From Clostridia bacterium (GTDB taxonomy: Bacteria; Bacillota; Clostridia; Oscillospirales; Acutalibacteraceae), in assembly GCA_017403185.1 (NCBI GenBank), contig JAFQON010000013.1, forward strand, positions 34,700 through 98,699: a DNA stretch of 64,000 bases, in the 5' to 3' direction. The translations under genes were made by a program, and so were the position numbers. Under the pieces are notes generated by a model that saw nothing but the letters and a program-made list of their open reading frames with translations, did no database searches and was not told where the DNA came from. Numbering within the stretch: the stretch's first letter is position 1; each line of letters begins with the position of its first letter. Of the stretch, positions 1-64,000 are shown in pieces.

Positions 1-1407
1 CTCTGCAAGGATTACGGTGTAGACGATGCAAACGCTTTTGAAGGCGTTTATCCCGAAGCACAGTATGACGATTCGGCTGCTCATATGATCAGAGATAACA
101 GCAAGTGTATCCTCTGCCGTCGCTGCGTTGCTGCCTGTGACAATCAGGCTATCAGCGTTATCGGCGCAAGCGCAAGAGGCTTTGATACACACATCAGCTC
201 ACCCTTTGAGCTTCCCCTCAACGATTTCTCATGCGTATCCTGCGGTCAGTGTATCGTTAACTGCCCCGTTGGCGCAATCTATGAGAAGGACGATACCGCA
301 AAGGTATTTGAAGCAATTGCAGACCCCGACAAGTTTGTTGTTGTTAACACTGCACCTTCAATCCGTGTTACTCTCGGCGAATGCTTCGGCAACGAAATCG
401 GCACAAATGTAACAGGCAAGATGGTTGCTGCTCTTCGCAGACTCGGCTTCAACAAGGTGTTCGATACCGATTTCTCAGCAGACCTTACCATCATGGAAGA
501 AGCAACAGAGCTTCTTGACAGAATCAACAACGGCGGTGTTCTGCCCCTTATCACATCCTGCTCACCCGGTTGGGTTAAGTATTGCGAGCATTACTTCCCC
601 GAGCAGATTGACCATCTTTCAAGCTGTAAGTCACCTCAGCAGATGTTCGGTGCAGTTATCAAGACATGGTATGCAAAGAAGATGAACCTTGACCCCAAGG
701 ATATCGTTGTTGTAAGCATCATGCCCTGTACTGCAAAGAAATTCGAAGCAGGCAGAGCAGACCAGTCTGCAAGCGGTTATGCTGATGTTGACTACGCACT
801 CACCACCCGTGAGCTCGGCAGAATGATTGAAACTGCAGGCATCACCTTCAATGCACTTCCCGATGAAGAATTTGATAATCCCCTCGGCGAAGGCTCAGGC
901 GCAGGCGTTATCTTCGGCGCAACAGGCGGCGTTATGGAAGCTGCTCTCAGAACTGCTTATGAAGTTCTTACAGGCGAAGAGCTCAAGGCTGTTGAGTTCA
1001 CAGAGGTAAGAGGCACAGACGGCATCAAGGAAGCTACCTACACCATCGCAGGCAAGGAAATCAAGGTTTGCGCAGCAAGCGGCCTTAAGAATGCTCAGGC
1101 TGTTATGGAAAAGGTTAAGGCAGGCACAGCTGATTATCAGTTCATCGAAATCATGGCTTGCCCCGGCGGCTGTGTAAACGGCGGCGGTCAGCCCGTACAG
1201 CCCGCAAGCGTTCGCAACTTCGTTGACCTCAAGGGTATCAGAGGCAAGGCTCTCTATGAAGCAGATGCTAATCTCCCCGTAAGAAAGTCACACGAAAACG
1301 AAGCTGTGAAGGCAGTTTACGCTGAGTATTTTGAGAAGCCCGGCAGCCATGTTGCTCACGAGGTTCTTCACACTCACTATGTAAAGCGCGGTAAGTACAG
1401 CAAATAA
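1..1407 (+). CDS. hydA: [FeFe] hydrogenase catalytic subunit (5' end outside window)
   Basis: Catalytic subunit of an iron-only hydrogenase, which reduces protons with electrons from ferredoxin or NAD(P)H. The frame is open from base 1, so the start lies upstream; 468 codons are visible. Two ferredoxin-type clusters come first (CILCRRCVAAC, CVSCGQCIVNCP). The three H-cluster signatures follow in order: TSCSPGW, MPCTAKKFE and the MACPGGCVNGGG stretch. The C-terminus has the LHTHY ending typical of the family. The missing N-terminus probably carries the usual [2Fe-2S] domain of the roughly 580-residue electron-bifurcating or NAD(P)-linked forms. Partner subunits would be upstream; none is visible here. 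Confidence 0.95.
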   Translation, partial: LCKDYGVDDANAFEGVYPEAQYDDSAAHMIRDNSKCILCRRCVAACDNQAISVIGASARGFDTHISSPFELPLNDFSCVSCGQCIVNCPVGAIYEKDDTAKVFEAIADPDKFVVVNTAPSIRVTLGECFGNEIGTNVTGKMVAALRRLGFNKVFDTDFSADLTIMEEATELLDRINNGGVLPLITSCSPGWVKYCEHYFPEQIDHLSSCKSPQQMFGAVIKTWYAKKMNLDPKDIVVVSIMPCTAKKFEAGRADQSASGYADVDYALTTRELGRMIETAGITFNALPDEEFDNPLGEGSGAGVIFGATGGVMEAALRTAYEVLTGEELKAVEFTEVRGTDGIKEATYTIAGKEIKVCAASGLKNAQAVMEKVKAGTADYQFIEIMACPGGCVNGGGQPVQPASVRNFVDLKGIRGKALYEADANLPVRKSHENEAVKAVYAEYFEKPGSHVAHEVLHTHYVKRGKYSK

Positions 1408-1436
1408 TTTCTGACACAGAACTCTATGTGATAAAC

Positions 1437-1473
1437 AAAGGCGTTGTGTTCTTTTGAACACAGCGCCTTTTTA
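1437..1473 (+). terminator. Intrinsic terminator after hydrogenase
   Basis: A 15-bp stem (1437-1451 with 1456-1470, one G-U pair), a TTTT loop and a short T run. It lies 30 bases after the hydrogenase stop codon. Confidence 0.85.
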
Positions 1474-1506
1474 TAATTTGAAGTTTGTTCCAAGCAGATA
1501 CAGCCG

Positions 1507-1536
1507 AAAAAAAAGCACCCCGAAGGGCGCTTTTTC
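1507..1536 (-). terminator. Intrinsic terminator after htrA
   Basis: A 10-bp GC-rich stem (1511-1520 with 1525-1534), CGAA loop, followed on the minus strand by a T run. It abuts the htrA stop codon. Confidence 0.8.
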
Positions 1537-3159
1537 TTAGTATCCGAACTGGTCAAAATATTCAAACGGGTCAATATAGTAAGCGGTGGTTGTTTCGGGC
1601 ATTGTGCTGTCGCCTTTATCCTCAACAAGAGTGATTTCAACCTCAAATTCCTGAATGGAATAGTCGCTGTTGACACGGCAGATTGAAAGTTTCATCTTGT
1701 CGCCCACCTTGCCGCCGTCAATTTTTTCAAGGAGCACATCTGCAGTAGTGAGCGGCTTGCCGTCAACGGCGGTAATCATGTCATACTGCCTGATTTCGGT
1801 GTTTGCAAGTGAGCTGTCGGAGCTGATTTCATTGATGATGAGGGTGCCTGCAGGCAAGCCCTTAATCTGAGCTATCATGCTGTACTGTGCGCTTGCGCTG
1901 ACGGGATAATATGTGATACCGAGCTTGGGTCTGTTGGGCACATAGTTATAATCAATGAGAGCCTCTATAACTTCCTTTGCAGAGGTGATGGGAATTGCAA
2001 AGCCCATGCCCTCGTAATCCGTTGCTGCGATTTTCTGTGAGTTGATGCCGATAACCTGACCGTAAACATTAACGAGAGCGCCGCCTGAATTACCGGGGTT
2101 GATTGCCGCATCGTGCTGAATACACTTCATTGTGTAGCCGATTTCGCTGCTGACGGGTCTGTCGATTGCGGACACAAAGCCGCCCGTGAAGGAGCCGAAG
2201 AATTCAACGCCGCCGGGGTTGCCGATTGCATACACGCTGTCGCCAACCTGAAGCGCATCGGAGTTGCCGAATTCGGCTGCAGGCAAACCCTTTGCTTTGA
2301 TTTTGAGCACGCCAAGGTCAGTCCTTGTGTCAACACCAACGATTTCGGCATCATAGGTGGTGCCGTCTTCGGTCTGCACTCTAACACTGATGCCCGGGTC
2401 GCTGATAACATGGGCACAGGTGATGATATAGGTGTATTGCTTTGAAGCGTCTTCACCCATAATAACTCCCGTGCCTTCGCCTGCGGAGGAGTTGCTCTTC
2501 TGGGTGTAAACAACAATACCCACTATGCTTGGCTTTACCTTTGAAGCAATCTGTGCTGTTGTGAGAGCACCGTCAATCGCCGCCGCAGTGGGAGTGACAG
2601 GCGATTCATTTATATTAAGGTCAGGTGCACCGTCATTTGAGCCGGGAGTCTTGCCGCCGTCAGCCGAGGTGCCGGGCTTGCTGCCGCCGCTCTTGGCAAT
2701 TGATGCAACGCCGAAGCCGAGCGCAAAAACAAGCACAATCGCAATGCAGGCTGCAAATATTTTAAGACCCTTCTTCTTTTTCTTGGGCTTCTGAGGCGCC
2801 GGCTGCTGATTGAATTGGGGATTATACTGCTGATTATATTGCGGGTTTACGGGCGTATTGTAAGGCGTGCCCTGATTGGTGTGGTAGTATGCCGTGCCGC
2901 TCTGTTGTGTATAATAGCCCTGATTGGTATAAGGCTGCTGAGTGTAAACAGGGTTTTCCTGCCTCGGGGCGGCATTGGGAACCTCCTGAGCATCTACTGT
3001 AGGAATGTCATTTTCAACAGCTTCACGGGTTGCTTCAGGTGTGGAGCTGCACTCTTGAGCCGCTTCGCTGAAATCCTGTTCAACCGTTTCTTCTGCCTTG
3101 ATTTCGGTTTCAGGCTCGTTTTCCGGGATATAAGGATTTTTGTTGAATTCGTCGTTCAT
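1537..3159 (-). CDS. htrA: HtrA/DegP-like trypsin-type serine protease with PDZ domain
   Basis: Membrane-anchored quality-control protease (540 residues) acting outside the membrane on misfolded exported proteins. Residues 1-130 are a cytoplasmic tail: acidic first, then rich in Tyr, Asn and Gln (about 70-120), ending in a poly-Lys patch. One membrane segment spans about 131-154. The trypsin-like domain has the catalytic triad His250 (TCAHVIS), Asp281 (TRTDLGVL) and Ser358 (NPGNSGGAL), and a PDZ domain fills about 400-500. GGAGGG lies 7 bases before the ATG. It follows the response regulator/kinase pair on the same strand, an arrangement reminiscent of the WalRK and CssRS envelope-stress systems. 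The long N/Q/Y-rich tail is unusual. Confidence 0.93.
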   Translation of the reverse strand: MNDEFNKNPYIPENEPETEIKAEETVEQDFSEAAQECSSTPEATREAVENDIPTVDAQEVPNAAPRQENPVYTQQPYTNQGYYTQQSGTAYYHTNQGTPYNTPVNPQYNQQYNPQFNQQPAPQKPKKKKKGLKIFAACIAIVLVFALGFGVASIAKSGGSKPGTSADGGKTPGSNDGAPDLNINESPVTPTAAAIDGALTTAQIASKVKPSIVGIVVYTQKSNSSAGEGTGVIMGEDASKQYTYIITCAHVISDPGISVRVQTEDGTTYDAEIVGVDTRTDLGVLKIKAKGLPAAEFGNSDALQVGDSVYAIGNPGGVEFFGSFTGGFVSAIDRPVSSEIGYTMKCIQHDAAINPGNSGGALVNVYGQVIGINSQKIAATDYEGMGFAIPITSAKEVIEALIDYNYVPNRPKLGITYYPVSASAQYSMIAQIKGLPAGTLIINEISSDSSLANTEIRQYDMITAVDGKPLTTADVLLEKIDGGKVGDKMKLSICRVNSDYSIQEFEVEITLVEDKGDSTMPETTTAYYIDPFEYFDQFGY

Positions 3160-3253
3160 GGTAGTTACCCTCCGGTAGTGTTTATGAAAGTATTGTAATA
3201 GCTGTATATTAATTCAATTTGAACACAGCATTAAAAAAATTTCAAATTTTACA

Positions 3254-4747
3254 TCAGTTGAGCGGAAGCTGGAAGATGAATTCGGTGTACAGTCCTTCTT
3301 CACTACGTGCAGCAATCTGACCGCCGTGAAGCTCAATAATGGTTTTGACAATATAAAGACCCATGCCTGCGCCTTTGATATCGTAGCTTCTGGATTTGTC
3401 GATTTTATAGAATCTCTCAAATATTTTGTCAATTTCATCGCTGGGTATTCCTCTGCCGCTGTTGCGGATTTTTATAATAACCTTTTCCGCATCCGACTTT
3501 GAGGATACATCTATATATCCGCCGTCGGGGGTGAATTTGACGGCGTTGTCAACGAGATTGTAAACAACCTGATTTATCATGTCTTTGTCGGCGGTAATCA
3601 TGTTGCTTTTGAAGGAGTCAAGCCCGCGGATTTCGATATGCTTATTGTCAATCATCTGCTCAAAGCTGAGCAGGGTGTGGAATATCATTTCGGAAATATC
3701 GAAATTTGTAGGCTTCAAATCAAGCTCGCCTGCTTCGATTTTGCTCATGTTGAGCATTCCCGTAACAAGCCTTGAAAGCCGTTTGACCTCATCTGAAACG
3801 ATTTTGAGGTATTGCGCTTCTTTTTCAGGCTCGATTGTGCCGTCAAGAATGCCGTCAATAAATCCGCCGATGGTGGTCATGGGGGTCTTCAGCTCATGCG
3901 AAACATTGGCAACGAAGCTTCGGCGTGACATTTCGAGCGTTGCAAGAGCCTGCGCCATGGAGTTGAATGCCTGAACGAGCTCATCGGTTTCATCGTGACC
4001 CCAGATACGTATTTTTCCTCGGTTAATACTTATTCGTTTTGAAAAATCGCCTGTTGCATATTGCTTTGCCGCTGCCGACATTTCACGAAGCGGCTTTGTG
4101 AGCCTGAAAGACACAAGATAAACAAGAATGAAGGCCACAAAAAATGCAAACAGGGTTGCATATGTGAACATTTTCAATATACCTGCAACATAGGGAGTGA
4201 GCCCGTCAACAATTGACTGAGTAGAGAAAACAACCGCAACCGTTTTGCCGTCAACAACAATGGGTGAGCTTACAACAAAATGAACATCGTCAAGTATTCC
4301 GCCAAGATCGCCCGTTTTGCAAACGGTGCCCTGCATTGCCTGCTCCATTATATCAGCGGGGATGGAGTAGCGGTTGTGCACCATGCAGTTGCCGGTGTAA
4401 AGTGCCATGTTGGATTGCAGAATTTCCTTGCAATAGACCACATGACCCTCGGGATTGACAATGAAAAAGTCAGCATCAACAGCGTTCGAAATCTGCAGAA
4501 GCGTGTTGCAAATAACAATAACTGAGCTTCTGCTGCTTTCATCAAGGTAATCGGATTTGAGCACATCCCTTGTATTCTGAGCAACGCTGACGGTGTTTTC
4601 GGCAAGAAGAGTGTTTTTTTCGTTCATCCACAGCCCTGATACAAAAAGCAAGAGAGCTCCGCCTATAAAGACGAAGCTTGCAAGAATAATTGAAATTGTA
4701 ACAAGAAAGTATTTTCGGAACAGACCGGATTTTCTTCTCTTTGCCAC
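3254..4747 (-). CDS. Sensor histidine kinase (HAMP, HisKA, HATPase_c)
   Basis: Membrane sensor of a two-component system, about 497 residues. Two membrane segments (about 14-38 and 190-213) flank an extracytoplasmic sensor region of about 150 residues. A HAMP linker, a HisKA domain (phosphoacceptor His near 284 in VSHELKTPM) and a HATPase_c domain (N box DNAVKF, G boxes GRGIP and GAGMGLYIV) follow. The longest frame begins at GTG 4756, but that codon overlaps the GGAG ribosome site. The in-frame GTG at 4747 has 8-base spacing and is preferred. It starts 14 bases after the regulator gene, so the two are co-transcribed. The signal is unknown; WalK, PhoR or ResE-type are the nearest relatives by architecture. 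Confidence 0.92.
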   Translation of the reverse strand: MAKRRKSGLFRKYFLVTISIILASFVFIGGALLLFVSGLWMNEKNTLLAENTVSVAQNTRDVLKSDYLDESSRSSVIVICNTLLQISNAVDADFFIVNPEGHVVYCKEILQSNMALYTGNCMVHNRYSIPADIMEQAMQGTVCKTGDLGGILDDVHFVVSSPIVVDGKTVAVVFSTQSIVDGLTPYVAGILKMFTYATLFAFFVAFILVYLVSFRLTKPLREMSAAAKQYATGDFSKRISINRGKIRIWGHDETDELVQAFNSMAQALATLEMSRRSFVANVSHELKTPMTTIGGFIDGILDGTIEPEKEAQYLKIVSDEVKRLSRLVTGMLNMSKIEAGELDLKPTNFDISEMIFHTLLSFEQMIDNKHIEIRGLDSFKSNMITADKDMINQVVYNLVDNAVKFTPDGGYIDVSSKSDAEKVIIKIRNSGRGIPSDEIDKIFERFYKIDKSRSYDIKGAGMGLYIVKTIIELHGGQIAARSEEGLYTEFIFQLPLN

Positions 4748-4761
4748 ATCAAACACTCCGA

Positions 4762-5451
4762 TTAATCTTTTGTTTCAAATTTGTAGCCGACACTCCAGAC
4801 GGTTTTGAGCTCCCATTTATCAGAAACACCCTCAAGTTTTTCACGCAGGCGTTTGACATGAACATCAACCGTTCTTGAATCGCCGTAGTAATCGAATCCC
4901 CATACCTCATCAAGAAGCTGGTCTCTTGTGAAAACTCTGTTGGGATTGCTTGCAAGGTGATAGATGAGCTCAAGCTCTTTGGGCGGAGTATCAACTTTTT
5001 TGTTGTCAACACGCAGCTCATAGTTTGTGAGGTTGATTGCGAGCTTGTCATAACGAACCTCTTTAACATCGGTCTTTTCTGCCGAGCCGCTTCTGCGCAG
5101 CACAGCCTTTACCCTTGCCATAACCTCTTTTGCATCAAAGGGCTTGACAACATAGTCATCTGCGCCAAGCTCAAAGCCGAGCACCTTGTCAAAGGTTTCG
5201 CCCTTTGCGGTAAGCATTATAATCGGCTTGTCCGAGACTTTTCTGACCTCACGGCATACCTGCCAGCCGTCAAGCACGGGCAGCATGATATCAAGAATCA
5301 TAAGGTCGGGTGAAAGCTCCTGAAACATCTTCACGGCATCGCCGCCGTTGTGCGCAAGGGCAACCTCATAGCCGTCCTTTTCAAGATAAAGTCTGAGAAG
5401 CTCACAAATATTGTTATCGTCATCTACAACAAGGATTTTTTCTGCTGCCAT
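4762..5451 (-). CDS. OmpR/PhoB-family response regulator
   Basis: Cytoplasmic transcription factor of 229 residues, paired with the adjacent kinase. The receiver domain carries the acidic pocket (VVDDD), phosphoacceptor Asp54 (MILDIMLP), a conserved Thr (MLTAKG) and Lys (YVVKPF). A winged-helix DNA-binding domain fills about 130-225, with the typical ending DVHVKRLREKL. Strong ribosome site GGAGGGG. First gene of the regulator-kinase unit; htrA lies 94 bases beyond the kinase and is a plausible target, which is inference from position only. Confidence 0.93.
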   Translation of the reverse strand: MAAEKILVVDDDNNICELLRLYLEKDGYEVALAHNGGDAVKMFQELSPDLMILDIMLPVLDGWQVCREVRKVSDKPIIMLTAKGETFDKVLGFELGADDYVVKPFDAKEVMARVKAVLRRSGSAEKTDVKEVRYDKLAINLTNYELRVDNKKVDTPPKELELIYHLASNPNRVFTRDQLLDEVWGFDYYGDSRTVDVHVKRLREKLEGVSDKWELKTVWSVGYKFETKD

Positions 5452-5510
5452 AAATACATCCCCTCCTGGTTTTACCTGTTGTGAAGATTTTCCTTCACTC
5501 TACAGTTATA

Positions 5511-5541
5511 ATTATACACTCTTTTTTTACATTTTTGTGAA
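5511..5541 (-). promoter_or_regulatory. Weak candidate promoter for the two-component genes
   Basis: Minus strand: TATAAT at 5511-5516 with TTCACA at 5536-5541. The 19-base spacing is long, so the -35 assignment is uncertain. Confidence 0.35.
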
Positions 5542-5577
5542 TTGGCAGATAATAATTTGTTACAAATGAATTGCAAA

Positions 5578-6609
5578 TTATTTAATACCGAACTTGAACA
5601 CTGTGCAGGAATAGAATTTTTCACCCGCATCAAAGGTGCACTGCGGGAATTCGGGCATATTGGGTGTGTTGGGGTAATACTGTGTTTCAAGGCAGAAGCC
5701 TGCGTGCTGAATAAGCGGGTTGCCCTTTTTGCCGATGATTGTTCCGTCAAGGAAGTTGCCCGTGTAAAGCTGAACGCCGCAAAGGTCGGTGTGAACCTCA
5801 AGCATTCTGCCGCTTTCGGGTTCATATGCAACAGCTGCAGGGCCGTCGCCGTCATTGAGGCAGAAGTTGTGGTCATAGCCCTTGCCGATACGGATTTGCT
5901 CATCGTCGGCAGTGATATCCCTGCCGATTGCTTTTGCCTGCCTGAAATCAAATGCAGTGCCCTCAACCTTGCGGACTTCGCCGGTAGGGATGCTGTTTTC
6001 GTCAATGGGGGTGTACGCATCTGCGTTAATCATGAGCTCATGACCAAGCACATCACCCTTGCCTGCAAGGTTGAAGTATGCGTGGTTTGTCATGTTGATA
6101 ACGGTTTTCTTATCGCTCACGGCAAAATATTCGATTTTGAGCGCATTGTCCTCGTGAAGAGTGAATACGACTCTGAAATCCACCTTGCCGGGGAAGCCCA
6201 TTGCGCCGTCGGGGCTTGTGTAGCTCATTTCAAGGCTGTTATCGTCAATGATAATTGCCTTCCACACAGCGGTTGAAAGCTCAGCGCCGCCGTGAAGGCA
6301 GGTGATGCCTTTCTCATTCTTTTCAACATTGTATTCAACACCGTCAATTGTGAACTTGCCGCCTGCAATGCGGTTTGCGTATCTGCCTACGGTCATTCCC
6401 TCGTAGTCGGAGTGGTTTTCGTGGCCGTCAATTGAGTCAAAGCCTGCAAGCACATCGGCAAAAACGTCGTTTTTATCGGCAACATAAATGCTGTTGATTG
6501 TTGCGCCGTAGGTGATGATGTCAACGGCTGTTTCGCTTGCGTTTTTTATTGTGTAGCAGTCAACAACTCTGCCGTCTGCGGTTGTGCCGAAATTATTTTT
6601 AACTATCAT
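5578..6609 (-). CDS. galM: Aldose 1-epimerase (mutarotase)
   Basis: Interconverts alpha and beta anomers of glucose/galactose, feeding galactose or lactose metabolism; cytoplasmic, 343 residues, the family's usual length. Visible motifs are the N-terminal GRYANRI, the catalytic-His region NMTNHAYFNL, and the catalytic-Glu region CLETQYYPN. GGAGG precedes the ATG. It lies 24 bases downstream of the flavodoxin-ferredoxin gene on the same strand, so they probably share a transcript although no functional link is evident. A beta-galactosidase (GH35) elsewhere in the window could supply its substrate. Confidence 0.94.
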   Translation of the reverse strand: MIVKNNFGTTADGRVVDCYTIKNASETAVDIITYGATINSIYVADKNDVFADVLAGFDSIDGHENHSDYEGMTVGRYANRIAGGKFTIDGVEYNVEKNEKGITCLHGGAELSTAVWKAIIIDDNSLEMSYTSPDGAMGFPGKVDFRVVFTLHEDNALKIEYFAVSDKKTVINMTNHAYFNLAGKGDVLGHELMINADAYTPIDENSIPTGEVRKVEGTAFDFRQAKAIGRDITADDEQIRIGKGYDHNFCLNDGDGPAAVAYEPESGRMLEVHTDLCGVQLYTGNFLDGTIIGKKGNPLIQHAGFCLETQYYPNTPNMPEFPQCTFDAGEKFYSCTVFKFGIK

Positions 6610-6633
6610 GGTAATTCCTCCGTTTTTTTACCG

Positions 6634-7377
6634 TCAGTCAACGGTATTTTCATAATTATATCTGCGTCGGGTCTGTGTGCCCTTGCCGTATTGAATTGAT
6701 GCCTTGGGGCAGCGGTTTATGCACGCCGTGCAGTGCTGACATTTCGATTTTACCCAAACCGGTTTACCGTTTTTGATTTCAATTGCATTGTCGGGGCATA
6801 TTTTTGCGCAAAGTCCGCATGAAACGCAGCTTTCATCCGCATAAAACTTTTTTGTTTTTCTGAAAGGGTCATAAAGAAGCGAAACAAACGCACTTTTTGC
6901 GCTGCCATTGGTGCTGCCTTTGCGTGCATTTTCACGGTTTAAAATATCCTTGCAGATGGTTTCAAGCTCCTTGTCTGCGTGGTGAAGGTATTTTTGCGCC
7001 TTCTCTTTTTCGCAAGGGTCATACATAACCACATAATTATCGGGCATTTTAAGCGAAAAGCTGTAGTCAGGGCTTCTGCCGAGCTTTTTTGAGAGCATCT
7101 TATCGGCGTTTCCCGTGTCTGCACCGCAGGTGATAACGCAGAAAACATATTTGCCGAGCGAATTGTTTACCTCCGGCATAGCCGCAAAGCGTTTTATAAT
7201 TTCGGGCAGTCCCCAGAAATAAACAGGGAAAACGAAGCCTGTTATTTCATCATCCGCCGAGCCGTGAATTCCGTTTTTTATTGCATCAACGATGTCGACG
7301 GGTGTTTCGTTGACTGCAGAAGCGATAACCTCGGCAGCGTGCTTTGAATTGCCCGTGCCGGAAAAATAATAAATCAT
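6634..7377 (-). CDS. EFR1-type flavodoxin-ferredoxin fusion protein
   Basis: Electron-transfer protein of 247 residues. The N-terminal half is flavodoxin-like, with the FMN-phosphate loop FSGTGNSKHAA. The C-terminal part has two [4Fe-4S] sites (CVSCGLCAKICP and CQHCTACINRCP). This layout matches the 'EFR1 family ferrodoxin' group of anaerobic Firmicutes; the physiological partner is not known. AAGGTG precedes the ATG. First gene of a likely two-gene unit with galM. Confidence 0.9.
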   Translation of the reverse strand: MIYYFSGTGNSKHAAEVIASAVNETPVDIVDAIKNGIHGSADDEITGFVFPVYFWGLPEIIKRFAAMPEVNNSLGKYVFCVITCGADTGNADKMLSKKLGRSPDYSFSLKMPDNYVVMYDPCEKEKAQKYLHHADKELETICKDILNRENARKGSTNGSAKSAFVSLLYDPFRKTKKFYADESCVSCGLCAKICPDNAIEIKNGKPVWVKSKCQHCTACINRCPKASIQYGKGTQTRRRYNYENTVD

Positions 7378-7393
7378 AAAATCACCTTAAAAA

Positions 7394-7422
7394 ATTTTAT
7401 CATTACTGAAATTTTTTGTCAA
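7394..7422 (-). promoter_or_regulatory. Promoter of the EFR1-galM unit
   Basis: Minus strand: TTGACA at 7417-7422, 17-base spacer, TAAAAT at 7394-7399, about 17 bases before the start codon. Near-consensus. Confidence 0.8.
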
Positions 7423-7455
7423 TAAGTATTTACGGACCGATTGTGGCATAATAGA

Positions 7456-7473
7456 ATTGAACGATAGTTCAAT
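7456..7473. promoter_or_regulatory. Palindromic operator candidate upstream of the N/Q-rich gene
   Basis: Perfect inverted repeat ATTGAAC-GATA-GTTCAAT. It touches a weak plus-strand promoter (TTTACG 7429-7434, 17 bases, TAGAAT 7452-7457) and would cover its transcription start. The shape resembles TetR-family operators; the regulator is not in this window. Confidence 0.5.
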
Positions 7474-7498
7474 CAAAAAACAAAGAGGAGTTTACACA

Positions 7499-7618
7499 AT
7501 GGAAAAGAATAATCAGCAGAACAACCAGAACAACCAGAACAATCAGAACAGCAAGAATCAGCAGAATAACCAGAACAACAAGAATCAGCAGAACAAGAAG
7601 AACAGAGAGAACTTCTAA
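7499..7618 (+). CDS. Asn/Gln-rich 39-residue protein
   Basis: Small gene with a strong ribosome site (GAGGAG, 8 bases before ATG), its own terminator and an operator-like palindrome upstream, so I take it as real. The product is 39 residues, almost entirely Asn, Gln and Lys (e.g. MEKNNQQNNQNNQ), ending RENF. It has no hydrophobic segment, signal peptide or cysteine and is expected to be disordered and cytosolic. No known family is recognised and no function is proposed. Confidence 0.65.
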   Translation: MEKNNQQNNQNNQNNQNSKNQQNNQNNKNQQNKKNRENF

Positions 7619-7626
7619 AGAAAAAA

Positions 7627-7653
7627 GCGGTATCGAAAGATACCGCAATTTTT
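7627..7653 (+). terminator. Bidirectional terminator
   Basis: Perfect 8-bp stem GCGGTATC/GATACCGC with GAAA tetraloop. T run on the plus side and A run upstream, so it can serve both the small gene and the converging DUF554 gene. Confidence 0.85.
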
Positions 7654-8377
7654 ATGCTCTGATATATTCAATTAACACAAGAATATAATGGTATGCCACG
7701 GGCAGAAGAAGTGCGGGCACCATGTTGAGGGTTTTGAATTTCTTTTGCAAAAGAAAATTCAGTCCTATTGCCATGATGATTGCGTAGCCGACCATACATA
7801 TCTGCTCAAGCAGCTCGCCCTGAAGCACTCCGCTGAGCACGCCTGCAAGCAGCGAAATGCCGCCCTGATAAAGCAGAATGGGGATAAAGGTGAAAATAAC
7901 GCCGTAGCCGAGGGTTGCGGCAAAGATGATTGCATTCACAAAGTCAAGCGCACTTTTGACAAAGAGCACTGAGCTGTCACCCGTAAGGCCGTCATTGATT
8001 GAGCCGACTATTGACATTGCACCCACGCAGAAAAGCACGGTGCTGTTGATGAAGCCTGCCGCAAAGCCGTCGGATTTGAATTTACTTTCAATCCCCTTGC
8101 AAAAGCGGCTGAAGCGGTCGTCAAGCTTCAGAAGCTCACCCGCAAAGGTGCCGAGAACAAGAAATATAACAAGCATCAGTTCACCGCTGCTTTTGAGCTT
8201 GCCGTTCTCAACCGTAAACATATTTGAAATAACACCGTTCAAGCCGATTATGAGAATTGCAAGCCCGAGTGCTTTGTTGATGCTTTCGGTGTAGCTTTCT
8301 TTTATACCTTTTTTAAGCAGCAGTCCTATCAGTCCGCCGACTATAACCGCAACCGCATTGACAAGTGTGCCAATCAT
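7652..8377 (-). CDS. DUF554 family membrane protein
   Basis: Polytopic inner-membrane protein of 241 residues, matching the DUF554 (YdfK/YqgA) family in length and in its start (MIGTLVNAVAVIVGGLIG). About six hydrophobic segments are visible, and SINDGLTGD is the most conserved-looking loop. Members are of unknown function, sometimes proposed as transporters. GGAGG precedes the ATG. Stands alone, sharing a bidirectional terminator with the small gene opposite. Confidence 0.88.
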   Translation of the reverse strand: MIGTLVNAVAVIVGGLIGLLLKKGIKESYTESINKALGLAILIIGLNGVISNMFTVENGKLKSSGELMLVIFLVLGTFAGELLKLDDRFSRFCKGIESKFKSDGFAAGFINSTVLFCVGAMSIVGSINDGLTGDSSVLFVKSALDFVNAIIFAATLGYGVIFTFIPILLYQGGISLLAGVLSGVLQGELLEQICMVGYAIIMAIGLNFLLQKKFKTLNMVPALLLPVAYHYILVLIEYIRA

Positions 8378-8468
8378 AAATATTCCTCCGTGATGTGTAT
8401 ATCCGAAAAAACATTTTAATACTTTACTGCAAAAAAGTCAAGTGCGCACTTTGTGCATATCACATCTG

Positions 8469-8497
8469 TTGACGGTTGCCGAACGGCGGATTATATG
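8469..8497 (+). promoter_or_regulatory. Promoter for the 51-residue gene
   Basis: TTGACG at 8469-8474, 17-base spacer, TATATG at 8492-8497, about 35 bases before the ATG. Confidence 0.65.
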
Positions 8498-8532
8498 ATA
8501 AAATCGAATAAAATAAAACGGAGGTGCAGATC

Positions 8533-8688
8533 ATGTTTTCAATCATTGCATTTTTAAGCGACATTCCTTATTACATTGCTGCTCTTGTTGAGCAGCTTAC
8601 CGGCTCGGATGCTTCGGCAATAACCGATTTGTTCGGCAAAGGCTTTGCAGGAATAATTGAGCTTGCAGAAAAGCTTCTCGGTGCTTAA
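8533..8688 (+). CDS. Small hydrophobic/amphipathic protein, 51 residues
   Basis: Short gene with its own promoter, ribosome site (GGAGGTG, 7 bases before ATG) and terminator. The product is mostly hydrophobic with regularly spaced acidic residues (MFSIIAFLSDIPYYIAALVE at the start, IIELAEKLLGA at the end), suggesting two amphipathic helices. No cysteines, leader motif or modification genes are nearby, so I do not call it a bacteriocin. Similar hydrophobic helices end other proteins in this window (the 50.4-52.1 kb secreted protein). Function unknown. Confidence 0.6.
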   Translation: MFSIIAFLSDIPYYIAALVEQLTGSDASAITDLFGKGFAGIIELAEKLLGA

Positions 8689-8702
8689 TATCCCAACAAA
8701 AA

Positions 8703-8736
8703 AATCCTCTGCAATTGAGCAGAGGATTAATTTTTT
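8703..8736 (+). terminator. Bidirectional terminator
   Basis: 9-bp stem ATCCTCTGC/GCAGAGGAT with a 6-base loop, T run on the plus side, A run upstream. It also ends the decarboxylase operon converging from the right. Confidence 0.85.
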
Positions 8737-9931
8737 ATTTGCCGAACATAAGAAGCAGGAAGCCTGCCGCAACTGCCGAGCCGATAACGCCTGCAACATT
8801 CGGTCCCATAGCGTGCATGAGAAGGAAGTTTGTGGGGTTATACTTTCTGCCCTCAGTCTGGGCAACACGGGCTGCCATGGGCACGGCGGAAACGCCTGCC
8901 GCACCGATGAGGGGATTGATTTTGCCGCCTGTAATAAGGTAGAGCAGCTTGCCGAGAAGCACACCGCCTGCCGTTGAGAATGCAAAGGCAAGAAGACCGA
9001 GACCGACAATCATAAGTGTTTTAACCTGAATGAAGTCAACACCGTTTGCCGTTGCGCCGACGGTAACGCCAAGCATAATTGTGACGATATTGGTGAGCGC
9101 ATTCTGCGCTGTATCGCTGAGCCTGTCCGTAACGCCGCACTCCTTGAGAAGGTTGCCGAGCATAAGCATGCCGACCAGGGGAGCTGCATCGGGAAGAATG
9201 AGAGCAACTATAACAAAAACAACAATGGGGAAGATGATCTTCTCAACCTTGCTGACCTTGCGAAGCTGCTTCATTTCAACTTCTCTTTCCTTCTTTGTGG
9301 TGAGAAGCTTCATAATGGGCGGCTGAATGATGGGAATAAGCGCCATATATGAATATGCCGCAAGAGCAATGGGTGCAAGCATATGGCTCGCAAGCTTTGA
9401 GGCAACGAGAATTGCCGTGGGGCCGTCTGCGCCGCCGATAATTGCGATTGATGCCGCCTCCTGAGGTGTGAAGCCGAGCAGAATTGCGATAACAAACGCA
9501 ACATAAATACCGAGCTGAGCTGCCGCACCGAGAAGAAGGCTGATGGGGTTTGCAAGAAGGGGACCGAAATCGGTCATTGCGCCGATTCCGAGGAATATAA
9601 GACAGGGGAAGATTGAACTTTTAACACCTGCATATATCAGCCGCAGAACGCCGTCGTCATACCAGTGAGCGCCCTCAACCTTCTGAGCCGCATCCATAAG
9701 ACCTGCGGGGTCATCCATCATGCCTGCGCCGGGCATATTGGCAAGAAGAATGCCGAATGCAATGGGCACGAGCAGAAGGGGCTCAAACTTTTTCGCAATG
9801 GCGAGGAAGAGGAAAACAAAGGCAACGAGAATCATAACGCCGTATTTCCAACCTTCAGCGGTGAAAAGCAGATTGATGCCTGAATTCTCCCATATGCCGA
9901 GAGCTATATCTTTGATTAATGATAAATCCAT
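8735..9931 (-). CDS. oadB: Sodium-translocating decarboxylase, beta subunit
   Basis: Integral membrane subunit of the biotin-dependent decarboxylase sodium pump (OadB/GcdB/MmdB). It decarboxylates carboxybiotin and moves Na+ outward. The protein is about 398 residues with many membrane segments; the signature loops GGADGPTAI and NPTNFLLMHAMGPN are clear. The frame extends to TTG 9940, but its spacing from AAGGAGG is only 3 bases. ATG 9931 (12 bases) gives the family-like start MDLSLIKD, so the start is slightly uncertain. Last gene of the operon, 17 bases after the biotin carrier. Confidence 0.94.
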   Translation of the reverse strand: MDLSLIKDIALGIWENSGINLLFTAEGWKYGVMILVAFVFLFLAIAKKFEPLLLVPIAFGILLANMPGAGMMDDPAGLMDAAQKVEGAHWYDDGVLRLIYAGVKSSIFPCLIFLGIGAMTDFGPLLANPISLLLGAAAQLGIYVAFVIAILLGFTPQEAASIAIIGGADGPTAILVASKLASHMLAPIALAAYSYMALIPIIQPPIMKLLTTKKEREVEMKQLRKVSKVEKIIFPIVVFVIVALILPDAAPLVGMLMLGNLLKECGVTDRLSDTAQNALTNIVTIMLGVTVGATANGVDFIQVKTLMIVGLGLLAFAFSTAGGVLLGKLLYLITGGKINPLIGAAGVSAVPMAARVAQTEGRKYNPTNFLLMHAMGPNVAGVIGSAVAAGFLLLMFGK

Positions 9932-9948
9932 AGGGGGCAAAGTCCTCC

Positions 9949-10374
9949 TTAGCCGATAACAGCGAGAACTTCGTCGGTATCAACGGTTGATCCCTTTGAA
10001 ACGAGAATCTGCTTAACTGTGCCTGCGCAGGGAGCAACGATTTCATTTTCCATCTTCATTGCTTCAAGGATAATGAGAACATCGCCTGCGTTAACTGCTG
10101 AGCCTACAGCTGTGTTAACTGCGAGGATTGTGCCGGGCATGGGAGCTGCAATCTTTGTGCCGTCTGCAGGAGCAGCTGCAGGAGCGGGTGCGGGAGCTGC
10201 TTCGGGTGCCGCTGCGGGAGCGGGTGCTGCTGCAGGTGCAGGAGCTGCAACGGGTGCAGCTGCAACAGGTGCTGCCATGGGGATTACTGCATCGGTAACA
10301 TTTGTGATAACTGCATCGGTTTCTTCAACCTCTACCTCGTATGCTTTACCGTTAAGGTTTACAATGTATTTCAT
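9949..10374 (-). CDS. Biotin carboxyl carrier protein of the decarboxylase
   Basis: Separate biotin-carrier subunit (141 residues) that shuttles CO2 from the OadA active site to the membrane subunit. The C-terminal biotinyl domain has the EAMKMEN motif, with Lys107 as the biotinylation site. An Ala/Pro linker of about 40 residues (about 33-72) precedes it and gives the arm its reach. It sits between oadG and oadB, which supports membership of the pump rather than acetyl-CoA carboxylase. GGAGG lies 8 bases before ATG. Confidence 0.93.
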   Translation of the reverse strand: MKYIVNLNGKAYEVEVEETDAVITNVTDAVIPMAAPVAAAPVAAPAPAAAPAPAAAPEAAPAPAPAAAPADGTKIAAPMPGTILAVNTAVGSAVNAGDVLIILEAMKMENEIVAPCAGTVKQILVSKGSTVDTDEVLAVIG

Positions 10375-10379
10375 AATGA

Positions 10380-10883
10380 TTATTCCTCCACTTTCTTGAT
10401 TGATTTGAAGCTGAGTCTTTCAAGCGGAATGCCGCTTTCGTTGCTTATGATTGCCATAATTGCTGCTACGGTGTTTTCGTCAACACCTTCAAGCTCAAGA
10501 CCTGCGGGAGCAAGGCATCTGATTGATTTGAAGCTGAGCTTTTCAAGCGGAATGCCGCTCTGATGGCTTACAAGTGCCATAACAACAGCTGCAGTGCGCT
10601 CATCTGTATCAATCAGACGGAGCCCGCCGGGGGCCGTAACTGCAGGAGCCGATACCGAAGCAGCCTGAGCGGTAGCTGCTGAAGGTGCCGATGCGGGGGA
10701 ACTTTCGGCAACGATGGGCTCATCGGGAACCGAGGATACTCTGCTTTCAACGGCTCTGAATATTTTTGAGAGAAAAACAATGAGGACTGCGAGGATTGCA
10801 AGCTCAAGAAGAACAACTGCTATACCTGCAACCGCAACAAACATTGTTTCCGACATGGTGAGAGAGGCTTTATCTGCAAACAT
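10380..10883 (-). CDS. oadG: OadG-family subunit with duplicated C-terminal motif
   Basis: Small single-span subunit that links the carboxyltransferase to the membrane subunit and aids assembly. Of 167 residues, a membrane segment lies at about 13-37, then an Ala/Ser/Pro linker. The C-terminal region has two near-identical copies of a motif containing SGIPLEKLSFKSI, about 41 residues apart. Typical OadG proteins are shorter and lack this duplication. It starts 11 bases after oadA and ends 5 bases before the biotin-carrier gene, so translation is probably coupled. Confidence 0.85.
   Translation of the reverse strand: MFADKASLTMSETMFVAVAGIAVVLLELAILAVLIVFLSKIFRAVESRVSSVPDEPIVAESSPASAPSAATAQAASVSAPAVTAPGGLRLIDTDERTAAVVMALVSHQSGIPLEKLSFKSIRCLAPAGLELEGVDENTVAAIMAIISNESGIPLERLSFKSIKKVEE
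10397..10559. repeat. Near-identical direct repeat inside oadG
   Basis: About 40 bases at 10397-10437 recur at 10520-10559, a 123-base (41-codon) period. They encode the repeated SGIPLEKLSFKSI-type segment. The near-identity at DNA level suggests a recent duplication. Confidence 0.85.
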
Positions 10884-10894
10884 AGTTAACCCCC

Positions 10895-12274
10895 TCAGTC
10901 AATTCTCTTGATTGTATAGGCGAATGTGTTCTTTTTCAGTGCTTCACGCTTTTCAAAGAAAGCCTCTGCCTGAGCGGGGAATGCGATATATGAAAGAACA
11001 TCCTCAATGCTCTTTGCCTTGTCGCCGAGATATTCCTTTGCTTCTTCAAGACCGGGAGCAAGGGTATCTGCGAATCTGCCCGTGAAGGGCTCTTCATCGC
11101 CGAGCACAAGCTTCTGGAGCTCTTCGCTCACCTTGCCGGGAGCCTGACCGTATTCGCCCTTGATATAGCTCTTTACTTCCTTTGAAATGTTCTTGTATCT
11201 TTCGCCTGCAAGAACATTGGCAGTTGCCTGAACACCGACCATCTGGCTCATGGGTGTTACGAGGGGAGGATAGCCGAGGTCCTCACGCACTCTGGGAGTT
11301 TCAAGCAGAACCTCATCGAGCTTATCAAGCTTCTTCTGAGCAGTGAGCTGAGCAACAAGGTTTGAGAGCATACCGCCGGGAATCTGATAAATCAGAGCGT
11401 CGGTTTGGGTGCCCATAACAACGGGATTGAGAAGTCCGCTGTCGAGTGCCTTTGCACGGATGGGCTTGAAGAAATCGTTGATTTCCTTGCATACATTCTC
11501 GTCAACATCAACCTCATAGCCGTACTGCTTGAGAGTGTAGACGAGAGTTTCGGTTGCGGGCTGTGATGTGCCGCCCGAGAAGCAGGAGATAGCCGAGTCA
11601 ATAACATCTGCGCCTGCTTCAACGCACTTGAGAAGTGTCATGAAGCCGAGACCTGTTGTTGAGTGGGTGTGAACAACGATGGGAACCTTTACATTTGCTT
11701 TGAGAGCCTTAACAAGGTCATAACCCTCTTTGGGGCTCATGATGCCTGCCATATCCTTAACGCAGATTGACTGAACGCCGAGAGCTTCAATCTGCTTCGC
11801 AAGCTTTACATAGTTATCAAGGTTGTGGATGGGGCTGATTGTGTAGCAGATTGTGCCTGATGCGTGTGCACCGCACTTGAGGGTTTCGTCAACTGCCACT
11901 TCGATATTGCGCACATCGTTGAGTGCATCAAATATTCTGATGATGTCGATGCCGTTTTCAACGCTCTTGCGGATAAACATACGAACAACATCGTCGGGGT
12001 AATGCTTGTAGCCGAGAAGGTTCTGACCTCTGAGAAGCATCTGGAGCTTGGTGTTGGGGCAGGCTGCCTTGATTTTTCTCAGTCTTTCCCAAGGGTCTTC
12101 ATTGAGGTAACGAAGGCAGGAGTCAAAGGTTGCTCCGCCCCAGCACTCGAGTGAGTAATAGCCTGCCTTGTCGAGCTTTTCAAGAACGGGTGCGAAGTCC
12201 TTGAAGGGCATTCTTGTTGCGATAAGCGACTGGTTGGCATCTCTGAGCACTGTTTCCGTGAAATTAACTTTCAT
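10895..12274 (-). CDS. oadA: Oxaloacetate decarboxylase, alpha (carboxyltransferase) subunit
   Basis: Transfers the carboxyl group of oxaloacetate to biotin, giving pyruvate. The 459 residues hold a TIM-barrel carboxyltransferase domain (start LRDANQSL, metal/substrate region ECWGGATFD, metal site VVHTHSTTG, catalytic-Lys region SICVKDMAG) and a conserved carboxylase domain. It lacks the fused biotinyl domain, which is encoded separately. Homology cannot fully separate it from a transcarboxylase, but the OadG and OadB neighbours make the sodium-pump assignment strong. Start with AAAGGAA ribosome site; 50 bases downstream of glyQS with no clear promoter between. Confidence 0.94.
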   Translation of the reverse strand: MKVNFTETVLRDANQSLIATRMPFKDFAPVLEKLDKAGYYSLECWGGATFDSCLRYLNEDPWERLRKIKAACPNTKLQMLLRGQNLLGYKHYPDDVVRMFIRKSVENGIDIIRIFDALNDVRNIEVAVDETLKCGAHASGTICYTISPIHNLDNYVKLAKQIEALGVQSICVKDMAGIMSPKEGYDLVKALKANVKVPIVVHTHSTTGLGFMTLLKCVEAGADVIDSAISCFSGGTSQPATETLVYTLKQYGYEVDVDENVCKEINDFFKPIRAKALDSGLLNPVVMGTQTDALIYQIPGGMLSNLVAQLTAQKKLDKLDEVLLETPRVREDLGYPPLVTPMSQMVGVQATANVLAGERYKNISKEVKSYIKGEYGQAPGKVSEELQKLVLGDEEPFTGRFADTLAPGLEEAKEYLGDKAKSIEDVLSYIAFPAQAEAFFEKREALKKNTFAYTIKRID

Positions 12275-12324
12275 AAAAACTCATGTTCCTTTCTGTGTTT
12301 ATCGTGAAATTATTATAACCTGAA

Positions 12325-13707
12325 TTAAAACTCAATTCGTGAAGCGATATAATCTTCAAGAGCATCGATTGAAATTCTCTCCTGCTGCATGGTGTCACGG
12401 TCTCTTACCGTTACGCAGTTATCCTCGAGTGAATCGAAGTCGAAGGTGATGCAGATGGGAGTGCCGATTTCGTCCTCACGGCGGTATCTCTTGCCGATTG
12501 AGCCGGTTTCGTCAAAGTCAATCATGAACTTCTTCTGAAGCTTTTCGTAAACCTTGAGGGCATCTGCCGAAAGCTTCTTTGAAAGGGGAAGAACGGCAGC
12601 CTTGAAGGGCGCAATTGCGGGGCTGAGGTGAAGAACAACTCTTGTGTCGTTCTTTTCTGCATCGATAACCTCTTCATCGTATGCTTCGCAGAGAAGAGCG
12701 AGCACCGTTCTGTCAAGACCGTAGGTTGACTCGATAATGAAGGGGATGTATTTTTCGTTGGTTTCGGGGTCGAGATAATCCATCTTCTGACCGCTGTATT
12801 CCTGATGCCTTGTAAGGTCAAAGTTTGTTCTGTTGTGGGTGCCGTTGATTTCGCCCCAGCCGAAGGGGAAGAGGAATTCAATATCGCAGGCAGCCTTTGC
12901 ATAGTGAGCAAGCTTTTCGTGATCGTGATAACGGAGATTTTCAGCCTTGATGCCGAGATCTTGATAATACTTCATGCCGTATTCCTTGAAGTAATCGTAA
13001 AGGTCTGTATCGGTGCCTTCCTTGCAGAAGGTCTGGAACTCCATCTGCTCAAACTCGATTGTTCTGAAGGTGAAGTTACCGGGTGTGATTTCATTTCTGA
13101 AAGCCTTGCCTATCTGACCGATGCTGAAGGGAAGCTTTGCTCTCATTGTTCTCTGAACATTGAGGTAGTTGACATATTCACCCTGAGCATTTTCGGGGCG
13201 AAGATAGATAACGCTTTTGCTGTCGTTTGTAACGCCTCTGAAGGTCTGGAACATAAGGTTGAATTCTCTGATACCTGTGAAGTTATGCTTGCCGCAGTGG
13301 GGGCAGGGGATTGAATGAGCCTTGATGTATTCAAACATCTCTTCTTTGGTCATGCCGTCTGCATGTGCATCGGGGTCAAAATCGTCGATAAGGTTGTCTG
13401 CTCTGTGACGCATTTTGCATTCCTTGCAGTCAAGCAGAGGGTCTGAGAAGCTGGCAACATGGCCGCTTGCCTCCCATACTCTGGGGTGCATGAGGATATC
13501 GGCATCAACCTCGTAGCTGTTCTTTCTCTCTTGAATGAATCTTTTACGCCAGGTGTCCTTGACATTGTTTTTCATTCTTGCGCCGAGAGGGCCGTAATCC
13601 CAGGTGTTTGCAAGGCCGCCGTAGATTTCGCTGCCTGCAAAAATGAAGCCTCTGCCCTTGCAGAGAGCCACGATTTTTTCCATGGTTTTTTCGGTATTTT
13701 TCATCAT
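12325..13707 (-). CDS. glyQS: Glycine--tRNA ligase (dimeric type)
   Basis: Charges tRNA-Gly with glycine. The single-chain class II enzyme has about 460 residues, distinct from the tetrameric GlyQ/GlyS form. It contains the N-terminal FIFAGSEIYGG and WDYGPLG, a metal-binding-like CKEC/CPHC insert, motif 2 (GKAFRNEI) and motif 3 (GLDRTVLAL), followed by an anticodon-binding domain. The frame opens at TTG 13713, but ATG 13707 has 8-base spacing from GGGAG and is preferred. A near-consensus promoter lies close upstream; the leader is too short for a T-box. Confidence 0.96.
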   Translation of the reverse strand: MMKNTEKTMEKIVALCKGRGFIFAGSEIYGGLANTWDYGPLGARMKNNVKDTWRKRFIQERKNSYEVDADILMHPRVWEASGHVASFSDPLLDCKECKMRHRADNLIDDFDPDAHADGMTKEEMFEYIKAHSIPCPHCGKHNFTGIREFNLMFQTFRGVTNDSKSVIYLRPENAQGEYVNYLNVQRTMRAKLPFSIGQIGKAFRNEITPGNFTFRTIEFEQMEFQTFCKEGTDTDLYDYFKEYGMKYYQDLGIKAENLRYHDHEKLAHYAKAACDIEFLFPFGWGEINGTHNRTNFDLTRHQEYSGQKMDYLDPETNEKYIPFIIESTYGLDRTVLALLCEAYDEEVIDAEKNDTRVVLHLSPAIAPFKAAVLPLSKKLSADALKVYEKLQKKFMIDFDETGSIGKRYRREDEIGTPICITFDFDSLEDNCVTVRDRDTMQQERISIDALEDYIASRIEF

Positions 13708-13744
13708 ATCCAAAACTCCCGCATTTTAATATTTTTACACTATT

Positions 13745-13773
13745 ATGATACCCAAAATATACCTTAAAGTCAA
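13745..13773 (-). promoter_or_regulatory. Promoter of glyQS (possibly also the oad genes)
   Basis: Minus strand: TTGACT at 13768-13773, 17-base spacer, TATCAT at 13745-13750. The leader is only about 30 bases. Confidence 0.8.
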
Positions 13774-13786
13774 TGCCGTGAAAAAC

Positions 13787-13815
13787 AAAAAAGACCGTTT
13801 TTTGCGGTCTTTTTT
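13787..13815 (-). terminator. Bidirectional-type terminator after the zinc-ribbon gene
   Basis: 11-bp stem AAAAAAGACCG/CGGTCTTTTTT with a 7-base loop. It separates the zinc-ribbon gene from the glyQS promoter. Confidence 0.85.
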
Positions 13816-13848
13816 GGTAAAATGTGCTATTAATTATTTTAAATAATA

Positions 13849-14430
13849 TTATTTATCGGGAAAACGGATTTTCAATTCCTTTTTTATCGCCGAAAGAAGC
13901 TTGTTGTTGTGGCACTTTATGCCGAAGCGTTCATCGCCGCAGCAGATGATTGCCTCGGGCACGCTTCGCCATAAAGACGATATGGCGGCAAAGGCGGTAA
14001 CATCCTCTGTGCTGATGCTGAATTCTTCTGTTTCGGCAAATTTTGCGGGCATAACACCGCTTATTTTATCCTCCGAAAAGGTAATATAGCATTGCTTGCT
14101 CTGAATGACGGCAAAGGCGGTGTTGAATGCAGTCAGTATTGCCAGAATAACAAACAGTCCGCAGGAGAACAGTGTTTTGGTTTCAACAAATCCTTCGTCA
14201 AGCAGGTCTGTGAGGGGGAACACCGCAATCAGTGCAGCGCAGGCGACAATCTGAGCGATGTTTGCAATAACCGTGCGTGATATGTAGTCACTGTACCGTA
14301 TAGTCACTGTGCCGTCTGATGCTGCCGTGACTTCCTCTGCAGGAACGGCTGCACGGATGACGGATTTGCCGCAGTTGGGGCAGATATCCTCGCTTTTCTT
14401 TATTCTCTTGCCGCAAAAATCACATTTCAT
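13849..14430 (-). CDS. Zinc-ribbon membrane protein of unknown function
   Basis: Protein of 193 residues with an N-terminal zinc ribbon (MKCDFCGK ... CPNCGK), then two membrane segments (about 60-82 and 88-112). A cytoplasmic C-terminal domain of about 80 residues has a PH-like beta pattern. The frame extends to 14460, but GGAGG lies 7 bases before ATG 14430, giving the zinc ribbon as the true N-terminus. Such zinc-ribbon membrane proteins are common in Firmicutes without assigned roles. Monocistronic by its terminator. Confidence 0.8.
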   Translation of the reverse strand: MKCDFCGKRIKKSEDICPNCGKSVIRAAVPAEEVTAASDGTVTIRYSDYISRTVIANIAQIVACAALIAVFPLTDLLDEGFVETKTLFSCGLFVILAILTAFNTAFAVIQSKQCYITFSEDKISGVMPAKFAETEEFSISTEDVTAFAAISSLWRSVPEAIICCGDERFGIKCHNNKLLSAIKKELKIRFPDK

Positions 14431-14493
14431 CTCAATTACCTCCGAATTTTTTCTTTTCACCTATAAGACGATTCAAATGCGGAGTTGGTCTAA

Positions 14494-14531
14494 GAAAATG
14501 AATAATGAAAAATGAAAAATGAATAATTAAG
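14494..14531. repeat. A/T-rich tandem-like repeat
   Basis: Tandem variants of the unit AATGAATAATGAAAA between the zinc-ribbon gene and the small membrane gene. No reading frame or clear stem. Confidence 0.5.
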
Positions 14532-14595
14532 GGTCTGTGACGCTTATTATAATCGGGCAAGGGCATAGCCCTTCCGAAAAAAATTGCAGCGAAAT

Positions 14596-14889
14596 TCAAA
14601 CAAGCATAGCGAGAAATTCGCCGATTTTTTCGCTTACGGTCATTAGAATATCTTCATTTTCTGTCATAAATTCCGTGAATTTCTCAAGAAAGGTTTTGCT
14701 GAAGCTATCCATAAAACCGAAAAAAGCTTCGTCGCTTCCGCCGAAAAAAACTTCAACAATACTGCCCAGAGCAAGTTCAAGAGGGCCGAAAAGAACATCA
14801 AGCGGACCGTAGCCGAAATTGCCCGCAACGGCGCAAATGAGCAGGTACGGCAGAAGTATCGGCAAGAAAATAATTACAACTGAACCCAT
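14596..14889 (-). CDS. 97-residue membrane-associated protein in the lipase operon
   Basis: Small protein with one strongly hydrophobic N-terminal segment (about 4-25, VVIIFLPILLPYLL), a Gly/Phe-rich middle and an amphipathic C-terminal helix. AAGGAGG lies 6 bases before the ATG and the ATG is only 11 bases after the lipase stop codon, so it is co-transcribed with the HTH-lipase gene. No family is recognised. The position suggests an accessory or immunity-like partner of the lipase-sensor protein, which is inference only. Confidence 0.65.
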   Translation of the reverse strand: MGSVVIIFLPILLPYLLICAVAGNFGYGPLDVLFGPLELALGSIVEVFFGGSDEAFFGFMDSFSKTFLEKFTEFMTENEDILMTVSEKIGEFLAMLV

Positions 14890-14900
14890 AAAAATCCTCC

Positions 14901-16526
14901 TTATTTAAGGTTTTCAATCATCTCAAAAAGCTCGGTGTAAAAATTGAGGGTAGGCTTGTTTTTGGCGTTGAGCCCTATAACGGTGCCGTGGTCTCCCTTG
15001 CGTGTTTCGGCAACATACCATATGCCCGTCTGAATATCCTTCTTATCCTCGGGGAATACGGTGTGGCTTTCACCGAACGGATACTGTGCGGAAACAACAT
15101 TTACAAGCCCGTCGTTTTCCTTCCACGATTTGTCAATGCTTATGCCGCCTTCGGTTGTGCCTGTGTATGCACCCATTGCAAGCGCAAACGGATAGAGCAC
15201 GGGCAGCGTTGATGCGGCGGGCAGGTGATTGCCGAGAATCGAGCTCTCAGAGGTTGTGCTGTATGCGTATGAGAAATAGTAAATACCCTCAACGGTTTTG
15301 ATTTTTTTGTTGAGCTGTGCCGCACCGTCGGGCGAGAGGTCGTATGCTGCATGGTCATTGCCTGCTGCCGTGAGGGCTGCAATTGCGCCCCGTGCATCGC
15401 TTTCACCGATTCCGAACTGGTCAAGGCTGAAATCGTAAACGCCGTTTATCGGTGAGGATATACCTGCAATGCCGAAGCAGAGCGACATGAGCAGGTCGGT
15501 TGTATCCGAAATTCCAACGGAGCTGCCGAGCGTGTTGATAATCTCGGTGAGTGTTGAGCCGTTGTGCGGAGCGCAGAGAGCGGTTACGGAATGAATGCAA
15601 TCGCCCTTGCCGCCCGTGAAAAGCGGCGAGGTTTCGTCGCCCGTCGCTTTCATCTCCGCTTCGTCGCCGTATTCAAGCAGAGAGGCAAGCAGCCTGACCG
15701 TTGCGCCGCCGAAGGAATGCCCCACAAGATTTATTTTCACCTTCTGACCGCCGTTGATTTTTTCGCCCCAGTTTTCAACAAGGGGAGCGGTGTAGGTTCT
15801 GCCGTAGCGTTCGTGATTGTGCTCCTTTGAATGTGCTTCGCCGTAGTCAACGGTTGTGCCTGTAAGCTGCGCATAAAGCTCGCACGCTCTGTCCCATGCA
15901 CTTGAAACAGGGCCGATACTCGGGGTATAAACGGTGTAGCCCTCAACCTCAAGATTCTTTTTGAGGTCGTATGCACCGCCGCCCCAATACTGAGCAACAT
16001 TATTTATTCCGCTGCCCTCGCCCCAGCCGCCGAGGCCGTGAACGAGCACGAAGGGGTATTCAACTTTGCCGCCGTTGAGCTCATACCAATAATCTTTGAT
16101 TTCATCCGAATATACGGGCACAAGCACCGCCGATACAGCTATCAGAATGATAAGAATAACCGATATTATTTTTTTGAACAGCTTTCTTTTGCTCTTTTTC
16201 GGCATTTCGGGTGCAGGCTCGGATTGAGCCTCTGACCCGTCATCCGTTATTTTTTCATTTTCTGCGATATTCTCTTTTTCTTCGGGCACCTCTTCAGTTT
16301 CGGTCACAAGCTCCTGCGGTGTTTCTGCGGCTTCATCCTTTAAAAGGTAGTCGGTCGATACGCCGAAAAGCTCGCTCATTGCAATAATTTTATCTATATC
16401 GGGAAGAGAGCCGCTTGACTCCCACTTGGAAACAGACTGACGGGATACCCCCAATTTTTCTGCGAAGGCCTCCTGAGAGAGCCCCTTCTCTTTTCTAAGT
16501 TTCAGTATTTTCTCGGAAATGTTCAT
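14901..16526 (-). CDS. XRE helix-turn-helix / membrane segment / family I.5 lipase fusion
   Basis: 541 residues in three parts. Residues 1-64 form a Cro/CI-type HTH (LSQEAFAEKLGVSRQSVSKW), then an acidic linker to about 108. A basic patch and one membrane segment follow (about 119-137). From about 155 comes a lipase of the Geobacillus/Staphylococcus true-lipase group: oxyanion loop VLVHGLGGWG, nucleophile Ser271 (GHSFGG), Asp472 (ENDG) and His513 (GDHG). Asp-His spacing (41) equals that of Geobacillus lipases, and their zinc ligands appear as Asp212, His232 and His238. A basic flank on the cytoplasmic side puts the HTH inside and the lipase outside. GGAGGA ribosome site; co-transcribed with the 97-residue gene. 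Confidence 0.9.
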   Translation of the reverse strand: MNISEKILKLRKEKGLSQEAFAEKLGVSRQSVSKWESSGSLPDIDKIIAMSELFGVSTDYLLKDEAAETPQELVTETEEVPEEKENIAENEKITDDGSEAQSEPAPEMPKKSKRKLFKKIISVILIILIAVSAVLVPVYSDEIKDYWYELNGGKVEYPFVLVHGLGGWGEGSGINNVAQYWGGGAYDLKKNLEVEGYTVYTPSIGPVSSAWDRACELYAQLTGTTVDYGEAHSKEHNHERYGRTYTAPLVENWGEKINGGQKVKINLVGHSFGGATVRLLASLLEYGDEAEMKATGDETSPLFTGGKGDCIHSVTALCAPHNGSTLTEIINTLGSSVGISDTTDLLMSLCFGIAGISSPINGVYDFSLDQFGIGESDARGAIAALTAAGNDHAAYDLSPDGAAQLNKKIKTVEGIYYFSYAYSTTSESSILGNHLPAASTLPVLYPFALAMGAYTGTTEGGISIDKSWKENDGLVNVVSAQYPFGESHTVFPEDKKDIQTGIWYVAETRKGDHGTVIGLNAKNKPTLNFYTELFEMIENLK

Positions 16527-16624
16527 GTTCGTCCTCCTTCAGATTTCACCACAATTTTAGCTCGTTTCGGCGGTATCTTCTACCAACTTTGGCGGACATT
16601 TGCAAAAATCGGGCAAAAAATGCT

Positions 16625-16665
16625 GTAAAGTCGGGTTTACATTGTGCCTGTAAAGCACATTTTAC
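16625..16665. promoter_or_regulatory. Twin palindromic operators of the HTH-lipase gene
   Basis: Two copies of GTAAA-N6-TTTAC (16625-16640 and 16650-16665), centres 25 bases apart. They sit just downstream of the promoter -10, over the start of the transcript. Likely binding sites for the HTH protein itself. Confidence 0.6.
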
Positions 16666-16674
16666 TCTGATAAG

Positions 16675-16703
16675 ATGATAACATTTTTATTTTATGCAGT
16701 CAA
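16675..16703 (-). promoter_or_regulatory. Promoter of the HTH-lipase operon
   Basis: Minus strand: TTGACT at 16698-16703, 17-base spacer, TATCAT at 16675-16680. About 140 bases of leader follow. Confidence 0.75.
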
Positions 16704-16704
16704 T

Positions 16705-16738
16705 ATAAAAACACCCCGCCGATTTTACATCGACGGGG
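16705..16738 (-). terminator. Terminator of mgtE
   Basis: Minus strand: 9-bp GC-rich stem (16714-16722 with 16730-16738, one G-U), then a T-rich run. It lies directly after the mgtE stop codon and overlaps the region of the next promoter. Confidence 0.75.
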
Positions 16739-16745
16739 ATTAATT

Positions 16746-18101
16746 CTATATAAGAAATAATTTTGCGAGACCGAAGTAAATAACAAGCGTTACGATGTCA
16801 ACCAGAGTTGCTATCATCGGGCCTGCCATCAGTGCGGGGTCGAGCTTTACGATTTTTGCGAATATCGGGAGCGAGCAGCCTATGAGCTTTGCAACGACGA
16901 TTGCGCAGAACATTGCAAGCGACACCACAAGGAACACTTTAAAATCGCCTTCGCAGAAAAGATACATTCTCAGGATGTTTGCCACGGCAAGCACGGCACC
17001 GCAGATTGATGCCACACGCAGCTCCTTGAGCACGATTTTGAAATAATCCTTTATTTCAATTTCGCCCACGGCAAGACCTCTGATGATAAGGGTTGAAACC
17101 TGGCTGCCTGCGTTACCGCCGGTGCCCATGAGCATGGGCATTGATGCGGTGAGAGCAACGAAGCCCGCAAGCAGTGTTTCATAGCCTTCGATTATTTTGC
17201 CCGTGAAGGTGCCCGAAACCATAAGAATAAGCAGCCACAGAATTCTGTTTTTTGCAAGCTTGAAAACGCCCGTTTTGAGATATTCGTCATCCGAAGGGGC
17301 AAGCAAAGCCATCTTCTCAAAGTCCTCGGTGGTTTCTTCTTCGATAACATCCACGATATCGTCAACCGTGATGATGCCCACGAGCCTGTTTTCTCTGTCA
17401 ACAACGGGAACGCTCAGAAGGTCGTATTTTTTAACGATATCGGCAACATATTCACGGTCATCGTGAGTGTTGACGGAGATAAGTTGGGCATCATCCTCCA
17501 TAATATCGCCTACAAGGGTGTCCTGCTCGCAGAGAAGAAGAGAGAGCAGGGGGATGCTGCCGAGCAGATGATGCTCTTTATCAATGCAGTAGCAGGTGTA
17601 GACGGTTTCTTTGTCCACGCCTGTTTTTCTTATTTTTTCAATCGCTTCCGCAGCGGTAAGGCTTGTGCGCAGGTGGACCATTTCAATGGTCATGAGGCTG
17701 CCTGCACAGTCCTCGGGATAATTGAGAAATTTGTTGATAAGCTTTCGTGTTTCTGGGTCTGAGTGAGCAAGAACTCTTGTTACAACACTTGCGGGAACTT
17801 CTTCAAGAAAGTCAACCGTATCGTCAAGGAACATTTCATCAAGCAGTCGTTCAAGCTCGGTGTCTGTTATCGAGCGAACAAGCTCCGCCTGAGTTTCGCT
17901 CTCAAGGTATGCAAATGCCTCTGCCGAAACATCCTTCGGAAGAATACGGAAGGCACGCAGCCTGTCCTTGGGTTCAAGCTCTTCAATAAGCAGAGCAATG
18001 TCAACCACATTAAGCTCGCACAGAAGCTCACGCAATGCGGAAATCTCGCCTTTTTCGCAAAGCTGAGCAATCTGCTCGAGCAGAATTTCAAAATTTTCCA
18101 A
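16746..18101 (-). CDS. mgtE: Magnesium transporter MgtE
   Basis: Magnesium-gated Mg2+ channel of 451 residues, the normal family length. The N-terminal superhelical domain (about 20-125), two CBS domains (about 130-250) and a five-helix pore domain (about 285-451) are all present. The pore motif MLMGTGGNAGSQ and the CBS stretch VGIITVDDIVDVI are clear. The start is TTG with GGAG 10 bases upstream; an ATG nearer the ribosome site is in another frame. A structured leader of about 180 bases precedes it and can sequester the ribosome site. Confidence 0.94.
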   Translation of the reverse strand: MENFEILLEQIAQLCEKGEISALRELLCELNVVDIALLIEELEPKDRLRAFRILPKDVSAEAFAYLESETQAELVRSITDTELERLLDEMFLDDTVDFLEEVPASVVTRVLAHSDPETRKLINKFLNYPEDCAGSLMTIEMVHLRTSLTAAEAIEKIRKTGVDKETVYTCYCIDKEHHLLGSIPLLSLLLCEQDTLVGDIMEDDAQLISVNTHDDREYVADIVKKYDLLSVPVVDRENRLVGIITVDDIVDVIEEETTEDFEKMALLAPSDDEYLKTGVFKLAKNRILWLLILMVSGTFTGKIIEGYETLLAGFVALTASMPMLMGTGGNAGSQVSTLIIRGLAVGEIEIKDYFKIVLKELRVASICGAVLAVANILRMYLFCEGDFKVFLVVSLAMFCAIVVAKLIGCSLPIFAKIVKLDPALMAGPMIATLVDIVTLVIYFGLAKLFLI

Positions 18102-18107
18102 AAAAAA

Positions 18108-18285
18108 GCATCTCCTTTCACGGATTACCGCATCGGAGACGCAAACACAGAAAAGCGATTTTGTTTAAAAATCACTCGGCAGCTCCAACGAAGCGGTAAT
18201 ATATTCTGTTATGTATCTACTTCGGGGGTTGGGAATATCGGAACTGCCCAAGGATTTTCACCACACATTCAAAAAATATTTTACT
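18108..18285 (-). ncRNA. Structured mgtE leader, candidate riboswitch of unassigned class
   Basis: The transcript leader forms several helices. One is a 9-bp helix (18178-18186 with 18240-18248). Another is a perfect 8-bp helix (18124-18131 with 18193-18200). A 9-bp hairpin lies at 18154-18176. The fourth helix pairs the ribosome site with an upstream segment (18108-18115 with 18135-18142). The last would block translation of mgtE. Magnesium-transporter genes are often under M-box control, but I cannot find the M-box conserved strings here. The class is therefore left open. Confidence 0.6.
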
Positions 18286-18290
18286 CTCTA

Positions 18291-18319
18291 ATCCTACACC
18301 CAAAATCGCATCAAGTCAA
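18291..18319 (-). promoter_or_regulatory. Promoter of mgtE
   Basis: Minus strand: TTGACT at 18314-18319, 17-base spacer, TAGGAT at 18291-18296. The leader begins near 18285. Confidence 0.7.
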
Positions 18320-18360
18320 GTAAAAATGCAAAAAAATTCAAAAGATTAAAATATTCAACA

Positions 18361-18420
18361 AAAACGGAGAAAAACGGCGATATACGGTTAAAATCGGATG
18401 AAAACGGGAGAAATCAGCGC
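18361..18420. repeat. Six helically phased 10-bp repeats upstream of terS
   Basis: Six consecutive 10-base units close to AAAACGGNGA run from 18361 to 18420, with CGG at the same place in the first five. Phased A-tracts at one helical turn predict intrinsic curvature. The rest of 18320-18532 is A-rich and holds TTGACC at about 18447 but no good -10. Confidence 0.8.
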
Positions 18421-18532
18421 ATAATTTGCGCTTGGCATTTCAAAAAATTGACCTTTTTGCATCAAAAAACAGCCGTGTTTGCGCTTAGGTTGAGAGAAGA
18501 TTGAAAATTCTCTCGGAAAGGAGATGGTCGTC

Positions 18533-19003
18533 TTGACCGAAAAAGAACGCCTTTTTTGTGCCTATTATGCCGAAGACGGTGATGCAAGAGGCTGCGCCGC
18601 AAGAGCGGGTTTTGTTATCGCACCACGAAGAAGTGCGGCAAGGCTGCTTGCCAAGGAAGAAATCAGGGCGGAGATTTCACGGCTCGAAAAAGAAAAGAGA
18701 GCTACCGCAGCGCTCGTTGAAAAAGGTTTGCGACGCCTTGCCTTCGGCTCGGTTGCGGATGCCATGCGTCTGATGCTGTGTGAGGATACCCTTACTGCCG
18801 AGGAAATCGAAAAGCTTGACCTTTTCAATGTTTCCGATATAAAACGCCCCAAGGGCGGCGGACTTGAAATCAAGTTTTTTGACAGGCTCAAGGCTCTTGA
18901 ACGGCTTGAAAAGCTCGGCACGGGCGAAGAAAACACGCAGAGCAGCTTTGTTCAGGCTCTTGCAGAGGGAGCAAGGCTGCTTTCGCAGGAGGATGACTCT
19001 TGA
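18533..19003 (+). CDS. terS: Phage terminase small subunit
   Basis: DNA-recognition subunit of the packaging motor, 156 residues, Terminase_2-like. It has an N-terminal HTH-type helical region (TEKERLFCAYYAEDGDARG, then RSAARLLAKEEI), a coiled-coil-like stretch and a C-terminal segment ending near the large-subunit start. An ATG at 18524 abuts the GGAG ribosome site, so the in-frame TTG at 18533 (9 bases) is preferred. Its last bases overlap the terL start codon. The phased repeats 110 bases upstream are a possible recognition site. Confidence 0.85.
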   Translation: MTEKERLFCAYYAEDGDARGCAARAGFVIAPRRSAARLLAKEEIRAEISRLEKEKRATAALVEKGLRRLAFGSVADAMRLMLCEDTLTAEEIEKLDLFNVSDIKRPKGGGLEIKFFDRLKALERLEKLGTGEENTQSSFVQALAEGARLLSQEDDS

Positions 19004-20271
19004 TAAACAGTAAAAAAGCAGCATTCACTCCGTTTTCTTCAAAGCAGATGAAGGCACTGTGCTGGTGGATGCCCGACAGCCCCTTCTGCGCCCGTGATGC
19101 AATTATCTGCGACGGTGCGGTGAGGTCGGGCAAAACGCTGTGTATGTCAGTTTCATTTACGGCATGGGCATTTTCGTGCTTTTCGGATTGCTCGTTTGCC
19201 ATGTGCGGCAAAACGATTGCTTCACTACGCCGCAATGTTATAACGGTCATTCTGCCCGTGCTGCGTGAGCTGGGCTTTGAGTGCGTTGAAAAGCATTCAA
19301 AAAATCTTATTGAAATCACCTACGGCGGAGTGACTAACCGTTTTTATCTTTTCGGCGGCAAGGATGAGGGCTCAGCAGCACTCATTCAGGGCATGACCCT
19401 TGCGGGAGTGCTGCTCGATGAAGTTACGCTCATGCCCCGCTCCTTTGTTGAGCAGGCACTTGCACGATGCTCGGTTGAAGGGTCAAAGCTCTGGTTTAAT
19501 TGCAACCCCGAGCATCCGATGCACTGGTTTCACGAGGAGTGGATAAAAAAGCACGAAGAGAAAAACTGCTTTTATCTGCATTTCATGATGAAGGATAATC
19601 CTTCGCTCACACCCTCTATTATCCGCCGCTACGAGAAGCTCTATTCGGGCGCATTTTATGAAAGGTTTGTTCTCGGCAGATGGGTGGCGGCGCAAGGCAG
19701 CGTGTATCCCATGTTTTCACACGAAAAGCATATTGCACCCCCTCCCGACAGCTTTGAAGAGTATTACATTTCATGCGATTACGGCACGGTCAACCCCTCC
19801 TCCTTCGGTTTGTGGGGCAAAAACGGCGGTGTGTGGCACAGAATCCGTGAATATTACTTCGATTCACGCACCGAGGGCAGGCAGAAAACCGACGGCGAGC
19901 ACTACGATGCTTTGTGTGAGCTTGCGGGCAGCCTGCCGGTTGAAGCCGTTATTGTTGACCCGTCGGCGGCAAGCTTTATGGAGTGCATAAGGCGTGCAGG
20001 CAGATTCAGGGTCATACCCGCAAAAAACGATGTTATTGACGGAATAAGGCGTGTTTCGGATTGCCTTAAGGAGCAGAAAATCATGTTTTCGCCCGAATGT
20101 AAGGACACAATCAGGGAATTCGGTCTTTACAGATGGGAGGAGAACTCCGCAAAGGATTCCGTCAGAAAAGAAAATGACCACGCAATGGACGATATCCGCT
20201 ATTTTGTTTCAACCGTTGTGACAAAGCAGGATGACGGCGGATTTTTTGCCCTTGCGGCGAGAAGAAAGTGA
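19000..20271 (+). CDS. terL: Phage terminase large subunit
   Basis: ATPase/nuclease of the packaging motor, 423 residues, full length for the PBSX/SPP1-like group. The ATPase half has Walker A at 39-46 (GAVRSGKT), Walker B with Asp140-Glu141 (VLLDEVTL) and a coupling motif (FNCNPEHP). The nuclease half has the acidic residues of CDYGTVNPSS, VIVDPSAASF and HAMDDIRY. It starts with TTG overlapping the terS stop, 7 bases after AGGAGG. No frameshift or missing catalytic residue is seen. Confidence 0.93.
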   Translation: MINSKKAAFTPFSSKQMKALCWWMPDSPFCARDAIICDGAVRSGKTLCMSVSFTAWAFSCFSDCSFAMCGKTIASLRRNVITVILPVLRELGFECVEKHSKNLIEITYGGVTNRFYLFGGKDEGSAALIQGMTLAGVLLDEVTLMPRSFVEQALARCSVEGSKLWFNCNPEHPMHWFHEEWIKKHEEKNCFYLHFMMKDNPSLTPSIIRRYEKLYSGAFYERFVLGRWVAAQGSVYPMFSHEKHIAPPPDSFEEYYISCDYGTVNPSSFGLWGKNGGVWHRIREYYFDSRTEGRQKTDGEHYDALCELAGSLPVEAVIVDPSAASFMECIRRAGRFRVIPAKNDVIDGIRRVSDCLKEQKIMFSPECKDTIREFGLYRWEENSAKDSVRKENDHAMDDIRYFVSTVVTKQDDGGFFALAARRK

Positions 20272-20284
20272 AAGGAGGATGTGA

Positions 20285-21415
20285 ATGGGAATATTCAAAA
20301 GCCGAAAAATATCAAGAGTTTCCGCACCGGTGACACAGAATGCAAGCAGGCACCCCTTCGGAATTATTGACGGCTATGTGCCTTTGGCAGCACCGCAGAT
20401 GCGGCTTTATTATGCTCTCAGGGAGGCGGTGCCCGTTATTGATGCGGCGATATTCAAGCTGGTGCGGCTTACGGGCGGATTTGCCGTTGAATGCGACAAT
20501 GCGGCGGCCCAGTCAGCGGTTGACGAATTTGTTCAGTCTGTGCCTGTAGGAGGCAACAGGCAGGGGCTTGCGGCGTTTATATCGAGCTATTTTGAGCAGC
20601 TTCTCACCTGCGGCACTGCGGTTGGCGAGATTGTAACCGATACCGACGGCGTGCCGAGAGCACTTTTTAACGCTCCGCTCGAAAACATTGAGCTCAAACG
20701 CTGCAAAAACGGTTTCGATATTGAAATCTATACCCGTAACGGCGCAGAGCTTCGCAAGGTAACAAGGCCTGAGATGTGCCTTCTCAGTGTGCTCAATCCC
20801 GACCCCGGTGCACTTACGGGCAATTCAATGCTCAGGGGTCTGCCGTTTGTAAGCTCGATTCTGCTCAAGATTTTCGACAGCATCGGCGCAAACTGGGAAA
20901 GAGTGGGCAATCTTCGCTTTGCAGTGACCTACAACCCCAAAAACGATGCGATGGACAGGGCGTATGCAAAGGACAGAGCGCTTCAGGTTGCAAAGGAATG
21001 GGGCGAGGCAATGCAGAGCGGCTCCGAAATCAGGGATTTTGTTGCCGTGGGTGATGTTCAGATTAAGGTTATCGGAGCAGATAATCAGATTCTTGACAGC
21101 GAGGTGCCCGTCAGGCAGATGCTTGAACAGATTGTTGCAAAAACAGGTCTGCCGCCCTTTATGCTCGGGCTTTCGTGGTCAAGCACGGAGCGAATGTCCG
21201 CTCAGCAGGCGGATATGCTCACAAGCGAGCTTGAAGCCTACAGAAGAATTCTGACGCCCGTTATCAGAAAAATCTGCACCGCATATCTGCGAGGCATCGG
21301 TTTTTCCTGCGCAGTAAATGTGGTGTGGGATGATATCACGTTGCAGGATGAGGTTGAGCTGAGCAGAGCCGAGCTTTACCGAGCGCAGGCAGAAAAAATA
21401 AGGAGAGGTGAATAA
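20285..21415 (+). CDS. Phage portal protein
   Basis: Dodecameric portal through which DNA enters the capsid; 376 residues, within the usual range for PBSX-like portals. Conserved stretches include APLENIELK and the C-terminal region with SSTERMSAQQADML. It follows terL by 13 bases with a strong ribosome site (AAAGGAGG). The stop codon TAA overlaps the probable original start of the next gene. Confidence 0.88.
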   Translation: MGIFKSRKISRVSAPVTQNASRHPFGIIDGYVPLAAPQMRLYYALREAVPVIDAAIFKLVRLTGGFAVECDNAAAQSAVDEFVQSVPVGGNRQGLAAFISSYFEQLLTCGTAVGEIVTDTDGVPRALFNAPLENIELKRCKNGFDIEIYTRNGAELRKVTRPEMCLLSVLNPDPGALTGNSMLRGLPFVSSILLKIFDSIGANWERVGNLRFAVTYNPKNDAMDRAYAKDRALQVAKEWGEAMQSGSEIRDFVAVGDVQIKVIGADNQILDSEVPVRQMLEQIVAKTGLPPFMLGLSWSSTERMSAQQADMLTSELEAYRRILTPVIRKICTAYLRGIGFSCAVNVVWDDITLQDEVELSRAELYRAQAEKIRRGE

Positions 21416-22272
21416 TCACGGAAAAGGAAAAAAATATTCTGCCCGATGAGGAATTGGAGCTTATCGGACAGTTTGCAAGAAAAGAGCTCAGCAGGGAGGA
21501 GCTTTACACATTTTCGCTCATTCTCTGCGACAACGAAATCGACAGGGATAACGAGAAATTTACCGTTTCTGCCCTGCACACCCTTGCTAAGCTCTTTGTG
21601 GGCAAGACGGGAATTTTTGACCACAACATGAAAAGCAAGGATCAGACGGCGAGAATTTACTCAGCCGAGGTTATGACCGATGAAGCACGAAAAACCGCTG
21701 ACGGCGAGGTGTATACATACATCAAGGCGAAGGCGTACATGGTCAGAACCGAAAAGAACAAAGATCTTATCACGGAGATTGATGCGGGAATCAAAAAGGA
21801 AACCAGCGTCGGCTGCTGCGTGAGGGATATAAGCTGCTCAATCTGCGGAAAAAACATCAAAACAGAGGGCTGCGAGCATCAGAAGGGCAAGAGCTACGGC
21901 GGCAGGCTTTGCTGCTACCTTCTTTCTGAGCCTTCGGATGCGTATGAATGGTCATTTGTTGCGGTGCCTGCGCAGAAGAATGCGGGGGTTATCAAATCCT
22001 TTGATATGAGCGGCGAAAGGGAAAAGCTTGCCGAAATGGCAATGGAATTCAGACAGGAGCTTGAAACAGATATAATCCGCTTCGCTTCCTCTGTTATTCC
22101 CGAAATGAAGCAGGCCGCAGTTGAGGAAATCTGCGAAAATCTTTCACTTAAGTCATTGCGTGAAATGCGTGATGCACTGCGTGAAAACGCAAGAAAAAAT
22201 CTGCCCGTAATCAGACAGCTTGATGTCTGCGGCGCAGAGGTAAACAATGAAAATTCCGAATATAAAATCTAA
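21415..22272 (+). CDS. Phage prohead protease/scaffold-like protein, start codon apparently mutated
   Basis: By position (portal, this gene, decoration, capsid) and sequence this is the maturation protease or scaffold gene: LCDNEIDRDNEKF, GKTGIFDHN, IKKETSVGCCV and AYEWSFVAVPAQKNAGVIK all match a common Clostridia phage family. The first conventional start is TTG 21454, which lacks a well-spaced ribosome site and would remove conserved residues. Coding signal continues upstream (TEKEKNILPDEEL) to ATC 21415, in the place where an overlapping TAATG would be expected, with AGGAGAGG before it. A zinc-finger-like CSICGK...CEHQK segment is also present. Confidence 0.7.
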   Translation: MTEKEKNILPDEELELIGQFARKELSREELYTFSLILCDNEIDRDNEKFTVSALHTLAKLFVGKTGIFDHNMKSKDQTARIYSAEVMTDEARKTADGEVYTYIKAKAYMVRTEKNKDLITEIDAGIKKETSVGCCVRDISCSICGKNIKTEGCEHQKGKSYGGRLCCYLLSEPSDAYEWSFVAVPAQKNAGVIKSFDMSGEREKLAEMAMEFRQELETDIIRFASSVIPEMKQAAVEEICENLSLKSLREMRDALRENARKNLPVIRQLDVCGAEVNNENSEYKI

Positions 22273-22284
22273 GGAGGAAAAATT

Positions 22285-22623
22285 ATGTCAGTATCATTCG
22301 GCGGTTTTAATGAGAATACCGCAACTTTTAAAACAACAGAGGATATCGCAAAGAAATCCGCTGTTAAAATGAGCGAGTCAAACACCGTTGCTGCCTGCTC
22401 GGGCGGCGAGCCCTTCTGCGGCATCGTAACTGAATGCAGCGGCGGCTATGCAAGCGTGCAGCTCAGCGGCACAGTCACAGCAGCCTACAGCGGCAGTGTG
22501 CCCGAGGTTGGCTACACAAAGCTTGCGGGTGACGGTGCGGCTGTTACGGTTTCGGATAACGGCAGAGAATACCTCGTTATCTCGGTTGACGAAACGGCAC
22601 AGACGGTTACATTTCTTATGTAA
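22285..22623 (+). CDS. Probable capsid decoration protein
   Basis: 112 residues, mostly beta-strand pattern, lying immediately upstream of the major capsid gene as decoration/cement genes do. The C-terminal half (AAYSGSVPEVGYTKLAGDG ... YLVISVDETAQTVTFLM) resembles DUF2190/gpD-like head-stabilising proteins, but the match is by recollection and position only. AAGGAGG precedes ATG at 9 bases. Confidence 0.65.
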   Translation: MSVSFGGFNENTATFKTTEDIAKKSAVKMSESNTVAACSGGEPFCGIVTECSGGYASVQLSGTVTAAYSGSVPEVGYTKLAGDGAAVTVSDNGREYLVISVDETAQTVTFLM

Positions 22624-22641
22624 GGAAAGGAGAGAAACATA

Positions 22642-23646
22642 ATGGCTAATTATGACAATATCAAACTCGAAAAGGGGCTCTACGCTTCGGGTAACTTTAC
22701 AAAGGCGCTTGAAAGCATCGACCCCACCGAAAATTATAAGGGCACTTCCCTTGAAGGCCTTGACGCATATCAGCGTCAGCTCAAACGCTTCGGCATCAAG
22801 GTGGGCGGCCCTTCAAGCGATGTTGTGGATAAGTTCTTCAGAAATTCGGACAGTGCAGTGCTCTTCCCCGAATACATTTCAAGAGCGGTAAAGCAGGGCC
22901 TTGAGCAGGCTGATATTCTTTCGGATATCGTTGCGTCAACCACCGTTATTGACGGTATGGATTACCGCTCAATCACTTCAATTCCCACGGAGGATGAAAA
23001 GGAGCTTAAGGTTGTCAAGGAGGGCGCATTTATCCCCGAAACCACTGTTCACACCAAGGATAACCTTGTCAATCTCAAGAAGAGAGGCAGAAGCCTTGTT
23101 GCTTCATATGAGGCAATCAGATTCCAGCGCCTTGACCTCTTTACCGTCACTCTCAGACAGATCGGTGCATATATTGCAAGAACTCTTCTCAAGGATGCAA
23201 TCGGCGTTATTGAAAACGGTGACGGCAATGACAATGCGGCAGAGGTTGTGAGCTGTGCACAGTCGGGCACTCTTACATATGCCGACCTTGTTAACTTCTG
23301 GAACGGCTTTGACCCCTATGAGCTCAACACAATCATCGCTGATCCCGCTGTTATGGCGCAGATGCTCAACATGGAGCAGTTCAGGGATGCTGCGGCAGGC
23401 CTTAACTTCCACGGCAAGGGCGATATGATAACGCCTCTCGGCTCAAAGCTTCTCAAATCCGCTGCCGTCGGTGAGGGCACACTCATCGGTCTTGACAAGA
23501 GCGCTGCGCTTGAAATGGTTAAGGCAGGCGACATTATGACGGAATATGACAAGCTCATTGACCGCCAGCTTGAAAGAGCCGTTATCAGCTGCACTGCAGG
23601 CTTTGCAAAGATTTTTGACGGAGCATCAAAGGTGCTTGCCGTTTAA
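22642..23646 (+). CDS. Phage major capsid protein
   Basis: Main shell protein of 334 residues, HK97-like by size, position and a central beta region (VIDGMDYRSITSIPTEDEKE) followed by a long helix and a C-terminal domain. The N-terminal roughly 60 residues may be a processed arm. AAAGGAGAG lies 8 bases before ATG. Intact, with no frameshift. Confidence 0.85.
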   Translation: MANYDNIKLEKGLYASGNFTKALESIDPTENYKGTSLEGLDAYQRQLKRFGIKVGGPSSDVVDKFFRNSDSAVLFPEYISRAVKQGLEQADILSDIVASTTVIDGMDYRSITSIPTEDEKELKVVKEGAFIPETTVHTKDNLVNLKKRGRSLVASYEAIRFQRLDLFTVTLRQIGAYIARTLLKDAIGVIENGDGNDNAAEVVSCAQSGTLTYADLVNFWNGFDPYELNTIIADPAVMAQMLNMEQFRDAAAGLNFHGKGDMITPLGSKLLKSAAVGEGTLIGLDKSAALEMVKAGDIMTEYDKLIDRQLERAVISCTAGFAKIFDGASKVLAV

Positions 23647-23660
23647 CGGAGGGATTATCT

Positions 23661-24026
23661 TTGATTGACTGTCTGAGCATTCTCTCAACATTAAGGGAGT
23701 ATTATTCCGCTCAGGGTACGGATGAGGAGCTTGCTCCTCTCTGTACCGCAGCGGCAAAAGAGATTCTGCCGAGAATAAAACCCAATGCGGAGCATTCCGA
23801 TATAAGACTCATAAACCTTGCGGCGGCAATTGTGAATCACCGCCTGTGCATGAGAAGCCTTCACTCCGCAGACGGTGTAACTTCGTTCAAGGCTGGCGAT
23901 GTTACCGTGAGCATCTCGCCGTCAGCTCTCATTGAGCAGGCTGAAAAAGAAAAAGCGGCTGCAACCGTGGCTGCACTTCCGCTTCTCAGGGATGACGGAT
24001 TTTTCTTCGGGCAGGTGAGCATATGA
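23661..24026 (+). CDS. Phage head-tail connector-like protein
   Basis: 121 residues, mainly helical, directly after the capsid gene as gp6/gp15-type connectors are. The start is TTG with GGAGGG 7 bases upstream. The family is assigned by position; the sequence (LSILSTLREYYSAQ, EILPRIK) is compatible but not diagnostic. The stop codon overlaps the next ATG (ATGA). Confidence 0.65.
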   Translation: MIDCLSILSTLREYYSAQGTDEELAPLCTAAAKEILPRIKPNAEHSDIRLINLAAAIVNHRLCMRSLHSADGVTSFKAGDVTVSISPSALIEQAEKEKAAATVAALPLLRDDGFFFGQVSI

Positions 24027-24358
24027 ATATTTCTCCCATTTTTGAAAACTACGGCAGACCCGCCGCATTTGTATCCAAAGACGGTGAAGAGCTGAGCGAA
24101 ATGAAGGCTTTTATAAGCCCTCTGCGCTATAAGAATAAAATGTATCTTTACGGTGTCAATACCGAAATCGGCTACAATTCACAGGGACATTATCTTTACA
24201 TAGGACCTCCTGACCCCGACCTTACCGCCGCCGATGACGGCGAATATATCGCCTGCCTCGGTGAAAAATACAGAATTGACAGGGCGGAAAAGGTCTACAA
24301 AGGCAACGAAGTATTTTATATCTGGGCGATAATCAGGGTTATCGTTGAGATAGACTGA
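24023..24358 (+). CDS. Phage structural protein of unknown role (head-tail joining position)
   Basis: 111 residues, beta-rich, overlapping the previous gene by four bases, so translation is coupled. It contains YLYIGPPDPDL and YRIDRAEKVYKG, reminiscent of minor head or neck proteins. Position fits a stopper or neck protein. No catalytic motif. Confidence 0.6.
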   Translation: MNISPIFENYGRPAAFVSKDGEELSEMKAFISPLRYKNKMYLYGVNTEIGYNSQGHYLYIGPPDPDLTAADDGEYIACLGEKYRIDRAEKVYKGNEVFYIWAIIRVIVEID

Positions 24359-24368
24359 GAGGTGAAGC

Positions 24369-25211
24369 ATGAGTGAAATAAGCGCATTGCCCGCAAATAT
24401 TGTTGCGTGGCTCAAAAGCAGGGAAGAGCTTGCGGATATCAGATTCCTCACGGAATTCCCTGCATTAAAGAAGGCGGTGCCTCTTAAGCACACCACGGTT
24501 GCCGTGGGTATTGAAAGCATGGAAATTGTTGATTCGTTTGTTGAGAATGATGAGGGCGTGCTTGTTGAAAACGAATACTGCAGGCAGGCAAAAATCAAGC
24601 TCAGGCTTTCGATTCATGCGCCGTATTCGGCAGGCGGTGAGGAATGCCACGATGCGTTTACGGATATTATCGACTGCCTGACCTTTGCTTCGGGGCTCGA
24701 TATTCTTTATTCGGGCTGTGACGACATTGTGTCGGACAGAGATACGGATGCCTTTGTGCTCGGTGCTTGGGCGATGGTCAACGCATCGCTCTGCCCTGCG
24801 GCTACATCAAGCCTTGATTTTCCGTCTTTCATCACCAAAGACCTGCTCTGCGGCTCGCATATTCAGAATGCGGATATCCACCTTTCCCCCGAGCAGAAGC
24901 TCTCTCTCGATTCTCCGTTTGTTACGGGTTCATATTTCGGCACGGGTGCGGCATCCCGCACGGTTTCGCTGGATTTTGTGCCGAGCCTTATCATTATCAT
25001 AAGAGACGGTATGCCGCTTATTGAATCGGATTTTACCGCAAGAACCAATTATACAATTGCGGCAATCGGCTTTAACGGAGCGGCATCAATGGGGCTTGAA
25101 TATACAAGCGGCGGCTTCAGGGTGAGCAATTCAACAACGCAGACCTACGGCGGCTGCTACCCCAATCTCAACGAGCTCAATAAAACATATCAGTTCATAG
25201 CGTTCAGGTAA
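24369..25211 (+). CDS. Phage tail-completion-like / tail-fibre C-terminus fusion
   Basis: 280 residues. The N-terminal half (about 1-150) has the position and size of a tail-terminator or completion protein. The C-terminal half (about 175-280: VTGSYFGTGAASRTVSLDF, then VPSLIIII) resembles the C-terminal domain found at the ends of phage tail-fibre or minor tail proteins. Finding both in one frame, with all tail genes between them missing, suggests an in-frame deletion. GAGAGGTG ribosome site. Last gene of the island. Confidence 0.6.
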   Translation: MSEISALPANIVAWLKSREELADIRFLTEFPALKKAVPLKHTTVAVGIESMEIVDSFVENDEGVLVENEYCRQAKIKLRLSIHAPYSAGGEECHDAFTDIIDCLTFASGLDILYSGCDDIVSDRDTDAFVLGAWAMVNASLCPAATSSLDFPSFITKDLLCGSHIQNADIHLSPEQKLSLDSPFVTGSYFGTGAASRTVSLDFVPSLIIIIRDGMPLIESDFTARTNYTIAAIGFNGAASMGLEYTSGGFRVSNSTTQTYGGCYPNLNELNKTYQFIAFR

Positions 25212-25240
25212 TCTACGGTTAGCTTTTTACCTATAAGAAA

Positions 25241-25268
25241 GGCTGCCCCGTCAATCGGCGGGACAGCC
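25241..25268 (-). terminator. Terminator between phage island and ChbG gene
   Basis: 10-bp GC-rich stem GGCTG..CCCG (25241-25250 with 25259-25268), perfect with one G-U on the minus strand. T-rich sequence follows on the minus side. Confidence 0.65.
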
Positions 25269-25275
25269 TGATTTA

Positions 25276-26175
25276 TTATTTTCTCATTGCTGCAAGGTCA
25301 CGGTAGTTGATAAGCTTGATGCCGTGTGCCTCAATGTGCTGCTTTGTTTTGGGGTCATTCATAACCTGATATTCCCACACTCTTCTGTTCCAGCAGCCCG
25401 TTGTGCCTTTGAGGTCGTCGGTTTCAATTGAGGGGTGAAGGTAGGTTTCGGTTACGCCGTTGGGAATGTTTGCATAGAGGTCATAGAGATATTCCTTGAA
25501 ATTCTCATAGCTTTCATCCTGAGGGCCGCCCCATTCGTTGGGGATGAGGTAATCGGGGATTGCAACGCCCTGAGCGTTTGCGAATGCGATGATTTTGCCG
25601 AACACCATCTCAATAAGGCTCTTGTCAACATTGATATCGAGCATCGAGTTGCCCATCATTGCATCGGTAACATTGCCCGGCAGGCGGAAGGGCAGACCGT
25701 ATTCGCCCGCAAGGGCAAGAGTTGTCTGCAGAAGCTCGAAGCGGCCCGTTTCGATGCCGTAGAGTGAACCCATATGATTATCAAGGTGCGAGGGATTAAC
25801 AAGGCCGAGCTTCTTGCAGCGCTCAATCTGTGCTCTGATTTCGCCTTCAACCTCGTCAATATCAACATTTTGTTCAACCTGATCGCTTTCGTGCCACATG
25901 AAGCCCTCTTCGTCACGGAGCGAATCGGTGTTGTTTGAATTCACGGGTGCCCAGCGATAGTTTGACCATTCGCTCGTGAGGGTAAGATGAACACCGATTG
26001 CAAACTGCGGATTTTCGCCCGCAAATCTGCAGGCCTCGGGTGCCCATGCGCAGGGAGCCATGATTGTTGATGATGTGAGAGCACTCTTTTCGTTTTTAAG
26101 AAGCTCCATAACAGCGAGGTTTGCGCCTCTGCACATTCCGAAATCGTCTGCGTTGATGATAAGATATCTGTCCAT
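25276..26175 (-). CDS. ChbG/HpnK-family carbohydrate deacetylase
   Basis: Metal-dependent deacetylase acting on N-acetylated sugars or oligosaccharides (YdjC fold), 299 residues. The metal-site motifs are visible: NADDFG near the N-terminus, GVHLTLT, and HLDNHMG. AAAGGAG lies 8 bases before ATG. It is last in a unit with GH92 and the FliB-like gene (13 bases after GH92), so a role in host or yeast N-glycan/mannan use is plausible. The exact substrate cannot be read from sequence. Confidence 0.9.
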   Translation of the reverse strand: MDRYLIINADDFGMCRGANLAVMELLKNEKSALTSSTIMAPCAWAPEACRFAGENPQFAIGVHLTLTSEWSNYRWAPVNSNNTDSLRDEEGFMWHESDQVEQNVDIDEVEGEIRAQIERCKKLGLVNPSHLDNHMGSLYGIETGRFELLQTTLALAGEYGLPFRLPGNVTDAMMGNSMLDINVDKSLIEMVFGKIIAFANAQGVAIPDYLIPNEWGGPQDESYENFKEYLYDLYANIPNGVTETYLHPSIETDDLKGTTGCWNRRVWEYQVMNDPKTKQHIEAHGIKLINYRDLAAMRK

Positions 26176-26188
26176 TTTTACTTCTCCT

Positions 26189-28237
26189 TTAAATCAAATC
26201 TTTATACTGAATTTTATTGCCGTCAAATTTGTTCACATCGAGCTCTTTATCGCCGATAAAGGCTTTGTCAACCTGCTTTATTCCCTTGACATATTCGGGT
26301 CTGCCGGGGCAGAAGGGGTAAAGACCGAGCACACCGAAAATATACCATATAGCCGTTGTGCCGTTGTCCTCGTCACCGGGGAAGCCGTCATCCTCATATG
26401 AAAAAAGCTCATCGCAGATTTTTTTGACCCAATGTTCGGTTTTCTCAACCTCGCCAAGCTCCGAATAAATATAAGGAATATGGAAGGAGGGCTGATTGTT
26501 CATGCCGCACTGACCGAAGTCAACCGCCGCCATCTCGGTTATCTCGTGAATTTCGCAGCCGTAGCCGATGATTTCATAATACGGCGGAGTTGCAAAAAGC
26601 TCATCTATTTTTGCAATCAGCTTATCCTTGCCGCCATAGAGCTTTGCGAGCCCCTCCATATCGTGGGGCACTGCGAATGAATTCTGCCACGCACTGCCCT
26701 CTGTGTAATCCCTGCCCCAGCCGATGGGTGTGAAGTCGGGGCGGAATTCGCCTTTTTTGTTCTTTGCACGCATAAAGCCCGTTTCGGGGTCAAAGAGATT
26801 TTTGTAGTTGAGAGCACGCTTTCTGTATTCTTTTTCGATATCCTTTTTGCCGAGTATTTTTGCAATTTCTGCTATGCACCAGTCGCCGTAAGCCGCATCA
26901 AGAGTGAGGTTTACGGTCTCTTTTTCTTCCTCGTAGGGCACATAGCCGAGCTTGCAGTAGCTCTCTGCACCGTTTCTGCCGAAGCGTTTGTGAGGCGCAT
27001 TTGTAACGGAATGCTTTATCATTCCTTCAAGTGCAATTTCAAGAGTGTCATTATCAATGAAGCCCTTCACCGCACCGTCGGCGATAACCGCATCAACGAG
27101 CGTGCTCGGCATACAGCCGCATTCGCCGATTGAAAGCCAGCGGGGGAGCCAACCGCTCTCTTTGTATTCATTGATGAATGCTGCAAGCATTTCACGCAGC
27201 TCATCTTTTGCGACAAGGGCAAAGAAGGGGTAAACCGTGCGGTATGTATCCCAAAAGCCGTTGTCGGTGTATCTCACGCCGCTGCGGATTGAGCCGTCGT
27301 GGGGGCAGTAGTGAATCGGGTTGCCGTTTTTATCGTATTCGTAGCATTTATGGGGGTAGAGGAATGCACGGTACATACACGAATAGAAGGTCTTGAAGAG
27401 CTTTTTGTCTTTGGTTTCTATTTTAACTCTTGAAAGATACTCTTCCCATGTGTTTTCGGCAAAAGCCTTTGTGTCTTCAAGCGATTTGCCCGAAAGCTCT
27501 GTTTCAAGATTGAGAAGAGCCTGTTCAAAGCTGATGTACGAGGTTGAAAGGCGGATATCCGTCACTTTGCTTGTGAGCGCAAGGTGAATTCCCGCTTTTT
27601 TACCCCTGCATTTTGTGCCTTTTCTGAATTTATCGTCACTGCTGACGAGCGTTTTTTCTGCATCAACGCTGCCTTCGGGGAAGCGGAACACGATATATGT
27701 TTTAAATTTCACCGCTTCACCGCTCATGTGCATATCGGTTGATGCAAAGAGAGTGCTTGTTTTTTCATCAAAACGGTAGCTGCACATTCCTTTTACGGGG
27801 GTGACGGAGAAATAATTGTCGCCGTCTTCGTCAAAGGAAATTCGTATCTGTGCACCTCTTTCGGAGGGCGAAAGCTCGAAAACAGATCTTGAGCGAAGCA
27901 AACGGAATTTAAGATAGTGCGGAGTAAGCACCGCTTCCTCGGGCCTGAAGCCCGACCAACGCTCTTCGCCGTCAAAGCCGCCGAGAAGCTTGTTCTGCGG
28001 TGTCATCAGCATTGCTCCGTAATCCGCAATCCACGGTGAGGGCTGATGAGTGAGCCTGATTCCTTCAAGGCTGCGGCTGTCGGGGTGGTAATACCATCTG
28101 ATGTTACCCTCAACATTCTGCGGACAAAATGCCGCCATGCCGAAGGGGAGCTGAACAAGCGGCAGGGTGTTGCCGTTTGAATAGCGGTGAACGGATTTGC
28201 TGCCTTGCTTTGTGTTGACATAATCAAGATATCTCAT
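26189..28237 (-). CDS. GH92 family alpha-mannosidase
   Basis: Calcium-dependent exo-alpha-mannosidase (682 residues, normal for GH92). It removes alpha-linked mannose from N-glycans or mannans. Diagnostic stretches include PFGMAAFCPQN, LTHQPSPW, TDNGFWDTYRTVYPFF and the C-terminal PGDEDNGTTAIWYIF. No signal peptide is visible, so it should act inside the cell on imported oligosaccharides. Its start overlaps the end of the FliB-like gene by four bases, so translation is coupled. Confidence 0.93.
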   Translation of the reverse strand: MRYLDYVNTKQGSKSVHRYSNGNTLPLVQLPFGMAAFCPQNVEGNIRWYYHPDSRSLEGIRLTHQPSPWIADYGAMLMTPQNKLLGGFDGEERWSGFRPEEAVLTPHYLKFRLLRSRSVFELSPSERGAQIRISFDEDGDNYFSVTPVKGMCSYRFDEKTSTLFASTDMHMSGEAVKFKTYIVFRFPEGSVDAEKTLVSSDDKFRKGTKCRGKKAGIHLALTSKVTDIRLSTSYISFEQALLNLETELSGKSLEDTKAFAENTWEEYLSRVKIETKDKKLFKTFYSCMYRAFLYPHKCYEYDKNGNPIHYCPHDGSIRSGVRYTDNGFWDTYRTVYPFFALVAKDELREMLAAFINEYKESGWLPRWLSIGECGCMPSTLVDAVIADGAVKGFIDNDTLEIALEGMIKHSVTNAPHKRFGRNGAESYCKLGYVPYEEEKETVNLTLDAAYGDWCIAEIAKILGKKDIEKEYRKRALNYKNLFDPETGFMRAKNKKGEFRPDFTPIGWGRDYTEGSAWQNSFAVPHDMEGLAKLYGGKDKLIAKIDELFATPPYYEIIGYGCEIHEITEMAAVDFGQCGMNNQPSFHIPYIYSELGEVEKTEHWVKKICDELFSYEDDGFPGDEDNGTTAIWYIFGVLGLYPFCPGRPEYVKGIKQVDKAFIGDKELDVNKFDGNKIQYKDLI

Positions 28238-29310
28238 GCTTTTTCTCCTTCCGAGAGAATGTTTATAAGGTTTTCGGTGCCGTAGTAACGGCTTTTTTTC
28301 ATTGAACGGAAAAGATAATCCAGATTATCTGAGCAATGCTCAATTTCTTTTGAATATTTTTGAGAAATATCGGTGCGCTGTTCCTTCGTGAGTGCTCCGA
28401 GAGCTGCGTGCAGCCGCTTTACTGCGATGACCGATACGGCGGCGAATTTTGCTTTTGTGAGCACATCGCCGTCATAGGCGGCAGTGATAAAATAACGGAA
28501 AATGAAGTAAATCATAAGTTGCTCATATTCCCAATCAGGGGCGACGAAGCCTTGCATATCAACGCATTCGATGTTGCGGAGCTTATCGCCGAAATCGGGT
28601 CTTATAAATTCAAGTGTGCTGAAATCCGCAGAAAATCTGTTGAGTGCACGCTTTGCTTTTGTCTGAGAATAAGTGTGCTCATGAGAAAGAAAAAATTCCG
28701 CACTGAGAAAAGCCGCTTTTTCAAGGCAATCTTCTTTTATAAGCTGCTGCAACGCCTGAGAAAATTCCAAAAAAGCACAAATCCTGTGCTCAACTGAAAA
28801 TTTTCTTTGCTGAAGTATATCTATCGCCTTTTTTCGTGCAGCAAGCAGCGTAAAATATAATTCCGCATCAAAATCCGAGGGAATGATTGCGCCGTCGGTT
28901 TCTTTTGAAACAAGGGCTGCGGGCTCGTCGCTTTCAAATATCAGCCTTGCCGCTTCGGGGCAGGAGAGAGAAAGACCCTCTTCAAGCCTTGCACCGAATG
29001 CGTTTGTGAATCGGGGGAATTTTCTGCAGGTCAGGCAGAGATTTTCGTGACCGATTTCTTTATACATCTCACAAAGACCGCTGTCGAGCAGAAACGGGCA
29101 TCTGTTGCCCTGAGCGGCAAATATGCTCTCACCGTCACCGTCAGCCGTGATAAGGCTGCGGATTTTATCGCCGTAAGGGCTGCTTAAGCTGCCGTATTTT
29201 TCAAGACTTTCGCCGTCAATAACGATATCCCAGCCTGCGCAGCAGGTGTCGGGGCATCTGTCGGCGATGCAGGCGAATTTTTCAAAATAAACGGGGCGTG
29301 TAATTTTCAT
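28234..29310 (-). CDS. fliB: FliB-like (flagellin lysine N-methylase family) protein
   Basis: 358 residues with the Cys-rich N-terminal pattern of the YkgJ/FliB family (CIADRCPDTCCAGW ... CEMYKEIGHENLCLTCRKFPR), a probable Fe-S or zinc site. Family members methylate flagellin lysines in Salmonella, but most clostridial homologues have no proven substrate, and no flagellar gene is in this window. The frame extends to TTG 29316; ATG 29310 is preferred, though no strong ribosome site is visible. First gene of the unit with GH92 and ChbG. Confidence 0.8.
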   Translation of the reverse strand: MKITRPVYFEKFACIADRCPDTCCAGWDIVIDGESLEKYGSLSSPYGDKIRSLITADGDGESIFAAQGNRCPFLLDSGLCEMYKEIGHENLCLTCRKFPRFTNAFGARLEEGLSLSCPEAARLIFESDEPAALVSKETDGAIIPSDFDAELYFTLLAARKKAIDILQQRKFSVEHRICAFLEFSQALQQLIKEDCLEKAAFLSAEFFLSHEHTYSQTKAKRALNRFSADFSTLEFIRPDFGDKLRNIECVDMQGFVAPDWEYEQLMIYFIFRYFITAAYDGDVLTKAKFAAVSVIAVKRLHAALGALTKEQRTDISQKYSKEIEHCSDNLDYLFRSMKKSRYYGTENLINILSEGEKA

Positions 29311-29355
29311 AAGCAAAAATTTGAGTGGAAAAGTGAATGGTTTTCACTTAAACGA

Positions 29356-29383
29356 CAGGGGCGACCCCGAAAGGCCGCCCGTG
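29356..29383. repeat. REP-like GC palindrome
   Basis: Minus strand stem GGGCGGCC/GGTCGCCC with a 6-base loop and no T run. It shares its stem sequence with the hairpin at 38010-38030 and its flanks with the palindrome at 52698-52723. Confidence 0.6.
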
Positions 29384-29388
29384 AGCGA

Positions 29389-31167
29389 TTAATATATTTC
29401 TTCGGGGTAATCTTCATATCCGCCGAGGTCTTCTTCGGGAGTTTCGGGCTCGATAATGTTACCGAATTCATCTGTTGCGGGCTCAATCGGGTTGCCGAAT
29501 TCATCTGTTGCAGGCTCCTGAATGTTGACAACAAGAAATACCGTTGTGCCGTCTGCATAAGCCTTTTCTGCAATGGGTGACATTGAGATAACCTCTTTAT
29601 CCCTGTATGACGGGTCGCTTGTTTCGGTTATTTTGCAAACAAAGCCGAGCTCTTCAAGGCGGAGCTTTGCTTCTTCACTGTCTGAGCCCACAACATCCGG
29701 CAGCACGATTTCCTTTTCACCCTTGCTTACATAAAGAGTGATTTTTGTGCCTGCGGGAACCTTTTCACCGGCTGTGATGCTCTGATTCACGATATATCCC
29801 GAGCCGACTTCACTGTCATAAACATATTCATCAACAAAAACAAAGTTTTTTGTGAAAACGGGGTTTGAGGTGATGTCGATGTAGAGCCTGTCAATGAAAT
29901 TCGGCACCTCAACAAGCTCGCCGAGGGTTGTTGAAACGGAGTTGTCGTTTGAATTGCTTCCCTTGAGGAAAATCACATGGTCACGCAGAGGACCGATAAC
30001 AAGTATCGCAAAAATCAAAAGACCTGCAAGGAAGCTGATTAATGCCGTGAGGATTACCGTGCCGGGACCTCCGGAATTTTTTTGCGGAGAGTCGGATTTT
30101 TTTGTTGCCTGTCGATTAGAAGAGGGCTTCGAAGGATTCTGCACATTGCCTGAGGGTGCAGCAGGGGGAACGGGTTTCTGATACTGACCCGAGGCTGCAG
30201 ATGCGGCGGGTGATGCGGAAAGCTCTGCTCTGAGCTGCTCAACCGTTCTTGTTCTGTCCTCAGGCAGAATCTGAAGAGCGTTGATAAGACCGTTTATAAC
30301 ATAAGCTGGCAGAGCCTCGGCAAATTTGCCGGGCACCATAAGCTTGTCGTTTGCCATTCTTTCTTTTGCACTGATCGGATCGCTGCCTATAAGAGTGCGG
30401 TAAAGCACAGCCGCAAAGGCATAAATATCGGTCCATGTGCCCTGACCGCCGTCAAAGCCGTATTGCTCGATTGCGGCATAGCCGTCAAAAAGCTGGCTGT
30501 TGAGGTCGCTTCTTGAATTCCTTGCAGCGCCTACACAGAAGCCCGTGATTTTGATTTTGCCGTCGGGGCCTATTATGAGGGTCGAGGGCGAAATTCCTCT
30601 GTGAATAATTCCCGAGGAGTGAAGCGTGCCGAGTGTTGAGAGAATGGGCATGAGAAGCTGCCTTGCCTTATCCCATGAAACATAGCCCGTCTTGCTTCTG
30701 AGAAGAAAATCACGAAGAGATATTCCCTCAAAATGATCGTATATTGCAAATGATGTTCCGTGGTCATTGACCACCGCATTTACGCTGATAAGCGCAGAGA
30801 GCCCCCTGAGCCTTGCAAGCTTTGTCCAGAGCTCAACGAAGCTCTGCCTGAGCTCAACAAACACATTCTCACTGCCCCTCATCACCTGAAGGGTGAGGTT
30901 TGAAGAGGTTCTTGTGGTGAAGGTTTCGGGTATGAATTCTCTTATTTTGATTGCTTTTTTCTCGGCAAGGTCCCAGCCTATGTATGTGGCTCCTTCGCCG
31001 TTGTATTCGAGCATTTTACCCACAAGATAGCGGTTTGCGATAACCGTTCTTACGGGCAGATAGGGCGGAATCTGAACCGAATCGGCATGATACCCGCAAT
31101 ACGGGCACTGCTTTTTCTCGCCTATCTCACGCATACAGCTCATGCAAAGATTATCCGAACTAATCAT
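29389..31167 (-). CDS. Membrane PASTA protein with degenerate kinase domain (pseudokinase)
   Basis: 592 residues from ATG 31167 (AAGGAG 9 bases upstream; the frame continues to 31263 without a ribosome site). A zinc-ribbon-like CxxC pair (C8/C11 and C21/C24) is followed by a protein-kinase fold at about 40-315. The ATP-binding Lys74 is kept (KAIKI). The catalytic HRD is HRG (189-191) and the DFG is GFC (209-211), so phosphotransfer is unlikely. A Pro/Ser linker, membrane segment (370-392) and two PASTA-like domains (about 425-560) follow, ending in an acidic tail with a TDEFGN repeat. Related to PknB/PrkC cell-wall sensors by layout. Confidence 0.85.
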   Translation of the reverse strand: MISSDNLCMSCMREIGEKKQCPYCGYHADSVQIPPYLPVRTVIANRYLVGKMLEYNGEGATYIGWDLAEKKAIKIREFIPETFTTRTSSNLTLQVMRGSENVFVELRQSFVELWTKLARLRGLSALISVNAVVNDHGTSFAIYDHFEGISLRDFLLRSKTGYVSWDKARQLLMPILSTLGTLHSSGIIHRGISPSTLIIGPDGKIKITGFCVGAARNSRSDLNSQLFDGYAAIEQYGFDGGQGTWTDIYAFAAVLYRTLIGSDPISAKERMANDKLMVPGKFAEALPAYVINGLINALQILPEDRTRTVEQLRAELSASPAASAASGQYQKPVPPAAPSGNVQNPSKPSSNRQATKKSDSPQKNSGGPGTVILTALISFLAGLLIFAILVIGPLRDHVIFLKGSNSNDNSVSTTLGELVEVPNFIDRLYIDITSNPVFTKNFVFVDEYVYDSEVGSGYIVNQSITAGEKVPAGTKITLYVSKGEKEIVLPDVVGSDSEEAKLRLEELGFVCKITETSDPSYRDKEVISMSPIAEKAYADGTTVFLVVNIQEPATDEFGNPIEPATDEFGNIIEPETPEEDLGGYEDYPEEIY

Positions 31168-31201
31168 TTTCAGACACTCCTTTTTAATATAAACCGCAAT
31201 A

Positions 31202-31230
31202 ATGATATCAAATATTATCGCCTTTGTCAA
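31202..31230 (-). promoter_or_regulatory. Promoter of the PASTA pseudokinase gene
   Basis: Minus strand: TTGACA at 31225-31230, 17-base spacer, TATCAT at 31202-31207. Confidence 0.8.
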
Positions 31231-31314
31231 CGAAGGTGACATAATTGTAACTTTTATCGTCATAATGCTAAAGAAAATATGGAATAATTTGGTGCTATTA
31301 TTTATGATATATAC

Positions 31315-31343
31315 TTGAAAATAAGGGGGATAATTGTTATAAT
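31315..31343 (+). promoter_or_regulatory. Promoter of the glycogen operon
   Basis: TTGAAA at 31315-31320, 17-base spacer, TATAAT at 31338-31343, about 30 bases before the glgB start. Confidence 0.8.
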
Positions 31344-31375
31344 TAATTTAATTAGAGTCCGAAGGGGGCTTTTCA

Positions 31376-33262
31376 GTGAAAAAAGATATCAGCGTACCCC
31401 TTTATCTGTTCCATCAGGGCACAAACGCCAAGGCGTATGAGTTTCTCGGTGCTCATGCCTGTGACGGCGGCGTATGCTTCAGAGTATGGGCGCCCGATGC
31501 CGAATGGGTCGGGGTTGCAGGTGATTTCAACGGCTGGCAGGCAGGCTGCGCACCCATGGAAAAAATCAGCGTGGGTGTGTGGGAATGCACCGTTGACGGT
31601 GTAAAGCAATACGATTCGTATAAATTCCTCATCAAAACCCGTGACGGCAGGTCAATCTATAAGAGCGACCCCTACGCTTTCCATACCGAAACAAGACCCG
31701 ACACGGCTTCAAAATATTATCCTTCGCTTGATTTTAAGTGGAGCGACTCTGCGTGGCTCAAAAAGAGGAAGAGCAGAAATGTTCATGCTTCCCCCGTTAA
31801 TATTTATGAAGTTCATGCAGGCTCGTGGAGAGCAGACGGTGACGGGTATACGCTCACCTACAGAGGACTTGCAAACGAGCTTATCCCTTATGTTAAAGAA
31901 ATGGGCTACACTCATATAGAGCTGCTGCCGATAACGGAGCATCCGTTTGACGGCTCATGGGGCTATCAGGTTACGGGCTATTTTGCCCCCACATCCCGCT
32001 ACGGCACACCCGAGGATTTTGCATATCTTGTAAACACCGCCCACAAGGCGGGTATCGGAATTATCCTTGACTGGGTGCCTGCTCACTTTCCGAAGGATGC
32101 CTTTGGCCTTTATGAATTTGACGGCGGCCCGCTTTATGAATATGCAGACCCGCGCAAGGGTGAGCATTACGAATGGGGCACAAGAGTTTTTGACTACGGC
32201 AGGAACGAAGTGCAGAGCTTCCTTGCTTCAAGCGCAATGTTCTGGATTGAAAAATACCATATCGACGGACTTCGTGTGGATGCCGTTGCCTCAATGCTTT
32301 ATCTCGATTATTGCAGAAATGACGGTGAATGGATTCCCAACATCCACGGCGGCAAAGAAAACCTCGAAGCCGTTGCATTCCTCAAAAAGCTCAACGAGAG
32401 CATTTTCAGGGAGCACGGCGATGTGTTGATGATTGCGGAGGAAAGCACCATATGGCCTATGGTTTCAAAGCCCACCTATATGGGCGGTCTCGGCTTCAAC
32501 TTCAAGTGGAACATGGGCTGGATGAATGACTGCATCCGCTATTTCAATCTTGACGGAATTTACAGAAAATATCATCACGATAAGCTGACCTACACCTTCT
32601 CCTACGCATTCACGGAGAATTATATGCTTCCGATTTCGCATGACGAGGTTGTTCACGGCAAGGGCTCGCTTATTAACAAAATGCCCGGCAACTACGATGA
32701 AAAGTTTGCGGGAGTACGCTCCTTCCTCGGCTATATGATGTCGCATCCGGGTAAAAAGCTCCTCTTCATGGGCAGCGAATTCGGTCAGTTCAGTGAGTGG
32801 AATTACAAGCAGTCGCTTGACTGGCATCTGCTTGATTATGATAAACACAGGCAGCTTAAGGCTTATGTTGCTGCGCTCAACGGATTTTATCTCAAATCGG
32901 CTCCGCTCTGGGAAAATGATGCAGACGAAGGCAGCTTCAGCTGGATTGTCGGCGATGACAACGCAAATTCAACCATAGCATATATCAGGCGTGACAAGGG
33001 CGGCAGCGAGCTTATCTGTCTTTGCAATTTCACCAATGTAACAAGGCATAAATACCGCATCGGCGTGCCCTCGGCAGGCACCTACAGAGTTGTTTTCAGC
33101 TCGGCTGTCCCCGAATTCGGCGGCAGGGGCGAAAGCACCGTCGGTTCGGTCAAGGCAAAGAAAGAGCCTATGCACGGATACGATTACAGCATTGAACTCG
33201 ATATTGAGGGATTGAGCTGTATGTATATAAAAAGCACTTCAAGGAAACCTAAGATAAATTAA
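31376..33262 (+). CDS. glgB: 1,4-alpha-glucan branching enzyme
   Basis: Introduces alpha-1,6 branches into glycogen; GH13 enzyme of 628 residues. The N-terminal CBM48 domain (FRVWAPDAEWVGVAGDFNGW) is followed by the catalytic barrel with the nucleophile Asp (GLRVDAVASM), the acid Glu (MIAEEST) and the transition-state His-Asp (PISHDEVVHGKGS). A C-terminal beta domain follows. The start is GTG, 7 bases after a G-rich ribosome site. First gene of the glycogen operon. Confidence 0.95.
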   Translation: MKKDISVPLYLFHQGTNAKAYEFLGAHACDGGVCFRVWAPDAEWVGVAGDFNGWQAGCAPMEKISVGVWECTVDGVKQYDSYKFLIKTRDGRSIYKSDPYAFHTETRPDTASKYYPSLDFKWSDSAWLKKRKSRNVHASPVNIYEVHAGSWRADGDGYTLTYRGLANELIPYVKEMGYTHIELLPITEHPFDGSWGYQVTGYFAPTSRYGTPEDFAYLVNTAHKAGIGIILDWVPAHFPKDAFGLYEFDGGPLYEYADPRKGEHYEWGTRVFDYGRNEVQSFLASSAMFWIEKYHIDGLRVDAVASMLYLDYCRNDGEWIPNIHGGKENLEAVAFLKKLNESIFREHGDVLMIAEESTIWPMVSKPTYMGGLGFNFKWNMGWMNDCIRYFNLDGIYRKYHHDKLTYTFSYAFTENYMLPISHDEVVHGKGSLINKMPGNYDEKFAGVRSFLGYMMSHPGKKLLFMGSEFGQFSEWNYKQSLDWHLLDYDKHRQLKAYVAALNGFYLKSAPLWENDADEGSFSWIVGDDNANSTIAYIRRDKGGSELICLCNFTNVTRHKYRIGVPSAGTYRVVFSSAVPEFGGRGESTVGSVKAKKEPMHGYDYSIELDIEGLSCMYIKSTSRKPKIN

Positions 33263-33277
33263 AAGGAGGAACCCTTT

Positions 33278-34492
33278 ATGGCAGTTAAACCCGAATGTAT
33301 TGCAATGCTTCTTGCGGGCGGTCAGGGCAGCCGTCTCGGCATTCTGACCAAAAACATTGCAAAGCCTGCCGTTCCCTACGGCGGCAAGTACCGCATTATC
33401 GACTTCCCTCTTTCAAACTGTGTGAATTCAGGCATTTACACGGTCGGCGTTCTCACTCAGTATCAGCCCCTTGAGCTGAACGATTATATCGGCAACGGTC
33501 AGCCCTGGGATCTTGACCGTGCAAACGGCGGCGTTCACATCCTCTCTCCCTATCAGCAGATAAAGGGCACCGAATGGTATAAGGGCACCGCAAATGCAAT
33601 ATATCAGAACATCAACTTCATCGAGAGATATGACCCTGAATATGTTCTCATCCTTTCGGGCGACCATATCTACAAGATGGATTACTCAAAGATGCTCGAT
33701 TTCCACAAGGAAAAGAATGCAGACTGCACCATTGCAATGCTCGAAGTTCCCTGGGAGGAGGCAAGCCGCTTCGGACTTATGATTGTCAACGATGACGGCT
33801 CAATCAGCGAGTTTGAAGAGAAGCCCAAGAATCCCAGAAGCAACAAGGCTTCGATGGGTGTTTACATATTCAACTGGAAGAAACTCAGAAAATATCTTAT
33901 TGAAGATGAAGCAAAGGAAGGCTCGGGCAACGACTTCGGTCACGATGTCATCCCCGCAATGCACGGCGCAGGCGAGAGAATGTTTGCATATCAGTTTGAC
34001 GGCTACTGGAAGGATGTAGGAACAATCAGCAGCCTGTGGGATGCGAACCTTGACCTTCTCAACCCCAAGGTTGACCTTGACCTTGACGATGACGGCTGGA
34101 AGATTTATTCCCGTTCACCCGTTGCACCGCCTCACTATGTGGGCGCAAACGCAAAGGTTGAAAATTCAATGATAACCGAAGGCTGCGAAATCGAAGGCGA
34201 TATTGATTTCTCTGTTCTTTTTGCAAATGTAACCGTTGAAGAGGGCGCAGAGGTTAAATATTCAATCGTTATGCCCGGCACCGTAATCAAAAAGGGTGCA
34301 GTTGTTCAGTATTCGATAGTTGCCGAGAATGCGGTTATCGAAGAGGGTGCAGTGGTTGGCGAAAAGCCCGAAAATATGAAGAATATTGAGGATTGGGGCG
34401 TTGCGGTTATCGGCAACGGCGTCACAATCGGCAAGGGTGCAAAAATAGCACCCGATACAATGACAGACAGCGATGTAGGAGGTGCGGAATAA
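33278..34492 (+). CDS. glgC: Glucose-1-phosphate adenylyltransferase, catalytic subunit
   Basis: Makes ADP-glucose from ATP and glucose-1-phosphate, the committed step of glycogen synthesis. 404 residues: N-terminal nucleotidyltransferase with [11 protein letters not shown], the Asp of [11 protein letters not shown] and the Lys-containing FEEKPKNP, then a C-terminal left-handed beta-helix. AAAGGAGG ribosome site, 15 bases after glgB. Its stop codon TAA overlaps the glgD start by one base, so the two are translationally coupled, as in Firmicutes GlgC-GlgD heteromers. Confidence 0.95.
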
Positions 34493-35604
34493 TGTCAGCA
34501 AAAAATGTTCTCGGCATTATCTTTTCAAATGCCTATGATGAAGTTCTTCCCGAACTTACCGCTTTAAGAACAATGGGTTCAATTCCGTTTGCGGCCCGTT
34601 ACCGCCTTATCGACTTCCCTCTTTCAAACATGGTCAATGCAGGTATTCCTCAGGTGGGCGTTATCACAAAGAGCAATTACCGCTCGCTTATGGACCACAT
34701 CGGCAACGGCAAGCCCTGGGACCTTTCAAGAAAGAGAGAGGGTATGACACTTCTGCCCCCGTTTGACACCCCTGCAATGGGCATGACCACGGGCAAGGCT
34801 GATGCACTCTACGGCTCAATCAGCTATATTACCAAATCCGCAAAGGACCATGTTCTTCTCACGGACTGCAATGTTGTGTGCAATATGGATTATGAGAAGC
34901 TTATCAAGGCACACACATCTAAGGATGCGGATATTACTATTGCATATGCAAAGGGCAACCCTCCCTCAATCGAAAACGGCACGGAGCTTATCCTTGGCGA
35001 TGACGGCCGTGTTGTCGGCACAAAGCTTATCGATTGCTTCAGCGGCAGCGTGAATTATTCGCTCAAAATCATGATTATAAGAAGAACCCTTCTTGAAAGG
35101 CTTCTTCATGAAGCACACAGCGCAAAAATCGATGATTTTGAAACTCTCGTTGCCAACAATGTGAAGCATCTCAGAGTATACGGCTATGAGGAAACGGGCT
35201 TTGTAAGAGTTCTCGGCTCGCTCCAGAATTATTATGATATCAGCCTTGAGCTTCTCAAGCTTGAAAACAGAAAGGCACTCTTCACTCCCGACAGACCCGT
35301 TTACACCAAGGTCAGCGATCAGGTGCCGTCAATCTACGGCATCGGCGCAAATGTGAAGAATTCTCTTGTTGCCGACGGCTGCAAGATTTACGGCGAGGTT
35401 GAGAATTCAATCCTCTTCAGAGGTGTTACCGTTGAGAAGGGCGCAAAAATTAAAAATTCAATTGTTATGCAGAATACATTTGTGGGCGAAAATTCAACCC
35501 TTGAGTGCGTGATTATTGATAAATCCGCAGTTGTAAAGCCCAACAAGATGCTTTGCGGCGCATCAAATTACCCCGTCTATATAGGAAAGGGAATCGTAAT
35601 CTGA
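34492..35604 (+). CDS. glgD: Glucose-1-phosphate adenylyltransferase, regulatory subunit GlgD
   Basis: Non-catalytic or weakly catalytic partner that activates GlgC in Firmicutes. 370 residues with the same fold. The start of the nucleotide loop is altered: where GlgC has GGQGSRLG this protein has SNAYDEVLPEL, and the Lys/Arg phosphate-binding string is missing. That fits a regulatory role. ATG 34492 overlaps the glgC stop and follows AGGAGGTG; a longer upstream frame lies inside glgC and is rejected. Confidence 0.93.
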   Translation: MSAKNVLGIIFSNAYDEVLPELTALRTMGSIPFAARYRLIDFPLSNMVNAGIPQVGVITKSNYRSLMDHIGNGKPWDLSRKREGMTLLPPFDTPAMGMTTGKADALYGSISYITKSAKDHVLLTDCNVVCNMDYEKLIKAHTSKDADITIAYAKGNPPSIENGTELILGDDGRVVGTKLIDCFSGSVNYSLKIMIIRRTLLERLLHEAHSAKIDDFETLVANNVKHLRVYGYEETGFVRVLGSLQNYYDISLELLKLENRKALFTPDRPVYTKVSDQVPSIYGIGANVKNSLVADGCKIYGEVENSILFRGVTVEKGAKIKNSIVMQNTFVGENSTLECVIIDKSAVVKPNKMLCGASNYPVYIGKGIVI

Positions 35605-35620
35605 GAAAGTGTGAAATCTG

Positions 35621-36547
35621 ATGTCCAAGAAAAATATTATTACGAGTGTTGTTGCAGGCCTTGCCCTGATGCTTGTTGTTGTTGTCGTGCTTGTTGAAAC
35701 GGGTGTTATCAGCTCCGATTTTTCAAAAGAGCCTGAAACCGTTATCGAATCCGAAATCATAGTTGTGAGCGAAACAAATGAATTCGGCGATGTTGAGTAT
35801 CTCACAATGGTAACAAGATATTCAAAGCCCAAGGTCTCGTCAAATCACCGCTATCCCACAAAAAAGACAACAACAAAAAAACCGACTACAACAAAGGTTA
35901 AATATGTGGAGCAGTCAAGCTTTGTTCATGTGACTGACCCCGACGGTATTCCTCAATTCAACCCCGACGGCTCACCCGTTACCGAGGTTGTTACTTACAC
36001 CGTGCGTGAGGACAGCATAACAAAGCCCACAACCGCTGCGCCCAAAACCTCTGCGGTTGTTGTTACAGATGAGGGCGGCAATCAGCAGACCGATGCAAGC
36101 GGCAATGCGGTAACGGAAGTGGTGACATATCACGAAACTACCACCAAGGGCCCCGATATATGGAGTGAAAATACTCAGGAGGGAACAACCGGCGGAGGCT
36201 TTAATATAGAAACAGATGTCAAGCGTGACGATAACCTTGCTCAGGCTGTTGTTGACCAGATAAATGCCGACCGTGCGGCAGAGGGGCTTGAGCCTCTTGA
36301 ACACGCAACGGGTCTTAAGGCAACCGCAAGGACCAACAGCACGGCTATGGCTCTGCCCGATTTATACGGCGGCAAGCTGCCCGCTGCGGATGCTTACACT
36401 CTCAAAACCACTTACGGCGGCAGCCCTGTTTATCAGACTGTTGCAGCGGCAAACAGAAGCGTGGCCATGAGCCCCGATACCACCAAAATCGGTGTGGGCG
36501 TGGTAATATATGAAGGACAGTATTACACAACGGTTATTTTCAGATAA
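35621..36547 (+). CDS. Membrane-anchored CAP/SCP-like surface protein within the glycogen operon
   Basis: 308 residues. One N-terminal membrane segment (about 5-27) is followed by a Thr/Lys/Pro-rich spacer (KKTTTKKPTTTK near 85) and two imperfect repeats of a DxxGxPQxNPDGxPVTEVVTY type. The C-terminal roughly 110 residues resemble a short CAP domain (AVVDQINADRAAEGLEPLE ... IGVGVVIYEGQYYTTVIF). The ribosome site is weak (GAGAAAGTG). It lies between glgD and glgA with gaps of 16 and 35 bases, so it is part of the operon though it looks extracytoplasmic. Function unknown. Confidence 0.75.
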   Translation: MSKKNIITSVVAGLALMLVVVVVLVETGVISSDFSKEPETVIESEIIVVSETNEFGDVEYLTMVTRYSKPKVSSNHRYPTKKTTTKKPTTTKVKYVEQSSFVHVTDPDGIPQFNPDGSPVTEVVTYTVREDSITKPTTAAPKTSAVVVTDEGGNQQTDASGNAVTEVVTYHETTTKGPDIWSENTQEGTTGGGFNIETDVKRDDNLAQAVVDQINADRAAEGLEPLEHATGLKATARTNSTAMALPDLYGGKLPAADAYTLKTTYGGSPVYQTVAAANRSVAMSPDTTKIGVGVVIYEGQYYTTVIFR

Positions 36548-36582
36548 TTTTTTCAGATTAATCAACGAAAGGAAATGAGATT

Positions 36583-38001
36583 ATGAAGGTACTTTATGCT
36601 TCAAGCGAGGCTCTCCCCTTTGCTGCAAGCGGCGGTCTTGCCGATGTTGCGGGCTCACTGCCTCAGGCTCTCAGAAGGCGCAAGGTAGCGTGCAGAGTAG
36701 TTATGCCTCTTTATGGCTCAATCAGCGATGAAATGCGTGCAAGCATGAAATTTATAACAAGCATTATGGTTCCCGTTTCGTGGAGAAGGCAGTATTGCGG
36801 CATCTACGAAGCAAAGGCGGGCGGCGTAATTTATTATCTTATCGACAACGAATATTATTTCAAGAGAAAGACCTTCTACGGTCATTATGACGACGGTGAG
36901 AGATTTGCGTTCTTCTCCCGTGCGATTCTTGAAATTCTTCCTTATATTGACTTCAAGCCCGATATCATTCACTGCAATGACTGGCAGACGGCTCTTGTGC
37001 CCGTTTATTATTCAACTCTTTTCGCAAACAGAGAGGGCTACACGGGCATCAAAACAGTTTTCACAATCCATAACATTCAGTATCAGGGCATCTACGGCAG
37101 AGAAATTCTCGGCGATGTGTTCGGTCTTGGCGAGGAGCACGCCTCCCTGCTTGATTTCGGCGGCTGTGTTAACCTTATGAAGGGCGGCATTGAGTGCGCC
37201 AACAAGGTGACAACCGTAAGCAATACCTATGCGAGTGAAATTCTTGACCCGTGGTTCAGCCACGGTCTTGACCCCATTCTCAAAGAGAGAAGCTACAAGC
37301 TCAGCGGTATCCTCAACGGTATTGACACAATCAACTATGACCCTGAAACGGATAAGGATATTTTCTTCAACTATACCGCAAAGGATTTTTCGGACAAGGC
37401 GAAGAACAAGGCTGCGCTTCAGGAGCTTTTCGGTCTGCCCGTGAAGGCAGATACACCCGTTATGGGTATTGTTACAAGGCTTGTAGCTCACAAGGGGCTT
37501 GACCTTATCAAGCGCATTATGTGGGAGCTTCTTGAATCCACCGATTTGCAGCTTGTTGTGCTCGGCTCGGGTGACTGGGAGTATGAAGCTTTCTTCAAGG
37601 AACTTGCGGCTGCCTTCCCTGAAAAGGTTGGTCTGCGTATCGGATTTATTCCTGACCTTGCAAGAAAGATTTATGCAGGCAGCGACCTGTTCCTAATGCC
37701 CTCAAAGAGTGAGCCCTGCGGACTTTCACAGATGGTTGCCCTCAGATACGGCACAATCCCCATCGTAAGAGAAACGGGCGGTCTTAAGGATACCATCACT
37801 GACAGCGGTGACGGCAAGGGCAACGGCTTCACCTTCAAGAGCTATGATGCTTATGATATGCTTGATGCAATCAGGCGTTCACTTGCCGCATATGCGGATA
37901 AAGCCGCATGGCAGAAGCTTGTTACAAGAGCTCTTAAGTGCGATAACAGCTGGGGCAAGTCAGCCAAGGAATACATTAAATTATACGAATCACTTATGTA
38001 A
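36583..38001 (+). CDS. glgA: Glycogen synthase (ADP-glucose dependent)
   Basis: Elongates alpha-1,4-glucan from ADP-glucose; GT5 enzyme of 472 residues. The N-terminal substrate loop (SSEALPFAASGGLADVAGS, a KTGGL variant) and the C-terminal sites (PSKSEPCGLSQM and RETGGLKDTI) are clear. AAAGGAAATGA ribosome site. Last gene of the glycogen operon; it converges on the XRE gene. Confidence 0.95.
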   Translation: MKVLYASSEALPFAASGGLADVAGSLPQALRRRKVACRVVMPLYGSISDEMRASMKFITSIMVPVSWRRQYCGIYEAKAGGVIYYLIDNEYYFKRKTFYGHYDDGERFAFFSRAILEILPYIDFKPDIIHCNDWQTALVPVYYSTLFANREGYTGIKTVFTIHNIQYQGIYGREILGDVFGLGEEHASLLDFGGCVNLMKGGIECANKVTTVSNTYASEILDPWFSHGLDPILKERSYKLSGILNGIDTINYDPETDKDIFFNYTAKDFSDKAKNKAALQELFGLPVKADTPVMGIVTRLVAHKGLDLIKRIMWELLESTDLQLVVLGSGDWEYEAFFKELAAAFPEKVGLRIGFIPDLARKIYAGSDLFLMPSKSEPCGLSQMVALRYGTIPIVRETGGLKDTITDSGDGKGNGFTFKSYDAYDMLDAIRRSLAAYADKAAWQKLVTRALKCDNSWGKSAKEYIKLYESLM

Positions 38002-38002
38002 A

Positions 38003-38030
38003 AGAAAAAGGGCGGCCTTAACGGTCGCCC
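38003..38030 (-). terminator. Terminator of the XRE gene, with REP-like stem
   Basis: Stem GGGCGGCC/GGTCGCCC (38010-38017 with 38023-38030, one G-U) and, on the minus strand, a following T-rich run. Little T follows on the plus side, so it serves mainly the minus-strand gene. Confidence 0.65.
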
Positions 38031-38036
38031 ATGATA

Positions 38037-38684
38037 TTATTTTATGAATTCAAGAGGTATCGGCGGAAGCGAGCTTGTGATATGTGAGAAGAAGAAATCC
38101 TCAACATTATCAACAAGAGTTTTGACCGCTTCGGGCACCGGAGCATCAGGCATGGGATTTTTTGATTGGCTTAACTTGAATGCGTTGTAGGCAACTGCGT
38201 CGATGGTGCTGAGATATGTCGGGTTGCAGATTACTTCGCCGTCAACATACGCCTTGCCCACCCAGTTTTTGGGGATATTTCCAACATAAGCCTGAATAAG
38301 CAGCAATCTGTAAATTCCCGTTGCAAGCACCATGTCAAGCTTTAAGCCCGTGAGCTTTTCGCTGTCGTTTATTGCATCCCTTATTATCATTGCCGCTTTG
38401 ATGTAGGTTTTGCTTGACGGCTCAAAATCGTTGTTCAATGTGAGAAGGCTTGCGGCGACCGCCATAACATCGTTTCTTTCATTTGTGCGGCCGAGAATAT
38501 AGTCGCACGAAACATCATAAAAATCGGCAATTCTTATCAAAAAGCTCTGTCCGCATTCTCTTATTCCTTTTTCATAATGTGACAAAAGAGCCTGCGAGAT
38601 GCCGAGCTTTGCGGCGGCTTCTTTTTGGCTGAGACCTTTTTCTTTTCTCAGCTCTGTTATGATTACGGGGAAGTTTCTTTCCAT
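38037..38684 (-). CDS. XRE-family transcriptional regulator
   Basis: 215 residues. N-terminal HTH (LSQKEAAAKLGISQALLSHYE) at about 10-65, then a helical C-terminal domain of about 140 residues with no recognised ligand fold. The ribosome site is a weak AGGTG. A short inverted repeat lies directly upstream at the probable promoter, so autoregulation is likely. The target is unknown; the glycogen operon converges on it and the phosphatase-like gene diverges from it. Confidence 0.85.
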   Translation of the reverse strand: MERNFPVIITELRKEKGLSQKEAAAKLGISQALLSHYEKGIRECGQSFLIRIADFYDVSCDYILGRTNERNDVMAVAASLLTLNNDFEPSSKTYIKAAMIIRDAINDSEKLTGLKLDMVLATGIYRLLLIQAYVGNIPKNWVGKAYVDGEVICNPTYLSTIDAVAYNAFKLSQSKNPMPDAPVPEAVKTLVDNVEDFFFSHITSSLPPIPLEFIK

Positions 38685-38699
38685 AAATTATACACCTGC

Positions 38700-38716
38700 T
38701 TCTACGAAAAGTAGAA
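38700..38716. promoter_or_regulatory. Inverted repeat upstream of the XRE gene, probable operator
   Basis: TTCTAC-N5-GTAGAA, 17 bases, between the XRE start codon and its TATAAT-like -10 (minus strand, TATAAT about 38719-38724). No good -35 was found. Confidence 0.5.
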
Positions 38717-38791
38717 ACATTATACATCAATTTATACGGTTTGTATATTGTTAATTTTAAACAAAATTCAAGTCCTGTTTTTGGAGGAAAA

Positions 38792-39424
38792 ATGAAATCC
38801 TATACTATCCATTTTATAAGAAATGCTTTAACCGATGAAAAAACGGAGGGCCGATATATCGGTCATACCAATGTTGAGCTCAGCGATGAGGGTAGGGCAC
38901 AGCTTGCTCATATGCGTGAGGAGCTGATTTATCCGCCCGTTGATGCGCTTTTCACAAGCCCGCTTAAAAGATGCACGGAAACGGCGGCAATTCTTTACCC
39001 CGACAATAAGCCCCTTGTGATTGAAGGGTTTATCGAATACAACTTCGGCGAGTTTGAAAACAAAACTGCCGATCAGCTTGAAAAATATGAGGAATTCCCT
39101 CGCTGGCTTGCAGGCGAAAGCGGTGTGAAGCCTCCCTATGGCGAAAGCAATGAGGAATTCACAAAAAGAGTTTGCGAAACCTTTGAAAAGGTGGCGGAGG
39201 GGCTTATGAAAACCGGCACAACCTCTGCAGCAATCGTAACACACGGCGGAGTTATTATGACGCTTCTTGCCGCTTACGGTATTCCCGAGTACCCGATGCA
39301 CGAGTGGCTCACACCCAATGGCTGCGGCTTCACCGTGAAGCTCAATCCTTCGCTCTGGATGAGAGCCAAAAAATTTGAGGTTTTCAGCGAATTCCCTTAT
39401 GAAAGAGAAGAATTACCCGATTGA
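38792..39424 (+). CDS. Histidine-phosphatase-superfamily protein with substituted catalytic His
   Basis: 210 residues, related to phosphoglycerate-mutase-like phosphatases (CobC/GpmB type). The usual RHG motif reads IRNALT, so phosphoacceptor His is Asn11. The other active-site elements remain: SPLKRCTETA (Arg), FGEFENK (Glu) and VTHGGVIM (second His). The frame runs back to 38741, but GGAGG lies 5 bases before ATG 38792. It is 12 bases before the GH35 gene on the same strand. It may be a pseudoenzyme or bind a phospho-ligand. Confidence 0.85.
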   Translation: MKSYTIHFIRNALTDEKTEGRYIGHTNVELSDEGRAQLAHMREELIYPPVDALFTSPLKRCTETAAILYPDNKPLVIEGFIEYNFGEFENKTADQLEKYEEFPRWLAGESGVKPPYGESNEEFTKRVCETFEKVAEGLMKTGTTSAAIVTHGGVIMTLLAAYGIPEYPMHEWLTPNGCGFTVKLNPSLWMRAKKFEVFSEFPYEREELPD

Positions 39425-39436
39425 GAGGTTTGAATT

Positions 39437-41182
39437 ATGAATTTTACCATTGAAAAAGACGGTTTTAAGCTTAACGGCGAGCCCTTCAGAGTGATTGCGG
39501 GTGCAATTCACTATTTCAGAGTGCCTGATGAATATTGGTATGACAGGCTCATCAAGCTCAAAGCGTGCGGTTTTAACACGGTTGAAACCTATGTTGCATG
39601 GAATCTTCACGAGCCCGACGAAGGCAAATTTGATTACAGCGGTATGCTCGATATTGAGCGTTTTCTTGAAATTGCCGCAGAGCTTGGTTTGTACGCTATT
39701 GTCAGACCCGGTCCGTACATCTGCTCCGAATGGGATTTCGGCGGTCTGCCCTGGTGGCTTCTCAAAAACGATTCAATGGCGCTTCGCTGCATGGACAAGG
39801 ACTACCTTGCAGCGGTTGACCGCTTCTTCGATGATTTTATTCCCCGCATTGCAAAGCATCAGATTACAAAGGGCGGCAATGTGATTCTTGTTCAGGTTGA
39901 GAATGAATACGGCAGCTACGGCGATGACAGCGAGTATATCCGCTATCTTGCAAGCGGCATGAAAAGAAGAGGGATTGAAGTGCCCTTCTTCACCTCAGAC
40001 GGTGCGGAGTATCAGATGCTCACCGCAGGCACCGTGCCCGAAATACACAAAACAGCAAACTTCGGCTCAAGAGCTGCAGAGCAGTTTGCACGCCTGAGAG
40101 AATATCAGCCCGACGGTCCTCTGATGTGTACCGAATTCTGGAACGGTTGGTTTGACCATTGGACCGAGGAGCATCACAGCCGTGACCCGCAGGATGCCGC
40201 AAATGCTCTTGATGAAATTCTTGCGCTCGGCGGCAGTGTTTCGGCTTATATGTTCCACGGCGGCACAAATTTCGGCTATATGAACGGCGCAAACGATTAT
40301 GACGCATATGAGCCCACGATTTCAAGCTACGATGACGATGCACCCGTCAACGAAAACGGTGAGCTTACCGAGAAGTATTTCAAGTTCAGAGAGGTCATTT
40401 CAAAGTATGCTCCCATCCCCGATGTGGAATTGCCCGCACCCATTAAGCCCAAAAAGTACGGAGAGGTAAGGTTCACTCACTCCGCAAGGCTTTTTGATAA
40501 TCTTGATGCGCTTTCAACTCCCGTTGACTCCGTTATGCCCCTCACCATGGAAAAGCTGAATCAGGGCTACGGCTTTGTGCTCTACAAGGCAAATGTAAGA
40601 GGTCCCCGTGACAGCCAGAAGGTGCGCCTTCAGGATGTGCACGACAGAGGATATATCTATCTCGACGGCGGATTTGTCGGCATTCAGTACAGAAACGATA
40701 CCGAGCCGAAGAACTCCGTTGAAATCCCTGCAGAGGGTGCGGAGCTTGCCGTGCTTGTTGAAAACACGGGCAGAGTCAACTACGGCGCAAAGCTCAAGGA
40801 TGCAAAGGGCATCACTCAGGGCATCGGTTTCGGCAATAATTTTGTTTATCATTGGAAGAATTATCCGCTGCCGTTTGACGATGTTTCGGGAGTTGATTTC
40901 AAAGAAGGCGTCGAAGCCTTTGACGGCACACCCGTTTTGCTTAAAGCGGAGTTTGATGTTGACGAAAAATGCGACACCTTCATAAAGCTCCCCACCTTTA
41001 AAAAAGGCATAATCATTCTTAACAACAAGGTGCTTTCAAGGCACTGGGAGGTAGGTCCTCAGAGGTCTGCATATATCCCTGCACCTTTCCTTAAAGAGGG
41101 AAGGAACGAAATTGTTGTTCTTGAGCTTGAAGGTTTCGAAAATCCCGTTTGCATACTTGATGATGAGCCCGATTTAGGGTAA
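39437..41182 (+). CDS. Beta-galactosidase, GH35
   Basis: Hydrolyses terminal beta-galactosides; 581 residues, a normal GH35 length. The barrel shows the family start (AGAIHYFRVP, WNLHEPDEG, RPGPYICSEWDFGGLPWWLL), the acid/base Glu in VENEYGSYG and the nucleophile Glu in CTEFWNGWFDHW, followed by beta-sandwich domains. No signal peptide, so cytoplasmic. GAGAGG ribosome site. With the aldose epimerase elsewhere in the window it would support use of galactose-ended glycans. Confidence 0.94.
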   Translation: MNFTIEKDGFKLNGEPFRVIAGAIHYFRVPDEYWYDRLIKLKACGFNTVETYVAWNLHEPDEGKFDYSGMLDIERFLEIAAELGLYAIVRPGPYICSEWDFGGLPWWLLKNDSMALRCMDKDYLAAVDRFFDDFIPRIAKHQITKGGNVILVQVENEYGSYGDDSEYIRYLASGMKRRGIEVPFFTSDGAEYQMLTAGTVPEIHKTANFGSRAAEQFARLREYQPDGPLMCTEFWNGWFDHWTEEHHSRDPQDAANALDEILALGGSVSAYMFHGGTNFGYMNGANDYDAYEPTISSYDDDAPVNENGELTEKYFKFREVISKYAPIPDVELPAPIKPKKYGEVRFTHSARLFDNLDALSTPVDSVMPLTMEKLNQGYGFVLYKANVRGPRDSQKVRLQDVHDRGYIYLDGGFVGIQYRNDTEPKNSVEIPAEGAELAVLVENTGRVNYGAKLKDAKGITQGIGFGNNFVYHWKNYPLPFDDVSGVDFKEGVEAFDGTPVLLKAEFDVDEKCDTFIKLPTFKKGIIILNNKVLSRHWEVGPQRSAYIPAPFLKEGRNEIVVLELEGFENPVCILDDEPDLG

Positions 41183-41188
41183 TACGAT

Positions 41189-41228
41189 ACCCCCGTATTT
41201 TTGCTTCTGCAAAAATACGGGGGTTTTC
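41189..41228 (+). terminator. Strong bidirectional terminator
   Basis: Perfect 16-bp stem (41189-41204 with 41209-41224), TTCT loop and TTTT tail. It ends GH35 and the converging surface-protein gene. Confidence 0.9.
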
Positions 41229-41236
41229 ATATGGTG

Positions 41237-42919
41237 TTATTTAACTGTAATTGTATACCTGCTCATGTATCCGAGGTAAACTGCGTCTGAATATGTGTTC
41301 AGCTCCGCAAAGTCAATATCGGTTGATTGTGTTTTGCCGAGTGCAACAATTTCACCATCGGTTGTATAGGTAAGACATTCTGCGACATCATTCTTTGAGC
41401 CTGCCTGAGAAATTGTGTTGACCGTAACACCGTTTGTATTGATGAAGCTTACAAAGCCGTCATAGCCGCCTTCATTGCCCGTGACTGCAAATTCACGGTT
41501 TGCCGAGGTTGAATAGCCCGTAATTGCAAAGCCGCCGTCGGTTCTGACAATATCGGTGATAAAATCATCCTTAAAGCCCGAGAGGGTTTTGACCCAGCGC
41601 TGAGTGCCGTTTGCATTTATGCGGAAAACAAGGGCATCAATTCCGCCGCAGTGGGGAATTCCCTTAAGTGTTCCGTCGGGAATGGGTGAGGGTACAAGCT
41701 CAAAGTTGCCTGCCACAACACAGCCGCCCTTGCCGTCAGGTGCAACTGCAGCGAATTCATCCCTGCCCGTGGAAGAGATAACATAGCCCCACTGATATGC
41801 ACCCGTGTTATCGTATTTGAGCACAACGGTGTCGGTGTAGCCGCCGGTGAGGTTATCAAATACCGAAAAATCATCTGTTGTTGATGAGGTGAGGCAGGTT
41901 GCGAAAAGGTTGCCGCTGTTATCGTATGCAATGCCGCCAATTGTTGACGCGGCATTGCCGTGAAGATATTTCTTCCAAATAATATTGATGTTTGCATCAA
42001 AATTCATGATAATTGCGCTTGTGCCGGGCAAATCGGCAAAATCGCCCGTGGTTGAGTATGATGTGCCGCCCACGGCAAAGCCTGTGTCGGTTGCGGTGAC
42101 GCAGGTAAACATATCTGCACCTTTACCGCCGAAGCTCTTTTTGGATTTAAGATATCCGTTTGAAGCGTTGAGTTTGAGAATGATTGCTTCATAAGTGCCC
42201 TTCGATTCGTTGTTTGCTGCGTAATCCGTTGCCTGGGTGTAGCCTACGGCAACAATCGAGCCGTCGCTGAGCACGGCAACATCCTCAAGCGTTATGCCTG
42301 CCGAGGTGCTTGAAAAGCCCTTAATCCATTTAAGAGTGCCTGTTTTCGAATAGCGGGCAATAAAGGAATATGGAGTTTTCCAGCTTGTGTTTGTGTATGC
42401 CTTGGCAAGGTTGCCGTCTTTTGAATCGGTTGTGCCGCACACAACATATCCGCCGTCGCTCATGGGAGCGATACCTCTGTAGATATCATCTGCACTGCCG
42501 CCGAAAACGGCGAGTGAGGTTTGCTCAGCGGTCATAATATGAGGGCCTGCATCGGTTTCGGGCGGTTTGGTGGTTGTGTGTTTTGTGGTGGTTGTTGTTT
42601 CCGAAGGCTCAACGGGTGATGTCGATTCCGTTGTTGACTCTGTAGTCGATTCCGTGGTGGATTCTGTAGTGGATTCCGTAGTTTCTTCGGTTGAAGGAAC
42701 GGTCCCGGGCTCGTCTGTTGAGGGCTGAGTAGTGTGTTCCTCGGTTGACGGCTCTGTTGTTTCTTCAAGCGTGGTTTCGTAGCAGGTGTGCCCGAGATAG
42801 CAATGTTTAGTGGGGATTATATCCCCGCCGCCGAACCATCCGCTGACTGTGTTTACAAGAAAAGCGACCACAAGAATAAGAACGCTTACTATTTTGCAAA
42901 TAAAGTTGCAGTTACACAT
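41237..42919 (-). CDS. Membrane-anchored surface protein with Thr/Ser/Glu linker and beta-propeller-like repeats
   Basis: 560 residues. An N-terminal hydrophobic segment (about 7-27) is followed by a short loop and a low-complexity linker of repeated TTES units (about 50-125). About 425 residues of repeats follow, each with a core like FGGSADD..R.I.P..DGGYVVCGTT, the pattern of six or seven propeller blades. A short Cys-rich start (MCNCNFIC) is notable. ATG 42919 is chosen because AAGGGGG lies 9 bases upstream; the longer frame lacks a site. No enzymatic motif. A ligand-binding surface role is inferred. Confidence 0.78.
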   Translation of the reverse strand: MCNCNFICKIVSVLILVVAFLVNTVSGWFGGGDIIPTKHCYLGHTCYETTLEETTEPSTEEHTTQPSTDEPGTVPSTEETTESTTESTTESTTESTTESTSPVEPSETTTTTKHTTTKPPETDAGPHIMTAEQTSLAVFGGSADDIYRGIAPMSDGGYVVCGTTDSKDGNLAKAYTNTSWKTPYSFIARYSKTGTLKWIKGFSSTSAGITLEDVAVLSDGSIVAVGYTQATDYAANNESKGTYEAIILKLNASNGYLKSKKSFGGKGADMFTCVTATDTGFAVGGTSYSTTGDFADLPGTSAIIMNFDANINIIWKKYLHGNAASTIGGIAYDNSGNLFATCLTSSTTDDFSVFDNLTGGYTDTVVLKYDNTGAYQWGYVISSTGRDEFAAVAPDGKGGCVVAGNFELVPSPIPDGTLKGIPHCGGIDALVFRINANGTQRWVKTLSGFKDDFITDIVRTDGGFAITGYSTSANREFAVTGNEGGYDGFVSFINTNGVTVNTISQAGSKNDVAECLTYTTDGEIVALGKTQSTDIDFAELNTYSDAVYLGYMSRYTITVK

Positions 42920-42951
42920 ATTGCAACCCCCTTGTCTGATTATACACCGCA

Positions 42952-42980
42952 ATTATAACACATATCAGAGCAAAAAGCAA
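42952..42980 (-). promoter_or_regulatory. Promoter of the surface repeat protein, overlapping an upstream terminator
   Basis: Minus strand: TTGCTT at 42975-42980, 17-base spacer, TATAAT at 42952-42957. The -35 is the T run of the preceding gene's terminator. Confidence 0.65.
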
Positions 42981-43003
42981 CAGCCGGCAGATTTTGCCGG
43001 CTG
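42975..43003 (-). terminator. Terminator of the oxidoreductase/isomerase operon
   Basis: 9-bp stem CAGCCGGCA/TGCCGGCTG with a 5-base loop and, on the minus strand, a T-rich tail. Confidence 0.8.
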
Positions 43004-43020
43004 CTGAACAACATGATAAC

Positions 43021-44160
43021 TTAAATTTCGGGGATTTCGATTTCGATTTCTCTGCCAAGCTCTGCCGAGCGTGAGATACCGTCGATAATAGCCTGGTTGT
43101 AAAGAATCTGGCTGCAGGGAACGGGTGCTTCGCCGTCTTCCTTAACAGCATCAATGAATGAGCGGATTTTAACATCAAAGCAGTCAAACTTGTTATCCTT
43201 CATGGGGATGTGTGTTTCAATCTGCTCGCCTGCAATTTCATGATAAATTACAAGAGGACCGCCGATGCTGCCGTTCCAGCATTCAGTTGAGGGAACTCTT
43301 ACCGAGCCCTTTGTGCCCATGATGATTGTGTCACCCGGGGTGTCAAGGTTCATTGCCCAAGCGATTCTGAAGTCAAGGATGATGCCGCCTTCAAGACGGA
43401 TGAAGCCTGCTGCAAAATCGTCAACGCCGAATACATCGTGATGCTCATAGCTGGGGCTCTTGCCGAAGAAATCTGACTTATAGCCCGAAACGGTAAGCGG
43501 CTTGGGGTAGCCGATTGAGTTGAGAACCATATCGAGCGAGTAGCAGCCGATATCGCCGAGTGCGCCGATGCCTGCTGTATCCTTCTGAATGAACGATGTG
43601 CCGAAGGGGGTGGGAATGCCTCTTCTTCTGCCGCCGCCGGTCTGGATGTAATAAATCTTGCCGAGCTCGCCGCTCTGAACAACTCTTTTGAGCATCTTCA
43701 TGTTCTCATCAAAACGGGGCTGGAAGCCGATTGAAAGCACGCCTGTGCTTGCCTTCTCTGCCTTGCAGATTGCAACAGCCTCTTCAAGAGTAACGCACAT
43801 GGGCTTTTCAAGAAGAACGCTCACATTGTGCTCAAGAGCGTAGATTGTGCATTCAGCATGAGTTGCGTTGTAAGTACAAACGCTTACTGCATCGCATTCG
43901 CCTGCATCAATGAGCTCCTTGTGGCTGGGGTAAAATTTAACATTTTCAACGCCGTATCTTTCGCAGAATGCTTCTGCTTTGCCGGGCACAAGGTCTGCCG
44001 CAGCAACGATTTCAACATCGGGGCACTTCTGATACGCCTTAACATGAGCCTCTGCAATCCAGCCTGTGCCGATGATGCCGACCTTGACCTTCTTGCTCAT
44101 ATCTCTTACTTTTTCTTCTGCGGGGGCATCCTTGAACTTATCGAGAATATTTTCTGCCAT
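43021..44160 (-). CDS. Gfo/Idh/MocA-family oxidoreductase
   Basis: NAD(P)-dependent sugar or inositol dehydrogenase-type enzyme, 379 residues. The Rossmann motif VGIIGTGWIAEAH begins at about residue 26 after a short hydrophilic extension. The conserved LLEKPMC (catalytic Lys) and the GDIGCYSLDM region (with His/Asp-type substrate contacts) are present. GAGG ribosome site. It follows the isomerase by 28 bases, a common pairing in sugar or polyol catabolism. The substrate cannot be assigned. Confidence 0.9.
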   Translation of the reverse strand: MAENILDKFKDAPAEEKVRDMSKKVKVGIIGTGWIAEAHVKAYQKCPDVEIVAAADLVPGKAEAFCERYGVENVKFYPSHKELIDAGECDAVSVCTYNATHAECTIYALEHNVSVLLEKPMCVTLEEAVAICKAEKASTGVLSIGFQPRFDENMKMLKRVVQSGELGKIYYIQTGGGRRRGIPTPFGTSFIQKDTAGIGALGDIGCYSLDMVLNSIGYPKPLTVSGYKSDFFGKSPSYEHHDVFGVDDFAAGFIRLEGGIILDFRIAWAMNLDTPGDTIIMGTKGSVRVPSTECWNGSIGGPLVIYHEIAGEQIETHIPMKDNKFDCFDVKIRSFIDAVKEDGEAPVPCSQILYNQAIIDGISRSAELGREIEIEIPEI

Positions 44161-44188
44161 AATAATTACCTCGTTTTTTATTATTATA

Positions 44189-45016
44189 TTACCAGCCGAG
44201 AGTTTTGAGATATTCTCTGCTGAGAGTTACGGAATTAACGGGAGTGTCGCCTTTTGCAGGGCTGTCCTGCTCAACAACAACCCACTGTGCGCCTGCATTT
44301 TCGCAGGCTGCAAGGATTTCGGGCATATCCTGAACGCCGTGACCTACGGGCATGAATGAGAAGCTGTCTTCTTCCTCCTCAGCCTGAGCCTCGTCATCAA
44401 TGCCGATAAGGTCATAGAGCTTGCCGAGCTTGTCGCCGCTCTTTTTGAAATCCTTCAGATGAACAACGGGGGCTCTGCCTCTGTATTTTTCAATGTATTC
44501 TGCGGGATTAACGCCTGCAACATTTACCCAGCAGGTGTCAATCTCGGTTTTGAGAAGGTCCTCGGGGATTGTTGAATAAAGCACATCGAGAGCGTAATCG
44601 TCGCCGATTTTAACAAACTCAAAATCGTGATTGTGATAGAGAAGCTGAATGCCGAGAGCCTTTGCAGCTTCACCGATTTTGCGAATGCCCTCAACCGTTG
44701 CGGCAAAACCGTCTGTGCCGGGTCTGCATTCTTCGGTAAGATAGGGTACTGCAACATACTTACAGCCGATTTTTGCGTAATCTGCAAGCACTGCCTCGGG
44801 ATTTTCAAGCATATCGTAATAGGGAACATGGGCGGAAATGGGAACAATGCCGATTTCATCGCAAAAAGCCTTTATCTCTTCGGGATTCTGCTCAAAAAGG
44901 CCTGCGAATTCAACGCCGTCATAGCCGATTTCCTTCATAAGTTTTATTGTGCCGTAAAAGTCCTTTTCCATTTCATCTCTGACCGAGTAGAGCTGAACGG
45001 CAACGGGAAGCTTCAT
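44189..45016 (-). CDS. Sugar phosphate isomerase/epimerase (xylose-isomerase-like TIM barrel)
   Basis: 275 residues, AP-endonuclease-2 fold (IolE/IolH-like). Typical strings: VAVQLYSVRDEM, GYDGVEFAG, LYHNHDFEF, EIDTCWVN, VVHLKDFK and a late WVVVEQD. The frame opens at GTG 45025, but that overlaps AGGAG; ATG 45016 has 8-base spacing. First gene of a two-gene operon with the oxidoreductase; together they may epimerise or oxidise an inositol-like or keto sugar. Confidence 0.88.
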   Translation of the reverse strand: MKLPVAVQLYSVRDEMEKDFYGTIKLMKEIGYDGVEFAGLFEQNPEEIKAFCDEIGIVPISAHVPYYDMLENPEAVLADYAKIGCKYVAVPYLTEECRPGTDGFAATVEGIRKIGEAAKALGIQLLYHNHDFEFVKIGDDYALDVLYSTIPEDLLKTEIDTCWVNVAGVNPAEYIEKYRGRAPVVHLKDFKKSGDKLGKLYDLIGIDDEAQAEEEEDSFSFMPVGHGVQDMPEILAACENAGAQWVVVEQDSPAKGDTPVNSVTLSREYLKTLGW

Positions 45017-45056
45017 TGGAATCACTCCTGTGTTATGTTATTTTTGTATACAATAT

Positions 45057-45085
45057 ATAGTAGCATATATTTATTTGCGATACAA
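45057..45085 (-). promoter_or_regulatory. Promoter of the isomerase/oxidoreductase operon
   Basis: Minus strand: TTGTAT at 45080-45085, 17-base spacer, TACTAT at 45057-45062. Confidence 0.6.
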
Positions 45086-45193
45086 TAGTTTTTTGAAAAA
45101 TAAAGAAAAATTATAAAATAATGAACCGAACCGACACTTGCCTTATCTATATTTACAGAAGGATTTCTTCAAAAAAGATAAAGGAGAATTATC

Positions 45194-46132
45194 ATGAAAA
45201 GAATTGTTGCATTGCTGCTTTGCGCAGTAACACTTATCGGTTTGTGCTCATGCGGGTCAGTATCGGATGTGGATGTTGAACTCTCACAGCCGATTGAAAC
45301 AACTGAAACGCAGTCGGAAACCACTCAGCATCAGGAAACCGAACCTTTTGTTACAAGTGCATTTTTAAGTAACAGAGAATGTGACATCGTGCTTGCCTCG
45401 GGTTATGATGAAAACGGCGCAATGTATGAGCTTGTTGCCAATGAATACGAAGATTATACGGGCACAACCATTGAGGTTGGTGTTATAAAAGATAACAAAT
45501 GGTTTGTTGAGCCGACCTCCGATTCGCCTTTCACCGAAAACGGCGGGTTGTTCTATTACGATGTAAGTATTTCCGATATCGAAAAAGATGTCAAAAACGG
45601 AAACCGTCATTTTATGTATATAGGCAATGGCTGTTTTGCTTACGATAATTATATAATTTATAATTCTCTTAATCAAAAAAGTATCAACCTGCATGAAATT
45701 GACGGAGATTGTTATGCGTCGCTTGATTACGGAAGCCACAGCTACATAAATGACAGGGACAATATCGTTCTTATTGGTGATGTGTATGGCTCGGGTTTAT
45801 GTGTGCTGAACACACAGACTATGGAAATAAACGAGACCGGTTTGGAACTGGACGGCCTTCACGCATACGGTGACGGACTTTTTTGTGCTCGTGAAGGCAT
45901 GACCTCAGACTATAAATTCTATAATCTTGACGGTGCAGAGGTTCTTAATCTGAGCGATTACGGAAAATATATTTACTATACAGATTGGAACAGCAGCTAT
46001 GGTAAATATGAAACCGTACCCGTTTTCAGCGAAGGCAAATGTACCTTCTACACCCAAAATGATCAGGATAGCGTATACAAAATCACAATTGATAAGCAGG
46101 GCAATGTGCTTGAATCCGAAAAGGTGAAATAA
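45194..46132 (+). CDS. Lipoprotein of unknown function
   Basis: 312 residues with a lipoprotein signal (MKRIVALLLCAVTLIGLCSC; lipobox LCSC, Cys near 20), then a short Thr/Glu/Gln spacer and a beta-rich domain with many Tyr, Asp and Gly. The repetitive strand pattern suggests a propeller-like fold. No enzyme motif recognised. AAAGGAG lies 8 bases before ATG. Own terminator downstream. Confidence 0.8.
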   Translation: MKRIVALLLCAVTLIGLCSCGSVSDVDVELSQPIETTETQSETTQHQETEPFVTSAFLSNRECDIVLASGYDENGAMYELVANEYEDYTGTTIEVGVIKDNKWFVEPTSDSPFTENGGLFYYDVSISDIEKDVKNGNRHFMYIGNGCFAYDNYIIYNSLNQKSINLHEIDGDCYASLDYGSHSYINDRDNIVLIGDVYGSGLCVLNTQTMEINETGLELDGLHAYGDGLFCAREGMTSDYKFYNLDGAEVLNLSDYGKYIYYTDWNSSYGKYETVPVFSEGKCTFYTQNDQDSVYKITIDKQGNVLESEKVK

Positions 46133-46137
46133 AAGCG

Positions 46138-46167
46138 AAAAGGGGCTGTTTTTACAGCCCCTTTTTT
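46138..46167 (+). terminator. Bidirectional terminator
   Basis: Perfect 12-bp stem AAAAGGGGCTGT/ACAGCCCCTTTT with a TTTT loop. Serves the lipoprotein gene and the converging PHP gene. Confidence 0.9.
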
Positions 46168-47005
46168 ACAACGCTTTTTTGATATTTTCCAGCACGGAAT
46201 AGGGGATTTTCATGTTGCCCAGACCCGTGCCGATTGAAATATGCGGCTTCATTCTGGCGTGGAAGTCCGTGCCGCCCGATATCAGCAGACCCAAATCCTT
46301 TGCCATAGTCTGGAATTTCTCCTGCATTTCGGGGGTATAATCCGTGTAATATCCCTCGATTCCGTCAAGACCGTAGAGCTTTAATTCCTTGAAGAAATCA
46401 TAAAGCCAATCATCGGGCTTGAAAATGAGGTGAGGGTGTGCCACAAACGCTGCACCACCGCAAGCCTTGATGAGCTTGACGGCACGCTCAGCCGTGAGTA
46501 CCTGTTTTTCGCAATAGGCATATTTGCCCGCAGCCATATATTTGTCAAAGCCCTCTTTGACGCTCTTTGTGTAGCCCTTATCCATAAGCACTCTTGCAAA
46601 ATGAGCCCTGCCCACAAAATTATTCGGTGCAAGTGCACGCACTTCTTCGAGAGTTATGTCAAAGCCGAGCTCGTTCAGCTTTTGGCAGGTAACATGGTTG
46701 CGCTCGATTCTCAGGTCAACAACCTCGGTGAGCACCTTTTTCAGCTCAGGGTTTTCAATGTCGATATAATATCCGAGAATATGTGTTTCGGTTTCGGACT
46801 GAACGGAAAATTCAATCGCAGGCACAACCTCAACGCCGATTTTTTTGCCCTCAGCCATCGCTTCTTCAATGCCGTCAACCGTGTCATGGTCGGTGAGTGC
46901 GATTGCGGCAAGGCCCGCTCTTTTTGCCTCACGCACAACCTCGGCGGGGGTCATCGAGCCGTCAGATTTGAGTGAATGAGTGTGCAAGTCAACGTATCTT
47001 TCCAT
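46166..47005 (-). CDS. PHP-domain phosphoesterase (TrpH/RNase AM-like)
   Basis: Metal-dependent phosphoesterase of 279 residues. Metal-binding motifs: DLHTHSLKSDG at the N-terminus, ALTDHDTVDG, PAIEFSV, VAHPHLIF and GGTDFHA at the C-terminus. Relatives degrade 3',5'-bisphosphonucleotides or oligoribonucleotides from the 5' end. The ribosome site is weak (GTGGTGA). Monocistronic. Confidence 0.9.
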   Translation of the reverse strand: MERYVDLHTHSLKSDGSMTPAEVVREAKRAGLAAIALTDHDTVDGIEEAMAEGKKIGVEVVPAIEFSVQSETETHILGYYIDIENPELKKVLTEVVDLRIERNHVTCQKLNELGFDITLEEVRALAPNNFVGRAHFARVLMDKGYTKSVKEGFDKYMAAGKYAYCEKQVLTAERAVKLIKACGGAAFVAHPHLIFKPDDWLYDFFKELKLYGLDGIEGYYTDYTPEMQEKFQTMAKDLGLLISGGTDFHARMKPHISIGTGLGNMKIPYSVLENIKKAL

Positions 47006-47054
47006 AATATCACCACGAACATTCTATCACTCCGCAAATATAAATTCAAGTGTG

Positions 47055-47083
47055 TTGAAAAATATAAATATATATGGTATTAT
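47055..47083 (+). promoter_or_regulatory. Promoter of the 186-residue lipoprotein gene
   Basis: TTGAAA at 47055-47060, 17-base spacer, TATTAT at 47078-47083. Confidence 0.65.
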
Positions 47084-47108
47084 TTATATATAATCGGGAG
47101 GTGCAGTT

Positions 47109-47669
47109 ATGAAAAAATCATTTTTCATATTCATGCTTGCTTTACTGACGGTTTTCTTGTTCGGATGTGAACATAACGATAATGAAGCAGAAACAACACA
47201 GGTCAATAATTATTTGCACATAGCTGAATACGAAAAGCAATACGGCTTGGTTTCGATGCCGAGCGGTAACTATACAATAGGAACCGTTGACCCTGACAGC
47301 GAGTTAAGTGAAAGAGGGATATTCAGAAAAACGGATAACGGCTATGAGCTTGTAGTTAATTTTGGCGTTATCGGAGTGGAAAACGGTTTTTGGGAAAACG
47401 ACAGTTATTATCTTGTAATGGGAAATACAATAACGGAATATCCTTTATCCGCTGAAAATCCCCATAACAGCTCCGAATCAACTGTTTTGTTGCCGAATAT
47501 GGCGGAAATTGAACATGTATATTACTTCGACAAGGAATATTTTTATGTTATGGCTGCTCTTTGGGACGAAATCAACGCCCGTCACTTCAAAGATAAGTAT
47601 TATAAAATATCCCGTGACGGATCAAGCTATGAAGAAATCAATTACAGTGAAATTCCAAACGATAAATAA
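47109..47669 (+). CDS. Lipoprotein of unknown function
   Basis: 186 residues with a lipoprotein signal (hydrophobic stretch then LFGC, Cys near 20). The mature part is rich in Tyr, Asn and Glu with no recognised domain. GGGAGGTG ribosome site. Only 13 bases separate it from ktrB on the same strand, so it may be co-transcribed with the potassium-uptake genes, although it looks unrelated to them. More A/T-rich than its neighbours. Confidence 0.75.
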   Translation: MKKSFFIFMLALLTVFLFGCEHNDNEAETTQVNNYLHIAEYEKQYGLVSMPSGNYTIGTVDPDSELSERGIFRKTDNGYELVVNFGVIGVENGFWENDSYYLVMGNTITEYPLSAENPHNSSESTVLLPNMAEIEHVYYFDKEYFYVMAALWDEINARHFKDKYYKISRDGSSYEEINYSEIPNDK

Positions 47670-47682
47670 AAGGATTTTTTGA

Positions 47683-49023
47683 ATGAAACTTAAACGAAAA
47701 TTTTCACAGACAAGAATAATAGCACTCGGATTTATCACGATAATCGCAATCGGCACTCTGCTGCTGATGCTTCCCTTTGCATCGCAGAGCGGCGAAAGTG
47801 CGGGCTTTGTGCCTGCGCTGTTTACGGCGGTTTCATCGTCGTGCGTAACGGGTCTGGTTGTGCTCGATACCGCCACAAGCTGGTCACTTTTCGGTCAGAT
47901 TGTGATTATCTGCCTCATTCAGGTTGGCGGTCTCGGCTTTATGACGATTGCAACGATGTTTTCAATGCTCCTCAAACGCAAAATGGGGCTTCGTGAAAAA
48001 GAAATCATGGTTGAGAGCATCAACACCGAGCATATCGGTTCAATCCGAAACATCACGGGCAAAATCATTGCAGGCACCGCAATTTTTGAGGGTGCGGGTG
48101 CACTGCTGCTCGCAACAAGGTTTATCCCCGAATTCGGTTGGGCGAAGGGAATATGGTATTCCGTTTTTCACTCAATATCCGCATTCTGCAATGCAGGCTT
48201 TGATTTGATGGGAATAAGAGAGCCTTATTCTTCATTTGTTGATTTCTCAGATGACCCCGTGATTATCCTCACGCTTTCGTTGCTTATAATTATCGGCGGC
48301 ATCGGCTTCCTTGTCTGGGACGATGTGAGCAGGAAAAAGATTAAATTCAAGCGGTATCAGCTTCACACAAAAATCGTGCTCACAGTAACGGCGATTCTTC
48401 TTGTTGTGCCGACTGTTCTTTTTCTTGTTTTTGAAAGAAATTTTACCAATGAGGGTTTTCCCTTCGGGCACAGCCTGCTCAATGCAATTTTTGATTCTGT
48501 CACGGCGAGAACGGCGGGCTTCAATTCAACCGATACCGCATCTCTTTCACCTGCAAGCAAAATTTTAACCGTTTTCCTTATGTTTATCGGAGGTTCGCCG
48601 GGTTCAACCGCGGGCGGCATCAAAACAACAACCCTTGCGGTCATAGCAATGTCAACCTTCAACGGCATTACACGCCGCCAGTCAAAGGGCATTTTCGGCA
48701 GAAGGCTTGAAAAGGATGCAATCCACAAGGCGAGCTCCGTTGTGTTCACAAATATGAGCCTTGCAATTTTCGGCGTTATTGCAATCCTTGCCATTCAGCC
48801 CGAAATAGATATAGGTGACATTATTTTTGAGTGCGCATCGGCGATAGGCACCGTCGGCATGACCACGGGCATCACCCGTGACCTTGAAACGGCATCAAGG
48901 CTTATTGTTGCGTTCCTTATGTTCTGCGGCAGGGTAGGCAGCGTTTCGTTTGCCCTTGCTCTTATGGAGAAGAAAGCGGCACCGCCCGTTAAAAACCCGA
49001 GAGAAAAAATAACTATAGGATAG
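47683..49023 (+). CDS. ktrB: Potassium uptake protein, TrkH/KtrB family
   Basis: Membrane pore subunit of the Ktr potassium transporter, 446 residues. Four pore-loop repeats are visible, with filter-like strings SSSCVTGLV, SAFCNAGFD, ARTAGFNS and GTVGMTTG, and the intramembrane gate loop GGSPGSTAGGIKT. AAAGGA ribosome site. Directly followed by the regulatory subunit gene. Confidence 0.94.
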   Translation: MKLKRKFSQTRIIALGFITIIAIGTLLLMLPFASQSGESAGFVPALFTAVSSSCVTGLVVLDTATSWSLFGQIVIICLIQVGGLGFMTIATMFSMLLKRKMGLREKEIMVESINTEHIGSIRNITGKIIAGTAIFEGAGALLLATRFIPEFGWAKGIWYSVFHSISAFCNAGFDLMGIREPYSSFVDFSDDPVIILTLSLLIIIGGIGFLVWDDVSRKKIKFKRYQLHTKIVLTVTAILLVVPTVLFLVFERNFTNEGFPFGHSLLNAIFDSVTARTAGFNSTDTASLSPASKILTVFLMFIGGSPGSTAGGIKTTTLAVIAMSTFNGITRRQSKGIFGRRLEKDAIHKASSVVFTNMSLAIFGVIAILAIQPEIDIGDIIFECASAIGTVGMTTGITRDLETASRLIVAFLMFCGRVGSVSFALALMEKKAAPPVKNPREKITIG

Positions 49024-49032
49024 GTGAACAGT

Positions 49033-49677
49033 ATGAAATCATTTCTTATAATCGGTATGGGTCACTTCGGCCATCATCTTTGCAGAAGCCTTGCGGAGAC
49101 GGATTGCGAAATCATGATAGTTGACAAGGATGAGGAAGCAATCGAGGATATGCTGCCCTATGTTGTGAGCGCAAAAATAGGCGACTGCACCAACATTGAG
49201 GTGCTCAAAACCTTTGACATTCCGTCGTTTGACACCTGCTTTGTGTGCATCGGCGAGAATTTTCAGAACAGCCTTGAAATCACAAGTCAGCTCAAGGAGT
49301 GCGGCGCAAAAAAGGTTATCAGCAAGGCGGACAGGGATATTCAGGAGAAATTCCTTCTGCGCAACGGTGCGGATGAGGTTATTTACCCCGAAAAGAATAT
49401 GGCTGAGCGTTATGCCGTGACTGAGAGCAGCGAGCATATTTTCAATTACATCGACCTCGGCAGTGATTATTCGATTATTGAAATTGATGTGCTTGACCGC
49501 TGGGTGGGCAAAACCGTCAAGGAGCTTAATTTCAGAGTGAAATATAACCTTGTTGTGCTTGCCACAAAGAAAAACGGCGAGGTGAAGCCCGTTATCACAG
49601 GCGAAAGACACTTTGAAAAAGACGAGCACCTTCTTGTGCTCGGCAAAGAGGAAGATGTCTATAAGCTTACGAAATAA
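49033..49677 (+). CDS. ktrA: Potassium uptake regulatory subunit, TrkA/KtrA family
   Basis: Cytoplasmic RCK protein of 214 residues that gates KtrB in response to ATP/ADP or NAD(H). Rossmann motif IIGMGHFGHHLC at the N-terminus, acidic strand end IMIVDKDEE; TrkA_N about 1-125 and TrkA_C about 135-214. A GTG at 49024 is in frame, but ATG 49033 has 6-base spacing after AGGTG. Nine bases after ktrB. Confidence 0.93.
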   Translation: MKSFLIIGMGHFGHHLCRSLAETDCEIMIVDKDEEAIEDMLPYVVSAKIGDCTNIEVLKTFDIPSFDTCFVCIGENFQNSLEITSQLKECGAKKVISKADRDIQEKFLLRNGADEVIYPEKNMAERYAVTESSEHIFNYIDLGSDYSIIEIDVLDRWVGKTVKELNFRVKYNLVVLATKKNGEVKPVITGERHFEKDEHLLVLGKEEDVYKLTK

Positions 49678-49679
49678 CA

Positions 49680-49708
49680 TTGACAAACCGCACTTTATAA
49701 TGTAAAAT
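49680..49708 (+). promoter_or_regulatory. Promoter of the nucleotide-kinase-like gene
   Basis: TTGACA at 49680-49685, 17-base spacer, TAAAAT at 49703-49708. Starts 3 bases after the ktrA stop codon. Confidence 0.75.
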
Positions 49709-49739
49709 TTAATCAATAAATTTTTTGGAGGTAATTATT

Positions 49740-50303
49740 ATGGTTTTAGCTGCTGTCGGCAAAAACGGCACAGGCAAGGATTTCTTCCTTGAATATGTTG
49801 CAAAAACATACGGCTTCCCCATGATTTCAATTGGTGATGTTGTAAGAGAGCTTGCTGCTCAGGATGGCCTCGAGCTCACCCGTGACAACCTTCACGCAAC
49901 ATCAAAGAAGTATATGACTGCTAACGGTCAGACCTTCTTCCCTGAGATGATTGTTAAGAAGATTAAGGAATCAGACAGCCCCAACTTCCTTGTTTCGGGC
50001 ATCCGTCCTCCCTCAGATATTGAGGTTTTCAAGAAGGCTTTCGGCGACAAGTTTGTTCTTGTTGACGTTGTTATCAGCGATGACGAAGTCCGTTATCAGA
50101 GAATGCTCGCAAGAGGTTCAGAGAGAGACGGCAAGAGCGTTGAAAAGCTTCGCGAAAATGACCTTCACGAAGAAGAAATCTTCCACACAAGCGAGAGCGA
50201 AAAGATGGCTGACTACATCATGAAGAACGACGGCACTGTTGACGATTTCTACGCAGGTGTCAAGGATTTCTACGATAACTATCTCAAGGCAAAGCTTGAC
50301 TAA
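49740..50303 (+). CDS. P-loop nucleotide-kinase-like protein (UPF0200/dephospho-CoA-kinase-like)
   Basis: 187 residues. Walker A is AVGKNGTGKD near the N-terminus; ISIGDVVREL and SGIRPPSDIEVF follow, and a lid-like RMLARGSERDGK. The order matches small P-loop kinases resembling the archaeal UPF0200 group and dephospho-CoA or adenylate kinases. The true phosphate acceptor is not evident. GGAGG lies 8 bases before ATG 49740; the frame extends to TTG 49725 but that overlaps the site. Has its own promoter and terminator. Confidence 0.8.
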   Translation: MVLAAVGKNGTGKDFFLEYVAKTYGFPMISIGDVVRELAAQDGLELTRDNLHATSKKYMTANGQTFFPEMIVKKIKESDSPNFLVSGIRPPSDIEVFKKAFGDKFVLVDVVISDDEVRYQRMLARGSERDGKSVEKLRENDLHEEEIFHTSESEKMADYIMKNDGTVDDFYAGVKDFYDNYLKAKLD

Positions 50304-50310
50304 AAAAATT

Positions 50311-50340
50311 ATCCGCTGATTTATTTCAGCGGATTTTTTG
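50311..50340 (+). terminator. Intrinsic terminator
   Basis: 9-bp stem ATCCGCTGA/TCAGCGGAT with a 6-base loop and six Ts. Confidence 0.9.
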
Positions 50341-50344
50341 CAAG

Positions 50345-50376
50345 AAAAACCGTGTGTTGAATTAACAACACACGGT
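50345..50376 (-). terminator. Terminator of the secreted repeat protein
   Basis: Perfect 11-bp stem ACCGTGTGTTG/CAACACACGGT with a 6-base loop; T-rich on both strands, so it can act both ways. Confidence 0.85.
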
Positions 50377-50394
50377 GATTTTTTAATTTAAGGA

Positions 50395-52083
50395 TTAACC
50401 GATTGCGCTGCCAAGCTTGCCGAGTGCTTCAAAAAGCTTGCCCCAAACATCGCTCTGAAGTGCTTCTGCGAGGAATGAAGGAACGGTGTTGAGAAGGAAA
50501 TTGAGAATGCCTTCAAAGAATTCCGTGATCTTTGTCATGGGGCTGTCAACTCTGCCAACCTCAACATCAAAGCTCTTTTCATAGCTCTTTGATATTACCC
50601 AGTTTGCGGTGCCGTCAGCATTCTTGCCCTTGTATTCCTGCTCTTCAAAAACAACCTTAACAGTAACAACCTTTTCAGCATAAGCCTCTGCGGTGAAGCT
50701 GCCGGTGTTCTTAATCTTCTGAGTATCCCAAGCGGTAGATGCCTTGATTTCGTCTGAGCCGAAAACTACCTTGTATGATACGGGAACGATTCTTGTGTCG
50801 CCGTAAACAACCTTGTTCATGTCAACGGGGCCGTCACCTGTTACGGTGAATTCGATTTCAGAATTTGCATATGCGCCGTTTTCGCCTGTGAATGTGATTT
50901 TCTTTTCGTTTGCTTCAAAGTTTGCAACAGCGTTTGTTTTAACGATAAGAGCCTCGCTCACTGCTGAGGGGTCCTGAGTTGCGGCATCGAATGTGTATCT
51001 GCCGTAGATGTTATACTGAGTGTCAGCCTTAAGACCCTTGAATTCGCCTGAAGCCTGCCATGCGCCGTCGCCAAGCTTGAATTCAACATCGCCTTCAGCC
51101 TTAACGGTGATTGAGTTGTTTGTTTTGTCAGCAAGCACAAGAGTGGGAGTGCCCGCCTTGCCTGCCTTCTTTGTGGTTGCGGTGATGCTTACTTCTGTAC
51201 TTTCGTAGTGAGTTTCTGTTGCCTTTTTCTTTGCAACTACGGTATATGTTGTTTCACTGTCAAGTCCGTCAAACATGATTGCATCCTTGCCTGTTGAATC
51301 TGTCCAATCAAAAACAAACTCGCCGTCTGCGTCCTTAAGAGCGTACTGGCAGCCTGCCGCTGCAACGATTGTGATTGATTTTGAAGTGATTGCTGAGGGC
51401 ACGGGTGTTGCGGGAGCATCCTGCTGACCCTTTACTGTTACTTCAAAGTTATCTTCAGAATAAAATTTTATATCTGCCGAGGGAGCAACATAAGCCTTAA
51501 CTGTATAATTTGTTGAATAGTTAAGGTTGAAGAACATTGTTGTGCCGTCGCCGAGAATCTGTGATGAAGCATTGGGTTCAATCATAACGCCTACAACACA
51601 TTCTTTACCGTCGATAACAATGTTATCAATCTTTTCAACGGTGATTGTTCTGTCCTCAGGGTCGAATTCGCAGATATCCTTTGTGCCGGGAACGGTGATT
51701 ACGGGAACAGCTTTTACCGATGCTGAACCTGCAACTGTGTTTGTTTCATCAACGATAGATGCGGTAATGGTATATTCTTTACCGAACTCAATGTTTTCGA
51801 TGATGTAGCTGCCGTCTGTGTTTTTGATTAATGTTGCTTCGGGTTCAACAGTGATTTCTACGGGGTAATAAACTGTTTCTTCGCCTTCGCCGTATGCAAT
51901 GTTTTCGGGTCTTTCAACAAAAAACGACATTGTTTCCTGCTCAAATACCCATACGGGAGCAGCGATCTGAATGGTTTCTGTTGTTTCTGCTTCGCCTTCT
52001 GCACTTGCCGAAACTGCTACGCATGAGAAAATCATGAGCATCGACATGATGAGAGCAAGCATTTTCTTTGAGAATTTAATCAT
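50395..52083 (-). CDS. Secreted protein with Fn3/Ig-like repeats and hydrophobic C-terminal helix
   Basis: 562 residues with a signal peptide (MIKFSKKMLALIMSMLMIFS, cleavage after VSASA). Four to six beta-sandwich-like repeats of about 80-90 residues follow, e.g. YTVVAKKKATETHYES and QYNIYGRYTFDA, a fibronectin/bacterial-Ig pattern. The last 40 residues form a hydrophobic amphipathic helix pair (FFEGILNFLLNTVPSF). No sortase motif. ATG 52083 has 8-base spacing from GGAGG; an ATG at 52089 is too close. Surface or adhesion role inferred. Confidence 0.78.
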   Translation of the reverse strand: MIKFSKKMLALIMSMLMIFSCVAVSASAEGEAETTETIQIAAPVWVFEQETMSFFVERPENIAYGEGEETVYYPVEITVEPEATLIKNTDGSYIIENIEFGKEYTITASIVDETNTVAGSASVKAVPVITVPGTKDICEFDPEDRTITVEKIDNIVIDGKECVVGVMIEPNASSQILGDGTTMFFNLNYSTNYTVKAYVAPSADIKFYSEDNFEVTVKGQQDAPATPVPSAITSKSITIVAAAGCQYALKDADGEFVFDWTDSTGKDAIMFDGLDSETTYTVVAKKKATETHYESTEVSITATTKKAGKAGTPTLVLADKTNNSITVKAEGDVEFKLGDGAWQASGEFKGLKADTQYNIYGRYTFDAATQDPSAVSEALIVKTNAVANFEANEKKITFTGENGAYANSEIEFTVTGDGPVDMNKVVYGDTRIVPVSYKVVFGSDEIKASTAWDTQKIKNTGSFTAEAYAEKVVTVKVVFEEQEYKGKNADGTANWVISKSYEKSFDVEVGRVDSPMTKITEFFEGILNFLLNTVPSFLAEALQSDVWGKLFEALGKLGSAIG

Positions 52084-52194
52084 TTTCATATCCTCCGTTT
52101 TATATTTTTTCTCGCAAACGAGAAATATTTATTGTATTATAACATAACATTCGTGAAAAGGGAATAGCAAATTTTTAACATTTTATAAACTTTG

Positions 52195-52223
52195 TTGACT
52201 TTTTCGGCAGGATTTATTATAGT
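52195..52223 (+). promoter_or_regulatory. Promoter of the C_GCAxxG_C_C gene
   Basis: TTGACT at 52195-52200, 17-base spacer, TATAGT at 52218-52223. On the other side of this gap, a small TTTCTCG/CGAGAAA hairpin lies in the leader of the secreted protein gene (about 52112-52131). Confidence 0.7.
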
Positions 52224-52247
52224 AAAATCATAAAAAGGAGTGATTTA

Positions 52248-52688
52248 ATGAGCAATGCAGATAAAGCGAAAGAGCTTTTTGAGAGCGGATGCAATTGCTG
52301 CCAAGCTGTTTTCTGCGCATTCCGTGAGCAGACAAATCTCAGCGAAGAGGATGCGCTCCGCCTTTCCGCAGGCTTCGGCGGCGGAATGGGCAGAATGCGT
52401 GAGGTCTGCGGAGCGGTGAGCGGTATGATAATGGTGCTTTCAAATAAATTCGCATCAACCGACCCCAATGACCATGCAAAGAAAAAGGAGCTTTACGCTC
52501 TTATACAGAAGGCGGCGGGGGAATTCAAAGAAGAAAACGGCTCAATAATCTGCCGTGAGCTTCTTGGGTTGAGCGAAAAAAGCTCAGACCCCAATCCCGA
52601 AGCAAGAACCAAGGAATACTATAAAAAACGCCCATGCTCGGAGCTTGTGCACTGTGCTGCGGAGATTGCGGAGAAATATTGTAAATGA
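52248..52688 (+). CDS. C_GCAxxG_C_C family protein
   Basis: Small Cys-rich protein of 146 residues in the C_GCAxxG_C_C family, which has probable redox or metal-binding roles in anaerobes. Conserved cysteines appear in SGCNCCQAV, the GGMGRMREVCGAVSG stretch, ICRELLG and the C-terminal CSELVHCAAEIAEKYC. AAGGAG lies 7 bases before ATG. Monocistronic. Confidence 0.9.
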   Translation: MSNADKAKELFESGCNCCQAVFCAFREQTNLSEEDALRLSAGFGGGMGRMREVCGAVSGMIMVLSNKFASTDPNDHAKKKELYALIQKAAGEFKEENGSIICRELLGLSEKSSDPNPEARTKEYYKKRPCSELVHCAAEIAEKYCK

Positions 52689-52697
52689 TAAATTTTA

Positions 52698-52723
52698 CGG
52701 GCGATTCGTGAATCGCCCCTACA
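52698..52723. repeat. REP-like perfect palindrome
   Basis: GGGCGATTCGTGAATCGCCC (52700-52719), flanked by AC on the left and CTACAG on the right. Similar flanks (ACGGGCG ... CGCCCCT) occur in the palindrome near 29356-29383. Confidence 0.65.
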
Positions 52724-52735
52724 GAATTTATGAAA

Positions 52736-52770
52736 AAACACACGGCTTTGATAAACCGTGTGTTTTGTTA
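52736..52770 (+). terminator. Bidirectional terminator
   Basis: 11-bp stem AAAACACACGG/CCGTGTGTTTT with a 10-base loop. Lies between the C_GCAxxG_C_C gene and the converging hexuronate operon. Confidence 0.8.
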
Positions 52771-52780
52771 TATCGCCGTT

Positions 52781-53803
52781 TTATCTCTGAACTCTGCCTG
52801 AGCCGTCGCCGCCTGCAAGCTTTTCGATTTCGGCAACCGAAACCCTGTTGAAGTCGCCTTCAATTGAATGCTTGAGTGCCGATGCTGCAACCGCAAAATC
52901 AATTGCGCTCTGTGTATCCTTGCCGCTGAGAAGGGCATAGATAAGGCCGCCGCCGAAGCTGTCGCCTCCGCCTACTCTGTCAACTATGCGAAGGTGGTAT
53001 TCCTTTGAGAAGCAGTAGTTTTCGCCGTCATAGAGCATACCTGCCCAGTCATTATCACTTGCAGAAATTGATGTTCTGAGTGTGATTGCAACCTTCTCGA
53101 AGCCGAATTTATCCGCAAGCTGCTTTGCAACGGATTTGTAGCCCTCCTTGTTGAGCTTGCCGCCGTAGATATCCGTATTTTCAGCTTCAATGCCGAAAAC
53201 ATCCTTTGCATCCTCTTCGTTCGAAATGCAAACATCAACATATTTGCAAAGCTCGGTCATTGCTTCTCTTGCCTCAGCTCTTGTCCAGAGCTTGCCTCTG
53301 TAGTTGAGGTCGCAGGAAATTTTAACGCCCTTTGCCTTTGCTGCAATGCAGGCCTGCTTGCAGATTTCAACAAGGTTTGCGCCGAGTGCGGGAGTGATGC
53401 CCGTGAAATGGAACCAATCTGCGCCTTCAAAAATACTGTTCCAGTCAAAATCCGAGGGGTCAGCCTCCTGAATTGCCGAATGAGCTCTGTCATAAATGCA
53501 AACGCTGCCGCGCTGTGAAGCACCTTTTTCAAGGAAATAGATTCCTACTCGGTCGCCGCCGCGAACAATTTTGCTTGTGTCAACGCCAAAGTAACGCAGT
53601 GAATTCACAGCTGCCTGACCGATTGCGTGAGCGGGGAGCTTGGTTACATAAACGGAGTCGAATCCGTAGTTTGCGAGTGAAACGGAAACATTTGCTTCAC
53701 CGCCGCCGAAGGTAGCCTGAAGCTGGTCATCCTGAAAGAAACGGTAATATCCGTTGGGTGCAAGGCGAAGCATAATTTCGCCGAAAGTAACAACTCTTGC
53801 CAT
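52781..53803 (-). CDS. kdgK: 2-dehydro-3-deoxygluconokinase (KDG kinase)
   Basis: PfkB-family kinase of 340 residues converting 2-keto-3-deoxygluconate to KDPG. The N-terminal GGGEANVSVSLANYG and the C-terminal ATP/catalytic motif DRVGGGDSFGGGL, with its conserved Asp, are clear. Its ATG overlaps the eda stop codon by one base (TAATG-type coupling). Third gene of uxuA-eda-kdgK, which identifies the substrate better than sequence alone. Confidence 0.93.
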   Translation of the reverse strand: MARVVTFGEIMLRLAPNGYYRFFQDDQLQATFGGGEANVSVSLANYGFDSVYVTKLPAHAIGQAAVNSLRYFGVDTSKIVRGGDRVGIYFLEKGASQRGSVCIYDRAHSAIQEADPSDFDWNSIFEGADWFHFTGITPALGANLVEICKQACIAAKAKGVKISCDLNYRGKLWTRAEAREAMTELCKYVDVCISNEEDAKDVFGIEAENTDIYGGKLNKEGYKSVAKQLADKFGFEKVAITLRTSISASDNDWAGMLYDGENYCFSKEYHLRIVDRVGGGDSFGGGLIYALLSGKDTQSAIDFAVAASALKHSIEGDFNRVSVAEIEKLAGGDGSGRVQR

Positions 53804-54444
53804 TATCCGCGGGCCTCCTTAACAATTTCAACTGATTTTTTGCAAAGGTCGATGATTTCATCCCATTTCTGGTTATCAATGAGGTCTGCGGTTACCATAT
53901 ATGAGCCGCCGCAAGCCGCGATAACAGGGCAGGAGAGATATTCGCCAAGATTTTTGAGCGAAATTCCGCCCGTGGGCATAACCTTGAACATCGGGAAGGG
54001 CGCGCTCATTGCCTTGATTTTTGCAAGGCCGCCGCTCTGCTCAGCGGGGAAGAATTTGAGCACATCAAGGCCGAGTCTGTATGCGGTGTGGTAGTCTGTG
54101 GGGGTGGTGCAGCCTGCATAGATGGGAATATTTTTGCTCTGGCAGTATTTAACGATTTCTTCGTCAAGACCGGGAGTTACAATGAATTTTGCACCTGCAG
54201 CAATCGCCTCGTCAACCTGAGCGGTTGTGAGCACCGTGCCTGCACCGACAAGCATCTCGGGCACATTTTCGCTCATAAGCTTTATTGCTGTTGCTGCACC
54301 CGCAGCACGGAAGGTAACCTCCGCAACGGGCACTCCGCCTTCAACAAGAGCCTTTGCAAGTGCAACGGAATCTCTTTCGGGGTTGTTGAGCTTGATTACG
54401 GGCACAACGCCGATTGACATTATTTTTTCTGATATCTGATTCAT
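53803..54444 (-). CDS. eda: KDPG / 2-keto-4-hydroxyglutarate aldolase
   Basis: Class I aldolase of 213 residues cleaving KDPG to pyruvate and glyceraldehyde-3-phosphate. Active-site strings: VAEVTFRA (Glu), GAGTVLT, and LKFFPAEQSGG (Schiff-base Lys). Ends with MPTGGISLKNL phosphate-binding region. GGAGG precedes ATG. Second gene of the hexuronate operon, 15 bases after uxuA. Confidence 0.95.
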   Translation of the reverse strand: MNQISEKIMSIGVVPVIKLNNPERDSVALAKALVEGGVPVAEVTFRAAGAATAIKLMSENVPEMLVGAGTVLTTAQVDEAIAAGAKFIVTPGLDEEIVKYCQSKNIPIYAGCTTPTDYHTAYRLGLDVLKFFPAEQSGGLAKIKAMSAPFPMFKVMPTGGISLKNLGEYLSCPVIAACGGSYMVTADLIDNQKWDEIIDLCKKSVEIVKEARG

Positions 54445-54459
54445 GTTATATTCCTCCGA

Positions 54460-55506
54460 TTATTTGTAAGCTTTTTCGCAAGCTTCAAAAAGTCCGTTGA
54501 TGTATGCGGCGCCGAGTGCACGGTCATAGAGTCCGTAGCCGGGCTTGCCTGTTTCGCCCCATATCATTCTGCCGTGGTCGGGTCTTACATAGCCGTCAAA
54601 GCCTGTTTCAACAAGAGCTTTTGTGATTTCATACATATCAAGGCTGCCGCAGTCTGAAAGATGACCGCTTTCCTCAAAGCTGCCGTCGGGCATAATAAGA
54701 ATGTTTCTCATGTGCATGAATGCAATTCTGTCTGCTGCACTGTATTTGCGCACCATTGCGATAACATCGTTTGAAGCTGCGCATCCGAGTGAGCCCGTGC
54801 AAAGGCAAAGGCTGTTTGCAGGTGAATCAACGATTGCAAGCATTCTGTCAAGATTTTCTTCATTTGTGATGATTCTGGGCAGACCGAAGATGGGGTACGG
54901 GGGGTCGTCGGGATGAATTGCCATTCTCACGCCGCATTCCTCAGCAACGGGAATAACCTTTTTGAGAAATCTTTCAAGATTTGCCCACAGCCCTTCTTCG
55001 CCGATTTCGCCGTAAGCGCTGATAAGCTCTCTTACCTCATCCTGAGTGTAGCTTGAATCCCATCCGGGCAGATGGATGTCGTCTTTGAGAGGGTCAAGAC
55101 CCTTCATCTGCTCCCAATACATAACAAGGCTTGTTGAGCCGTCGGGAGCTTCTTTGTCAAGCTGAGTGCGTGTCCAGTCAAAAACGGGCATGAAATTATA
55201 TGTTACGCACTTAACGCCGTATTTTGCGCAGCGGCGGATATTCTCGCAATAAACTTCAATAAGATTTTCAACCTCGCCTCTGCCGAGCTTGATATCCTCG
55301 TGCACGGGGATTGACTCAACAACATCAAAAACAAGGCCGTTGTCATCGCACTGATTTTTCATTTTTGCAAGGCTTTCTTCGGGCCATACCTCACCGGGTT
55401 TAACATCGTAAACAGCGCTTACAATGCTTTTCATATTGGGAATCTGACGGATATACTGAAGTGAAACGGGGTCTGTTTCGCCATACCAGCGGAATGACAT
55501 TTTCAT
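54460..55506 (-). CDS. uxuA: Mannonate dehydratase
   Basis: Dehydrates D-mannonate to 2-keto-3-deoxygluconate in glucuronate catabolism; 348 residues. The TIM barrel includes [12 protein letters not shown] at the start, [32 protein letters not shown] (metal ligands) and [13 protein letters not shown] at the end. GGAGGG lies 8 bases before the ATG. First gene of the operon with its own promoter. Uronate isomerase and mannonate oxidoreductase are not in the window. Confidence 0.95.
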
Positions 55507-55569
55507 AAGCTTATCCCTCCTGAGCGGATTTTATACATCGGGCACACAATGCCCTTCTTCTACAGCCTA

Positions 55570-55598
55570 ATTATATCACGCAATTTTATCAATATCAA
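55570..55598 (-). promoter_or_regulatory. Promoter of the uxuA operon
   Basis: Minus strand: TTGATA at 55593-55598, 17-base spacer, TATAAT at 55570-55575. A small GGGCA/TGCCC hairpin lies in the leader (about 55540-55554). Confidence 0.8.
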
Positions 55599-55662
55599 TG
55601 CAATATTTATTGAAAAATCAGTAAATATTTGTGAAAAAAGCATTCTAATCTGAAAATTTTTC

Positions 55663-55691
55663 TTGTAATCGGCACATATTTATTATAGAAT
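55663..55691 (+). promoter_or_regulatory. Promoter of the phosphoribosyltransferase-like gene
   Basis: TTGTAA at 55663-55668, 17-base spacer, TAGAAT at 55686-55691. Confidence 0.65.
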
Positions 55692-55725
55692 AATAGTGTA
55701 ATCCAATTTCAAGGAGGATTTTTCT

Positions 55726-56370
55726 ATGCCTACATCAAGCATCACTAAAATCAAAACCAAGAGAAGCAACCTTTTCCTTCGTGTTGCAAAGGGTCATTTT
55801 GCAACCAATCATTCACACAGCAACTATTATATTGATGTTGCCGCTCAGAAGTCCCGTCTTTCGGAAGCAAAGGCGGTTGCACAGGAGCTTTGCAGCAACA
55901 GCAACTATAAGGTAAACATTATTGATACCATTCTCTGCCTTGACGGCACAGAGGTTATCGGTGCCTGCCTTGCAGATGAACTCACAAAAAACCACTGGAT
56001 GAATATAAATGCCCACCAGACCATTTATGTTGTTACTCCTGAGATGACAAGCAGCTCTCAGCTTCTTTTCAGAGATAACATTGTGCCCATGATTAAGGGC
56101 AAGCACGTGCTTATCCTTGCCGTATCCGTTGCCACGGGCGGCACAGTAAAGGCAGCTATGGAAGCGGTCGGCTACTACGGCGGCGAGGTTGTGGGTGTTG
56201 CATCAATATTCTCAACCGCAACAGAGTGCAACGGCTATGCGGTTAACTCCGTATTCAATCCCAATGACCTCACGGATTATTTTGCCTGCCCGTCACACGA
56301 ATGCCCTCTTTGCAAGGAAGGCAAAAAGCTCGACGCACTTATCAACAGCCACGGATTTTCAAAGCTTTAA
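55726..56370 (+). CDS. Phosphoribosyltransferase-like protein with altered PRPP loop
   Basis: 214 residues with the type I PRTase fold, closest in appearance to orotate PRTase-like proteins. The PRPP loop reads HVLILAVSVATGGTV. The usual acidic pair before the TGGT turn (as in VDDV.TTG) is missing, although ATGGT itself is kept. The C-terminus has a possible metal site (CPSHECPLC). AAGGAGG lies 8 bases before ATG. Monocistronic. It may be a regulatory or ligand-binding PRTase homologue. Confidence 0.72.
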   Translation: MPTSSITKIKTKRSNLFLRVAKGHFATNHSHSNYYIDVAAQKSRLSEAKAVAQELCSNSNYKVNIIDTILCLDGTEVIGACLADELTKNHWMNINAHQTIYVVTPEMTSSSQLLFRDNIVPMIKGKHVLILAVSVATGGTVKAAMEAVGYYGGEVVGVASIFSTATECNGYAVNSVFNPNDLTDYFACPSHECPLCKEGKKLDALINSHGFSKL

Positions 56371-56380
56371 TCACAGTATG

Positions 56381-56406
56381 GAGCGGCCATGTGCCGCTCT
56401 TTTTTC
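56381..56406 (+). terminator. Intrinsic terminator
   Basis: 7-bp stem GAGCGGC/GCCGCTC with a 5-base loop and six Ts, 10 bases after the PRTase-like stop. Confidence 0.88.
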
Positions 56407-56421
56407 ATGCAAAAACCTTGC

Positions 56422-56458
56422 AGGGACAGCCTTTGCGGCTGTCCTTAAATTTTTTTTG
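56422..56458 (+). terminator. Second hairpin with T run, terminator- or repeat-like
   Basis: Stem of GGGACAGCC/GGCTGTCC type (56422-56431 with 56437-56445) with a 5-base loop, then eight Ts after a short AT spacer. Could be a backup terminator. Confidence 0.6.
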
Positions 56459-56536
56459 AAATATTTTGAATTTCTTTAGACCAAACCGCCTTGTGAGTTG
56501 TACTATAAGTGAAAGGCAAAACAAGGAGGAATGCCG

Positions 56537-56827
56537 ATGGGAGCGGAAATTAAAAAAACGAGAGTCAATATTGACGGCTTTCATTTGCTCGATGTTACCG
56601 TTAATGAGGCAAAACGCACAGTTGTTGCCGAGCTTGCGGCAGGTGATGCGGAGCCCGTGTTCATTTATGCCGAAAGGTTTGATTCGCCCTGCAACTACAT
56701 CCGCACGGCGATAAAAAAAGGTATAGATTATATCAACCTGTGTGGCCGTGAGTCGGCAGGCAGCCCAAAGAAAAAAAGAACCGACAGCGAATTGTTGAAC
56801 GGAAGTGTTTCAGATGTTATAATGTAA
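56537..56827 (+). CDS. Hypothetical protein, 96 residues
   Basis: Small basic-ended protein (start GAEIKKTRVNIDGFHLL, end KKKRTDSELL) with no membrane segment. An earlier in-frame ATG at 56531 is one base from AAGGAGG, so ATG 56537 (7 bases) is preferred. No family recognised. It lies 26 bases before the sigma-factor gene on the same strand and may share its transcript. Confidence 0.6.
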   Translation: MGAEIKKTRVNIDGFHLLDVTVNEAKRTVVAELAAGDAEPVFIYAERFDSPCNYIRTAIKKGIDYINLCGRESAGSPKKKRTDSELLNGSVSDVIM

Positions 56828-56853
56828 TCAGATAAAAAATTGGTGGTATGTGT

Positions 56854-58362
56854 ATGAAAGCAGAAAACAGCAGAATATCCGAGCTTATATTAAAAGCGAA
56901 GAGCGGGGACAAAGCGGCATTTGAGGAATTGTATAAAATTACAAGCCCCAAGGCGTATTTTGTTGCTCTTAAAATCTGCAAAAACGAGCACGATGCCGAG
57001 GATATTTTGCAGGAAAGCTACATAAAGGTGCTTGAAAAAATCGACACGGTTGACCCCGAGGGGAATTTCACGGCGTGGCTTTATCAGATAGTTGCAAACA
57101 AGAGTAAAAATTTTATGAAGGCAAAAAAGCCTGTGCTTTTCGGCGAAGAAGAGGAAGAAATTATCGGCAGCCTGCCCGATGAAGATTTAAGCTTCACCCC
57201 TGAAGAAAAAGTTGACAAAGAAGAGCTGCGCAGCGAGGTTATGGCGGCTGTTGACGAGCTTACGGCTGAAAAGCGTGCCTGCGTTATGATGATGTATTTC
57301 GGCGATATGAGCGTGAATGAAATTGCGCAGAGCCTTGAGGTGCCCGTCAGCACCGTCAAAAACAGGCTTTTCACCGCAAGGAAGGATTTGAAAAACAAAT
57401 TTGAGAAGAAGGGCATAACCGCCCTTTACAGTGCCGCACCCCTCGGCGTTGTTATATGGGCGCTCGGCAAAACGGGCGAAACAACTGCAGCTGCATTTGC
57501 CGCAAGCACGGCATCGGCGGCGGTGCTTGCAGGTGTGAGCACAACTGCGGTCTCAACAGCAGCGTCAACTGCTACGGCAACCACGGCAGCAGCATCAACA
57601 GCAGCGGCAACTTCATCAACAGCAGCGGCAACGGGCACCGGTATTGCAGCAAAGGTGGCAGCATTATCCGTTGCTCAGAAGGTTGTTGCAGGCGTGGCAG
57701 CGGTTGGCGTTATCGGCGGCTCAACTGCAGGCGTTGCAACCGTGGCAAAAAAGGTTGTATCGTCAAAAGAAACAACCTCATATGTTGAAGAGGTAACAAC
57801 AGCCCCGTCGCAGAGCGAAGAATATGTTTTTGCCGTTATACCCACGGAGGAGACAACAACGGCAGAAAGCACCACAGATGTTACGGAACCGTCGGCGACG
57901 AAGCGTAAAGAAGAAACAACCACACGCAATTCGGCGTCATCAACCTCGGTGACCGTTAAAGAAACAGCCTCAAGCAAGCAGACGACAACAAATAAACAAA
58001 CAACCACACGCAGAACCACAACGACTAAGCCCACGACAACCAAAGCAACAACCACAAGACCCACCACCACCGAATCAACAACAGAAGAAGAAACAACAAC
58101 CCAACCCACCACAACTCAGCCCGCCACAACCGAGCCGACCACTCAGGCACCTGCAACGGTTGCGGTTGAGGTGATTGATATGAATGAGGATGTTGTGGAT
58201 TCGTTCACGCTGACTGTGCCTGCCGATACTGAGATGACATGGGAATACCTTGTGTCGCAGATAAAGGCAAAAGGGCATGAGCCCAAGGCGGGCATTTACG
58301 GTGATGCGGTCGGTGCCGTTGCCGAAGCGGGCGGAGCCTACAGCATTACTGCGGAATTATAA
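56854..58362 (+). CDS. ECF-type sigma factor fused to membrane segment, Thr-rich spacer and C-terminal domain
   Basis: 502 residues. Residues 1-180 are a complete ECF-like sigma factor: region 2 (HDAEDILQESYIKVLEK, then FTAWLYQIV) and region 4 (MSVNEIAQSLEVPVSTVKNR). An Ala/Thr-rich stretch (about 190-275), a hydrophobic segment (277-298), a long Thr-rich spacer (331-433, TTTRRTTTTKPTTT) and a small C-terminal domain (435-502) follow; the last resembles DUF4430-like folds. This layout puts the sigma domain inside and the C-terminal domain outside. ATG 56854 has better spacing from GGTGG than 56848. No separate anti-sigma gene is nearby. Confidence 0.82.
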   Translation: MKAENSRISELILKAKSGDKAAFEELYKITSPKAYFVALKICKNEHDAEDILQESYIKVLEKIDTVDPEGNFTAWLYQIVANKSKNFMKAKKPVLFGEEEEEIIGSLPDEDLSFTPEEKVDKEELRSEVMAAVDELTAEKRACVMMMYFGDMSVNEIAQSLEVPVSTVKNRLFTARKDLKNKFEKKGITALYSAAPLGVVIWALGKTGETTAAAFAASTASAAVLAGVSTTAVSTAASTATATTAAASTAAATSSTAAATGTGIAAKVAALSVAQKVVAGVAAVGVIGGSTAGVATVAKKVVSSKETTSYVEEVTTAPSQSEEYVFAVIPTEETTTAESTTDVTEPSATKRKEETTTRNSASSTSVTVKETASSKQTTTNKQTTTRRTTTTKPTTTKATTTRPTTTESTTEEETTTQPTTTQPATTEPTTQAPATVAVEVIDMNEDVVDSFTLTVPADTEMTWEYLVSQIKAKGHEPKAGIYGDAVGAVAEAGGAYSITAEL

Positions 58363-58368
58363 AGAATT

Positions 58369-58440
58369 TGTCATCCTGAACGAAGTGAAGGATCTCAGCT
58401 GAAATAAACCGAAGATTCTTCGCTGATGCTCAGAATGACA
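58369..58440. repeat. Imperfect 72-base inverted repeat, TGTCATCCTGA type
   Basis: Begins TGTCATCCTGAACGAAGTGA and ends with the imperfect inverse (CTTCGCTGATGCTCAGAATGACA-like). This REP/MITE-like palindrome is known from many unrelated bacterial genomes. It fills most of the gap before the BspA-type gene. Confidence 0.75.
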
Positions 58441-58466
58441 GGCAAAACACAAAAGGAGGCAATTTT

Positions 58467-61400
58467 ATGAAAAAAATATTATCGATATTCCTCGCCGTTC
58501 TGATGACATTTGGCTCGGTTGCTGTTGCACTCGGCGGTCAGCCCCTCGTGACCGCCGAAGCAGCCGGCAATGTGCTCACAGAAGGCAATTTTAAATACAT
58601 GGTTACCGATGGCGAAGCAACACTGGTGGACTATACGGATAACGAGTCAACCGATGAAATCACCGTGCCCGAAACTCTCGGCGGCTACCCCGTAACGGTT
58701 ATCGGTGAGGATTCCTTTGTGAGCTGTGACTGCACCGCAATTTATCTTCCCAAAACCGTGAAGAAGGTTCAGCCGTACGCATTTAACTGCTTCACATCAA
58801 ACCTGAAAAATATTTATGTTGACGATGCCAACGAATACTATACCGATTATGAAGGCGCATTATACACCAAGGATATGACGGAGCTTACTGCCTTCCCCAT
58901 TGCAAGCAGTAACATCATTTTCCCTGAAACGGTCAGAGTAATTGCCCCCTATGCCTTCAATGGCTTGAAAAACGGTGTTAATCTCACAATTCCCGGTCAT
59001 ATTGAGGAAATCGGATATTCGGCATTCGGCAACTGCAGGAAGCTTGAAAATCTCACAATCAAAGAAGGCGTGAAAAAGATTGATTCATACGCATTCATAG
59101 GCTGTGAATATCTTGAAAAAGTAAATATTCCCGAATCGGTTGAGTATATCGGCGCAGGCATATTCCAATCCTGCAGAAACCTTGGCGGCTATGACCTGAA
59201 GGGTGTGCGATATATTGACGGCTGCCTGATTGATGCAAAGAGCAGCTTTGATAAGGAATATTATGAAATTGAAGAGGGCACAAGAATTGTTGCGGGTGAA
59301 ATTTGGTTTGACAATACCACACTCAAGGAAGTTTATATCCCCTCAACCGTCGAGCATATTGAGGTTAATCCGTTCAATATGTGCCACAATCTTGAAAAGA
59401 TTACCGTGAGCGAGGGTAATCCGTATTTTTTCACAGATGAAAACGGTGTGCTCTGCGGCGACGGCGGCAAAACAATCATTTCCTACCCCTCGGGCAGATA
59501 CGGTACCTGCTTTGTAGTTGAAGAGGGCGTTGAGAGAATTGCGGCTCAGTTTTTCTATGACGGACCTTATAAATGCCTTTATATTCCCAAGAGCGTGAAA
59601 TATATTGACACAACAGGTCTCGGTGTTAAGTACGGTGCGGATACCTTTGACAGCATAACCGATATTTACTATGAAGGAACAGAAGAAGAATGGCGTCAGA
59701 TTGAAATTGTTCCCTGCATTGATACCTGCGGCTTATCCTATATCTGCGCTGCAGAATTGGCAGCGGATATTCACTACAGCTCCTACAGCACCGCTCAGCA
59801 CGGCATTGTTACCAAAACAGAAACAAATGCTCTTTGCTCCTGCGGCTATGAAGCGGAATTTGAGCAGACAAATTATGACGGCGACTGGATTGCATCAGAC
59901 GGCTGGGCTTATGTGATTGACGAAAACGGCAATGCGGTTATCAAATCCTATGGCTATAAGGATGCAACCGATGCTCTCGTTATCCCCGAAACGGTTGACG
60001 GCTACACCGTAACAACCCTTGACAGATGTGCATTTGCAAACTGTATGTTCAGCTCTGTTCATATTCCCGCAACCGTTACCGAGATTCATGAAGAGGCATT
60101 TGCCTATGCTCTCAACAATCAGGCATTCTCCGTTGCAGAGGGTAACGAGGAGTTCAGCGCAACCGCTGACGGCGTGCTTCTGGGCGTTGTGGACTATGCT
60201 ATCTATGCTTATCCTCAGAATGCACCCGCAACCGAATATAAAACACCCAAACAGGTTTGCGGAATTGCGCCCTTTGCCTTCTGCGGCGCAAAAAATCTTA
60301 AAACCGTTACCACATCTGTATATAAATTAGGCGGACAGACCTTATATACAGTAGGTATGATTTATGACTATGCGTTCATGAATTCAAGCGTTGAAAGCGT
60401 TCATATTGAAGGCGAGGAATTCCAGTGGATGGGTAACGGCGCATTCAAGAATTCTCAGCTTAAAGAGATAACCTTCCCATCAATAAGCAAAAATTTCGGC
60501 ATCAGCAAATTCGGCTATGATGTTTTTGAAGGCACACCCTTCCTTGAAAATGCGGATTATGACGAAGACGGCGTGTTCTATTATCAGGATTATCTTATTG
60601 CAACAAAAGAAGGCGCAGGCAAAGCACATTATGATGTAAAAGACGGCACAACCGTTATTGCAGGCGGCGCTTTCAAATGGAGTGAGCTTGAAGAGGTTTA
60701 TATCCCCGCAAGCGTTAAATATATCGGCGGCAATCCGTTTGTTGACTGCCCTAATTATCAGAAGACAACCGTAAGTTCGGAAAGCAAAAATCTCTCAAAC
60801 GATGAATACGGCGTGCTTTTCAATAAAGATAAAACAACGATGATCGCATATCCTACGGGCAGGCTTGATTTGTGTTACGCAATCCCGAGCGGCGTAACCC
60901 ATATCAATGACCGTGCGATTATGAATAAATTCATCAGGAACATTCATGTTCCCGTCACGGTTACGGCAATGGAAGAATATCCCTTCGGTCATGCCTTCAC
61001 TTCAATCTGGGATTACCCCGAAATATTCTATGAAGGCACGGTTGATCAGTGGAAGGAGATTGAAATTTCTGACGGATATCCCCTGAATTATTCCTGCCTT
61101 GCGCAAACCGCACTCAAAAACTACGGTAAATATACAGCTGTGCATACCGTCAAAAAAACCGAGCACGCCCCCACCTGTGAGGTTGACGGCTATGTTGAGG
61201 CTGTCTGTTCCTGCGGCGCAACGAATTCGTTTGACCACATTGATGCACCGGGTCACGATGTTGAAAGCTGGAATGTTACAAGAGAGCCGACCTGCACTTC
61301 AAGAGGCTATAAAGAGGGTGTGTGCACGGTCTGCGGCGAAACAGTAGGCAAGTTTATCAGCATACTCCGCCACGATTATGTTGAAACATCAAGAACAGAA

Positions 61401-63149
61401 GCAAGCTGTGTTGAAGACGGTGTTATAAATTATGAATGCACCCGCTGCGGTGGCGAAAAGCACACCACAATAAAAGATGCTTCGGGTCATACTCAGTCGA
61501 ATGAGGTTATAAAACTTGACCCCACCTGCACCAAGGGCGGCGGAGCTTATTATAAATGTGCAAACTGCGGCGAACCTGCATTTGAAATAATTACAACTCC
61601 CGCAAAGGGTCACACAGAGGGTGAGTGGCACACCGTGGTTGAGCCTACCTGCACAATGACGGGTCTTGAAATCCTGACCTGTACCGATTGCGGCGAAGAG
61701 CTTGAAAGCAAAACACTTCCCAAAACCGGGCACAGCTACACTGAAGAAATCACCCACCAATCCTGCACGCAAATCACAACAAAATATACCTGCACAAAAT
61801 GTGCTTATTCCTACAGCAAGGATATAACAGGCACGGGCTCGCACATCACGAAGGATGTTGTTGTTGACCCCACCTGCACCGAGTCAGGCAAGAGATATTC
61901 GGTTTGTATCAGCTGTGACAGTGTTATAGGCAGCGTGCTCACACTCCCTGCAACGGGTCACACCTTCGGTGAATATGTATACAGCGGTGAGAGTGTGTTC
62001 TCAGGCACCTGCTCGGAATGCGGCGAGATTATAGAAGAGGTTCCCGTTGAAATCACCCTCGACAATACGGAGCTTATGATTTCATCGGCAAGCAAGGTTA
62101 AAATTTTTGCAACCGTAACTCAGAACATTACCGATGATATTGTGTTCACATCTTCCGATGATTCCGTTGCAACGGTTGATAATAACGGCAACATTGAAGC
62201 TCACAAGGCGGGCAAGGCTGTTATCACCGCAAGAATCAACGGCACGGATATCACCGCAACCTGTGATTTGACGGTTTATGCCAACACCTATGATACTCAG
62301 TGGGTTGTTGACGGCGAAATTAAAGTTATAATTCCCGTCAAAGCAGGCAGTGCAATAACCGCTCCCGATGACCCCGTGAAGGATGGCTATATATTTGCCG
62401 GCTGGTCGCCCGCAATCCCCGACGAAATGCCCGCAATGCCCCTTCAGTTTACAGCAGTTTTCAACAAATTCTCAAAGTCCGAGGATTATGATGTTTCTGC
62501 CACCTTCCTGCCCGAAGCCTTCAGTGAAGAGGTTTCGCTCAATGTTACCGAAATAACGGCAGACAGAGAGCCCGGCGGCGTTTATATGGTAGAGGGTGAA
62601 TACTACAAGCAGATAGGCCTTTATAATATCAAGGCACTGAATGCCGCATCGGCGGTTGTTCAGCCAAACGAGGGCTACACCGTAACAATCAAAATGGCGA
62701 TACCCGATGCTTATAAAAACAGAACCGATTTTATGGTTTATCACCGCTTCACGGGCGGCGGCAGAGAGCAGCTTTCAACCGAAAACGGCACCCTCAGAGT
62801 TGAAAACGGCTACCTCATTTTTGTTGTAAGCCAGTTCAGCGAATTCGAGATTTTTGTGCCCACCGCAAGCATAAAAATTTCGCATCTGCCCGATAAAACA
62901 AGCTATTACTACGGTGAGGATATCGACCTTACCGGCATAAGGCTCAGATACACAAAGGCAGACGGCACAACCAAGAGCATAACCGATACCTCCGCAATGA
63001 CCGTCAGCGGCTATGACAGCACAAAGACAGGCAAGCAGACCGTAACCGTGCGCTACGGGCAGTATACAGACACCTTTGAGGTCACTGTTTCTTACTCCCT
63101 GTGGCAGTGGATAATCCGAATTCTCTTCCTCGGCTTCCTGTGGTATTGA
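58467..63149 (+). CDS. BspA-type leucine-rich-repeat surface protein with Ig-like and InlB-like domains
   Basis: 1560 residues. Signal peptide about 1-33. Two LRR_5 (BspA/TpLRR) blocks fill about 40-420 and 460-870, with repeats like IGYSAFGNCRKLENLTI. About six Cys-containing repeats follow at about 890-1190, each near GH....W....PTCT..G....C..CG. A group-2 bacterial Ig domain (about 1195-1275), an InlB-type repeat (KDGYIFAGWSP) and a late Ig-like domain (about 1470-1540) come next. It ends in a hydrophobic helix (LWQWIIRILFLGFLWY). No LPXTG. AAAGGAGG ribosome site. Adhesion or host interaction is inferred from the family. Confidence 0.88.
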   Translation: MKKILSIFLAVLMTFGSVAVALGGQPLVTAEAAGNVLTEGNFKYMVTDGEATLVDYTDNESTDEITVPETLGGYPVTVIGEDSFVSCDCTAIYLPKTVKKVQPYAFNCFTSNLKNIYVDDANEYYTDYEGALYTKDMTELTAFPIASSNIIFPETVRVIAPYAFNGLKNGVNLTIPGHIEEIGYSAFGNCRKLENLTIKEGVKKIDSYAFIGCEYLEKVNIPESVEYIGAGIFQSCRNLGGYDLKGVRYIDGCLIDAKSSFDKEYYEIEEGTRIVAGEIWFDNTTLKEVYIPSTVEHIEVNPFNMCHNLEKITVSEGNPYFFTDENGVLCGDGGKTIISYPSGRYGTCFVVEEGVERIAAQFFYDGPYKCLYIPKSVKYIDTTGLGVKYGADTFDSITDIYYEGTEEEWRQIEIVPCIDTCGLSYICAAELAADIHYSSYSTAQHGIVTKTETNALCSCGYEAEFEQTNYDGDWIASDGWAYVIDENGNAVIKSYGYKDATDALVIPETVDGYTVTTLDRCAFANCMFSSVHIPATVTEIHEEAFAYALNNQAFSVAEGNEEFSATADGVLLGVVDYAIYAYPQNAPATEYKTPKQVCGIAPFAFCGAKNLKTVTTSVYKLGGQTLYTVGMIYDYAFMNSSVESVHIEGEEFQWMGNGAFKNSQLKEITFPSISKNFGISKFGYDVFEGTPFLENADYDEDGVFYYQDYLIATKEGAGKAHYDVKDGTTVIAGGAFKWSELEEVYIPASVKYIGGNPFVDCPNYQKTTVSSESKNLSNDEYGVLFNKDKTTMIAYPTGRLDLCYAIPSGVTHINDRAIMNKFIRNIHVPVTVTAMEEYPFGHAFTSIWDYPEIFYEGTVDQWKEIEISDGYPLNYSCLAQTALKNYGKYTAVHTVKKTEHAPTCEVDGYVEAVCSCGATNSFDHIDAPGHDVESWNVTREPTCTSRGYKEGVCTVCGETVGKFISILRHDYVETSRTEASCVEDGVINYECTRCGGEKHTTIKDASGHTQSNEVIKLDPTCTKGGGAYYKCANCGEPAFEIITTPAKGHTEGEWHTVVEPTCTMTGLEILTCTDCGEELESKTLPKTGHSYTEEITHQSCTQITTKYTCTKCAYSYSKDITGTGSHITKDVVVDPTCTESGKRYSVCISCDSVIGSVLTLPATGHTFGEYVYSGESVFSGTCSECGEIIEEVPVEITLDNTELMISSASKVKIFATVTQNITDDIVFTSSDDSVATVDNNGNIEAHKAGKAVITARINGTDITATCDLTVYANTYDTQWVVDGEIKVIIPVKAGSAITAPDDPVKDGYIFAGWSPAIPDEMPAMPLQFTAVFNKFSKSEDYDVSATFLPEAFSEEVSLNVTEITADREPGGVYMVEGEYYKQIGLYNIKALNAASAVVQPNEGYTVTIKMAIPDAYKNRTDFMVYHRFTGGGREQLSTENGTLRVENGYLIFVVSQFSEFEIFVPTASIKISHLPDKTSYYYGEDIDLTGIRLRYTKADGTTKSITDTSAMTVSGYDSTKTGKQTVTVRYGQYTDTFEVTVSYSLWQWIIRILFLGFLWY

Positions 63150-63159
63150 TATTAACCCT

Positions 63160-63195
63160 AACGGGGCACTTCAAAATCGAAGTGCCCCGTTGTTT
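63160..63195 (+). terminator. Terminator of the BspA-type gene
   Basis: Perfect 13-bp stem AACGGGGCACTTC/GAAGTGCCCCGTT with a 6-base loop, T-rich after. Also positioned for the converging gene. Confidence 0.85.
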
Positions 63196-63595
63196 ATGCG
63201 TCGGCTGACCGCTTGTTATGCCTGTCAATTATAAAATCCGCCTGACCGTCAACATATTTTTGATAATCAACTCTTATTATCGGTTCATCGCCCCTTCTCT
63301 CAGCCTGAGCATAAACCATATGCCCTGCCCAGCCGAGGTAACACAGCGTTTTATCCTTGTGCAGCGCAAAGATATCCGAAATATGCCTTTTTGTGGGCTT
63401 AACTCCGTCAGAGAAGGTGAAGCCCTCCGCTTGAGCATCCTTCAGAAATCTTTTTGCAATTTCATCCGTGCCGAGCCGCACATACACATACCCCTCAAGC
63501 TTAAGAAGGTTGGAAAGTGTTCTTTCGCCGATGTGTGCGGCGGCTCTTTTGAGCCGCTCCCTGCTGCCGATTACCGTTATTCTTTTTTTCTGCAT
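63194..63595 (-). CDS. Uncharacterised protein behind a SAM-type riboswitch
   Basis: 133 residues from ATG 63595 (AAGGAG 8 bases upstream; the GTG at 63604 overlaps the site). Basic N-terminus (KKRITVIGSRERLKR), then an alpha/beta domain with GYVYVRLGTDEIAKRF, FALHKDKTLCYLGWAGHM and a C-terminal VDYQKYVDGQADFII. I recall similar small proteins in gut Firmicutes but know of no function. The leader carries an aptamer plus terminator, so expression should fall when S-adenosylmethionine is plentiful. Confidence 0.75.
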   Translation of the reverse strand: MQKKRITVIGSRERLKRAAAHIGERTLSNLLKLEGYVYVRLGTDEIAKRFLKDAQAEGFTFSDGVKPTKRHISDIFALHKDKTLCYLGWAGHMVYAQAERRGDEPIIRVDYQKYVDGQADFIIDRHNKRSADA

Positions 63596-63631
63596 AGTAT
63601 GCACTCCTTGAATTTATTCCCAAAAGAGCAC

Positions 63632-63665
63632 AAAAAAGCACACCCATCGTTACCGAAGGGTGTGC
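63632..63665 (-). terminator. Riboswitch expression-platform terminator
   Basis: Minus strand stem GCACACCC/GGGTGTGC (63658-63665 with 63638-63645), 12-base loop, then six Ts. Its 5' arm and loop (63653-63661) can instead pair with the aptamer's 3' strand (63682-63690), giving mutually exclusive states. Confidence 0.8.
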
Positions 63666-63681
63666 ACAAAACTCATATCAT

Positions 63682-63762
63682 ACCCATCGGTCAAGCTTTA
63701 GCACCTTGCAGATTGCAGGTTGCTGTGCGGTCAACGAGCTTGTCTCTCACGCACTCTTTATA
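63682..63762 (-). ncRNA. S-box-like SAM riboswitch (SAM-I/SAM-IV clan)
   Basis: The aptamer shows the clan's core: a GAGAGA...CTC hairpin in a kink-turn-like context, AGCAACC paired through a stem to GGTGCTAA, and a pseudoknot between CAAGC in the hairpin loop and GCTTG after GGTGCTAA. In canonical S-boxes the same pseudoknot is CTGG/CCAG, so the pairing is kept while the sequence differs. Followed by a switchable terminator. Subclass uncertain. Confidence 0.72.
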
Positions 63763-63772
63763 GGTTAATTAT

Positions 63773-63801
63773 ATTTTATCACATCTGCCCGCTTTTGTCA
63801 A
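63773..63801 (-). promoter_or_regulatory. Promoter of the riboswitch-controlled gene
   Basis: Minus strand: TTGACA at 63796-63801, 17-base spacer, TAAAAT at 63773-63778. Transcription would start just before the aptamer. Confidence 0.85.
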
Positions 63802-63887
63802 ATTCTCTGAAGCCGAAAATTCGTGACCTGTTTTTGTTGACATTCTGCTCTGACAGAAGTATACTTTGATTAACAACAACACATAAG

Positions 63888-63996
63888 TCTGAAATACAAT
63901 AATATCACGCACATTCGGGCATTTTTCTCTTTGACATACGCGCGTATGCCTGCATCGAAGAAATGCCCGACTGCACGCAATCTATTGCATTTCAGA
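63888..63996. repeat. Long nested inverted repeat at window end
   Basis: Outer 14-bp stem (63888-63901 with 63983-63996, one wobble), an internal loop, then an inner 10-bp stem (63915-63924 with 63961-63970). A perfect 14-base palindrome CATACGCGCGTATG lies at the tip (63935-63948). No reading frame covers it. The rest of 63802-64000 shows nothing recognisable. Confidence 0.7.
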
Positions 63997-64000
63997 TGCA

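Follow-up and report, generated by a model that had tools for sequence, protein, structure and literature searches.

A putatively membrane-tethered HTH-lipase protein of uncultured gut Clostridia with a predicted operator and a small predicted regulon

Transmembrane one-component regulators usually carry binding domains, and those of the CadC/ToxR type have winged-helix DNA-binding domains. The BlaR1 sensor domain is of serine-hydrolase descent, and lipases of family I.5 and of the staphylococcal type are free secreted enzymes. As described in the available part of the source (PMC12203970), RsgI anti-sigma-I factors of Clostridium thermocellum have a GH10 or peptidase-like ectodomain as sensor, an indication that Clostridia can use an enzyme ectodomain for sensing. 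The available part of a second source (PMC9214523) describes the co-component systems VtrA/VtrC and ToxR/ToxS, in which a membrane-tethered partner is encoded beside the regulator.

We analyzed a Clostridia locus whose product joins an XRE-type HTH and a lipase in one chain (the HTH-lipase, or fusion); the window refers to the whole 64-kb stretch of DNA that was analyzed. The fusion shares with RsgI a Gram-positive host, one predicted membrane helix, a regulatory part predicted to lie inside, and a possibly enzymatic ectodomain, but RsgI as presented in the available part of its source binds a sigma factor and undergoes proteolytic processing, whereas the fusion has its own HTH and a lipase (PMC12203970). 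BlaR1 and MecR1 likewise have an outside sensor domain for which acylation is the signal; however, in the available part of that account they act through a metalloprotease on a separate repressor, whereas the fusion carries its HTH on the same chain (PMC9834060). An HTH inside, one helix, and an ectodomain outside is also the arrangement of CadC/ToxR-type proteins, although these are Gram-negative, their ectodomains are not described as enzymes in the available part of the source, and the fusion combines an HTH_3 domain with a lipase (PMC9214523). With family I.5/staphylococcal-type lipases (Lip_C; 5ah0, 5ah1, and 8yye) the fusion has in common the whole domain, the catalytic triad, and the zinc ligands, and it differs from the secreted I.5-type enzymes in its HTH, linker, and membrane anchor. 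XRE membrane proteins of the same genus (a 216-aa protein in genome G033 and L081 in the fusion's own genome) resemble the fusion in their type of HTH, after which hydrophobic segments follow, and the G033 protein also has a similar promoter layout, but at 188-216 aa they are too short for such an enzyme ectodomain. The preliminary description had stated that no system of this kind is described. A literature keyword search, with most subscription journals outside its reach, agreed in finding no description of an HTH-lipase, but RsgI, with its GH10/peptidase-like ectodomain, and BlaR1 are functional analogues. As a kind, the protein groups with transmembrane one-component regulators, and its HTH is not of the ToxR/CadC type.

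The fusion is a single open reading frame of 541 aa on the minus strand of the window (16526..14901), with an ATG start and GGAGGA 5' of it. Its features and the small gene that follows are:

14901..16526, minus strand: HTH-lipase gene, 541 aa (ORF call and Pfam)
16344..16505, minus strand: HTH_3 DNA-binding domain, residues 8-61 (Pfam E 7.8e-18)
16185..16331, minus strand: acidic, fast-changing linker, residues 66-114 (alignment and charge counts)
16107..16169, minus strand: membrane segment, about residues 120-140 (hydropathy peak, with the positive side before it)
16062..16106, minus strand: juxtamembrane stalk, residues 141-155 (alignment)
14904..16061, minus strand: lipase domain, residues 156-541 (Pfam, PDB sequence match, and active-site residues)
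14596..14889, minus strand: small protein of 97 aa with an N-terminal hydrophobic segment (ORF and homolog)

The HTH_3 match scored 64.7 bits against a cut-off of 23 (E 7.8e-18), and among solved sequences the HTH alone was closest to that of the ICEBs1 Xre-family regulator 7t8i, followed closely by P22 c2. The lipase matched Lip_C (PF24708) over residues 156-522 with 200.6 bits against a cut-off of 27 (E 4.4e-59), and its best PDB sequence match was the 5ah0 lipase (E 2.3e-76, residues 156-538). The linker stretch counted 16 D/E residues versus 3 K/R, and one hydrophobic segment, at about residues 120-140, precedes the lipase. Pfam, charge, and hydropathy thus agree with the earlier reading of an XRE HTH, an acidic linker, one membrane segment, and a lipase in one frame. 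The winged-helix Trans_reg_C domain of ToxR/CadC was not among the 22 Pfam matches, and the N-terminal part fits HTH_3 best. We found no RodZ C-terminal domain among the Pfam matches of the protein and no RsgI N-terminal sigma-binding domain among its Pfam or NCBIfam matches.

The genome that carries the window (G000) is a draft, 80% complete in 50 contigs. It has three more Lip_C genes, all without an HTH, whose similarity to the fusion starts at the membrane segment (residues 111-115), as if the HTH and linker had been added ahead of an exported lipase. The same genome has 33 HTH_3 matches, 30 of which were extracted, and a clear hydrophobic segment follows the HTH only in the fusion and L081, with L080 ambiguous; this tally is rough, as the frame picked was not that of the HTH in several loci (for example, L083, L085, L097, and L100).

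The 97-aa open reading frame begins 11 bases past the lipase stop, a gap that makes cotranscription of the two genes likely. Its homolog in G012 has 89 aa, with 35 of 89 positions identical and a dN of 0.55 versus a saturated dS of 3.8. A gene for a putative small membrane partner lies within 12 bases downstream of the fusion in the window and at L010, L012, L013, and L016, but not at L009 and L011 among others. This neighbor recalls the co-component systems as presented in the available part of their source, although it is not universal (PMC9214523). No neighbor was conserved across all lineages. An upstream MgtE gene and a downstream glycyl-tRNA synthetase gene recur in only part of the genus. 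Elsewhere in the window, genes on the plus strand beyond the MgtE gene (18524-21415) encode both subunits, small and large, of a phage terminase together with a protein resembling a portal (below cut-off), and this region is a prophage edge or remnant. Genes of the sodium-pumping oxaloacetate decarboxylase type (beta subunit, biotin carrier, and carboxylase domain) occupy 8735-12274 on the minus strand.

A search of 45 genomes of the genus and of 398 genomes from other genera of the family (in the 398, three candidates scored per genome at E <= 1e-100) gave full-length relatives in both sets. MAGs titled Oscillospiraceae, Ruminococcaceae, or Clostridia bacterium gave 8 full fusions among 9 loci, partly from the same genomes, and several of these MAGs come from ruminant gut samples. 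The comparison set comprised 34 distinct fusions, including two pairs more than 90% identical, and 16 HTH-less relatives. The fusions come from several genera. L018 of draft genome G021, an HTH-lipase gene with an in-frame TGA, is a pseudogene or contains a sequence error; neither the set of 34 nor any alignment includes it, and G021 was still counted among the fusion genomes. L034, which lacks upstream sequence, was omitted from operator counts, and L022 was omitted from alignment A3. Outside the family, no fusion was found in 394 genomes of the order and 391 of the class at E <= 1e-60 with three candidates scored per genome.

The triad Ser271/Asp472/His513 and the zinc trio Asp212/His232/His238 lie where they had been placed from the window alone and are invariant, as is Asp391, in all 34 fusions and all 16 HTH-less relatives. 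Asp391, absent from the earlier list of residues, is a probable fourth zinc ligand, which we take from its spacing compared with L1-type lipases. Mean pairwise identity across the 34 fusions was 71% for the HTH (residues 1-65) and 62% for the lipase, 49% for the stalk region (residues 139-155), 38% for the membrane segment, and 19% with 40% gaps for the linker. With HTH and lipase conserved and the linker not, both ends are under purifying selection while the linker drifts. The 32 other aligned fusions are 50-71% identical to the window protein, and the recognition segment (S28, R29, Q30, S33, W35, and E36) is invariant in all 33.

A hydropathy peak was present in each of the 34 fusions, and K/R residues summed over these proteins totaled 195 in the 15 positions preceding the membrane segment versus 57 in the 15 that follow it. 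This bias points to the HTH lying inside, consistent with the earlier proposal of an inside HTH and an outside lipase, and we infer this topology from it. By sequence, hydropathy, and the positive-inside rule, the protein fits a membrane-tethered one-component design. In the lipase-domain tree, the fusion label needs five changes, of which the starred branches force three, and several forks are weak. HTH-less lipases (L042, L023/L026/L027, and L044/L045) are placed among the fusions, which suggests repeated loss of the HTH.

The preliminary description had also pointed to palindromes at 16625-16665, ahead of the gene, as candidate binding sites for the HTH. Both are present, and with the second site discussed below the predicted promoter elements are:

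16649..16666, minus strand: weaker operator copy, AGTAAAATGTGCTTTACA (11/14 versus TGTAAACnnnnGTTTACA)
16624..16641, minus strand: predicted operator O1, TGTAAACCCGACTTTACA (13/14 versus TGTAAACnnnnGTTTACA)
16581..16598, minus strand: predicted operator O2, weak (9/15), starting 39 bp before the start of the -10 box
16554..16559, minus strand: predicted -10 box, TAAAAT (promoter scoring)

The window by itself has 4 matches at no more than 3 mismatches versus 2.4 expected, no more than chance; the weight of the palindrome comes from relatives. Within 260 bases upstream of the fusions, TGTAAACnnnnGTTTACA occurs with at most 2 mismatches (at least 12/14) in 25 of 33 cases and with at most 1 mismatch in 23 of 33. 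None of six upstream regions of HTH-less relatives reached 12/14 (best, 10/14), and HTH-less lipases falling among the fusions in the tree also had no motif. When the motif was loosened, after the data had been seen, to C or G at the inner position and 300 bases (for L052, the region before a 40-aa open reading frame was used), 28 of 33 fusions reached 12/14. No good O1 was found within 300 bp, even with the loosened motif, for L021, L022, L033, L043, and L053, and L043 has an exact site farther upstream. The conserved palindromic 18-mer is TGTAAASnnnnSTTTACA, our predicted operator O1. Exact copies also lie inside HTH-lipase coding sequences, before the membrane segment, in L179 and L178 (position 1501 in each; G332 and G381). 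A 1-mismatch site in the own genome (C28:10716) lies inside a 557-aa open reading frame resembling leuA by eye and was taken as chance.

Exact O1 sites track the fusion across genomes. In the genus, they occurred in 18 of 45 genomes (3 of 45 for a reversed-pattern control), comprising 16 of 20 fusion genomes (G000, G003, G004, G009-G014, G017-G021, G023, G025, G027, and G029-G031) versus 2 of 25 others (Fisher p 1.1e-6). In other genera, among 28 chosen genomes, an exact site was present in 10 of 14 with the fusion versus 1 of 14 without (p 0.0013), and the reversed control hit 2 of 28; both p-values treat related, mostly draft genomes as independent and are too small. The fusion of G030 (L034) was matched by contig coordinates, a recheck confirmed the fusion of G020, and a search for a hidden HTH in the five doubtful cases among the 25 others (G022, G044, G032, G039, and G008) found none.

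The 16 site-bearing fusion genomes of the genus contain 32 exact sites, of which 15 lie before fusion genes and 10 before small anchored genes or genes of a family that we name VWEYD; three of these 10 are at contig ends in G023, two with identical flanks, so the loci may be fewer. Another 5, all within one subclade, separate a Cys-rich gene from a divergent neighbor, and the remaining 2 precede a 521-aa exported-type protein in the own genome and a DUF5104 protein. The Cys-rich gene (L128, L131, L135, L138, and L139) is itself marked by the motif YNCGRLCDGLCCRGDCKGMW, and a lipoprotein-like gene follows it, with a PGA_cap match in L131. DUF5104 proteins lie behind or beside an operator in three genomes (L127, L125, and L180), and a literature keyword search found no paper on DUF5104. 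The 10 site-bearing fusion genomes of other genera have 16 sites. Ten precede the fusion, three of them located from coordinates only and one at a distance of about 300 bases; 3 stand before VWEYD genes (two in G190 and one in G381), 2 are in fusion coding sequences, and 1 is at a small XRE gene. These data support the DNA-binding role proposed earlier for the HTH, which probably binds the O1/O2 motif. In G035 and G039, the two fusion-free genus genomes that have an exact site, these sites sit at another small XRE gene, suggesting that related XRE proteins use similar operators. Small XRE genes with products starting MKNRI (L140, L141, and L232, in G035, G039, and G332) thus represent another use of this type of operator.

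The second site, O2 (TGTAAASnnnnATTGnTTG), abuts the -35 box. We collected 52 upstream regions of fusions and candidate targets, of which 40 passed the O1 and O2 thresholds and 38 had a usable -10 box. In 33 of these 38 promoters, the distance from the start of O2 to the -10 hexamer was exactly 39 bp (searched range, 34-51 bp), a spacing that centers O2 near -42. Distances between O1 and O2 in the 40 promoters fell at 22-25, 32-36, 41-46, and 52-57 bp, and a periodicity test on the distinct spacings gave p 0.0024. Such helically phased spacing would be expected of two dimers bound to the same face of the helix. By itself the O2/-10 pattern is less clean, with hits in 13 of 20 fusion genomes versus 3 of 25 others and a reversed control of 4 of 45. 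Searching with it added a 72-aa anchored protein in G000 and its ortholog in G018 (O1 scores of 11/14 and 13/14, respectively), an anchored protein of 70 aa in G020 (O1 13/14, start codon 404 bases on), and one of 163 aa in G003 with no O1, besides some places that look unrelated, L226 and L212 among them. L211, the 216-aa XRE protein with a hydrophobic segment in fusion-free G033, has a similar O2/-10 promoter ahead of it, which suggests a wider class of autoregulated XRE membrane proteins.

Activators of the lambda CI kind occupy this position near -42. We therefore lean toward activation at O2, which we consider slightly more probable than repression. L134, L137, and L157 have a palindrome 42-43 bases ahead of the start codon, near the likely transcription start, where binding would repress.

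Most VWEYD proteins are 214-251 aa long and have an N-terminal hydrophobic segment followed by a domain with GIVWEYD and FTDxNGN, which presumably lies outside the cell. The family had no Pfam, NCBIfam, or PDB match of weight, and a profile comparison with solved structures gave nothing below E 0.49. Weak matches to Inhibitor_I42 (chagasin) appeared in 6 of 21 members (best E 0.0017), and we do not claim that identity. Seven proteins, six from regulon regions and the 97-aa product, had no NCBIfam match. In the genus, VWEYD genes occur in 14 genomes, all with the fusion: 9 with the typical form and 5 with only a distant 343-aa form. That distant form (L151-L155, L162, and L165), confined within the genus to fusion-bearing genomes, had the motif in 0 of 7 genes. 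Among typical genes of the genus, 8 of 17 have O1 at 13/14 or better upstream; L158 has O1 at a contig-end copy, L145 lies behind a 65-aa gene that carries O1, and four (L146, L148, L149, and L159) lie behind the HTH-lipase in the same direction. Among typical VWEYD genes outside a lipase operon, the motif was absent at L150 and L160 and weak at L161 in the genus, and absent at L188 and L193 outside it. A VWEYD profile hit 8 of 398 family genomes, 7 of them with the fusion; G364 has VWEYD genes and neither the fusion nor an exact site. VWEYD sites recur in genus g18. For the 60-97-aa proteins, dN/dS was about 0.1-0.3 in four pairs, with dS undefined in a fifth; these low values indicate that such proteins, the 97-aa product among them, behave as real genes.

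Taken together, these findings make it probable that the fusion is a membrane-tethered XRE one-component regulator with a lipase ectodomain that controls its own promoter and a small regulon. In the proposed mechanism, a cytoplasmic N-terminal XRE-type HTH would bind O1 and O2 as dimers, with one helix passing through the membrane to a lipase outside that is catalytically complete by sequence. The tethered dimer on O1 and O2 would set transcription of its own operon, and the predicted regulon would consist of anchored or exported-type proteins: the 60-97-aa proteins, the VWEYD family, and DUF5104 proteins. We conjecture that a lipid substrate or product at the lipase alters DNA binding across the membrane; alternatively, the trigger may be contact with the coregulated small proteins. 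Either a protein that stays tethered, like CadC, or membrane proteolysis of the RsgI kind could pass the signal on. Three models could account for the lipase part: the enzyme state may be the signal (compare BlaR1 acylation), the lipase may act by lipid binding, or its amount may be self-regulated. It is quite possible, if short of probable, that the state of the working enzyme, be it acylated, product inhibited, or substrate bound, is conveyed through one helix to the HTH, in a co-component circuit in which the fast-changing small surface proteins are possibly substrates, cofactors, or modulators of the enzyme.

Of the explanations that compete with this regulator, the one we take most seriously, while still finding it rather doubtful, treats the lipase as a passenger: the HTH would only autoregulate an anchored surface lipase, with the small proteins as coexpressed partners. 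The own promoter of the fusion is indeed the commonest place of the exact motif (15 of 32), and every tested catalytic and zinc residue is kept, as expected of an enzyme in use. In addition, anchored relatives with no HTH (L042, L044, L045, L023, L026, and L027) suggest that an anchored lipase can work without one. However, separate genes bear the same predicted operator, and fusing a regulator to an exported enzyme would be an odd route to autoregulation alone. It is unlikely that a signal peptidase cuts the membrane segment, leaving a free lipase and a separate HTH membrane peptide. Paralog homology from residues 111-115 onward makes that segment look signal peptide derived, and small residues lie near its end in many members, but the stalk shows conservation (49% identity) for which a cleaved-off remnant would have no use.

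We consider it quite unlikely that a different XRE protein binds the operator while the HTH of the fusion does something else, such as the protein contact of RodZ. The 33 HTH_3 matches in the own genome offer candidates, a different small XRE gene has an exact site in G035 and G039 and, in one instance, in G332, and in fusion-free G033 a similar promoter stands before an XRE protein with hydrophobic segments. Against this, the sites accompany the fusion across several genera and are absent from relatives that have no HTH, the recognition segment is invariant in 33 aligned fusions, and the RodZ domain is absent from the Pfam matches. A sequencing or assembly artifact joining two genes, for which the unusual architecture and nothing else would speak, has negligible probability: the 34 distinct fusions in different genomes and genera rule it out.

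What is new here is the predicted operator and regulon. The HTH-lipase has an apparently intact enzyme in place of the usual binding domain, in uncultured gut bacteria, and the VWEYD proteins, DUF5104, and the 60-97-aa anchored proteins gain a first genomic context. The predicted operator and compact target list make the idea of extracellular enzyme turnover being read by DNA directly testable, and such a reading would need no kinase, sigma factor, or second messenger.
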